This document shows positions 1-38,017 of a DNA stretch of 38,017 bases, one piece after another. The notes beneath the pieces are model-generated. The model was not told where the DNA came from. It worked only from the letters and a program-made list of their open reading frames with translations, and made no database searches. The position numbers and the translations under genes were made by a program. Source of the stretch: Deltaproteobacteria bacterium (GTDB taxonomy: Bacteria; Desulfobacterota; Binatia; UBA9968); assembly GCA_009692615.1 (NCBI GenBank), contig SHYW01000044.1, positions 1-38,017 of the forward strand. The letters are read 5' to 3'. The first letter of the stretch is position 1; each line of letters begins with the position of its first letter.

Positions 1-84
1 GGCCTCAACCACGGTGATCTCGCTGCGATATACTCGTTGAATTACGTCTAGTCGTTTCTCGTCTTTCATTGTCAGGGTTGTCAT
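1..84 (-). CDS. Transposase, N-terminal 28 residues only (partial)
   Basis: On the minus strand an ATG at 84 opens a frame that stays open to the window edge. It reads MTTLTMKDEKRLDVI and continues QRVYRSEITVVEA. This matches the start of a helix-turn-helix transposase of the ISNCY/IS1202 kind, which usually opens with a Lys/Arg-rich helix followed by a TVxEA segment that begins the HTH; this is recalled from the family, not searched. A purine-rich GGTGGAAGG sits directly before the ATG at 84 and about 15 bases before a second in-frame ATG at 69, so either could be the start. The gene is cut off by the end of the window, so whether it is intact cannot be judged. Confidence 0.6.
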   Translation of the reverse strand, partial: MTTLTMKDEKRLDVIQRVYRSEITVVEA

Positions 85-91
85 CCTTCCA

Positions 92-138
92 CCCTGACAT
101 AATTACGTTGCCGTTAACCCCTGACATAATCACTTTGC
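92..138. repeat. Tandem IS-end repeat units (left)
   Basis: Two direct units with core CCCTGACATAAT occupy 92-111 and 119-138. They are about 27 bp apart, with GTTAAC between them. Their inverted partners are at 37880-37896 and 37905-37924. Such units are probably transposase binding sites. Confidence 0.75.
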
Positions 139-203
139 TACAACAGGCGACCGGTGCACATCGGATTGTCAAAAGCGCTTTAAACATTTAAAAGTGAAAG
201 CCC

Positions 204-623
204 ATGAAATCAGCGCTACCCACTATTAAAAACCGCACCGAGTACCGGGTCATCTACGGCGATACCGATCAGATGGGCATCGTTTACTACGCTAACTATC
301 TGCGCTGGTTCGAACGCGGCCGCTCGGAATTTTTGCGCCAGGTCGGTCTCCCCTACGGAATGATTGAAGAGCAGGGCTTTCACTTTCCGGTCACCGAAGT
401 GAGCTGTCGCTACGCCATCTCGGCGCGTTATGACGATATCGTGCTGATCGAAACCGAACTCAACGAACTGGGCCGCGCCTCGCTGACATTCAACTATCGC
501 ATTTTTCGTCACTCGAATAACGATCTACTTGCCAGCGGTTCAACCAAACATGCCTGCATCGCCCACTCCGGCAAAGTTTCCCGCATACCAAAAATATTGA
601 TCGAAGCTTTGCAGTCGGTTTAG
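204..623 (+). CDS. Acyl-CoA thioesterase, YbgC/4-hydroxybenzoyl-CoA thioesterase family
   Basis: The 139-residue product is a single hot-dog fold domain. The family signature is clear near the N-terminus: YGDTDQMGIVYYANYLRWFE (residues 18-37), where an Asp of the DTD triplet is the catalytic residue in YbgC/4-HBT enzymes. Length fits the family (130-145). It would hydrolyse a short-chain or aromatic acyl-CoA in the cytoplasm; the true substrate cannot be read from sequence. The start has only a weak ribosome site (AAGTGAAAG). The gene begins about 60 bp from the IS boundary, so its native promoter may have been displaced. Its stop overlaps tail to tail by four bases with the next gene on the other strand. 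A link to the benzoate-type CoA ligase 3.5 kb away is possible but unproven. Confidence 0.88.
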   Translation: MKSALPTIKNRTEYRVIYGDTDQMGIVYYANYLRWFERGRSEFLRQVGLPYGMIEEQGFHFPVTEVSCRYAISARYDDIVLIETELNELGRASLTFNYRIFRHSNNDLLASGSTKHACIAHSGKVSRIPKILIEALQSV

Positions 624-1606
624 CGCCGCTCGATATCGCGCAGCGCTTCAAGTAAATAGCTGCGATCGACATACTTACTCGGGTCCGCCAGCGGTCCTTT
701 GGCGCCGGTTTGTTCAGCGTAGATGCGGATGTTGTTCTTCATCCCTTCCATCGTGACATCGCCGTCCGGCGGCCAGTGGCGATTCTGCGTGTAGAATTCC
801 CAACCGAGGCGGGCATGGAGCGGTTTTAATTTCATCTCCTGGGCCAGAAACTCCCCCGCGGCATCTTTGTTCTCGAACAGCCAGCGCAGCGCCAGCACAT
901 GCGCCTTCATGAAGCGCACCATTGTCGAACGATTCTTTTCCGCCCATGACCGGCGCGCGATAAAAGCGTTGGTTTGAAAGTGCGGAATCCCGTCGCTCAG
1001 CTTGCCCAGAACATTGAAGCCCAACTCTTGGGCGGCGTAATTGAGCGGTGCCGCCATGGTCGTCGCCGCGATCTGCCCCGCTTGCAGCGCCGCAAGATTA
1101 GCCGACGAGCCGCCGGCGATGATCAATAGTTTGTAATCCCGTGGGTACTCCAACCCCTTCAGCTTCAAAGCTTCGCGCAGCGCCGTGACAATACCGCCGG
1201 TTAGCGACGCCGTGCCGAACGTCGCGCCGCGCAGATCTTCGAAGCTTTTGTAATTCTTCCCGGTCACCAAAAACTGCGCGATGCCATTGATGATGCCGCC
1301 GGTGACGATAAAGTCGAGGCCGCGCTCCGACGCTTCGATAAAAGGTTCCGGTCCACCGGAACCGATGTGCAGCGAGTTAGCCGCCAGCGCTTGCACGGTC
1401 ATCGGCACACCGCGCAGCAGCACCAGCTGAACGTCCAAACCTTGCTGCTCGAAGAAACCTTTTTTGCTGGCGACCCAAAGCGGACTGTAGCCGAGAGTCT
1501 TGCTCGAAGCGCCGAGGAAAATTTTCGGCCTTTCCTGAGCCGCCGCCGGACCGAGAAACCAGCTACTACAGACGAGAACAACCGCGACCGCAATTTGGAC
1601 AATCAT
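620..1606 (-). CDS. NMT1/THI5-like ABC substrate-binding protein (orphan)
   Basis: This 328-residue protein has a hydrophobic leader ending near AAAQ (residues 22-25), followed by a periplasmic-binding fold of the NMT1/SsuA type. Family landmarks are GYSPLWVASKKGFFEQQGLDV (about residues 38-58), the GVPMTVQALAANSLHIG segment, and the ISAG-like dipeptide regions downstream. Such proteins deliver small organic ligands to an ABC permease, but no permease or ATPase gene is adjacent. It is one of three NMT1-type orphans in this window. The start at 1606 is the only one that keeps the whole leader. The gene converges with the thioesterase gene, overlapping it by four bases. Ligand unknown; sulfonate, thiamine precursor or aromatic ligands are all possible. 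Confidence 0.85.
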   Translation of the reverse strand: MIVQIAVAVVLVCSSWFLGPAAAQERPKIFLGASSKTLGYSPLWVASKKGFFEQQGLDVQLVLLRGVPMTVQALAANSLHIGSGGPEPFIEASERGLDFIVTGGIINGIAQFLVTGKNYKSFEDLRGATFGTASLTGGIVTALREALKLKGLEYPRDYKLLIIAGGSSANLAALQAGQIAATTMAAPLNYAAQELGFNVLGKLSDGIPHFQTNAFIARRSWAEKNRSTMVRFMKAHVLALRWLFENKDAAGEFLAQEMKLKPLHARLGWEFYTQNRHWPPDGDVTMEGMKNNIRIYAEQTGAKGPLADPSKYVDRSYLLEALRDIERR

Positions 1607-1960
1607 GTCATCCTCCAGCGCTGGCTGCGCTTGGCTGAGCCGAAAACTCCGGCGATGTCAGTTTATCAGCCCAGCCTTACAATGGCCGGCGCTATTCGCG
1701 CAAGCCATGAACACAACATCATAGAAGCTACCGCAAGTACCAAATCAGCAACCACCGGCAGAACCAGCCACAACCGAGCGGCGATTGTAGCCGCACATTT
1801 TCACCGCACATCGGTAGTTTTTACGCGCCTCGGTAAGCGCTGAAGATTCTCGCAGCGGAACGAATTCGCCAACTTGCCAGGTTCAACGCCCCTGGCACCG
1901 GGGTTGCACTATCCGCCAGACAAGAGCGTGAGCAAAGGGAGCAACACAATGGGAGGCAAA
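1607..1960. other. Intergenic gap upstream of two divergent genes
   Basis: About 350 bp separate the leftward binding-protein gene from the rightward lipoprotein gene, so promoters for both should lie here. I could not pick a convincing -35/-10 pair. A plus-strand open frame crosses into this gap from within the binding-protein gene, but it shows no ribosome site or recognisable protein. I see no RNA gene or repeat. Confidence 0.5.
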
Positions 1961-2305
1961 ATGATTAAACATAGATCGACGGGCCTAGCAGTTCTCAGTC
2001 TGACCGCGGTTCTCGCCGCAGGATGCGCCGGAGGCCCGCTGAGCAGCCGGGAAAAAGGCGCGGGCATCGGTGCGGTGGGCGGCGCCGCGGCTGGCGGCTT
2101 GATCGGCACGGCCTTCGGCCGTCCAGGCTTGGGCGCGGCCATCGGCGCGGGAACGGGTCTGATCGGCGGCGCGGCCATCGGCGATTACATGCAAGGCCAG
2201 GAGCAAGAACAAAACTATAACAATCAGCAACAGCTCCAACAAAACCAACGCACCATCGAGCGTAACAACCAATCGATCCAGCGCCAACGCAGCGGCGAAT
2301 ATTAA
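1961..2305 (+). CDS. Gly-zipper outer-membrane-type lipoprotein
   Basis: The 114-residue product starts MIKHRSTGLAVL and carries a lipobox LAAGC with the lipidated Cys at residue 22. Residues about 31-74 form a glycine-zipper stretch with GAGIGAVGGAAAGG and GAAIGAGTGLIGGAAIGDYM, matching the YMGG-like/2TM Gly-zipper families that insert in or associate with membranes. The tail is Gln/Asn-rich and predicted disordered or coiled. The ATG at 1961 was chosen because GGGAGG lies 4 bases ahead of it; an ATG at 1949 is in frame but would lengthen the leader n-region. A second envelope gene follows 37 bp later, probably co-transcribed. Its role is likely envelope structure or stress, by analogy only. 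Confidence 0.75.
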   Translation: MIKHRSTGLAVLSLTAVLAAGCAGGPLSSREKGAGIGAVGGAAAGGLIGTAFGRPGLGAAIGAGTGLIGGAAIGDYMQGQEQEQNYNNQQQLQQNQRTIERNNQSIQRQRSGEY

Positions 2306-2342
2306 CCGGGCGAGCTAAACAGTTTTAAACAGGAGGAGTACC

Positions 2343-2939
2343 ATGAAACGGACCAATCATATTTTAGTAGCGGCAATTTTTGCGAGCAGTCTCGGACTCG
2401 CTGGCTTCGCGGCCAGCGTCGAGGCCAAGGACGGCGGCGAAAATCTTGGCCAGCATAAGGGCGGCGGCAATCAGCATGGCAAGAAATTCGACCACGCCAC
2501 CCATGACCGGCGCGATTTCGGTCATCACCAAAAAGAAATCCACGCTGGCAAAGGTTTAGACAAGCATCATGGCCGGGCGGTCCAACATGCGCGCCAAGAG
2601 GATCGCCACCATGTGCGCCACGACGGACGAATCGACAACCGCGGCCACAACAACAAGCCGGAGATTCGCCAGGACTTCAAAGATATTCGCAACGCGCGCA
2701 ACGAAGTGAAGCAAGACCGTGTCGACTTGCGGAAGGACAGAATCGAGCTGAACAAAGACCGCACCGAGCTGCGCAAAGACATTCGCAGCGGCGCGAGCAA
2801 GACCGAAATCGCCGGCGACCGTAAAGAAATTCGCGACGACCTAGCAAAATTGTCGAAGGACCGCGCCGAACTCAAAGCGGACCAAAACAAACTCAACACG
2901 GCGCGCGTTGAACTGAAGAACGACCTGCACAAACGCTAA
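2343..2939 (+). CDS. Secreted His-rich, heptad-repeat protein of unknown function
   Basis: The 198-residue protein has a clear Sec signal peptide (MKRTNHILVAAIF..., cleavage near ASVEA-K at about residue 28). Residues 30-100 are rich in His, Gly and Asp with motifs such as DRRDFGHHQKE and DKHHGRAVQHARQ. Residues 105-195 are an almost uninterrupted charged helix with a seven-residue period, seen as successive LRKDRIE, LNKDRTE and LRKDIRS units. This predicts a periplasmic coiled coil with a metal-binding or disordered His region ahead of it. I do not recognise a named family. A very strong ribosome site (AGGAGGAG) precedes the ATG. It follows the Gly-zipper lipoprotein gene and is closed by a perfect hairpin, so the two form a short operon. 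Confidence 0.75.
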   Translation: MKRTNHILVAAIFASSLGLAGFAASVEAKDGGENLGQHKGGGNQHGKKFDHATHDRRDFGHHQKEIHAGKGLDKHHGRAVQHARQEDRHHVRHDGRIDNRGHNNKPEIRQDFKDIRNARNEVKQDRVDLRKDRIELNKDRTELRKDIRSGASKTEIAGDRKEIRDDLAKLSKDRAELKADQNKLNTARVELKNDLHKR

Positions 2940-2953
2940 ACCCGCCTTCATTC

Positions 2954-2990
2954 CACCCGCCTGACCACCGCAACGGAGGTCAGGCGGGTG
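2954..2990 (+). terminator. Hairpin terminator after the envelope operon
   Basis: A perfect 13-bp stem (CACCCGCCTGACC at 2954-2966, partner at 2978-2990) with an 11-base loop is followed by TTTAC. The U tract is short, but the stem is strong and sits 14 bp after the stop codon at 2939. Confidence 0.75.
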
Positions 2991-3074
2991 TTTACAAACT
3001 CCTCTCACAAACTTATTGTTTCCGTCGGCGATCGCGATTAGTGTGGAGCGACTTTCTCGGGAGGTTGTTCCAAC

Positions 3075-4094
3075 ATGGCGATCAAACGTTACAACGCGGG
3101 CATTCAACGCGCCAAAGGGCTTTTGGAAATCGGCGCGGCCATGTACGACAGTTCACTGTCCTATCAAACCAAACGAGGCGCTGAAGGAACCTTGCAAACC
3201 GACACCCATGTCGGCCGGGTGATCCGCCTCTCGTTGGGCGTAAAAGCGATCGAAACCACCGACATTCCAGTCTCGTTCGTCACCGGGAGCTTTCCAGAAA
3301 TCATCGCCGTCGCGCGCGGCGATTACTCACTGGCCTGGCTCAATCCATCGGCCATGTTGACCATGGCTTACCGCGGCACCGGGGTTTTCAAAAAACGCTT
3401 GCCGGTGCGCACCATCGCGACCTTTCCATCCTTCGACGTCATGGGCTTTGCCGTGCACCAATCCACCGGCATCACTTCTTTGGAACAGATCAAACGTGAA
3501 CGTATCCCGCTGCGCGTCTCCACCGGCTTTATCCCGACATCCGACATGACCGGCAGCGCCACCATGTTCACGGTGTCGGCGACTCTGAAAGCCGCGGGCT
3601 TTACGCTCGCCGACATAAAAAAATGGGGCGGTAAGATTCACTCTGTGCCGCGGCCAAGCGCGCCGGGACGGCGCGCGGCCATCGCCGATGGCTCCATCGA
3701 CGCGGTCTTCGACGAAGGCATCAAGAGTTGGGGACAGGCCGCCCTCGACAACGGCTTTCGCTACTTGCCCATTGAAGGCGCTGTGCTGCGCCGCCTAAAG
3801 GCGCTCGGTTATCGCCCCAGCGCCATGTCGCGCTGCGGCTTTAAGGGAATGAAACAAGACGTTCCCACGATCGATTTTAGCGGTTGGCCGATGATTGTGC
3901 GCGCCGACATGAGCGACAAAGTCGCCTACGCGCTGTGCGAAGCGATCGAGCTACGCAAGCAGGCGATTCCGACGGACAACTTCAAACCGCTGAGCATGAA
4001 ACAGTTGTGCAGCAACGACGGCGAAGCGCCCTTCGACGTGCCGCTTCATCCGGGCGCGAGACGGTTCTACCGCGAGCGCGGCTATCTCAAATAG
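3075..4094 (+). CDS. TAXI-type solute-binding-fold protein without a signal peptide
   Basis: The 339-residue product resembles TAXI (TRAP-associated extracytoplasmic immunogenic) binding proteins. It has the SVPRPSAPGRRAAIADGSIDAVFDEG region and a C-terminal TIDFSGWPMIVRADMSDKVA block like the TAXI end domain. No signal peptide is present: the N-terminus is MAIKRYNAGIQRAKG, and an in-frame stop at 3039 leaves no room for an upstream leader. GGGAGG lies 9 bases before the ATG. A paralogue with the same end motif (FDEGASAWG, TLDFSGWPIYT) lies at 14434-15416, so the pair brackets the catabolic unit. Either it is exported by another route or it binds a ligand in the cytoplasm. No TRAP permease genes are present. 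Confidence 0.75.
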   Translation: MAIKRYNAGIQRAKGLLEIGAAMYDSSLSYQTKRGAEGTLQTDTHVGRVIRLSLGVKAIETTDIPVSFVTGSFPEIIAVARGDYSLAWLNPSAMLTMAYRGTGVFKKRLPVRTIATFPSFDVMGFAVHQSTGITSLEQIKRERIPLRVSTGFIPTSDMTGSATMFTVSATLKAAGFTLADIKKWGGKIHSVPRPSAPGRRAAIADGSIDAVFDEGIKSWGQAALDNGFRYLPIEGAVLRRLKALGYRPSAMSRCGFKGMKQDVPTIDFSGWPMIVRADMSDKVAYALCEAIELRKQAIPTDNFKPLSMKQLCSNDGEAPFDVPLHPGARRFYRERGYLK

Positions 4095-4168
4095 CGAATA
4101 ATAAATTTCCGTTTGCCGACGGCGCCGTTTCCATAGTAGAAACACGCCGGGCAATCGGAACGAGATTC

Positions 4169-5713
4169 ATGGACGGCCAGCCGACAGCACTTCAGCATTA
4201 CAACGCCGCGGTCGATCTGATCGAGCGCAATCTTGCCGCGCGGCCGGAAAAAATCGCTTACATCGACGAGGGCGGCAGCTACAGCTTCGCCGAACTCGCC
4301 AGCCGTGTGAATCGCGCCGCCAACGCCCTGACAACGCTCGGCTTGCCATTGGAGAGCCGCGTCATGGTTTGCCTGCTCGACACCATCGACTTTCCCGCGG
4401 TTTTTCTCGGCGCCATCAAAGCCGGCCTGGTGCCCATCGCGGTCAACACACTGCTCACGACCAACGACTTCGATTTCATGTTGCACGACAGCAGAGCCCA
4501 AGCGCTAGTCGTTTCCGAACCGCTCTTGGCTGTGTTCAAGACAATCTTGCTCAAACAACCGTTTCTCGAGCATGTCGTCGTATCGGGCGCCAATGAATCG
4601 ACACATCCGCTGCTGGCCAATTTAATGGCGGCGGCGGCAGATCAATTTACCGCCGCGCCGACGCGTCCCGATGACGCCGCCTTTTGGCTCTACTCATCCG
4701 GCTCCACAGGCACACCGAAGGGCGTCGTCCATGTGCAGACCAGCATGATCAAGAGCGCGGAACTATACGCGCAACCGATATTGGGAATCCAAGAAAGCGA
4801 CGTCGTCTTTTCCGCCGCCAAGTTATTTTTCGCCTACGGCCTCGGCAACGGCTTAAGTTTCCCATTGTCGGTGGGTGCGACGACGATATTGCTGAGCGAG
4901 CGGCCGACGCCCCAAGCGGTTTGCCGTATCTTGAAAGAATACCGGCCGACGATTTTCTATGGCGTGCCGACATTGTACAGCGCGCTGCTCGCCAGCGGCG
5001 AACTGCCTAAGCGCGAAGAGTCCAACCTGCGCCGTTGCACCTCGGCCGGCGAAGCGCTGCCGGCGGATGTCGGCCGACGCTGGTCGGAACATTTCAGCGT
5101 CGATATTCTCGACGGCCTGGGCTCGACGGAGATGGTGCATATTTTCTTGTCGAATCGGCCCCACGACAATCGCTACGGCACTTCGGGGAAACCGGTGCCA
5201 GGTTACGACATTCGCTTGGTCGATGAAGACGGCAACCCAGTAAAAAAAGGCGACATCGGCGAACTCCAAGTCGCCGGCCCGACCGGCGCGGCGTATTATT
5301 GGAACAACCGCGAGAAAAGCCGCAACACCTTTCTCGGTCCATGGACCCGCAGCGGCGACAAATATACCGAGAGCGACGACGGCTACTTCATCTACGGCGG
5401 CCGCGCCGACGACATGCTGAAAGTCGGCGGCATCTGGGTCTCGCCCTTCGAAGTCGAATCGGCGCTCGCGTCCCACGCCGCCGTGCTCGAAACCGCGGTG
5501 GTCGGACAGCCCGATGAAAACGGCTTGATCAAACCGAAAGCCTACGTGGTGCTGCGTGCCAATGTGCCGCAAAGCGCCGAACTTGCGGCGGCGCTGCAAC
5601 AACATGTCAAAGCCCATCTCGCGCCCTATAAATATCCGCGCTGGATCGAATTCGTCGCCGAGCTGCCGAAAACCGCCACGGGCAAGATTCAGCGCTTCAA
5701 GCTGCGCGCTTGA
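4169..5713 (+). CDS. Benzoate-CoA ligase family protein
   Basis: This 514-residue ANL-superfamily ligase would adenylate an aromatic or related carboxylate with ATP and transfer it to CoA in the cytoplasm. The phosphate-binding A3 motif YSSGSTGTPKG is at residues 175-185. It is followed by VVFSAAKLFFAYGLGNGLSF, a stretch highly characteristic of benzoate-CoA ligases. The A7/A8 hinge region reads GDKYTESDDGYFIYGGRADD, and the catalytic Lys lies in the terminal motif PKTATGKIQRF. Length is close to known benzoate-CoA ligases (510-530). The ATG at 4169 was chosen because the open frame upstream overlaps the preceding gene. Its Shine-Dalgarno is poor (GGAACGAG). Lying between a TAXI protein and a LIV importer, it probably traps the imported acid as CoA thioester. 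The exact acid is unknown. Confidence 0.88.
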   Translation: MDGQPTALQHYNAAVDLIERNLAARPEKIAYIDEGGSYSFAELASRVNRAANALTTLGLPLESRVMVCLLDTIDFPAVFLGAIKAGLVPIAVNTLLTTNDFDFMLHDSRAQALVVSEPLLAVFKTILLKQPFLEHVVVSGANESTHPLLANLMAAAADQFTAAPTRPDDAAFWLYSSGSTGTPKGVVHVQTSMIKSAELYAQPILGIQESDVVFSAAKLFFAYGLGNGLSFPLSVGATTILLSERPTPQAVCRILKEYRPTIFYGVPTLYSALLASGELPKREESNLRRCTSAGEALPADVGRRWSEHFSVDILDGLGSTEMVHIFLSNRPHDNRYGTSGKPVPGYDIRLVDEDGNPVKKGDIGELQVAGPTGAAYYWNNREKSRNTFLGPWTRSGDKYTESDDGYFIYGGRADDMLKVGGIWVSPFEVESALASHAAVLETAVVGQPDENGLIKPKAYVVLRANVPQSAELAAALQQHVKAHLAPYKYPRWIEFVAELPKTATGKIQRFKLRA

Positions 5714-5762
5714 ATTTTTTTTGGCGTTTGTCACAACAGTAAAGACTCTTCCGGAGGCAAAA

Positions 5763-6938
5763 ATGAAAATCGATCGCCGCAAATTTTTAACCCAAGCGAG
5801 CCTGCTCAGCGCCGGCGCTCTGCTGCCCAAGTTCGCCTTCGGGCAAGCGCAGAAAATCCGCGTCGGCTTGATGCTGCCGTACACCGGCACCTACGCCCAG
5901 CTCGGCGTCAACATCACCAACGGTTTCAAGCTCGCGGTCAGCGAACGGGGCGGCAAACTCGGCGGGCGAGAATTGGAATATTTCACCGTCGACGACGAAG
6001 CCGATCCCTCCAAAGCGCCGGAGAATACCAACAAACTGGTCCAGCGCGACAAAGTCGACGTGCTGGTCGGCACGGTGCATAGCGGCGTGCAGATGGGTAT
6101 GGTCAAGATCGCCAAGGAAACCAACACCCTGATGATCATTCCCAACGCCGGCCTCGACGCCGCCACCGGCGCGCTCTGCGCGCCGAATATTTTCCGCACG
6201 TCTTTTTCCAATTGGCAGCCGTCTTATCCGATGGGTAAAGTGATGGCCGACCGCGGCATCCGCAACGTCATATCGCTAGCGTGGAAATACGGCGCCGGTG
6301 AAGAAGCGGTGGCGGGGTTTACCGAAGGCTTCATCAAAGCCGGCGGCAAATCGGTGCACGGTTTGTGGATTCCCTTTCCCAACACTGAATTTCAAGCGCT
6401 GCTGACGGAAATCGCCGCGCAGAAGCCGGACGCGGTCTTTGTTTTCTTCGCCGGCGGCGGCGCGGCAAAGTTCGTTAAGGATTACACCGCCGCGGGCTTG
6501 CGCCGCAGCATTCCACTCTACGGCTCGGGCTTTCTTACCGACGGCATCTTGGACGCGATTCTCGATTCGGCCCAAGGTCTCGAAACAACGCTACACTACG
6601 CGGACGGGTTGAATACCAAACGCGACAAAGAATTCCGCTCAGCATACACTCGAGCGGTCTCGACCGAACCGGATGTTTACGCCGTGCAGGGCTACGACGC
6701 CGGCTTGCTCCTCGCCGTCGGTCTCGACGCGGTCAAAGGCGATATCACCAAGCGCAAAGAAATGATCGCGGCAATGGAGAAAGCCAAGATCGACAGCCCG
6801 CGCGGGACATGGACGATGTCGAAGGCGCACAACCCGATCCAAGATATTTATTTGCGCAAAGTCGTCGGCAAAGAAAATCGTTTTGTCAGCATCGCCCACA
6901 AAGCGTTGGCCGATCCGGCGCGCGGCTGCAAACTTTAA
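5763..6938 (+). CDS. LIV-type ABC transporter substrate-binding protein
   Basis: The 391-residue product has a twin-arginine-like leader (DRRKFLTQASLLSAGALLPK, residues 4-23), suggesting Tat or Sec export. A type I periplasmic binding fold follows (Peripla_BP_6), beginning IRVGLMLPYTGTYAQLG and including a DDEADPSKAPENTNKL segment. Family members feed LivHMGF transporters and bind branched-chain amino acids, amides or aromatic acids. The four transport genes directly downstream and the CoA ligase directly upstream favour an aromatic acid here (inference). GGAGG precedes the ATG by six bases. An 84-bp hairpin repeat separates this gene from the permease genes and could lower their expression relative to the binding protein. 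Confidence 0.9.
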   Translation: MKIDRRKFLTQASLLSAGALLPKFAFGQAQKIRVGLMLPYTGTYAQLGVNITNGFKLAVSERGGKLGGRELEYFTVDDEADPSKAPENTNKLVQRDKVDVLVGTVHSGVQMGMVKIAKETNTLMIIPNAGLDAATGALCAPNIFRTSFSNWQPSYPMGKVMADRGIRNVISLAWKYGAGEEAVAGFTEGFIKAGGKSVHGLWIPFPNTEFQALLTEIAAQKPDAVFVFFAGGGAAKFVKDYTAAGLRRSIPLYGSGFLTDGILDAILDSAQGLETTLHYADGLNTKRDKEFRSAYTRAVSTEPDVYAVQGYDAGLLLAVGLDAVKGDITKRKEMIAAMEKAKIDSPRGTWTMSKAHNPIQDIYLRKVVGKENRFVSIAHKALADPARGCKL

Positions 6939-6949
6939 AAACCTAGTCA

Positions 6950-7033
6950 TTCACCACGAACAACACGAAGAACACGAAGTCCGGAAGAATAATTTTTCGA
7001 AACCTTCGTGCCCTTCGTGAACTTCGTGGTGAA
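6950..7033. repeat. TTCACCAC-type dispersed hairpin repeat, copy 1
   Basis: An imperfect palindrome runs from TTCACCACGAA at 6950 to its complement ending at 7033. Each arm has about 30 bases made of iterated CACGAAG words. Related copies lie at 30824-30899 and 32705-32794, with a half copy at 22543-22574. It sits between the binding-protein gene and the first permease gene, where it could act as mRNA stabiliser or attenuator. Confidence 0.8.
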
Positions 7034-7046
7034 ACCGACTTTCACC

Positions 7047-7904
7047 ATGTTCTACTTGATCCAATTATTGAACGCCGTCCAGTACGGCTTGTTGCTCTTT
7101 CTTCTCGCCAGCGGTTTGACCCTGATTTTCGGCATCATGGGTGTGATCAATCTCGCCCACGGCAGTTTTTACATGGTCGGCGCTTATCTGGCCTACTGGC
7201 TCGCCAATGCCACCGGCAGCTTGTGGCTGGCGCTGCCCCTCGCCGTCGGCATCGCCTTCGCCATCGGCCTCGTGCTCGAGACCACAATCATCCGCCGCTT
7301 GTACCAACGGGATCATCTCTATCAAGTGCTGCTCACCTTCGGCCTGATCTTGGTTTTCGAAGAGCTGCGCAGCATTCTATTCGGCAACGAAGTTCATGGC
7401 GTCGCCGTGCCGGCGCTGGTGAATTTTTCCATCCCGTTGACAGAGACCCTCTCTTACCCGGTCTACCGGCTATTCGTCACCGCGGTTTGTCTCGCCGTCG
7501 CCGGGATCATGTATTTCGTCATGCATCGAACCCGCCTCGGCATGATGATCCGCGCCGGCAACAGCAACCGCGAAATGGCCGCATCCCTGGGCGTCAATAT
7601 TTCATTACTGTTCACGCTGGTGTTCGCCGTCGGCATGGCGCTCGCCGCTTTCGCCGGCGCCATCGCCGCGCCGATCGTTTCGGTGGCGCCGGCCATGGGC
7701 AATCAAATTTTGATCATCTGCTTTGTCGTCGTCGTCATCGGCGGCATCGGTTCGATCAACGGCGCACTGATCGCGTCGCTTTTAATCGGCCTGGCCGACA
7801 CCTTGGGCAAAGTCGTGGTGCCGGAATTTTCCGGCGTGGCGATTTATCTGTTGATGGCGGCAATTCTCTTGTGGCGTCCCCAAGGGCTGGCGAATAAATC
7901 GTAA
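7047..7904 (+). CDS. livH: LIV-type ABC transporter permease (LivH family)
   Basis: The 285-residue protein is very hydrophobic with about eight predicted membrane helices. It carries the LivH signature near the start, LLASGLTLIFGIMGVINLAHGSF, and the coupling region RAGNSNREMAASLGVN (about residues 172-187) that contacts the ATPase. Length fits LivH (285-300). The ATG at 7047 is preferred: a GTG at 7008 is in frame but lies inside the hairpin repeat, and the 13 residues it would add are encoded by repeat DNA. The ribosome site is weak. The partner permease follows six bases after the stop. Confidence 0.9.
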   Translation: MFYLIQLLNAVQYGLLLFLLASGLTLIFGIMGVINLAHGSFYMVGAYLAYWLANATGSLWLALPLAVGIAFAIGLVLETTIIRRLYQRDHLYQVLLTFGLILVFEELRSILFGNEVHGVAVPALVNFSIPLTETLSYPVYRLFVTAVCLAVAGIMYFVMHRTRLGMMIRAGNSNREMAASLGVNISLLFTLVFAVGMALAAFAGAIAAPIVSVAPAMGNQILIICFVVVVIGGIGSINGALIASLLIGLADTLGKVVVPEFSGVAIYLLMAAILLWRPQGLANKS

Positions 7905-7910
7905 AGCGCC

Positions 7911-8906
7911 GTGACTCACATCACCCTGCCGCGCTCGGTTCTGTTCGCCGCCTTGTTGCTGCTGGCGCTCGTGCCTTCAGTCGCATCGACTTTTTATCTT
8001 CAGCTCGGCGCCAAGATCATGATCATGGCGATCTTCGCTTTGAGCCTCGACTTGCTGGTCGGCCACACCGGCTTGGTGAGCTTCGGTCACGCCGCTTACT
8101 TTGGCGTCGCCGCCTATGCACTGGCGCTGATCGCGCCGAAATATGAAGCGGTGAATTTTTGGCTCACTCTCCCCGCCGCGCTGATCGCAACCGCCATGGT
8201 CGCGCTAATCATCGGCTTTCTCGTCGTGCGCACGAGTGGAATCTACTTCATCATGGTCACGCTGGCTTTCGCGCAAATGCTCTACGCGATTTTCCACGAC
8301 ACCAAACTCGGCGGCGGCTCCGACGGCATCTACATTACCATGCGGCCGGAATTGACCATCAGCGGATTCAAACCCCTCGATCTGGAAAATCCCGTGGAGT
8401 TTTTTTACCTCGTGCTGATCTTGCTCGGCGCCGTTTATATTTTCTTGAATTACCTGCTGCACTCACAATTTGGCCGAGCCCTCGCCGGCATCCGCGTCAA
8501 TCCGCAACGCATGCGCGCCATCGGTTTCGCCGTGGACGCCTACAAGCTTGGCGCCTTCGTCCTCGCCGGCGCCATCGCCGGTCTCGCCGGCTATCTCGCC
8601 GCCTGCCAATTCGGCTTCGTCAGTCCGGAGATTCTCGCCTGGCATCAATCCGGCACCGTACTCATGATGGTGATCCTCGGCGGTATGGGCCGTTTGCACG
8701 GCGCGGTGATCGGCGCGTTTGCCTACGTCATGCTGCAAGAATTGCTTTCCGCCGAAGCGTTGTTCGGCGTTTACGCCAAGCATTGGCAGCTAGCCATGGG
8801 GAGCTTGATCGTGATCATCGTCCTGGCATTGCCGCACGGCATCGGCGGCGCCATCGATGTTTTTCTGCACCGCCGACGCGTGAACTCGGAAGCTAGCGAT
8901 GACTGA
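7911..8906 (+). CDS. livM: LIV-type ABC transporter permease (LivM family)
   Basis: This 331-residue permease has about nine membrane helices. The LivM signature is DLLVGHTGLVSFGHAAYFG (about residues 47-65), and the cytoplasmic coupling loop is FGRALAGIRVNPQRMRAIGF. It starts with GTG six bases after the upstream permease stop. Its last eight bases overlap the following ATPase gene, so translation of the two is probably coupled. With LivH it forms the membrane channel of the importer. The tail FLHRRRVNSEASDD is a short charged cytoplasmic end as usual for the family. Confidence 0.9.
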   Translation: MTHITLPRSVLFAALLLLALVPSVASTFYLQLGAKIMIMAIFALSLDLLVGHTGLVSFGHAAYFGVAAYALALIAPKYEAVNFWLTLPAALIATAMVALIIGFLVVRTSGIYFIMVTLAFAQMLYAIFHDTKLGGGSDGIYITMRPELTISGFKPLDLENPVEFFYLVLILLGAVYIFLNYLLHSQFGRALAGIRVNPQRMRAIGFAVDAYKLGAFVLAGAIAGLAGYLAACQFGFVSPEILAWHQSGTVLMMVILGGMGRLHGAVIGAFAYVMLQELLSAEALFGVYAKHWQLAMGSLIVIIVLALPHGIGGAIDVFLHRRRVNSEASDD

Positions 8907-9657
8907 GGCGATTCTTTCAGTAGAGAATTTGACCAAACACTTCGGCGGCGTCGCCGCGGTGGAAAATCTGTCTTTGCAAGTGAACACGCGCGAGCTGCAT
9001 GCCGTCATCGGTCCCAACGGCGCCGGCAAAACCACGCTGATCGATCTCCTGTCCGGCGACCTGACGCCGAACAGCGGCACGATAAATTTTCTCGGTAACG
9101 ACATCGTCAAGCTCGCGCCGCACCGCCGCTCACGCCTCGGCATCGGCCGCAGCTATCAGAAGACCAACATCTTTCCGAGCTTCAGCGCCGTCGAGAACTG
9201 CCGGCTCGCCGCCCAATCCCGCGAGCCGCGCCCGCTCAATTGGTGGCGCGATGCGGATCATTATCGCGACACGATCAACGATGCCCGCGCGGCGTTGGTC
9301 ACGGTGGGCTTAGCCCAGCGCTCGGATGATCTAGCGTTAGCGTTGAGCCACGGCGAACAACGGCAACTCGAAATCGCCATGTGCTTGGCGACCCAACCGC
9401 AATTGCTTTTACTCGACGAACCGCTGGCCGGCATGGGCAGCGAAGAATCGATGGCAATGGTTCAGCTGATCGAGCGGCTCGCGGCCAGCCACGCGATTTT
9501 GCTGGTCGAGCACGACATGGACGCGGTGTTCCAACTCGCCAAAGTGCTCACCGTCATGGTCGACGGTAAAGTGATCGCATCGGGAACACCGGAGGAAATT
9601 CGCGCCAACTCGAAAGTGCAAGCTGCCTATCTCGGCGAAACGGACGATGGCCTATGA
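8899..9657 (+). CDS. livG: LIV-type ABC transporter ATP-binding protein (LivG family)
   Basis: The 252-residue ATPase has Walker A GPNGAGKT (residues 38-45), signature LSHGEQRQLEIAM, Walker B LLLLDEPLAGM and switch His in VEHDMDAVF. The stretch HRRSRLGIGRSYQKTNIF is the LivG-type Q-loop region. It powers import together with LivF. The signature has His in place of the usual second Gly (LSHGEQ), a variant common in LivG. It overlaps the LivM gene by eight bases and the LivF gene by four. Confidence 0.92.
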   Translation: MTEAILSVENLTKHFGGVAAVENLSLQVNTRELHAVIGPNGAGKTTLIDLLSGDLTPNSGTINFLGNDIVKLAPHRRSRLGIGRSYQKTNIFPSFSAVENCRLAAQSREPRPLNWWRDADHYRDTINDARAALVTVGLAQRSDDLALALSHGEQRQLEIAMCLATQPQLLLLDEPLAGMGSEESMAMVQLIERLAASHAILLVEHDMDAVFQLAKVLTVMVDGKVIASGTPEEIRANSKVQAAYLGETDDGL

Positions 9658-10370
9658 GCGACACGCCGATCATCGCGGCGCGTGAGCTGCACAGCTACTA
9701 CGGCGCTAGCCATGTTTTGCATGGCGTCGATTTCTCGATCCACGCCGGCGAAGCGGTCGGCCTGATGGGACGCAACGGCATGGGCAAGTCGACCCTCATC
9801 CGCACGCTCCTCGGCCACCTGGCGCCGCGCCGCGGTGAAGTGCGCATCGACGGCAAACCGATGACCGGTGCCGCGCCATATTTAATTGCCCGCCAAGGTA
9901 TCGCCTATGTCCCCGAAGGTCGCGGCATCTTTGCCAATCTCACGGTGAAAGAGAATCTCCTCATGGCCGCGCGCCCAGCGTCCACTGGAGATAATCATTG
10001 GAGCTTCGAACGCGTGCTGAAAACTTTTCCGCGCATAGCCGAACGGCTTTCCCACGGCGGTCAACAACTTTCCGGCGGCGAACAGCAAATGCTCGCCATC
10101 GGCCGCGCACTAATGACACATCCGAGATTACTCATTCTCGACGAAGCCACCGAAGGCCTGGCGCCGCTGATCGCCCAAGAAATTTGGCGGATCGTCAAAA
10201 CTATTCGCGCAACCGGCATCGCCGCCATCATCGTCGACAAAAACTTCGCAGCCGTGTCGGCGCTCACCGACCGCAGCGTCATTCTGGTCAAAGGCCGCGT
10301 CGTCTTTGCCGGAACCAGCGGCGAATTCAAAGCGCAGCCGCAATTGTTGCAGCAGCATTTAGGTATTTGA
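9654..10370 (+). CDS. livF: LIV-type ABC transporter ATP-binding protein (LivF family)
   Basis: The 238-residue ATPase has Walker A GRNGMGKST (residues 39-47), signature LSGGEQQMLAIGRAL, and Walker B LLILDEATEGLAP, where the usual Pro after DE is Ala. The switch segment reads IIVDKNFAAV; most LivF proteins have VEQN at this place, so the H-loop position is Asn as in LivF but its flanks differ. It starts in an ATGA overlap with livG. It completes a five-gene importer set (5763-10370). Confidence 0.92.
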   Translation: MSDTPIIAARELHSYYGASHVLHGVDFSIHAGEAVGLMGRNGMGKSTLIRTLLGHLAPRRGEVRIDGKPMTGAAPYLIARQGIAYVPEGRGIFANLTVKENLLMAARPASTGDNHWSFERVLKTFPRIAERLSHGGQQLSGGEQQMLAIGRALMTHPRLLILDEATEGLAPLIAQEIWRIVKTIRATGIAAIIVDKNFAAVSALTDRSVILVKGRVVFAGTSGEFKAQPQLLQQHLGI

Positions 10371-10424
10371 ATGTTGCAGCCGCGCCTAGTAATTTAGCCG
10401 CAGCCGATCTTGCGAGGAACCGTT

Positions 10425-11615
10425 ATGAAGTACAAATGCATCTCCGCCGATTCCCATCTGGAAATCCGTCCCGACCGTTACGCCAAACGGGTGGCGGAAA
10501 AATTTCGCGATCGGGCGCCCAAAGTGATCACGCTGGAAGACGGCACGCTGGCGGTGCTGCAAGAAGGCCAGCCTTTGGAGCGGCTGATTTCGAACATCTC
10601 CTGCGGCTTGCCGTACGAAGAGCGCAGACCCTTCGATCCACTGCCCGGCGAAAGCTACGAAACCTCACCGGGCACCGGCTCGCCAGCTCAACGCCTGACC
10701 GAACAGGACAAAGACGACGTCGATGCCGAGGTGCTTTTTCCCGGCAACGTCGGTCCCGGCTTTTGGCGCGGCATCGGCAACGACGAAGCGTATAAGTCCG
10801 TCGTGCGCGCCTACAATGACTGGTTGGCGGAAGAATACTGCGCGTTTTCACCCGAGCGCTTGATCGGCGTCGGCGTGATTCCGATCACCAACATTGACGA
10901 TGCCGTGGCGGAGCTAAAACATTGCAAGAAGCTCGGCCTCAAAGCGGTGGCCATCGACAATTTTCCGGCCGGCAAACGCCAGCCCAGCGCCGCCGACGAT
11001 CCCTTCTGGGCCGCCGCGGTGGATTTGCAAATCGCGCTGACGATTCACGTTGAGTTCGGTTTTCCGCGCCGCGGCCGCGGCCAACCGGCGGTCGCCGCGC
11101 TAGCTTTTAATTACGCCAAAAAAACCAATCCCGAACATCACGTGCCCGACGTTATCGAGCGTTTTAATAAATACGGTTTTCGCGGCAGCAAACAGGTCGT
11201 GCAGATGATTTGGGGCGGGGTGTTCGAGCGCTTTCCGAAATTGAATATCTACGTCGCCGAAGTGCAGATCGGCTGGGTGCCCAATTGGCTCGACCAGATG
11301 GACAACGAATACGGCCGCCAGCAATACTGGGCCGAGCGCGTCCTAGGCCTGCCGCGTTTGAAACGGATGCCCAGCGAATACGCCAAGGAAAATGTTTACT
11401 GGGGGTTTAACCGCAATCCCATCGGTGTGCGCATCGCGCGCCACGATTGCGGCATCGACAAAGTCATGTGGGCCAGCGACTTTCCCCATTTGGAATCGGA
11501 CTGGCCCAACTCGGCGAAGGTAATCGCAGAAAATTTCATCGGCGTGCCCGAAGACGAAATCTACCAGATGATAGTCGGCAACGCGGTCAACTATTTTCAC
11601 TTGAAGAATTGGTAA
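10425..11615 (+). CDS. Amidohydrolase family 2 (ACMSD-like) metal-dependent hydrolase or decarboxylase
   Basis: The 396-residue product is a TIM-barrel amidohydrolase of the amidohydrolase-2 group. That group includes aminocarboxymuconate-semialdehyde decarboxylase and gamma-resorcylate-type decarboxylases. Visible metal ligands are the N-terminal SADSHLE (Asp9, His11), a central IHVEFG (His208) and the late ASDFPHLESDW (Asp352), in the order expected for the family. The group does C-C decarboxylation or hydrolysis on ring-derived acids. GAGGAA sits six bases before the ATG at 10425; a TTG at 10410 is less likely. It lies 55 bp after livF and directly before a ring-cleaving-type dioxygenase gene, so a role in the lower steps of the same pathway is likely (inference). 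Confidence 0.85.
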   Translation: MKYKCISADSHLEIRPDRYAKRVAEKFRDRAPKVITLEDGTLAVLQEGQPLERLISNISCGLPYEERRPFDPLPGESYETSPGTGSPAQRLTEQDKDDVDAEVLFPGNVGPGFWRGIGNDEAYKSVVRAYNDWLAEEYCAFSPERLIGVGVIPITNIDDAVAELKHCKKLGLKAVAIDNFPAGKRQPSAADDPFWAAAVDLQIALTIHVEFGFPRRGRGQPAVAALAFNYAKKTNPEHHVPDVIERFNKYGFRGSKQVVQMIWGGVFERFPKLNIYVAEVQIGWVPNWLDQMDNEYGRQQYWAERVLGLPRLKRMPSEYAKENVYWGFNRNPIGVRIARHDCGIDKVMWASDFPHLESDWPNSAKVIAENFIGVPEDEIYQMIVGNAVNYFHLKNW

Positions 11616-11625
11616 GGAGTTCAGT

Positions 11626-12642
11626 ATGAGCAACGCCCAAGAAAACGATCTAAAAAATCTCGACGCCGAGTTGGCCAAGGACAATCTACGCGGTCTGTGG
11701 GCGCGTCCGGAAGCGATTCGCCGCGAGCCCGAACCCTTCGGCAAACCGATCCTATGGAAGTGGGCGAAGATTCGGGCCGGTTTAGAAGCCGCCGGCGAGA
11801 TCATCACGACCAATTACAAAGGCGCGCGCCGCGCCATCAGCTTAGTCCATCCGAACTTGAGCGAAAGCACCAGTCACACCTTGAATCTCGCCGTGCAGTT
11901 GGTCAAAGCCGGCGAAGCGGTTTACTCGCACCGCCATACCAACGCCGCCATGCGCTTCGTCATCGATGGCGGCGCGCAAGTTTACACCATTACCAACGGC
12001 GAAAAGTGCGTCATGGAAAAAGGCGACTTGGTGATCCAACCGAGCTGGGGCTGGCATAATCACATCAACGAAACCGAGCGCGACGCGATTTGGATCGACG
12101 GCCTCGACTCTGGACTGATGCGCATGCTGCGCACCATGTTTCAGGAACCCCATCCGGCCGAAGATGTCCGGCTCTTCAACAGTCCGGTGGACACGACGGC
12201 GCGCAATCCGGGACTGCTTGCGCCGCCAGGCCAAGCGCTGAAATCGTTAGTCTACAAATGGAGCGGCACGCGCCGCGCGCTGGCGGAAATGTTAAGCGAA
12301 AGTGAAAGTCCGTTCGACGGCAAATGTTTGGAGTATCGCAATCCGGTTACCGGCGGCTCGACCTTTCCGAGCTTCTCCTGCTGGATTCAATTACTCGACG
12401 CCGACAAACAAACCGCGGAACATCGCCACACATCGAGCCAACTCTACTACGCCGTCGAGGGCAGCGGCGTCAGCGAAGTCGCAGGCGAGAAGTTGGAATG
12501 GCAAGCCGGCGATTTTTTCGCCGTGCCCAATTGGAGCTGGCACAGTCATAAAAATTCGTCGGCAACTCCAGCGGTGTTATTTTCCACCACCGATCGGCCG
12601 CTGCACGAAGCGATCGGCGTTTACCGCGAGCAAAGCCGCTGA
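11626..12642 (+). CDS. Bicupin, gentisate 1,2-dioxygenase-like
   Basis: The 338-residue protein has two cupin domains. The first has SHRHTNAAMRF (His102, His104) and PSWGWHNH (His144, His146). The second repeats the pattern with EHRHTSSQLYY (His266, His268) and PNWSWHSH (His306, His308). This two-cupin layout and length match gentisate and 1-hydroxy-2-naphthoate dioxygenases, which use Fe(II) to open aromatic rings with oxygen. Both domains keep full His sets, whereas in many gentisate dioxygenases only one is metal-loaded. AAGGAG precedes the ATG. The stop codon overlaps the start of the redoxin gene (TGATG). It probably performs ring cleavage in the unit; the substrate could be any hydroxylated aromatic acid. 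Confidence 0.85.
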   Translation: MSNAQENDLKNLDAELAKDNLRGLWARPEAIRREPEPFGKPILWKWAKIRAGLEAAGEIITTNYKGARRAISLVHPNLSESTSHTLNLAVQLVKAGEAVYSHRHTNAAMRFVIDGGAQVYTITNGEKCVMEKGDLVIQPSWGWHNHINETERDAIWIDGLDSGLMRMLRTMFQEPHPAEDVRLFNSPVDTTARNPGLLAPPGQALKSLVYKWSGTRRALAEMLSESESPFDGKCLEYRNPVTGGSTFPSFSCWIQLLDADKQTAEHRHTSSQLYYAVEGSGVSEVAGEKLEWQAGDFFAVPNWSWHSHKNSSATPAVLFSTTDRPLHEAIGVYREQSR

Positions 12643-13355
12643 TGAATGACGCCGAATGCAGCTACAACATCGAGGAATTCGCGGCTGGCGCGAACTCAAC
12701 CAATCCCGGCGAATCGCTGCCCGCCAAAGTCGGCGCCGCCGCGCCGGAGTTTGAAGCGACAACGGTCGACGGCAAGCAAGTCCGCCTGAGCGAGTTTCGC
12801 AGCAAGCAGCATGTCGTCATGATGACTGGCGCCATCACTAGCCCCATGTGCGCATTCGAAGTGCCAGCGCTCAATCGGCTGCAAGAAGAATTCGCCGGCA
12901 AGCAGATCGCATTCTTTCTGCTCTACACGCGTGAGTCTCACCCGGCGGAAAACTACGGCGCGCACACCAGCTTCGAACAAAAACTTGCTTACGCCCGCGA
13001 ATTGCAAAAGCTGGAAAATATTTGCTTCCCAATCATCGTCGATCAACTCGACGGCCGCATTCACCGCGCCTACGGTTTATGGCCCAATGGGCTGTTTGTG
13101 ATTCACAAAGACGGCCGGCTGATCTTTCGCAGCAACATGGCCAATCACGCCGAGCTGCGGCAGTTTTTGCAGGACATCGTCGCCGGCGAAAAAGCCGCCG
13201 CCGAAGGTCGCGTGCTGCATCTGCAATACTCCGAGCGCGTCGTCGCCCACGAGGCCGATCAAGCGACGCACCAGCGTGTCTACGAGCGCGCCGGCCCGAA
13301 AGCGTTCGAAGACTACTGGGCCAAACGCCCGCAAAATCGCAACCGCTGGCCATGA
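12642..13355 (+). CDS. Deiodinase-like/redoxin thioredoxin-fold protein
   Basis: This 237-residue protein is a redoxin. A thioredoxin fold starts near residue 30 (VGAAAPEFEATTVDG). Its middle resembles iodothyronine deiodinases: FLLYTRESHPAENYG parallels the deiodinase VYIEEAH...GW region, and IIVDQLDGRIHRAYGLWPNG parallels the VVVDT...YAALPE region. At the active-site turn it reads TGAITSPMCAF. The residue aligned with selenocysteine is Ser67 (codon AGC), and the nearest Cys is Cys70. A C-terminal extension of about 70 charged residues is unusual. Translation is coupled to the upstream bicupin gene by TGATG. It may act as a thiol peroxidase, a reductant for the dioxygenase, or in reductive dehalogenation; none can be proven from sequence. 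Confidence 0.75.
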   Translation: MNDAECSYNIEEFAAGANSTNPGESLPAKVGAAAPEFEATTVDGKQVRLSEFRSKQHVVMMTGAITSPMCAFEVPALNRLQEEFAGKQIAFFLLYTRESHPAENYGAHTSFEQKLAYARELQKLENICFPIIVDQLDGRIHRAYGLWPNGLFVIHKDGRLIFRSNMANHAELRQFLQDIVAGEKAAAEGRVLHLQYSERVVAHEADQATHQRVYERAGPKAFEDYWAKRPQNRNRWP

Positions 13356-13356
13356 G

Positions 13357-14364
13357 ATGAGGAAGACTTTTCAGAGAAACTCTGACGGATCAGTCGGATC
13401 CGACCGATCCGTCAGATCGATCCTAGCAGTGCTAGCCTTTCTTTGCAGCTACACCTCACTCGACGCCGCCACCCTCGAGAAAGTCCGCATCGGCTATTCC
13501 GTCGGCGGCCTGATCCCCTTTCCACTGATCGTCGCCAAGGAAAATCGTTTCTTCGAGCAAGCCGGTTTGGATGTCGAGCTGATCAACATTCCGCCGACCA
13601 TCGCGGTGACCGCACTGGTCTCAGGCGATATCCAGTATGTGATCTTCGCCGGCACCACGCTCAACGCTGCGGTGCGCGGCCTACCAGTCAAACTCGTAAT
13701 GGTCTACAATGACAGGCCGCTATTTTCGTTAATGTCCAAGGCGGAAATCCGTTCAATCAAAGAGCTTAAAGGCAAAGTGCTCGGCGTCGCCACGCTGACT
13801 TCAGGCGAGTCGTTCATGTCGCGCCGTTTGTTGAAGGATGCCGGCATCGACGCCGACAAAGAAATGATCTTGCGCGTCATCGGTAACACGCCGGACCGCT
13901 TGCAAGCGCTCCGTGCCGGCAGCGTCGACGCCACCACACTGACCACGCCCGTCGACATCATCGCCGAACGGATGGGCCTGCGCCGCCTCGCCTTCATGGG
14001 CGACACTCTGGAAAGCATCAACGGCGGCTTCGGGGTTTCCGATCGTTGGCTGCAACAGCGGCCCGACCAAGTTAGGAAAATGATCGCCGTCGCCTTCCGC
14101 GGCATGAGCCACGCCCGCGCTCAACGCCAGGACTCCATCGCGCTGATCATGTCGAAGTGGAAGCTAGAGCGAGACGTCGCCGAGAAAGCTTTCGACTCGA
14201 CGATAAATACCTGGGCCGAAAACGGCATCGCGTCGGACCAAGCGTTGCAAGCGGGCATCGAAGAAAGTTTGAAAGTGTCAAACAGCAAACAAACCGTGCC
14301 GCTATCGCGCGTCGCCGACTTCACCCTCGCGAGGGAAGTCTACCGCGAGATCAAGGCGAAGTAA
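13357..14364 (+). CDS. NMT1-like ABC substrate-binding protein in the catabolic unit
   Basis: The 335-residue product has NMT1/SsuA landmarks: IGYSVGGLIPFPLIVAKENR (about 47-66), FFEQAGLDVELINI, and LKGKVLGVATLTSGESF. Its leader is odd. Between the start MRKTFQR and the hydrophobic ILAVLAFLCSYT there is a stretch NSDGSVGSDRSVR encoded by a near-perfect 30-bp palindrome (13384-13413). The ATG at 13357 lies one base after the redoxin stop. A GTG at 13429 is in frame but would leave no basic n-region. It has no dedicated permease nearby and may present a ligand to a transporter elsewhere. Confidence 0.82.
   Translation: MRKTFQRNSDGSVGSDRSVRSILAVLAFLCSYTSLDAATLEKVRIGYSVGGLIPFPLIVAKENRFFEQAGLDVELINIPPTIAVTALVSGDIQYVIFAGTTLNAAVRGLPVKLVMVYNDRPLFSLMSKAEIRSIKELKGKVLGVATLTSGESFMSRRLLKDAGIDADKEMILRVIGNTPDRLQALRAGSVDATTLTTPVDIIAERMGLRRLAFMGDTLESINGGFGVSDRWLQQRPDQVRKMIAVAFRGMSHARAQRQDSIALIMSKWKLERDVAEKAFDSTINTWAENGIASDQALQAGIEESLKVSNSKQTVPLSRVADFTLAREVYREIKAK
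13384..13413. repeat. 30-bp palindrome inside a coding N-terminus
   Basis: Outer arms GACGGATC and GATCCGTC enclose GTCGGATCCGAC, itself a perfect 12-bp palindrome, with one mismatched pair between them. It is built of GGATC words and lies within the signal-peptide region of the binding-protein gene. It looks like an extragenic palindrome that became coding. Confidence 0.7.
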
Positions 14365-14372
14365 TTTTTCCT

Positions 14373-14395
14373 GTAGGGGCGTATGGCATACGCCC
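14373..14395. repeat. GTAGGGGC-type palindrome, copy 1
   Basis: GTAGGGGC leads into GGGCGTATG / CATACGCCC, a perfect 9-bp inverted repeat with one central base (14377-14395). It lies in the 69-bp gap between two binding-protein genes. A second element with the same GTAGGGGC head is at 32737-32760. Confidence 0.65.
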
Positions 14396-14433
14396 TTCTT
14401 CGCGAATTGCCGACATCGAAGGAAGCCGCGACA

Positions 14434-15416
14434 TGAGTGACAAAGAATTCAATCTCAAACCCACGCGCATGCGCACCCATCCACACACCACCCGCTCGCG
14501 CTTGATGCTCGAAGTCGCTTCGGCGCTGGTCAACCGGCGCGATTGGGATTTGTTGCAAGCCAAAATTAGTCTACGCGAACAAGGTTCGGAGGGCTGGCCG
14601 CTGACGCTGTTCGGCAGCGATAGTCCGGCGACGATTCACGAAGTCGCCGCCGGCAAAGTTCAATTCGCCATGATCAACCCCGGCATGATTCTCAAAGTCG
14701 CGGCGCTAGGCAAGACCCCTTTCAACGAACCGATCCCGCTGAGAATCATCGCCATTTTACCGGCCCTCGATCAAATGGTTTTCGCGGTTAACGCAGCAAC
14801 TGGTTTGAAATCGCTCACCGACATTCGCGACCGTAAATTTCCATTGAAACTCTCGCTACGCGGTCAACCCGATCACTCCCTGCAGGTCATCATCAATCAC
14901 GTTTGCGCCGCCGCCGGCTTTACCCTCGACGACATCGTGTCGTGGGGCGGCCAAGTGCGCTACGACGCGGGAATGGCCTACGGAGACAAACGCATCGGCG
15001 CCGTCCATCGCGGCGAGATCGACGCGATCTTCGACGAAGGCGCCAGCGCCTGGGGTAACATGGCGTTGGAGTTGGGCATGACGTTTCTGTCGTTGGACGA
15101 AACGATTTTGCAGCGCTTGGAAGCGGTCGGCCTGCGCCGCGGCACGATTGAGAAAAAAAGCTTTCCCAAACTCAGCGCCGACGTGGCCACGTTAGATTTC
15201 AGCGGCTGGCCGATTTACACGCTGGAATCGACACCCGACAAGCTAGTAAAAGATTTTTGCCGCGCGCTAGACGAAAGCAAAGAACGGATTCCCTGGGCCA
15301 AAGATGAACCGTTGCCGATGAAACAGATCGTCCGCGACAGCGAGGAAGGTCATCTCGAAGTGCCGCTTCATCCCGCCGCCGAGCAGTATTGGCGCGAGCA
15401 GGGTTACTTGGATTGA
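14434..15416 (+). CDS. Second TAXI-type solute-binding-fold protein without a signal peptide
   Basis: The 327-residue product is a paralogue of the 3075-4094 protein. Shared blocks are AAGFTLDDIVSWGG, IDAIFDEGASAWG, the TLDFSGWPIYT block near residue 252, and a matching C-terminus VPLHPAAEQYWREQGYL. The N-terminus MSDKEFNLKPTRMRTH is charged and has no hydrophobic leader. Upstream in-frame sequence is also not leader-like. GAAGGAAG is about nine bases before the ATG. Two related leaderless proteins at the two ends of one transcription unit suggest a ligand-binding role inside the cell or export by an unrecognised route. Family-level call is reasonable; function is open. Confidence 0.75.
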
Positions 15417-15427
15417 TCACAAATAAA

Positions 15428-15466
15428 AAGGCGAGGACGCGACAGTGTTGCCGGCGCCCTCGCCTT
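15428..15466. terminator. Shared hairpin terminator between convergent genes
   Basis: AAGGCGAGG (15428-15436) pairs with CCTCGCCTT (15458-15466). On the minus strand the stem is followed by a T-rich tract (complement of AAATAAAAA), so it best serves the peroxiredoxin gene. It may also stop plus-strand reading from the catabolic unit. Confidence 0.7.
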
Positions 15467-15494
15467 ACTCGCGCAAGAGCGTGACTTCAGTCAG

Positions 15495-16148
15495 CTAGTT
15501 CTTCAGCGACACCGTGCGCAGATACGGTTTGTGCGTCTTGAAACCCTGGGGATATTTCTTCTTGGCATCTTCGTCCGACACCGCCGTCGGAATGATCACG
15601 TCGTCGCCCGGCTTCCAATTGACCGGTGTCGCCACGCTGGCTTTAGCGCTGAGCTGGAGCGAATCGAGCAAGCGCAGCACCTCGTCAAAGTTGCGGCCTG
15701 AGGTCATCGGATAGATCAGCATCGCTTTGACCTTCTTGTCCGGCCCGATCATGAACACCGTGCGTACGGTCTGATTGTCCGCCGGCGTGCGCTTGCCCGG
15801 CGTCTCGCTCGCTTGCAGCATATCGTAAAGCTTGGCGACGTTGAGGTCGGCATCGCCGATGATCGGAAAATTCGGCGCGTGGCCTTGGGTCTCCTGAATG
15901 TCCTTGGCCCAGTTGTTATGGTCGGTCACCGCATCCGCGCTCAAGCCGATCGCCTTGCAGTTGCGCTTGTCGAATTCCGGTTTCAATTTGGCGACGTAGC
16001 CCAGCTCCGTGGTGCACACCGGCGTGAAGTCCTTGGGATGGGAAAACAAAATCGCCCAGCTGTCGCCGATCCATTGATGAAAATCGATTTTGCCTTGCGA
16101 GGTCTCCGCCGTGAAATTCGGCGCGATATCGTTGATTCGAAGAGCCAT
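15495..16148 (-). CDS. 1-Cys peroxiredoxin (Prx6 type)
   Basis: The 217-residue enzyme reduces hydrogen peroxide and alkyl peroxides in the cytoplasm. The peroxidatic site is SHPKDFTPVCTTELG with Cys45 in the PVCTTE motif. The C-terminal part (TPVNWKPGDDVIIP...KTHKPYLR) is typical of Prx6/AhpC-TSA 1-Cys proteins, and there is no resolving Cys at the C-terminus. Length 215-225 is normal. The ATG at 16148 is preferred over one at 16196, because GGAGA lies eight bases before it and the protein then starts MALRIND as in relatives. It stands alone with its own terminator; the 77-bp gap to the next gene upstream should hold its promoter. Confidence 0.93.
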   Translation of the reverse strand: MALRINDIAPNFTAETSQGKIDFHQWIGDSWAILFSHPKDFTPVCTTELGYVAKLKPEFDKRNCKAIGLSADAVTDHNNWAKDIQETQGHAPNFPIIGDADLNVAKLYDMLQASETPGKRTPADNQTVRTVFMIGPDKKVKAMLIYPMTSGRNFDEVLRLLDSLQLSAKASVATPVNWKPGDDVIIPTAVSDEDAKKKYPQGFKTHKPYLRTVSLKN

Positions 16149-16225
16149 AGTCTTATCTCCTTTGCAAAATATTTCTGAATTTTGAACCATTATCACAATC
16201 GCTAATCAATGTGAATACTGTCAGC

Positions 16226-17329
16226 TCACGGATGGACGCTTTCCAAAAACCAGTCCGTCGGCAGCTCGCGGCCGATGCCTTTGGCTTTCGCTTCGGCGTA
16301 AAGCGCGGCGCCGACGGCGACGAATTGCAGGCCGATGCCGATGTTGTTGAGAAAACAGGTCGACTCTTGCGCGTTAGCGCGGCCCTGGGCCTTGCCGGTC
16401 ACCAGATCTTTGAGATCGGGCGCGCTCAGCCAAAACGGATGCTCGACGTTTACGTCACGAGCATGAGCCGGACCTTTTTTGATAATGTCGATGGCGTCAT
16501 GAGCGGCGATGCCTTCTTCGCCGAACCCAGCGACAAAATTCATCGGCGCATGTTGGTGCGCGTGAATCACCAAGCGATCGATCTTACGAATCGTGTCGTC
16601 GCCCAGCTCCGGTACGCGCACGCAGGTTAAGTGCAATCCCGGCTTCACCCAGTCGGCGCTGACCACGCGGCTGAGCGAATTAGTCGTGGCGGCGATGATG
16701 TCGGCGTTTTCAATCGCTTCTTCCGGCGAATTCACCGCGCGCACTTCGGCACTAACTTTTGCCTGCACCTCTTTGACGAACGCTTCGCGGTTAGCCTTGG
16801 TCGGGCTAAAAACTTTAATCAACTTGAGCGGCCGCACCGCGCACATCGCCGGCACATGGCTGCCCGCCTGCCAACCCGAACCGAACAGCGCCATGGTGCT
16901 GGAATCTTCCCGCGCCAGATAGCGCGCCGCCAAAGCGCTGCTGGAAGCGACACGCATGCGCTGCACCACGCCGTCGGGAAACATCGCCAGCGGCTCGCCG
17001 GTGATGGTTGAGAAAAGCATCACCAGCCCGACATACTTGTCTCCCGGCGCGGCGGGGATTTTCGTCTTGATGGTGCGATTGCCCTGCTGATTCCAGCGGA
17101 TGATGTCCGAATTGATCCGCATGGCGACGATCGGCGGATCGTACAAGCCAGCCTCCATCGACTTGAAAGCGTAGACACCGGCCTCGGTGGCGGACGGCAT
17201 GACCAGATCCGTGCGCGGCCGATTGATCGCCGTGCCCTGGTCCCAGCTGCGGTAGGCTTTCTCCAAGGCGTCGATGCAAGTTTTAATCGACAGAAACGAT
17301 TCGATTTCTTCGTTGCTAAGAATAATCAT
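16226..17329 (-). CDS. Ornithine cyclodeaminase / mu-crystallin family protein
   Basis: The 367-residue product belongs to the OCD/mu-crystallin fold. It has an N-terminal substrate domain with FPDGVVQRMRVASSSALAAR (about 117-136) and a Rossmann NAD(P) site GSGWQAGSH (150-158). A later segment, NADIIAATTNSLSRVVSADW, is the usual NAD-domain strand and cofactor loop. Family members do ornithine cyclodeamination, alanine dehydrogenation or imine (ketimine) reduction, so the reaction cannot be named. At 367 residues it is longer than typical (310-340). It is divergent from a DUF1932-type dehydrogenase gene with 94 bp between starts, suggesting a shared control region. Confidence 0.85.
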   Translation of the reverse strand: MIILSNEEIESFLSIKTCIDALEKAYRSWDQGTAINRPRTDLVMPSATEAGVYAFKSMEAGLYDPPIVAMRINSDIIRWNQQGNRTIKTKIPAAPGDKYVGLVMLFSTITGEPLAMFPDGVVQRMRVASSSALAARYLAREDSSTMALFGSGWQAGSHVPAMCAVRPLKLIKVFSPTKANREAFVKEVQAKVSAEVRAVNSPEEAIENADIIAATTNSLSRVVSADWVKPGLHLTCVRVPELGDDTIRKIDRLVIHAHQHAPMNFVAGFGEEGIAAHDAIDIIKKGPAHARDVNVEHPFWLSAPDLKDLVTGKAQGRANAQESTCFLNNIGIGLQFVAVGAALYAEAKAKGIGRELPTDWFLESVHP

Positions 17330-17423
17330 GCTGCTGGCATATCAACGCCGCGAGTTATCGTCAAGGAAACAACTTGACTCGCGATGCGCGCCTCGACTAG
17401 TTTCATTTCACGGAGGAAGCAAA

Positions 17424-18275
17424 ATGAAAACGATTGCGTTGCTACATCCCGGCAAGATGGGCGCGACCATCGGCGCCTGCGCCGCCACCGGCGGCGCCCG
17501 TGTGCTCTGGGTGTCGGAAAATCGCAGCGCGGCGTCGCGATCGCGCGCCGAAAAAGCCGGATTGATCGGCGTCGAAAACTTGGCCAAGGCCGTGGCGCAA
17601 AGCGACATCGTGCTGTCGGTCTGTCCGCCGGAATTTGCCGGCGATGTCGCAACCGAAGTCGCAGCGCAAAAATTCAAAGGCATCTACGTCGACGCCAACG
17701 CCATTTCCCGCGCCAGCGCCGAGGCCATCGGTAAGCTCGTCACTCAAGCCGGCGCCAGCTTTGTCGACGGCGGCATCATCGGTTCGCCGGTAAAAAAAGC
17801 CGGCAGCACCAGACTCTATCTATCCGGAGAGAAGGCTGAGGAGATCGCGCAAATGTTCAGCGCGAGCATGTTGGATGCGCGCGCAATCGGCACGGCCCCT
17901 GGCGAAGCCTCCGCGCTCAAAGTCGTCTACGCCGCCTGGACCAAAGGCACCGATGCGCTGATTCTCGCCATCCGTGCGCTCGCGAAACATCAAGGCGTGG
18001 AACAGGCGTTACTCGACGAATGGAAAACTTCACAGCCGGCGCTCGAACAGAAAACCGTCCGCGCCGCCGCCGTCGCGGCGCCGAAGATGTGGCGCTATGT
18101 TGGAGAGATGAACGAAATTGCCGGAGCATTCGAAGCCGCCGGTTTGCCCGGTGGGTTTCACCGCGCCGCGGCCGAAGTGAGCGAACGGCTCGCCGGCTTC
18201 AAAGATGAAACCGAGCCGGGACCGACGGTGGTTGCCGTGCTCGAACAATTGCTAAAGGGCAAGAGCATCACTTGA
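17424..18275 (+). CDS. NAD(P)-dependent dehydrogenase with DUF1932-type C-terminus
   Basis: The 283-residue protein has a 6-phosphogluconate-dehydrogenase-like NAD-binding domain. Its nucleotide loop reads LLHPGKMGATIGA, the HPGxMG form typical of the DUF1932 subgroup rather than GxGxMG. It is followed by VDGGIIGSPVKKAGSTRLYLSG, the substrate-site stretch of beta-hydroxyacid dehydrogenases. The helical C-terminal half matches DUF1932 (phosphogluconate dehydrogenase-like). Substrate unknown. A strong GGAGGAAG ribosome site places the start at 17424, although the frame is open further upstream. Its stop overlaps the end of the next (minus-strand) gene by eight bases. Confidence 0.85.
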   Translation: MKTIALLHPGKMGATIGACAATGGARVLWVSENRSAASRSRAEKAGLIGVENLAKAVAQSDIVLSVCPPEFAGDVATEVAAQKFKGIYVDANAISRASAEAIGKLVTQAGASFVDGGIIGSPVKKAGSTRLYLSGEKAEEIAQMFSASMLDARAIGTAPGEASALKVVYAAWTKGTDALILAIRALAKHQGVEQALLDEWKTSQPALEQKTVRAAAVAAPKMWRYVGEMNEIAGAFEAAGLPGGFHRAAAEVSERLAGFKDETEPGPTVVAVLEQLLKGKSIT

Positions 18276-19362
18276 AAAACAATTTCTGGAACAACTCCAC
18301 CCACTGCTCCTCTTTTTCATAGAGCAACTCCGGTCCCATATAGTTGACCTTTGAAAACTTGCCACCGCCGGCTTTGAGGTTGGCGACTTTCGCAGGCACC
18401 TCTGGGTGGGCCGGTAAATAATCAGCGTCCTGGAAAATCTTTTGCCCGTCTTTCGACAGTAAAAAATCGATAAGCAACATCGCCGCATGGGGATGTGAGG
18501 CATTTTTCGCTAACCCTAAAGTTTTCACCGGCCCGGGCACCGGTTCGATCGCTTGCCAATCCACCGGCGCGCCGGCGGCGCGGCTGATCACTGCGTGGTA
18601 ATTGAACATGTTGATGCCGATGGCGTACTCTTCGGCGATCACCATGTCCAACACCGCACGCGCGCTCGCCGTGCTCTTGGCGATATTTTGCGTCGCCAAT
18701 TGTTTGAGATAAGCCATGCCTTTTTCCTCGCCCAACGTGATCAACGTATTGCCGAGAAACATTGGCGCACCGGAGCCGCCGCTGGTGCTCTAGACCATTT
18801 TACCTTTCCATTTAGGATTGAGCAGATCGTTGAGCGTCTTCGGCACCTCGTTGGCCGCGACCAGTTTGGTGTTGTAACCGAGGGTCATGAAGTAAACGTT
18901 GGGCACCGACCAATAGCCCTGGGGATCTTTCAATCGCGCCGGATAGGCGGCCAGCTGCGGCGAAGTGTAACGCTGCACATAACCGGCTTTCTTGAGCATA
19001 ACGATCGCCGAGGTGCCGTCGATCACGTCGACCTCGTAGCGCTTGGCTTGATACTCGGCGAGCATGCGCTGAGCCAAGGCCTCGGAATCGGCGCGGTGAA
19101 ATTGCACCTGCACGAAGGGATATTTTTTCTCGAATGCCTCTTTGAGCGGCTTGAGTCCCTGATTGACGATCAAGGTCGTGTACCAGAGCAGCTTGCCCTC
19201 TTTCTTGGCGCCTTCTTCGAGAATGCTTTGACGCTTGGGCGACTTTGACAGAGCGACCTCCTCTACCGTCGCCGCCAACGGCGCGCGCATTGGGACGTGC
19301 AGCACCATAAACAAAGCCCAGACAATTCCCGTCACTGAGCGTTTCGACATCGTAAAAGTCAT
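18268..19362 (-). pseudogene. Iron-type ABC substrate-binding protein gene interrupted by an in-frame TAG
   Basis: The frame runs from a leader (MSKRSVTGIVWALFMV...APLAA) through a family-1 extracellular binding fold, including GKLLWYTTLIVNQGLKPLKE, to NPKWKGKMV. There a TAG codon (18790-18792) interrupts it. The same frame then continues STSGGSGAPMFLGNTL and the full C-terminal lobe to 18268. Both halves are well conserved, so only one base change may separate this from an intact gene of about 364 codons; TGG (Trp) to TAG is the simplest guess. It resembles Fe(III)-binding proteins of the FbpA/AfuA kind. Recent nonsense mutation, sequencing error and strain variation are all possible. TAG also ends intact genes here, so recoding is unlikely. 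Confidence 0.8.
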
Positions 19363-19528
19363 CGCGCATCCCCCCAGTAATCTTATTCTAGTGCCGCAAC
19401 ATAACCCCAAAGCCATTTGAAATAAAAGCGCAAGAGGGCCGGCATCAGCCCAACCTTTGACACCGGTCGGCGTTTCTTATACGAAGCCAGTCAATCGATC
19501 GTGAACTTGCGCGCCAAGGAGAACCACC

Positions 19529-19858
19529 ATGCTGTTTACCAAGCTGGGCTACATATTGTCGGAACTGTTCATGTTGCTGATCGTCATCGGCTTGGCCGAG
19601 GCTATTTTGCGTTTTCGACGCGGCGTCGGCTTGCGCCAACTGTTTACCGAGATCGAACGCGGCAAGTTGAAAGCACCGATCAGAATTCGCGCCAGCGCTC
19701 CCGTGCGTTATCTGCGCTATGCACTGGTCTTCGTCATGACGGTGATTCTCGGCGCCATCGAAATCGCCTTCATCTCGCAATTCGGCGCGACCATTTTGAC
19801 CGGCGCTCTGCTCCTGACGATCACCGCCATCGTCCGCTATACGTTGGACAAATCCTGA
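19529..19858 (+). CDS. Small membrane protein of unknown function
   Basis: The 109-residue product begins MLFTKLGYILSELFML. It has a first membrane helix (about residues 6-26), a basic cytoplasmic stretch (RFRRGVGLRQLFTEIERGK), and two further helices (about 62-81 and 86-103) ending IVRYTLDKS. AAGGAG lies ten bases before the ATG. I do not recognise the family. A putative lipoprotein gene follows 53 bp downstream, so the two may be co-expressed. Confidence 0.7.
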   Translation: MLFTKLGYILSELFMLLIVIGLAEAILRFRRGVGLRQLFTEIERGKLKAPIRIRASAPVRYLRYALVFVMTVILGAIEIAFISQFGATILTGALLLTITAIVRYTLDKS

Positions 19859-19911
19859 GTGCCGCGTGGTGCTATCAATCAATCCGCTTGGCACCGAGAC
19901 AACACCGTAGC

Positions 19912-20670
19912 GTGATCTACTGCGCCCATCGACTTTTATTTCTCCGCGTCAACTACGCCGAGCACCTGTTCATATTCTGCTTGTTCGTTGCCTTGAACGG
20001 CTGCGGCCAATCCGCCGTGCGCCCCATCGCCCGCGTCGCCGACGGGCCACTGCCGCGACCGACGCGTATTTTGATCTATGACTTCGCCGTCAACGATGTC
20101 GACATCAGTGAATACCAAGGAATCATGCACCAGCAACCGGCCAATCCCAATGCCGCCGAACGCCAAAGGGATCTCGGTAAATTCGCCAGCGAAACGTTAG
20201 CCGCCGAACTTGCCCAAGCGCTGCGCCACTTGGGTTTCACCGTCGAGCGCGTGGCGCCCGGCACGGCGGTGGAAAATTTTGACCTGCTGATCGACGGCCA
20301 ATTCGAAAACGTCGACGAAGGCAGTCCGCTGCGCCGTTTGTTGATCGGCTTCGGTTCCGGCGCGGCGAAGATGGAAACCCGGGCGCGGCTTTATCAGGGC
20401 AGCGAGCGGCGAAAAATTTTGGAGTTCATCACCACCAGCGACAGCGGCAAATTTCCCGGCGCCGTGGCCACCGCGCCCGCCGGCATCGCCGCGCCGGTGA
20501 CGGTCGGCGTCGGCGCGGCCGGCAGCCGTGTCGCGACTTCCGGTCCCACCGATGTTGCCGCGATGGCCGCCGCCAACGCCGATCAAGCCGCGCGCTACCT
20601 ATCGGAGTTCTTCGCTCAGCAGGGTTGGGTGGATGCCGCCAAAGTCAAAAAAGCGAGAATCGGCAACTGA
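19912..20670 (+). CDS. DUF4410-type lipoprotein
   Basis: The product of about 252 residues has a hydrophobic stretch LFIFCLFVALNGCG whose Cys fits a lipobox (L-N-G-C). It is followed by PRPTRILIYDFAVNDVDISE and a domain like DUF4410, which is found in secreted or outer-membrane lipoproteins. The C-terminal half has a Gly/Ala-rich stretch (PAGIAAPVTVGVGAAGSRV) and ends in a helical tail. The start is uncertain: GTG at 19912 is the best candidate that leaves a leader of normal size, but its ribosome site is poor, and the open frame continues upstream over the previous gene. Function unknown. Confidence 0.65.
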   Translation: MIYCAHRLLFLRVNYAEHLFIFCLFVALNGCGQSAVRPIARVADGPLPRPTRILIYDFAVNDVDISEYQGIMHQQPANPNAAERQRDLGKFASETLAAELAQALRHLGFTVERVAPGTAVENFDLLIDGQFENVDEGSPLRRLLIGFGSGAAKMETRARLYQGSERRKILEFITTSDSGKFPGAVATAPAGIAAPVTVGVGAAGSRVATSGPTDVAAMAAANADQAARYLSEFFAQQGWVDAAKVKKARIGN

Positions 20671-20708
20671 AATTTTCGCGCCGATTTGGCGATCTTCAAC
20701 TTTCACAA

Positions 20709-20742
20709 TGAGCAAGCAACACGAGAAACTCTCCCTTGCTCA
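20709..20742. terminator. Possible bidirectional hairpin between convergent genes
   Basis: TGAGCAAG (20709-20716) pairs perfectly with CTTGCTCA (20735-20742), with an inner GAGA/TCTC pairing in the loop. It lies between the DUF4410 gene and the RidA gene and includes the RidA stop codon. No clear T tract follows on either strand. Confidence 0.35.
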
Positions 20743-21201
20743 CTCTTTCACCTGTACGATAATTTCATTTTCCACTGGCGCGTTTTGGCTGAGCGACGCG
20801 ACACCGACGGCGGCGCGGGTGTGCTGGCCGCGTTCGCCGAATAGCTGCACCAGCAAATCCGATTCGCCGTTCACCACTTTGGGCATGTCGATAAATCCCG
20901 GCGCGACGTTGACGTAGCCGAGCACTTTGACGATGCGCTCGACTTTGTCGAGATCGCCGAGGGCGGCCTTCATGATCGCCAGATGGTTGAGCGCGCAACT
21001 GCGCGCCGCGTCGTAGGCCTGTTCGAGAGTGATTTCAGCGCCGACTTTGCCGCGGTATTTAATCACACCGTTGATCCGGCCGATGTTGCCGCCGATGAAC
21101 AGTAAATTGCCCACCCGTACGTAGCCGATGTAATTGGCCGCCGGTGTCGGCACATTCGGCAGTTCGAAGCCCAGCGCTTTGAGTTTATTTTCGATTTCCA
21201 T
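20740..21201 (-). CDS. RidA (YjgF/YER057c/UK114) family protein
   Basis: The 153-residue product is of the longer RidA subgroup. It starts MEIENKLKALGFELP and has FIGGNIGRINGVIKYRGKVG and GQHTRAAVGVASLSQNAPVE. The Arg129 position in the TRAAVGV segment corresponds to the substrate-carboxylate Arg of RidA, and Glu144 to the conserved acid. RidA proteins hydrolyse reactive enamine/imine intermediates to ketoacids and ammonia; this subgroup is often linked to other hydrolytic reactions. The ATG at 21201 is chosen because GGAGGGCGGG lies just before it; an ATG at 21213 is also in frame. A link to the OCD-like imine enzyme 3.5 kb away is only a suggestion. Confidence 0.88.
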   Translation of the reverse strand: MEIENKLKALGFELPNVPTPAANYIGYVRVGNLLFIGGNIGRINGVIKYRGKVGAEITLEQAYDAARSCALNHLAIMKAALGDLDKVERIVKVLGYVNVAPGFIDMPKVVNGESDLLVQLFGERGQHTRAAVGVASLSQNAPVENEIIVQVKE

Positions 21202-21520
21202 CCCGCCCTCCATTTTGAACCAATGATTTACCGAAACTCACAGCAATCGGGCCGACGGCGGCGCGGCGCACCATTCCCGACCAAATCGCACCTATGAAGT
21301 AATGAACTTGCGGCGGTGATGCAAGCGCTCGCTCCGTCAACAAAAACGTTTGCCCCGCGGCAAACTTGTGCAATTTAAGAGACGCGGCGGTTTGACCAAA
21401 AACCCCACGAAAGCGACTTTCAGTTATGACGCGCGCCGCAATTTATCACGCGTCCAATCGCCATTGGCGATAAAATCAGCGACACAACGCTGTGCACGAC
21501 TTTTGCGCTAGGAAAGTGCC
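21202..21520. other. Intergenic gap upstream of two divergent genes
   Basis: No gene is supported. The only clear structure is a palindrome ATCGCCATTGGCGAT (21457-21471), nested inside a wider TTTATC...GATAAA pairing, about 50 bp before the small gene at 21521. It could be an operator. Promoters for the RidA gene and the small gene should be here, but none is convincing. Confidence 0.4.
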
Positions 21521-21796
21521 ATGAACAAGGTCCAAGTAGCAGAACGAGACTCCGAGGGATTGTTAGACCTACTGGAAGGGATCGTCGCCACCTATCGAGA
21601 CTCCGACTCGCGTCCGGTGGAATCGCTGGTATTGTACCGCCAGTGCTTACAGCTTGGTAAGAATTATCGCGTGCATCTCGCCAAGCGTTTTTTAGTCGTC
21701 GAAGGCGGCGTGCAAGATAAACGCGACAAGACCCAAGCGCGCGCGCAAACACACCTCACGTTAGCGACCAAACTAGAACTCGGCGAAGACCGCTAG
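21521..21796 (+). CDS. Small hypothetical protein
   Basis: The 91-residue protein begins MNKVQVAERDSEGLLDLLEG and is charged and probably all-helical. It has no leader or membrane segment and ends ATKLELGEDR. AGGAAAG lies six bases upstream of the ATG. I do not recognise it. A nearby palindrome at 21457-21471 could be its control site. The coding call rests on the start context and on the lack of a better frame on either strand. Confidence 0.5.
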   Translation: MNKVQVAERDSEGLLDLLEGIVATYRDSDSRPVESLVLYRQCLQLGKNYRVHLAKRFLVVEGGVQDKRDKTQARAQTHLTLATKLELGEDR

Positions 21797-21948
21797 CACC
21801 GATCTCCGGTCTCCCCTTCTAGCAATCCGTTCGACCACGCACCGACGGAACCGCGGGCACTCGCCAGGTTAAAATCTTTCACCGGGCGTAAACCTTTTGC
21901 TTCTTAGTTCGTCCAATCACTTGAAGTGCCATTACCTGAGGAGGATCC

Positions 21949-22461
21949 ATGAACAAACTTAAGACTCTAATCCTAGCCAATACGGCATTCGCCTTTGCCA
22001 TGATCGCGATGGTCAACACACCAATGGCCGCGGCACCGGACGGCGGCCCCGACAAACGGCCATTCGCCCGAGGCGGAATGCGGCCGGGCGGCTTCGGCGG
22101 CGCGCCGCTGATCTCCATCGCGCTCAATCACAAAAGCGAGCTCAATTTGAGCCCCGATCAGATTGCCAATCTGGAAAACATACGGACCCATTACCAAAGC
22201 CAGGTTTCGCCTTTGCATCAGCAATTACAAAGCCTTAAAAAAGAAATCCGGACTCTGCTGCAACAATCCCCAACCAGCCTGATTCAAGTCAAAAGCAAAA
22301 TCCAAGCGAGCGAAAAGCTGCGCTCCGAACTGCGCTACCTGCACATCGAAGCGTTGGAGAACGGCAAATCGATCCTGAGCCAAAGCCAACGCGATCAGCT
22401 CCATAACCTCGTCCGTTCCCAACACGAACAGATGCGCGCCCGCCGTGGCCAACCGTCGTAA
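21949..22461 (+). CDS. CpxP/Spy-like periplasmic protein
   Basis: The 170-residue product has a Sec leader (MNKLKTLILANTAFAFAMIA..., cleavage near PMAAA at about 28). A Gly/Arg-rich linker (FARGGMRPGGFGGAP) leads into a helical domain with two LTxxQ-like repeats: LNLSPDQIANLENIR and LSQSQRDQLHNLV. This layout is that of the CpxP/Spy/periplasmic metal-sensor family, whose members act as chaperones or sense envelope and metal stress. A strong GAGGAGG ribosome site precedes the ATG. It stands alone and is closed by a perfect hairpin. No two-component system or metal exporter is next to it, so its partner is unknown. Confidence 0.78.
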   Translation: MNKLKTLILANTAFAFAMIAMVNTPMAAAPDGGPDKRPFARGGMRPGGFGGAPLISIALNHKSELNLSPDQIANLENIRTHYQSQVSPLHQQLQSLKKEIRTLLQQSPTSLIQVKSKIQASEKLRSELRYLHIEALENGKSILSQSQRDQLHNLVRSQHEQMRARRGQPS

Positions 22462-22482
22462 GCCGACTCGCCAGTAAACCAA

Positions 22483-22511
22483 CAAGGGGCGGGCTAAAAA
22501 CCCGCCCCTTG
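22483..22511 (+). terminator. Hairpin terminator after the Spy-like gene
   Basis: CAAGGGGCGGG (22483-22493) and its perfect complement (22501-22511) enclose a CTAAAAA loop, 22 bp after the stop codon. The T tract is weak (CATATTCTT), but the 11-bp GC stem is strong. Confidence 0.75.
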
Positions 22512-22542
22512 CATATTCTTGGCGGCGACCTGTCGATCCCGC

Positions 22543-22574
22543 CCTCTGTGATCTCTAGGCCCTCTGTGGTGAAA
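22543..22574. repeat. TTCACCAC-type dispersed repeat, half copy
   Basis: On the minus strand TTCACCACAGAGGGCC leads into ATCACAGAGGG. It matches one arm of the hairpin repeat seen at 6950-7033 and 30824-30899. No opposite arm is visible. Confidence 0.55.
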
Positions 22575-22584
22575 ATCCTGATCC

Positions 22585-25065
22585 CTATTCGATTCGGAGA
22601 ACAGCCGTCCTGCCGCTCTTGTAGCCTGAATAGCGAACCGTCGCGCCATCGGTCTCGACGATCACCGCACCATCTTCGTGAGTGCTTAACACTTGAGCGC
22701 CAGCTTCCCGATAACGTTCCGTTACTTCTTCACGTTGGCTTTCCGAACGGCTGCGCGCCCCAGCTGACAGAACCGCCAGCTTGGGCGCCACCGCAGCGAT
22801 GAACTCCTGGCTGTTCGCCGTGGTACCGCCATGCCGCGGTATCTTCACCACCAAACTCCGCAGCTCGCCAGAGCGGCGCGCCAAGAGCGCTTCTTTCCGT
22901 TTGTCAATATCGCCAGCGAACAGAAAACTCGCTTTGCCGAACTCTACACGGAGCACCACCGATCCATCTTCCGAATCAGCCGATGGATGAAGCACGCAGA
23001 GTCGCGCGCCCTCAATCACTCGGCAAGGCTGACCGGCGATCAAAGTCAGCTGGGGAATTTTGCCGCGCGTGAGTTCGTCGGCCAAGTCCTCGAAGCGTCG
23101 GGTTTTACCCTTGGCGATACCGGACCAGAATTCAGTCGGGGCAAACTCTATGACCAGCGCCGCCATGCCGCCATAGTGATCGACGCGCGCGTGGCTGACC
23201 ATTAGGAAATCAACTTTGGTAATTTTGCGCGCGCGCAAAAACGGCGCGACGATCGCTTCGCCGGTATCGAAATCGCCGCTGGCCGCGCCGCCGGCATCGA
23301 TTACCAACACTTTGCCGCCGGGCAGTTCCACCACCGCGGCATCTCCTTGGCCGACGTTGAGATGGCTTATTCGTAAACGGTCTTGGCGGGTGCGTTCGCG
23401 CCACCAATAGGCGCTATCGAGGCCAACCAAAACGATGCTAACTGAGACAAGCAGCCATAACTGCCGGCGCCGCCGCACCGCGAAAGCAGCCATGATCAAA
23501 CCGTAGAGCAAGAATATTTCCAGCGGATTGGGTGCCGCCACGCCGATGTTGGCCAACGGTAAACGTGCGAACAGTTCAACTAACCAAGCAGTCAGCGATG
23601 CCAAACGTTCGATCAGCCAAACTAACGGCGGCGCTAAGCTCGGCGCGATCACGGCACAGAAACCAATCGCTAGGCCGACCGGCACGACGAGGAATCCGAC
23701 CAACGGAACGATCAGCGGGTTTGCGACGAAACCGGCCAGCGACAGATGACCGAAGTAGTGCGCGATCAGTGGCCCGGTGCCGAGCGTCGCCAGCAGCGGC
23801 ACCGCCAGATGCATGGCCGCTTGGCGCAATTTCTCTCGCCACCAACTTTTTTCCTGGGGCAGGTCGTCGCTGTGTTGGCGGCGCAGGCGTTCGTGCAAAC
23901 GACGGCTGCCCCAGACGATGAACAGCACGGCGAGAAACGACAATTGAAACGAGATATCGGCGACCACGCCCGGCCAGACCAAAGCGATCAGCAGCGCCGC
24001 CAAAGTCAGACTGGTAAAAACTTCTTCCTCGCGATCGAGCAGCACGGCGAGTTCGTAGACGCCGATCATAATCGCCGAACGCACCGTCGGCACCATGGCG
24101 CCTGCCAAAGCGGTGTAAAACAGCACCGCCAAGAACGACCCGAACGTCGCAACCTTGAGCAAGTTCAAACGCAGCAGCAGGTAAGAATTAAAAGACAAGC
24201 CGTGACGAATCAGCACGAACACCACCAAGCCGAGCATGGCGACGTGCAGGCCGGAGATCGATAACACATGATTGACTCCGGCGGCGGTGAAGGCACTGCG
24301 CATTTCCTTGCTGACCCGCCCCATGTCGCCGACCACCAAGGCCTTCATCAAAGCGCCATTGTCGGGCGTCAGGGCACGCTCGATATATACGCGAATTTGG
24401 CGGCGCAGAGCTTCGACAAATTCGCGCGCGCCGCCGGCTGTGCGCGCCAACAGCTCGACCTGCTGATCGTTGTCGAGAAAAGCGACGGCGTAAATCCCCC
24501 GGTGTGCCAAATAGGTCGCGTAGTTGAAACCGCCGGGATTGCCGCTGTCCTGGGGAACCTGCCCGCGTAAACGTAACCGCACTCGATCGCCGTAGCGCCA
24601 GTCGCGCGTCATCGTGCGCAGGCTGACGAGAATATCGCCAGAAACTTCCTCGCCACCGGCGTCATGCCAAATCGTTTCGGCGCGCAGCCGCCAGCGATAT
24701 CGTTGCACCAACCGTTCCGGCTCGGCGGCAAAAACTCCTTCGAGGTAGAGCGCCGGATCGCGCACCAGCGCCGCGCGCAAATGATTTTCAGCTAATGATG
24801 GATAGAGCAGTTGACGATGACGCAGATAACCGATGGACAAAGCGGTGGCGGCGAGAAAAACCAACAGCGCCAACCCGCGCCAGCGCGATGAAAAGCAAAA
24901 CATCAGCGGCGCCAACCCGACGAGTGCGGTTGAAGTTGGAATTTCCCAAGGCAAAACCGCCAACGCCTGGCCGAGCAATAGCGCTAACGTTGCGACGATG
25001 AGCCAAGCCGAGGGATGGATTTTTATCATCGTCCCATCGCCAAGCTCAGCTCCCGCCACAGCCAT
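22585..25065 (-). CDS. comEC: ComEC/Rec2 family DNA-uptake channel protein
   Basis: The 826-residue membrane protein has an N-terminal DUF4131 region with early helices. The Competence domain follows with GVNHVLSISGLHVAMLG (about 265-281), and a metallo-beta-lactamase domain begins near residue 573 (HLNVGQGDAAVVELPGG). ComEC carries single-stranded DNA across the inner membrane during transformation. The usual SHxDxDHxGG motif reads SHARVDHYGG (about 622-631), so the middle Asp is Arg, while the second Asp and His remain. The start at 25065 has AGGAG at a good distance, inside the end of uvrC, 12 bp from its stop; uvrC and comEC are probably co-transcribed. Length is normal for the family (750-850). 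Confidence 0.92.
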   Translation of the reverse strand: MAVAGAELGDGTMIKIHPSAWLIVATLALLLGQALAVLPWEIPTSTALVGLAPLMFCFSSRWRGLALLVFLAATALSIGYLRHRQLLYPSLAENHLRAALVRDPALYLEGVFAAEPERLVQRYRWRLRAETIWHDAGGEEVSGDILVSLRTMTRDWRYGDRVRLRLRGQVPQDSGNPGGFNYATYLAHRGIYAVAFLDNDQQVELLARTAGGAREFVEALRRQIRVYIERALTPDNGALMKALVVGDMGRVSKEMRSAFTAAGVNHVLSISGLHVAMLGLVVFVLIRHGLSFNSYLLLRLNLLKVATFGSFLAVLFYTALAGAMVPTVRSAIMIGVYELAVLLDREEEVFTSLTLAALLIALVWPGVVADISFQLSFLAVLFIVWGSRRLHERLRRQHSDDLPQEKSWWREKLRQAAMHLAVPLLATLGTGPLIAHYFGHLSLAGFVANPLIVPLVGFLVVPVGLAIGFCAVIAPSLAPPLVWLIERLASLTAWLVELFARLPLANIGVAAPNPLEIFLLYGLIMAAFAVRRRRQLWLLVSVSIVLVGLDSAYWWRERTRQDRLRISHLNVGQGDAAVVELPGGKVLVIDAGGAASGDFDTGEAIVAPFLRARKITKVDFLMVSHARVDHYGGMAALVIEFAPTEFWSGIAKGKTRRFEDLADELTRGKIPQLTLIAGQPCRVIEGARLCVLHPSADSEDGSVVLRVEFGKASFLFAGDIDKRKEALLARRSGELRSLVVKIPRHGGTTANSQEFIAAVAPKLAVLSAGARSRSESQREEVTERYREAGAQVLSTHEDGAVIVETDGATVRYSGYKSGRTAVLRIE

Positions 25066-25077
25066 CGACTCAATCTC

Positions 25078-26961
25078 CTACAACAGCGTCTCGTTGGTAT
25101 CGGCCGGCGCGCTCAGCTCAGGCAGCTCGCTGAGCGTGGTCAACACTTCCTGCGCCAACTTTTCATTCATCGACGGCACTTGCAGCAGCTCCGCCAGAGA
25201 CGCCTGGGCGATTCTTTTGATGCTGCCGAAGGCGCGCAGCAACGCACGCTTGCGCACGCCGCCGATGCCGGGCACGCGATCGAGGGCCGATGCCAGAGTT
25301 TGCTGCGAGCGCAGCTTGCGATGATGCGTAATCGCGAAGCGGTGCGCTTCGTCGCGCACGCGCTGGAGCAGAAACAACGCGTTGGAGTTGCGCTTGAGAA
25401 TCACCGGATTGCTCTGTCCCGGCAGGAACACGCGCTCATCCGAGCGCTCGATCTCGGCGCTGCGCGCGTCCGCTTGCACGCGCATTTTCGCCAGCCCCAC
25501 CGCCTCGACGCCGGCGACGCCGACTTCGCTCATCGCCACCAAGGCCATCGCCAACTGGCCCTTGCCGCCGTCGACGACGATCAAATCCGGCAGGTCCGCT
25601 TCTTCTTTGCCGCGGCTAAAGCGGCGCTTGAGTATTTCCAACATCATGCCGAAATCGTCGCCGCCGGAAGAAGCGTCAATCGTGCGAATGCGAAAATGAC
25701 GAAAGAGATTCTTATCCGCTTCGCCGCCGATAAACGTCACCATGGAACCCACCGCGTGGGCGCCGTGAATCATCGAGATATCGAAACACTCGATGCGCTG
25801 GGGATAATTTTTCAGGCGCAGCTGAGATTGCAGTTCGCGCAACATTTTTTCTCGGGCCTTTTCCTGATCGTGGCGGTCGGCGAAGTTTTGCCGCGCGTTG
25901 GCCACCGCCATCTCGACCAAGCGGCGCTTACCGCCGCGCTGGGGACAGAGGATCGTCAGCGCTTTGCCTTTGCGCTCGCCGAGATATTCTTCGCGCGCGG
26001 CGCGGTCTTCCAATTCCACCGGCAAGAGAATTTCATCCGGGACAAAGCGCAGCCCTTGATAGAACTGAGTCAACAAGGCGGCGAAAATTTCTTCGTCGGG
26101 AAACTCCAAGTCTTCGAATGAATAGGATTGGCTCGCGGTGAGCTTGCCTTGACGCACGAGCAGCACCTGAGCTTCGATGAAGCCGCCTTCACGGTAGAGG
26201 CCGAAAATATCCTGATCGCCGCCCCAATGGGCGACCATGCGTTGTTTTTCCAAAGTCGTTTGCACCGCCTGGATCTGATCGCGAATCCGTGCCGCACTTT
26301 CGAACTCCAGCGCCGCCGATTTTTCTTGCATGCGCTGTTTGAGCTCCTGCACTAGCTCCTGCTGTTTGCCGTCGATAAACAGCATCGCCTGGCGCACGTT
26401 TTCGCGATAAACGTCCTCGGCCACCGGCAGCACGCAAGGCGCCAGGCAGCGTTTGATTTGATACTGCAAGCAAGGGCGGCTGCGGTTACGAAAATTGTGA
26501 TCGGTGCAGTTGCGCAGCAAAAAATGCTTCTCGATGATGTCGATGGTTTCCCTGGCCGCCAGGGCCGAGGAGAACGGCCCGAAGTAACGGTTGCCATCCT
26601 TGACGATCTTGCGCGTGGCGAGAATCCGCGGCCAAGCATGCTGGGTCATGACTTTAATACTCAGATAACTCTTGTCGTCCTTGAGGCGAATGTTGTAGCG
26701 CGGCTTGTACTGCTTGATCAGATTGTTTTCGAGGATCAACGCTTCTTTATCATTGCTCGTCACCAGGGTTTCGATGTCGTCGACGCGGCGCACCAGAAAC
26801 TCGACTTGAGAGCGCTCATCAGAACGGTTGAAATAGGAGCGCACCCGGGTGCGCAAGTCCTTCGCCTTACCGACATAAATCACCTTGCCGGCCTTGTCGC
26901 GCATCAAATAGACGCCCGGCTGGCTCGGCAAGGTAACGAGGTTTTCGTTGGTAGGATTCAT
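25078..26961 (-). CDS. uvrC: UvrC, excinuclease ABC subunit C
   Basis: The 627-residue nuclease makes the two incisions in nucleotide excision repair. It has the GIY-YIG domain (GVYLMRDKAGKVIYVGKA, from residue 16), a UVR helix pair (ALEFESAARIRDQIQAV), the RNase-H-like nuclease domain (IECFDISMIHG; LIVVDGGKGQL), and tandem helix-hairpin-helix motifs near the end (VPGIGGVRKRALLRAF). The ATG at 26961 gives normal family length (600-630); an ATG at 27012 is in frame but adds 17 atypical residues. The ribosome site is weak. comEC follows after 12 bp. uvrB lies 0.7 kb upstream on the same strand, with a small gene on the other strand between them. Confidence 0.96.
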   Translation of the reverse strand: MNPTNENLVTLPSQPGVYLMRDKAGKVIYVGKAKDLRTRVRSYFNRSDERSQVEFLVRRVDDIETLVTSNDKEALILENNLIKQYKPRYNIRLKDDKSYLSIKVMTQHAWPRILATRKIVKDGNRYFGPFSSALAARETIDIIEKHFLLRNCTDHNFRNRSRPCLQYQIKRCLAPCVLPVAEDVYRENVRQAMLFIDGKQQELVQELKQRMQEKSAALEFESAARIRDQIQAVQTTLEKQRMVAHWGGDQDIFGLYREGGFIEAQVLLVRQGKLTASQSYSFEDLEFPDEEIFAALLTQFYQGLRFVPDEILLPVELEDRAAREEYLGERKGKALTILCPQRGGKRRLVEMAVANARQNFADRHDQEKAREKMLRELQSQLRLKNYPQRIECFDISMIHGAHAVGSMVTFIGGEADKNLFRHFRIRTIDASSGGDDFGMMLEILKRRFSRGKEEADLPDLIVVDGGKGQLAMALVAMSEVGVAGVEAVGLAKMRVQADARSAEIERSDERVFLPGQSNPVILKRNSNALFLLQRVRDEAHRFAITHHRKLRSQQTLASALDRVPGIGGVRKRALLRAFGSIKRIAQASLAELLQVPSMNEKLAQEVLTTLSELPELSAPADTNETLL

Positions 26962-27215
26962 GGTGACCGAGGACTCGATCGAACCTATCTCAAGCCCGTA
27001 CGTTCGTGTCAAACCGCAAGCGAGCGGTGGCGGTGTTGAACGCGCTTATTCAACCGCGGATTTCGCCGGCTCAACCAGAAGTCGCCGTTAGTGCCTAGTT
27101 TATCCTTAGGCGCCCTTCATCGCCGACGGCGCCGCTCCTGGCATACTTCTTGAGTCATTTCGGTTACGATTCGCCGCCCGCGGCGAACCGGAACAACTCA
27201 ATTAAGGAGTCGCTT

Positions 27216-27623
27216 ATGTTGGACATAGATCATCTGATGAGTCTTGGCGTTTTCAACCAGCTGATCCCGATTTGGCATGTGTTCTTTTTCATCGCTGGGC
27301 TGCTGCCCTTCCTGTTGTTCAACCGCGTCAAAGTCTGTTTATTGATTACCTATCTGTTCACGTTTTATCTCGGATTTATGGTTCAATGGGGCGACTACAT
27401 CGCCTCCACCGGCTCCATGCAGCCCTTCGTGCTCTACTCCTTCAGTGGTCTAGCCATCGCCGTGTTTTTCGTCGCGACAATTTTCAACGACGCTCCCAAA
27501 CAGCCCAAGGCGAGCTGGATGACCTATCAAAGAATGCGCCGCGCGTCCGAACCTCCCCGCGATCCGCTCGAAGAAGCGATCACGGTAACGGCAACCTCCA
27601 GCGATGGCGGATCTCGGAGCTGA
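27216..27623 (+). CDS. Small membrane protein of unknown function
   Basis: The 135-residue product has about three membrane helices: LIPIWHVFFFIAGLLPFLLF, the following VCLLITYLFTFYLGFMVQW, and FVLYSFSGLAIAVFFVATIF. A hydrophilic C-terminal tail follows. AAGGAG lies six bases before the ATG. No family is recognised. It sits alone on the plus strand between uvrB and uvrC, both on the minus strand, and converges with uvrB 20 bp away. Confidence 0.72.
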   Translation: MLDIDHLMSLGVFNQLIPIWHVFFFIAGLLPFLLFNRVKVCLLITYLFTFYLGFMVQWGDYIASTGSMQPFVLYSFSGLAIAVFFVATIFNDAPKQPKASWMTYQRMRRASEPPRDPLEEAITVTATSSDGGSRS

Positions 27624-27643
27624 GTAGACGGCAAGCGACAAAG

Positions 27644-29683
<2,040 letters not shown>

Positions 29684-29705
29684 GATGCGTGTAAAAAATT
29701 TTATT

Positions 29706-30698
29706 CTAGCGCGCCTGGCCGGCGTAGAGTTTGTCGATGTAGCCGCTTTTATCGATCTCGCTGAGCAAGCGCGCGTCGATAAACTCCGCCGGCTTGAATT
29801 GGCCGAACTTTGGCTGGCTCTCACTCAAGTGATCGAGCACCGCTTGCACGGCGCTCTCCACCGCGAACGGTTTCGCCGGCATCTTGGCGGCGTATTCCCA
29901 AGATTCGAGCAAACCATCGGGGTCTTTAGTGCCGAGAAATTTGCTCAGGATGCGGATGGCCTCTTCCTTGCGGGTTTTGAATAGATGCACGCCGCGAATA
30001 ATCGCCCGCAGCGCCCGCGTCACCAGTTGGGGATTTTTCTGCATCAGCGAACGGCGCGCCGTGATCGTCGAGCCTTGGTATTCCAATTTCAAATCGGTGA
30101 GATCGACCATCAAGTTCATGCCCGCCTTGCGCGCGAATAGCGTCCCCGGCGGCGAAAGAACCGTCGCTGCGACCTTGCCGGTGTTGAGCGCGCTCCACAT
30201 CACGTCGTTGCTGCCCAAAGACAACATCTTCACATCTTTGTCGGCATCCAAACCGATATGTTTCAAAGCGAAGCGCGCGCTTTTCTCGTAGGCATCGCCC
30301 GGCCGTTGGATGCCGACGATCTTGCCGCGTAAATCCTGCGCGCTCTTGATCTCGGGCCGGGCGACGAAGACCATGGTCGCGTAGCGTGAAAACCCGCCGA
30401 GCATGACGATATCGCGATTCTGCGCCGACACCGGGATCATCAAGTAGGCCGACATGATCGTCATATCGACTTCGTTGGCGGCCAGCGCCATGGGCGCGAT
30501 GGAACCGGCGGTGTGAATGATCTCGGCGTTGATTCCCTCTTCTGCGAAGAAGCCCGCCTCTTTCGACACGAACGGCACCGAATGGGCCACTGCCCGGGCG
30601 GCGTAGCCGATGCGCAACCGCTCCGGCTTGCTCTGCGCCAAAGCGTTGGCTGAAAAGAGCAATAAAGTGAAAATGGCAATCGCTGAAGCGAATCGCAC
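29706..30698 (-). CDS. NMT1-like ABC substrate-binding protein (orphan)
   Basis: The 330-residue product has a Sec leader ([22 protein letters not shown]) and an NMT1/SsuA fold: [20 protein letters not shown], then [13 protein letters not shown] and [18 protein letters not shown]. The GTG at 30698 is chosen because GGAGG lies seven bases ahead and gives a standard leader; an ATG at 30743 would add 15 residues upstream of that ribosome site. It is the third NMT1-type orphan in the window. It ends 22 bp before uvrB, so read-through into a repair gene is likely unless an unseen promoter intervenes. Ligand unknown. Confidence 0.85.
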
Positions 30699-30823
30699 GC
30701 TAAAACCTCCGTTTAATATTTTGCAAGCCGCTTGTTGAAGCATAACAAGACAACCTCAGGGGAGCAACGCGAAATATAGTTATGCTGCGCGAAGTTTTAC
30801 TAAGTGACGAACGTGAAGAGGGT

Positions 30824-30899
30824 TTCACCACGGAGAACACAGAGAGCACGGAGGTTAGAAACGAATTTTCTCCGTGTCCTCCGTGCTCTCCGTGGTGAA
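30824..30899. repeat. TTCACCAC-type dispersed hairpin repeat, copy 2
   Basis: An imperfect palindrome runs from TTCACCACGGAGA to TCTCCGTGGTGAA, with iterated CACGGAG words in both arms. It lies in the gap upstream of the NMT1-type gene. It is a CGGAG version of the CGAAG repeat at 6950-7033. Confidence 0.8.
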
Positions 30900-30925
30900 T
30901 AATCCTTTTCCGATTAACTAAATCG

Positions 30926-31195
30926 CTAGCGCGCTTTAATCTTCCAAGCGCGCGCCAGCCATTCCGGACTGACCGTGACCATGCGGCCGGGTTGGCTGAA
31001 CATGACTTTGGCAATTTCCGGTGAGATTTCTTTGCCGAACAAACAGAGTTCGCTGCCTTTGCGGCCGCTGCCGTTGGCCCAAGCGACGAATTCGTCGGGC
31101 GTCGGATTGTGACCGAGCTCGGCGGCGCACAAGCGCACGATGAAGCCGAGCATCATCTTCGATTCATCGCTCTTTCGGTTCGCAACCTCAGCCAT
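30926..31195 (-). CDS. Small hypothetical protein
   Basis: The 89-residue product starts MAEVANRKSDESKMM and contains GFIVRLCAAELGHNPTPDEF and PGRMVTVSPEWLARAWKIKAR. It looks like a compact soluble domain with no leader. I do not recognise the family. Balanced composition and a protein-like amino-acid mix support coding. It is divergent from the UbiD-type gene with 89 bp between starts. Confidence 0.6.
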   Translation of the reverse strand: MAEVANRKSDESKMMLGFIVRLCAAELGHNPTPDEFVAWANGSGRKGSELCLFGKEISPEIAKVMFSQPGRMVTVSPEWLARAWKIKAR

Positions 31196-31284
31196 AGGAC
31201 GAATTTATATTGAATCGTTTCATGCCTTGCAAGACAATCGCAAGTGAGGGATCTTAAGGGCAACTCAATCCATAAGAGGCAAAC

Positions 31285-32694
31285 ATGCTCTACAACGATT
31301 TACGCGGCTGGATGCAAAAGGTCGACGAGTTCGGCGAACTCAAAACCGTCGAAGGTTGCGACTGGAAATATGAGATGGGCGCGGTGACGGAAGTTTACGC
31401 GCGCAATCCGCCCTACTCGGCAATTCTCTTCGACAAAATCAAAGACTACCCCGCCGGCCATCGCGTGCTGGTCGGCGTCCATCATCAATCGCTCAAGCGC
31501 CAATGCCTGACCACCCATCTGCCCCTCGACTACGATCGCAATCAATTCATACAAGCCTGGCGCAAACGTTTGAACAACCCGACTTATATCGCGCCGCGCG
31601 TGGTCGACAGCGGACCGGTGATGGAGAACGTTTACGAAGGCAGCGATATCGATCTCTATAAATTGCCGGTGCCGCACTGGCACGAACAAGACGGCGGCCG
31701 CTACATCGGCACGGCGCATCTGGTGATCACCCGCGACATGGACGAAGGCTGGGTCAACATCGGCTGCTACCGCGTCATGGTGCACGATAAAAATACTTTG
31801 GCGCTCTACATATCCCCCGGCAAACAAGGGCGCATCATCCGGCAGAAATACTTCGACGCCGGCCGTCCTTGCCCGGTGGCGATCAGCTTCGGTGACGATC
31901 CGTTGCTGCTCACCGCCGCGGCGAATAGTTTGCCCTGGGGAAAATCCGAGTACGATTATGCCGGCGGCATTCGCGGCGAAGCGGTCGACGTGATCATAGG
32001 CAAACACACCGGATTGCCGACGCCGGCGTTTTCGGAAATCACCATCGAAGGCGAATGTCTGCCCGATCAGCAACGGCGCGAAGGCCCCTACGGCGAATGG
32101 ACCGGCTACTACGCCAGCGGCGAGCGCACCGAACCGATCATCAAAGTGAAGCGGCTGATGCACAGAACCAACCCGATCCTCACCGGCGCGCCGTCGTCGC
32201 GCCCGCCCGGCGGCTCGGACGACAATCTCGTGCGCTCGGCATTTATCTGGGACCACATGGAAAAAGCCGGCGTGCCGGATATCCGCGGCGTCGCTTGTTT
32301 TCAAGGACGGTTCTTCACCGCCGTGTCGATCAAGCAACGCTATCCCGGCCACGCCAAGCAAGCCGGCATGATCGCCGCCCAATGCGGCGCCGGCGCTTAT
32401 CTTGGCCGCTACATCGTCGTGGTCGACGACGACATCGATCCCTACGACATGAACGACGTGCTCTGGGCCATGTGCACGCGCTCCGATCCGGCCAACGACA
32501 CCGACTTCATCCGCCGCGCCTGGTCCGGCCCCCTCGACCCGGTGATCCCGAAAGATAAAAAAGGCTTCAGCACGCGCGCCGTCATCGACGCGACCCGGCC
32601 GTATGAGTGGATGAAAGATTACCCGATGGCGTCGGGATCGAGCGAGGAGATGAAAGCGCTGGCGGTGAAGAAATACGGAAAGTTCTTTGCGTAA
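31285..32694 (+). CDS. UbiD family decarboxylase
   Basis: The 469-residue enzyme is a UbiD-type, prenyl-FMN-dependent (de)carboxylase. Landmarks are the LPVPHWHEQDGGRYIGTAHL region (about 127-146), the flavin-site stretch WVNIGCYRVMVHDKNTLALY (about 155-174), and EGPYGEWTGYY (from Glu266), which matches the conserved EGPFGE-type catalytic loop. Relatives decarboxylate phenolic, aromatic or unsaturated acids, or run in reverse on phenyl phosphate. No UbiX-type flavin prenyltransferase gene is in the window, so prFMN would come from elsewhere. AGAGG precedes the ATG. It may belong to aromatic metabolism like the 3-15 kb unit, but it is 16 kb away. Confidence 0.92.
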   Translation: MLYNDLRGWMQKVDEFGELKTVEGCDWKYEMGAVTEVYARNPPYSAILFDKIKDYPAGHRVLVGVHHQSLKRQCLTTHLPLDYDRNQFIQAWRKRLNNPTYIAPRVVDSGPVMENVYEGSDIDLYKLPVPHWHEQDGGRYIGTAHLVITRDMDEGWVNIGCYRVMVHDKNTLALYISPGKQGRIIRQKYFDAGRPCPVAISFGDDPLLLTAAANSLPWGKSEYDYAGGIRGEAVDVIIGKHTGLPTPAFSEITIEGECLPDQQRREGPYGEWTGYYASGERTEPIIKVKRLMHRTNPILTGAPSSRPPGGSDDNLVRSAFIWDHMEKAGVPDIRGVACFQGRFFTAVSIKQRYPGHAKQAGMIAAQCGAGAYLGRYIVVVDDDIDPYDMNDVLWAMCTRSDPANDTDFIRRAWSGPLDPVIPKDKKGFSTRAVIDATRPYEWMKDYPMASGSSEEMKALAVKKYGKFFA

Positions 32695-32704
32695 CAGAAC
32701 AAAT

Positions 32705-32794
32705 TTCACCACTAAGGACACGACGCACACGAACACGTAGGGGCAAGGCGTGCCTTGCTCTTCCGATCAAACCCGTCGTGATCTTCGTGGTGAG
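32705..32794. repeat. TTCACCAC-type hairpin repeat, copy 3, with a nested palindrome
   Basis: Outer arms run from TTCACCACTAAGGACACGACG (32705 on) to a complement ending at 32794. In the loop lies a second element, GTAGGGGC plus GCAAGGC-GT-GCCTTGC (32737-32760). So one repeat appears to have inserted into the other. Confidence 0.7.
32737..32760. repeat. GTAGGGGC-type palindrome, copy 2
   Basis: GTAGGGGC is followed by a perfect 7-bp inverted repeat, GCAAGGC / GCCTTGC (32743-32758). It shares its head sequence and layout with the element at 14373-14395 but has a different stem, as expected for compensating changes in a folded repeat. Confidence 0.65.
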
Positions 32795-32833
32795 ATTGGC
32801 TATAATAAGAACGACTCGCGGATCAAGTGCACC

Positions 32834-33073
32834 ATGTCTGAATCGTCGAACCTTCTAATGTTAGAGTTTCTTCACTGGGTCGCTGACCGCCGGCGCACCT
32901 ACGACGAAGCGATGGAGGCGTGGCAGAGTCACTGCCCGCGGCAGACGATTTGGGAAGACGCGATGATCGATGGCCTGATTCAAATTGACAGAAACGAGGG
33001 CGTTCACAATCCCGAAATCGCCCTCACCCATCTTGGCAAAGCGCTCCTTAACGGCAACAACGGTCGACACTGA
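32834..33073 (+). CDS. Small conserved-looking hypothetical protein
   Basis: The 79-residue product begins MSESSNLLMLEFLHWVADRR and contains CPRQTIWEDAMIDGLIQIDR. It looks helical, like a small winged-helix or adaptor-sized domain, but no family is recognised. The start has a poor ribosome site. The frame is open back to 32750, but that part crosses the repeat at 32705-32794. Its TGA overlaps the next gene's ATG (TGATG), which supports real translation. Confidence 0.62.
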   Translation: MSESSNLLMLEFLHWVADRRRTYDEAMEAWQSHCPRQTIWEDAMIDGLIQIDRNEGVHNPEIALTHLGKALLNGNNGRH

Positions 33074-33954
33074 TGCCCCCATCCAACATCCTCTTCGGCG
33101 CCACCTCGATCCTCGGCTACAGCATCGCCCAATTGTATCCCGATACGGTTTTGCCGTTTGTCACGCGGGCCAACCGGGCGAAAGCGATTCGCCGGTGGCC
33201 GGTGTTGAATCTCGAAGATCCGGCGTGGCCGAAAGCGGTGTTCGAAAAATATCATCCGGAGCTGCTGCTCCAGTGCCATGCGGTGTGCGACGTGCCGCGC
33301 TGCGAAGTCGCGCCCGAGTGGGCACGCGAAATTAACATCGTTTACTTGCAGCGGGTGATCGACGCGCTGCCGGAGAAAACTAGACTGGTCTATGTCTCCT
33401 CCGATCATGTCTTCGGCGGCGATGGGATTTATGACGAAGACTCGCCGCCCTGTCCCATCAGCGTTTACGGCCGCACCCGTGTGGAAGCGGAAGAGATGAT
33501 CTTGCAACGCGCCGGCTCCCTAGTGATTCGCGTTGGTTTGCCCATCGGTCCGTCGCCCAACGGCCGCACCGGCCACTGGGATTGGCTGCGCTATCGCATG
33601 GCGCGTAATCTGCCGGTTACCATCGTCTACGACGAATTTCGCTCGGTGGTGTGGGCCGACGATCTCGCCGCCCGGGTCATGCGCTTGGCGCAGAGCGCCG
33701 CCACCGGCGTGCGCCACGTCACCGCTACCCGCGCCGTGTCGCGCGTCGAGTTGGCCGATCATCTGCTCGCCCTGTTCGGTGAAAATGGCAGTTACAAAAG
33801 CGAGAGTCACTACGATCGTTCGGCGCCGCACTTAGGCCGTGTCGAACTGGCAAGCATTTACACCGATGACATGTCGCGTCCGTTGACCAGCGTGCTCGAC
33901 AGCCAGGCGAGATATTGCGAGGAATTCGCCATGATGGAGCAACCGTCGAACTGA
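33073..33954 (+). CDS. RmlD-like SDR-family reductase/epimerase
   Basis: The 293-residue protein is an extended short-chain dehydrogenase like dTDP-4-dehydrorhamnose reductase. It has a nucleotide loop FGATSILGYSIAQ (8-20), a strand YVSSDHVFGGDG (107-118), and an active-site segment VYGRTRVEAEEM. The usual catalytic pair Tyr-xxx-Lys reads Tyr132-xxx-Arg136. That swap is rare and may lower or change activity. No other rhamnose or sugar-nucleotide genes are nearby. It is translationally coupled to the gene before (TGATG). The next gene starts 14 bases after its stop. Confidence 0.82.
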   Translation: MPPSNILFGATSILGYSIAQLYPDTVLPFVTRANRAKAIRRWPVLNLEDPAWPKAVFEKYHPELLLQCHAVCDVPRCEVAPEWAREINIVYLQRVIDALPEKTRLVYVSSDHVFGGDGIYDEDSPPCPISVYGRTRVEAEEMILQRAGSLVIRVGLPIGPSPNGRTGHWDWLRYRMARNLPVTIVYDEFRSVVWADDLAARVMRLAQSAATGVRHVTATRAVSRVELADHLLALFGENGSYKSESHYDRSAPHLGRVELASIYTDDMSRPLTSVLDSQARYCEEFAMMEQPSN

Positions 33955-33967
33955 CTGAGTGAGCGCC

Positions 33968-34645
33968 ATGACTGTCGCCAAAGATGACGAACATTTTCTC
34001 TGCTTGCGGGCGTCGCCCGGCAAGATGGATCAGCTCTGGTCCCAAGGCTGGCGTCACTTCGGTATCATCTTCGTGCGCTACCGCACGTCCACCCACTCGG
34101 AAAAATTATTTAACGTCTTGCCCTTGCGCATCGATCTGGCGCGCTTCGCCTTGAGCCGCAGCCAGAAACGCGTGCTGGCAAAAAATCTCGACACCGACGT
34201 GGTGCTGCGGCCGTCTTTCATCGACGAAGAAAAGTCTGCGCTTTTCGAAAAGCACCGCGTGCGCTTTAACGAGAACGTGCCGACCTCGCTGTTCAACTTT
34301 CTCTCGCCCAATCCCGCCAAAGCTCCCTGTGCCAATCTGGAACTCTGCATTTACCAAGACAGCCAGCTGCTCGGCGTCACCTTTCTCGACATCGGCGAAA
34401 ACGCAACTTCCGCGGTTTACGCGATCTTCGATCCGGCCCAAGCGAAAAGAAGCCTGGGCATTTTGATGATGCTCCATTCGATCCGCCTATCGCGCACCCA
34501 GGGCCGGCGTTACTATTATCCAGGCTACGCCTACCGCGAGCCGTTCACCTACGATTACAAGAAAAAATTCTCCGGCTTGGAATACTTGGATTGGGACGCA
34601 GGCTGGAAAATATATCCCGCCGATGCGGAAGGAGCTGAGCCATGA
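33968..34645 (+). CDS. Ate/Bpt-like aminoacyl-tRNA-protein transferase
   Basis: The product of about 225 residues matches the core of bacterial leucyl/arginyl-tRNA-protein transferases. It has PLRIDLARFALSRSQKRVLAKN (like PVRI...SRSQRRCLKRN), then LGVTFLDIGENATSAVYAIF and DPAQAKRSLGILMMLHSIRL, and ends YYYPGYAYREPFTYDYKKKF. These enzymes attach an amino acid to protein N-termini as a degradation tag (N-end rule). The N-terminal Cys motifs of classic members (CPYLPGR and CxxCxxC-like) are missing: that region reads HSEKLFNVLPL. The ATG at 33968 is preferred to a GTG at 33959. The stop overlaps the VOC gene (ATGA). Target unknown. Confidence 0.78.
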   Translation: MTVAKDDEHFLCLRASPGKMDQLWSQGWRHFGIIFVRYRTSTHSEKLFNVLPLRIDLARFALSRSQKRVLAKNLDTDVVLRPSFIDEEKSALFEKHRVRFNENVPTSLFNFLSPNPAKAPCANLELCIYQDSQLLGVTFLDIGENATSAVYAIFDPAQAKRSLGILMMLHSIRLSRTQGRRYYYPGYAYREPFTYDYKKKFSGLEYLDWDAGWKIYPADAEGAEP

Positions 34646-35094
34646 ACGAAAAAGAAAAGAAGGCACGCGCCCTGGGGATCAATCATGTCGTGCTCGAAGT
34701 CGACGACTTGGACATAGCGTTGGAGTTCTACGGCGCGCTGTTCGAATTTGAATTGCGCGGCAAGAGCGAACACAACGCCTTCATCGATCTCGGCGACCAA
34801 TTTATTCAACTGACGCTCGGCAGAACTCAGGTCGCCGACACCAAGCGCCACTTCGGTTTCGTCGTCGACGATCGCGACGCGGTCAAGCGCGCCATGGAGC
34901 GGCTCGGCGTCAAAAGCGTTAATGACCGCATGAACATCCTCGACCCATGGGGCAATCGCATCGAAATCGTTTCCTACGACGATGTTCAGTTCACCAAGGC
35001 AGCGAACATTCTCAAGGGCATGGGCGTCGGCGCGCTGGCGAAAACCGCCAACGCCATCGACGAGCTTAAAAAGAAAGGCATGGCGCCTGAGTAG
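34642..35094 (+). CDS. VOC family (glyoxalase/dioxygenase fold) protein
   Basis: The 150-residue product is a single VOC module. It has GINHVVLEVDDLDIALEFYG (12-31, His15 as likely metal ligand), FIDLGDQFIQLTLG, RHFGFVVDD, and LDPWGNRIEIVSYDD, where the late Glu is the usual metal ligand. Such proteins are lyases, dioxygenases, epimerases or resistance proteins; the activity cannot be chosen. The C-terminal 35 residues form an extra helical tail. It overlaps the transferase gene by four bases and the next gene by one. Confidence 0.87.
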   Translation: MNEKEKKARALGINHVVLEVDDLDIALEFYGALFEFELRGKSEHNAFIDLGDQFIQLTLGRTQVADTKRHFGFVVDDRDAVKRAMERLGVKSVNDRMNILDPWGNRIEIVSYDDVQFTKAANILKGMGVGALAKTANAIDELKKKGMAPE

Positions 35095-35630
35095 TGCAAT
35101 CAAAGTCTGCTACGCGAATTCACACTGCAACCGCGATTATCCATTGGGGTGAGATCACAACGCCACTGGGGCCGCTGTTCGCCGCCGTCAGCGCCGCCGG
35201 GGTTTGCGCGATAGAATTCGGCCGACGCCAACCGGTATTTTCCACGCTCAAAAAGAACGGCGCGAACTTTGAGAAAAATTCCGCCGCGCTGGCTTCAGTG
35301 ATGGCGCAGCTGCGCGAATACTTCGCCGGCAAACGAAGTCGTTTCGATCTGCCGATCGATCTTTCATCGCTCACACCGTTCCAGCGCCAGGTCTTGGCGG
35401 TCACGCAAAAAATTCCCGCGGGACAAACTTGGAGCTACCAACAAGTCGCAAAAAATATGGCGCGGCCGAAATCGAGCCGGCCCGTGGGCCAAGCGTTGGG
35501 GCACAATCCGATCCCGATCATCATTCCCTGCCACCGCGTCGTCGCTAGCGACGGCACTCTCGGCGGCTACAGCGGCGGATCGGGACTGAAAGCCAAGCGC
35601 TGGTTGTTGCAACACGAAGGCGCGCTTTAG
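35094..35630 (+). CDS. ogt: Methylated-DNA-protein cysteine methyltransferase
   Basis: The 178-residue protein repairs O6-alkylguanine by moving the alkyl group to its own Cys. The active-site motif IPCHRVV is present with Cys146, after the DNA-binding HTH segment FQRQVLAVTQKIPAG and the SRPVGQALGHNP stretch with the Arg-finger context. The N-terminal domain has TPLGPLFAAVSAAGVCAIEF. Length fits Ogt/MGMT. It starts with GTG overlapping the VOC stop (TAGTG). Confidence 0.93.
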   Translation: MQSKSATRIHTATAIIHWGEITTPLGPLFAAVSAAGVCAIEFGRRQPVFSTLKKNGANFEKNSAALASVMAQLREYFAGKRSRFDLPIDLSSLTPFQRQVLAVTQKIPAGQTWSYQQVAKNMARPKSSRPVGQALGHNPIPIIIPCHRVVASDGTLGGYSGGSGLKAKRWLLQHEGAL

Positions 35631-36547
35631 TGAGTCGAATCGTCAGCGTCCCGGCGAAAGCCAATGCGACACCGACGATGATTTGGACCGCCCTCGGCGC
35701 GGTCTATATCATTTGGGGTTCGACCTATCTCGCCATCCGCTTCGCCGTCGCGACTATGCCGCCGTTTTTATCGGCGGCGGCGCGCTTCGTCATTTCTGGC
35801 GCATTTCTCTATTTTTGGCGCCGCGCCGCCGGCGATCCGCAACCGACGCGGATCGAATTTCGCAACGCGGTGATCATTGGAGTTTTCTTATTGGTCGGCG
35901 GCAACGGCGGCGTGGTCTGGGCCGCGCAATACATTCCATCGAGCTTGTCCGCGTTACTCGTCGCCACCGTGCCGTTGTGGATGCTGCTGTTCGATTTTCT
36001 CCGTCCCGGCGGCGAACGGCCGAGCCCGAAAGCCTTCATCGGGCTGCTGATCGGTTTCTGCGGCGCGGCATTGTTGATCGGTTGGAGCACCAGCGGCGCG
36101 ACGGCCAATAGTTTGCACGGCGCCCTCGCCGTCGTCGTCGCCTCGTTTCTCTGGGCCATCGGTTCGATCTACGGCAAAACATCCAAGCTCCCGGCATCGC
36201 CGCTGGTCACCACCGGAATCGAAATGCTCGCCGGCGGCATCGTGCAAATTTTCGTCGCCGCCCTGTTCGGCGAATTCGCCGATTTTAATTTCACCGCGAT
36301 CACGTCAAAGTCGATGCTCGCACTGCTTTATCTAACACTCATCGGCCCCATCGCCTTCGTCGCCTACGCCTGGCTCCTGCGCAACGCACCGATTCCGCTG
36401 GTCGCGACCTATTCCTACGTTAACCCGCTGGTGGCGATAATTCTCGGCTACTTTCTTGGCAAGGAAATTCTTACAACGCGAATCCTGCTGGCAGCTGGAT
36501 TGATCATTGGTTCCGTGGTGCTGGTCAGCGCGCGCAAGGAACGCTAG
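35630..36547 (+). CDS. EamA/DMT superfamily transporter
   Basis: The 305-residue protein has about ten membrane helices in two EamA repeats. The first has AVYIIWGSTYLAIRFAV and the second ALAVVVASFLWAIGSIYG. These are drug/metabolite transporters, often exporters of amino acids or small toxins; the substrate is unknown. It starts with GTG overlapping the previous stop (TAGTG) and ends the coupled gene run that begins at 32834. The next 60 bp contain an inverted repeat. Confidence 0.92.
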   Translation: MSRIVSVPAKANATPTMIWTALGAVYIIWGSTYLAIRFAVATMPPFLSAAARFVISGAFLYFWRRAAGDPQPTRIEFRNAVIIGVFLLVGGNGGVVWAAQYIPSSLSALLVATVPLWMLLFDFLRPGGERPSPKAFIGLLIGFCGAALLIGWSTSGATANSLHGALAVVVASFLWAIGSIYGKTSKLPASPLVTTGIEMLAGGIVQIFVAALFGEFADFNFTAITSKSMLALLYLTLIGPIAFVAYAWLLRNAPIPLVATYSYVNPLVAIILGYFLGKEILTTRILLAAGLIIGSVVLVSARKER

Positions 36548-36607
36548 CGAATTTCAAATTCCAGATTACAGATTCCAAATTTTCTGATAAGGGATTCTTG
36601 TAGTTCA

Positions 36608-37051
36608 ATGAAATACCAGCGATTCGAAGATTTGCCGGTTTGGAAAGACAGCGCGGAACTCTCGCGATTGATGTTTGAATTGACGAGTCATGAGCTATTT
36701 CGTACGCACTATGGGCTGCGTGATCAGCTGGAACGCGCCGCCCTTTCGATCTCAAACAATATCGCAGAAGGATTCGAACGTGGAACCAACAACGAGTTAC
36801 TCGCCTTCCTGTACATTGCCCGTGGGTCAGCTCGCGAAGTTCGGTCGATGCTTCGGATACTAGAGTCTTGGGAGAAATTTGCCGAAAAGAAATCGCAAAT
36901 CACGGAACTGAGGAATAAAACCGAATCGATATCCCGACAGCTTCATGGCTGGATAGCGCAGCTAAAACGATCGGGTTATAGCGCCCAAAGACATCTCAAC
37001 GTCGTCAAGCCGCCCAAACAATCGCAGCAAAAATCAACCAAAGAATCGTAA
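36608..37051 (+). CDS. Four helix bundle protein (23S rRNA intervening-sequence/Avd-like family)
   Basis: The 147-residue product matches the four-helix-bundle/S23 family. It starts FEDLPVWKDSAELSRLMFEL, with the central LRDQLERAALSISNNIAEGF and FLYIARGSAREVRSML motifs that define the group, and ends in a Lys/Gln-rich tail (PPKQSQQKSTKES). Relatives are encoded in 23S rRNA insertions and, as Avd, in diversity-generating retroelements. Function outside those settings is unknown; nucleic-acid binding through the basic surface is likely. No reverse transcriptase or variable repeat is nearby, so a DGR is not supported. Confidence 0.9.
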   Translation: MKYQRFEDLPVWKDSAELSRLMFELTSHELFRTHYGLRDQLERAALSISNNIAEGFERGTNNELLAFLYIARGSAREVRSMLRILESWEKFAEKKSQITELRNKTESISRQLHGWIAQLKRSGYSAQRHLNVVKPPKQSQQKSTKES

Positions 37052-37072
37052 TCCGAAGCATTATTAATCTGG

Positions 37073-37097
37073 AATTTGGAATCTGTAATCTGGAATT
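37073..37097. repeat. Right arm of the 25-bp inverted repeat
   Basis: It is the exact inverse of 36557-36581. It ends 10 bases before the next gene's ATG, so the GGAGG ribosome site of the GST-like gene lies right at its edge. Confidence 0.85.
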
Positions 37098-37107
37098 GGA
37101 GGCCCTC

Positions 37108-37716
37108 ATGCCGATAAAACTTTATCACGATGTCCCGTCAACCAACTCCGACCGCGTAAAAATCGCTCTCGCCGAAAAAGGCCTCGCCTGGGAGGGAGTT
37201 TGGATCAAACTCGCCAAGCGCGAGCAGAAAAGTCCCGAACATCTCGCGCGCAATCCCCACGGCAAGATTCCCGTGATTGAAGATGACGGCAAGATTCTCT
37301 TCGAGTCCTGCATCATCAACGAGTATCTCGATGAGAAATATCCCAACCCGCCGCTCCAGCCGAAAGACCCCTATCTGCGCGCCCGCGGGAGAATTCTCGT
37401 CGACTACTTTTTGAACTATCTGCACGATCCCTACTGGGCACTGCGCGGCGAGATGATCAAGAAGAATGAAGCGGAGCGCGATCAGAAAACAATCGCCGAG
37501 ACGCGCACAGAAGTCACCGACCGGTTGCAATATTTGGAAGTAGCGTTGGGCGCCCAGCCGTTTTTCCTGGGCGACTACAGTCTCACCGACATCGCCATGG
37601 TGCCGCGCTTCCCGCGCCTTGAACAGTACGGCGTGCTGCCAAGCGCCGCGCTGCCAAAACTGACAGCTTGGTTCGAGCGCATGAAACAACGGCCGGCGGT
37701 GCAAGCGGTGCTGTGA
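37108..37716 (+). CDS. Glutathione S-transferase family protein
   Basis: The 202-residue product has a thioredoxin-like N-terminal domain with YHDVPSTNSDRVKIALAEKG (residues 6-25) and HGKIPVIEDDGKILFES, which holds the cis-Pro and the Glu-Ser that bind the gamma-glutamyl group. A helical C-terminal domain follows, with FLGDYSLTDIAMVPRF, the N-capping segment of GSTs. Substrates may be electrophiles or aromatic intermediates. The ATG at 37108 has GGAGG five bases upstream; an in-frame TTG at 37096 is less likely. Confidence 0.9.
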   Translation: MPIKLYHDVPSTNSDRVKIALAEKGLAWEGVWIKLAKREQKSPEHLARNPHGKIPVIEDDGKILFESCIINEYLDEKYPNPPLQPKDPYLRARGRILVDYFLNYLHDPYWALRGEMIKKNEAERDQKTIAETRTEVTDRLQYLEVALGAQPFFLGDYSLTDIAMVPRFPRLEQYGVLPSAALPKLTAWFERMKQRPAVQAVL

Positions 37717-37871
37717 TGGTTTATACACTTGTGTTGGATCGCGTCGCAGCCGCGTCAACAACCTCGCCGATAGAATATGATCGAAAAAAGATTGAGAGCC
37801 GGCTGGAATAACCTGCCAATCGTTAGGGAGATAAGCCGCCACCCCGGTCGGCTTTTGCCGGAACACTTATC
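37717..37871. other. Gap between the GST-like gene and the right IS end
   Basis: No gene is supported. A weak hairpin, AGCCG (37834-37838) with CGGCT (37849-37853) followed by four T, could be a terminator. I see nothing else. Confidence 0.4.
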
Positions 37872-38017
37872 GTGTCGTGGCAACGTCAATATGTCATGTT
37901 AACAGCAACGCGATTATGTCAGGGTAGTGCGTTGGGTTGAGGTCGTAAGTTAGAAACCTGGCCATAGCGGAACCCCACCTTGTTGGAGTTGGTTCGATAT
38001 AGGCCAAGTGTGTGCGT
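37872..38017 (-). mobile_element. 3' end of an insertion sequence of the same type as the left edge
   Basis: Units at 37880-37896 and 37905-37924 match the left-edge units in inverse orientation (GCAACGnnATTATGTCA core, GTTAAC between). The adjoining sequence has no counterpart to the transposase start seen at the left, so this is the opposite (3') end of the element. I could not choose the transposase C-terminal frame with confidence. Confidence 0.65.
37880..37924. repeat. Tandem IS-end repeat units (right)
   Basis: Two units with cores AATATGTCA and ATTATGTCAGGG are spaced about 25 bp apart, inverse to those at 92-138. About 16 of 21 positions match between the outermost units of the two ends. 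Confidence 0.72.

Follow-up and report, generated by a model that had tools for sequence, protein, structure and literature searches.

Paired heptad arms at PF05635 genes: a cassette between EamA and glutathione S-transferase genes and its relatives

Introduction

Why does a gene of the type carried by 23S rRNA intervening sequences (IVSs) stand between two protein genes, enclosed in an exact inverted repeat? Such a gene lies in the window, by which we mean the whole analysed stretch of 38,017 nucleotides (GenBank assembly GCA_009692615.1, contig SHYW01000044.1, forward strand). The consulted parts of PMC4990558 describe both PF05635 proteins and rRNA intervening sequences as being of unknown function and unclear origin. 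A sequence-only reading of the locus had proposed a stand-alone movable unit and had taken the perfect repeat as a sign of recent movement or of selection for an RNA stem. We asked what the arms are, where else they occur, and how closely they are tied to the gene.

Results

The gene (36608..37051, + strand) encodes a 147-aa four-helix-bundle protein of the PF05635/TIGR02436 type (IVP, S23-type), assigned by HMM and by structure relatives. In profile HMM searches the protein scored 94.3 bits against PF05635 (23S_rRNA_IVP; cut-off 33.8) and 94.9 bits against TIGR02436 (cut-off 24); its Pfam and HMM matches were to PF05635-type families only, with no Y1 (HUH) transposase. The gene is bounded by a left heptad arm in the (CCARATT)n orientation (36550..36581, +) and a right heptad arm in the (AATYTGG)n orientation (37066..37100, +). 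The 25-bp inverted repeat reported earlier was found again as exact inverted copies at 36557-36581 and 37073-37097; its ends are complementary, making a stem possible, and it extends to 28 nt at 96% (36554-36581 and 37073-37100). The paired-arm score was 25, compared with a best of 11 in 20 shuffles of the flanks of the gene, and the period-7 runs at 36550-36581 and 37066-37096 were the only two runs of at least 11 in the window. The arms are thus imperfect tandem heptamers, AATYTGG on one side and CCARATT on the other, a structure that the sequence-only reading had missed. Outside the element lie an EamA-type transporter gene upstream (35630..36547, +; ORF and Pfam) and a glutathione S-transferase (GST) gene downstream (37108..37716, +; ATG at 37108), whose Shine-Dalgarno-like GGAGG, recognized by eye at 37098..37102 (+), abuts the right arm. 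With these neighbours, and with no Rfam family at gathering score over 36000-38017, the claim of an IVS-type gene inside an inverted repeat and outside rRNA was borne out. Elsewhere in the window, an inverted pair of close period-9 arrays (ACACGAAGA-like; 6952-6979 and 7003-7028) probably represents another unit in its gene-free hairpin form, and two more short period-9 arrays were seen at 13386-13418 and 30870-30894.

The window protein, modelled as a monomer, was predicted to be a four-helix bundle with a mean pLDDT of 91.2. Its best Foldseek match was 2gsc_B (XCC0516; E 4.1e-5, target TM 0.84), followed by 2rld_E (BT_0352; E 4.2e-3, target TM 0.88) and by Avd of diversity-generating retroelements (DGRs) in 4dwl (E 0.017, target TM 0.82). 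For Avd and its ribonucleoprotein complexes together, E values were 0.017 and weaker and target TM was mostly 0.77-0.82, one chain having 0.62. Both 2gsc and 2rld were also PDB relatives of the window protein. Among 49 aligned proteins, L9, Q40, A45, S47, N51-I52-A53-E54-G55, S74 and E77 (window protein numbering) were invariant. X. campestris S23p forms a homopentamer in a toroidal ring, according to the consulted text of PMC4990558.

The genome of the window (G000; 5.05 Mb, 186 contigs) was searched for further copies of the arm, a check that had been proposed with the sequence-only reading. The 25-mer occurred at 46 places at up to three mismatches, the two of the window included, and the reversed-pattern control gave 0; the arm is a dispersed repeat, which had likewise gone unnoticed. 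The AATYTGG pattern GGAATYTGKAATYTGGAATYTG gave 103 matches, overlapping registers of one array being counted repeatedly. Thirty of the 46 places were read, and the 28 gene-free ones constituted 23 sites, 11 with convergent pairs and 12 with single arms. All 11 pairs shared the polarity of the cassette, and nine had loops of 5-16 nt in hairpins of 82-96 bp. Flanking ORFs at the 23 sites were codirectional in 13 cases, convergent in 5 and divergent in 4, with one site inside an ORF (counts without a baseline). Many arrays occupied short gaps between mechanically called ORFs and ended about 20 nt or less from the next one. G000 has two more PF05635 genes. One (C58) has different arms, and its arm was found at five places besides its own two; the other (C4) has inverted arms of yet another kind, with a score of 18. 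In many groups of bacteria, relatives of the gene are often enclosed by paired blocks of other units, which suggests a single system of gene and repeats.

We further investigated whether paired arms are a general feature of PF05635 genes. Within the taxonomic family, a profile search of 25 genomes gave PF05635 matches in 22. From 69 genes taken, five with short flanks were left out (among them the misplaced row G003:C653), and 64 were counted, including two misplaced rows (G016:C193 and G019:C131). Paired inverted arms scoring at least 13 were present at 37 of the 64 and arms scoring at least 11 at 46, compared with 5 and 17 of 302 neighbouring control ORFs, which were scored with slightly different flank windows. 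The broad sample was chosen by protein similarity: from at least 582 relatives of four proteins of the family, the best 80 were taken, and two that had no flank were then left out. This sample gave 48 and 58 of 78 genes at the same thresholds, compared with 4 and 11 of 120 control ORFs (Fisher p 1.4e-20 at 13 or more), the control ORFs being mechanical and part of their flanks coding. When GST genes served as a real-gene control, with the three cassette-flanking loci excluded, paired arms were found at 0 of 17. Of 83 listed plasmid rows, with repeating records, 18 PF05635 loci were fetched; all 18 had periodic flanks and 15 had paired arms. One of them, a true IVS, lies within an LSU (23S) rRNA gene on plasmid AZO_p2 of Azospirillum lipoferum and has heptad arms. 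We are confident of the association itself: across a broad bacterial sample, and in the rRNA IVS too, PF05635 genes are characteristically flanked by paired arms. Counting against the model, about two fifths of the genes showed no strong inverted pair by our score (27/64 in the family, 30/78 in the broad sample).

The periodicity of the flanks was examined with G016:C193, G019:C131, G003:C653 and G005:C7 omitted, as they also were from the arm-length, stem-mismatch and co-inheritance analyses. Periodic runs of at least 9 were found at 54 of 61 family genes and 68 of 78 broad genes, compared with 7 of 139 shuffled flanks. The best lag was 7 in 39 of the 54 and 52 of the 68, with periods of 8 or 9 at some loci, and the length of period-7 arms peaked at four heptads (28 of 78 upstream and 35 of 72 downstream arms). 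However, lag-7 runs were also present at 5 of the 17 GST control genes, and 108 of 439 control ORFs had a periodic run of at least 9, indicating that these genomes commonly contain period-7 arrays as such. The mark of PF05635 genes is therefore the paired arms and not the period-7 arrays alone.

Some plasmid loci had further neighbours of note. On cyanobacterial plasmids of Anabaena sp. 90 and Pseudanabaena galeata, a heptad-armed PF05635 gene lies between cas6 and cas4 (L117, 795-1163; L323, 601-960), and on four cyanobacterial plasmids (L113, L115, L116 and L119) the PF05635 gene adjoins an annotated integrase or recombinase gene.

Arm sequence was then compared with protein sequence for 65 genes of the family and 76 of the broad sample, from whose 80 loci four with short frames had been dropped. 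Among pairs from different genomes with unrelated neighbours, arm similarity of at least 14 was reached in 43% of 53 pairs at 60% or higher protein identity, and in under 1% of pairs below 40%. Within the family, at 55% identity or more and in different genomes, arms were shared at this level in 20 of 57 pairs with unrelated neighbours and in 25 of 40 with homologous neighbours; below 45% identity the counts were 3 of 1829 pairs from different genomes and 1 of 102 from the same genome. For pairs that involved the broad sample, the relationship was weaker than in the family (10 of 40 at 58% identity or more, one with shared neighbours). These ten included two pairs with Chloroflexi loci (G008:C156 and L189, score 16; G021:C131 and L143, score 18), and the pair of Verrucomicrobia L167 and Clostridia L195 (score 15) was the only one demonstrably spanning phyla. 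The prediction of TAACTGA arms for cyanobacterial relatives (about 50% identity) of the TAACTGA-type protein G014:C633 failed, the fetched ones being of GAGCAGG or GGGAGA type. To judge from these comparisons, loci differ in their arm unit, but the unit tends to be passed on together with the protein, across loci and genera. That the arm might be an ordinary intergenic repeat with no relation to the gene had been named beforehand as a finding that would speak against a cassette; the arm is indeed dispersed, but its sequence tends to follow the protein subfamily. This concordance would fit an arm-carrying element, or a protein and unit kept together by recognition.

Repeat abundance was compared with the presence of a cognate gene in 24 genomes, the set used for the pattern, Y1_Tnp and RVT_1 searches, which excludes G008 (a fifth genus-g1 genome, PF05635-positive). 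The AATYTGG pattern gave 103, 64, 33 and 25 matches in the four genus-g1 genomes and at most 2 in the other 20. Three of these four (G000, G009 and G010) carry a PF05635 gene with an AATYTGG arm at the EamA-GST locus, and the fourth (G011) has a PF05635 relative at 58% identity with an AAATCTGAG-type arm; the concordance of unit and gene within the genus could reflect plain descent. The GAGTCCT pattern, carried by the PF05635 genes of G013 and G014, had 120 and 68 matches in these two genomes and at most 3 in the other 22; its reversed-pattern control was nearly as high and thus uninformative, so that the contrast between genomes alone counts. The GTTCAANNC unit, found in 23 of the 24 genomes, contradicted a strict dependence of repeats on a cognate gene. 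It had 160, 65 and 57 matches in G020, G018 and G001, genomes with no PF05635 match in assemblies that are 71-87% complete, and it also abounds in genomes in which no GTTCAA-type PF05635 gene was found. Copy number therefore needs no cognate gene in the same genome. Gene-free GTTCAANNC hairpins were of mixed polarity (two of each kind at the loci read, and both kinds again among the pattern matches), and GTTCAANNC cassettes were, by eye, of one polarity. Upstream of GST in G004 and G007, gene-free arrays of other units (AGGCGTG-like and AAATCTGAG-like; L126 and L127) were seen, as if this gap were a frequently used one.

The age of the insertion was assessed at the locus itself. The cassette is common to the congeners G000, G009 and G010 at one EamA-GST locus, which speaks against recent movement as the meaning of the perfect repeat. 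EamA and GST lie adjacent with no PF05635 gene between them in G024 and G005, two genomes of other genera, which provide candidate empty sites of the kind sought by the sequence-only reading. Given its presence in three members of genus g1 and its absence from G024 and G005, the cassette was either acquired by an ancestor inside that genus or lost elsewhere. No AATYTGG hairpin was seen by eye in the EamA-GST intervals of G024 and G005; these gene-less intervals are too diverged to reveal a target-site duplication, and none was seen. At both of the two alignable orthologous gene-free sites of G000 and G010, the hairpin was present in the two species and the loops had diverged. Movement here is, on this comparative evidence, old or rare, with no recent event caught at the two compared sites. 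Of the proposed movable unit, what held was that gene and arms recur together at different loci.

Action at the RNA level, also part of the earlier proposal, was examined through the stems. A selected sense RNA stem would favour G-U over A-C mismatches, but G-U and A-C numbered 56 and 54, 78 and 71, and 109 and 101 in three settings. With no G-U excess, selection for an RNA stem is unsupported, and since single arms are also common (12 of the 23 gene-free sites), the array itself looks like the unit. Neither excision of the RNA nor a selected stem gained support. RVT_1 matched in 10 of the 24 genomes, but not in G000 and not in any of the three congeners searched; a reverse transcriptase acting in trans was rejected for these four genus-g1 genomes. 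Y1_Tnp (RAYT-like) genes were found in all 24 genomes. The 20 that were fetched had lag-7 runs of at least 9 in no case, runs at lag 11 or 12 in 4, and paired inverted ends of at least 13 in 5, so that paired ends are not exclusive to PF05635. Their ends being of another kind, RAYTs were rejected as drivers of the heptad arrays. Several of these genes (L300-L319) have GGGGTCAGG-like ends and form a REP-like system of their own in these genomes.

Discussion

The explanation that we prefer, with a probability of about 0.55, pairs PF05635 proteins with heptad arrays as partners, in an organisation that resembles REP/RAYT and uses an unrelated protein; binding and mobility are the inferred parts of it. 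On this view, the cassette would belong to a dispersed family of repeats, as its gene-bearing member. The basic repeat would be a short array of a degenerate 7-bp unit, typically of about four copies, occurring singly or as two arrays converging on a tiny loop, and in the gene-bearing form a PF05635 gene would replace the hairpin loop. The protein may recognise its cognate array, perhaps with one heptad per subunit, in the manner of the TRAP ring, whose 11 subunits bind 11 (G/U)AG repeats (consulted part of PMC4027176). An arm of four to five heptads would fit a pentamer. Recognition may in turn promote the copying, retention or use of the array. That the protein recognises its heptads we hold to be somewhat favoured; that it drives their spread is a tentative proposal, a little below even odds.

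The same observations could be accounted for by regulation. A TRAP-like ring would bind heptad arrays in transcripts or DNA and tune the adjacent genes, and the arrays would be selected operators. The crowding of arrays into short gaps close to the next ORF is consistent with this, as is the retention of hairpins with diverged loops at both orthologous sites compared; in the consulted part of PMC4679880, TAACTGA lies just upstream of start codons in a Beggiatoaceae genome, and a post-transcriptional role is proposed with S1, Csp and Csr as candidate binders. However, ORF orientations at the 23 gene-free sites were mixed, the heptad unit varies from locus to locus, arrays are abundant where there is no cognate gene, and Xanthomonas arrays are about equal on either strand of neighbouring genes (as given in the consulted part of PMC4692102). 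We consider regulation an unlikely explanation. We regard as less probable still that the hairpins spread by other means and that PF05635 genes, as small homing elements, lodge in hairpin loops, whether in rRNA or between genes. Copies of GTTCAANNC in genomes with no detected PF05635 gene, the heptad-armed gene inside Azospirillum rRNA, and the polarity that gene-free AATYTGG hairpins share with the cassette speak for such a hitchhiker. Arms nevertheless tracked the protein more than the genome, dissimilar proteins of one genome sharing arms in a single pair of 102, and the EamA-GST intervals of G024 and G005 held no AATYTGG hairpin visible by eye.

The cassette of the sequence-only reading, in which the arms form a processed RNA stem and the RNA is excised, possibly with an Avd-like reverse transcriptase in trans, appears very improbable. 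The Foldseek match to DGR Avd (4dwl) and the heptad arms of the Azospirillum IVS are in its favour, and so are the heptamers of the Coxiella IVS at the 5' end, where an RNase III site falls at the first repeat (consulted part of PMC4990558). The balanced G-U and A-C mismatches, the lack of RVT_1 matches in G000 and three congeners, and the frequency of single arms argue against it.

Returning to PF05635 proteins as partners of heptad arrays, a wider joint reading can be put forward with some reserve, as slightly less probable than its negation. PF05635 proteins, both IVS-borne and free-standing, would be sequence-specific partners of heptad arrays in many phyla; a pentameric ring would read about four to five heptads, with one unit per protein lineage; and together they would make a gene-repeat class independent of RAYT and of reverse transcriptase. 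The gene-free heptamers of Xanthomonas, Nostoc and Beggiatoaceae would then be offspring, and rRNA IVSs would be copies that landed in rRNA. If true, this would be a second gene-repeat system besides REP/RAYT. PF05635 IVSs and dispersed heptamers were already known separately, and their association appears to be new; no link between the two was found in the open-access literature (PMC). The association gives a family with solved structures (2gsc, 2rld) a candidate ligand, often evident in the adjacent DNA, and makes both the function of PF05635 and the origin of dispersed heptamers testable with short oligonucleotides.

Among known systems, the 23S rRNA IVSs with an S23p/PF05635 ORF share with the cassette the protein family, the inverted arms, and heptamers near the ends, as in Azospirillum and, in the consulted part of PMC4990558, Coxiella. 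For the Coxiella IVS, the same text describes two to three copies of the heptamer GACAGAT ahead of the ORF; this ORF is decaying and its protein is seemingly not made, which counts against a gene-repeat model. Unlike these IVSs, the window cassette sits between protein genes, and its arm unit is dispersed genome-wide.

Dispersed heptamer repeats known earlier include the STRR of cyanobacteria. The published arrays of Xanthomonas, Nostoc and Beggiatoaceae are, in the parts of the reports consulted, dispersed, mostly intergenic and of period 7, as the arms are. They include GGGGA(C/T)T in Nostoc and (GGGAATC)n in Xanthomonas, two genomes of which contain 186 and 183 dispersed arrays; four is the commonest number of units, convergent pairs number 70 and 75, and the arrays generally show no association with mobile elements (PMC4692102, in part). 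TAACTGA arrays occur in Beggiatoaceae, Cyanobacteria and some Bacteroidetes, with no evident mechanism of transfer (PMC4679880, in part). The published heptamers differ in the explanations offered, which are G-quadruplexes and binding by S1, Csp or Csr, with PF05635 unnamed in the consulted parts of PMC4679880 and PMC4692102; those of PMC4679880 mention none of S23, IVS, intervening or four-helix.

Avd of DGRs resembles the window protein in fold (4dwl, target TM 0.82), and its homology with PF05635-type proteins is noted in the consulted part of PMC10053308. The DGR differs in that the window genome has no RVT_1 match. In REP/RAYT, dispersed intergenic inverted repeats flank one small gene that may drive them. 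The likeness of the heptad system to REP/REPIN and RAYT, so far as the consulted parts of their descriptions go, lies in this arrangement of dispersed intergenic inverted repeats around one small gene as a possible driver. Unlike RAYT, the window protein is a four-helix bundle and not a Y1 HUH nuclease, and its arms are tandem heptads.
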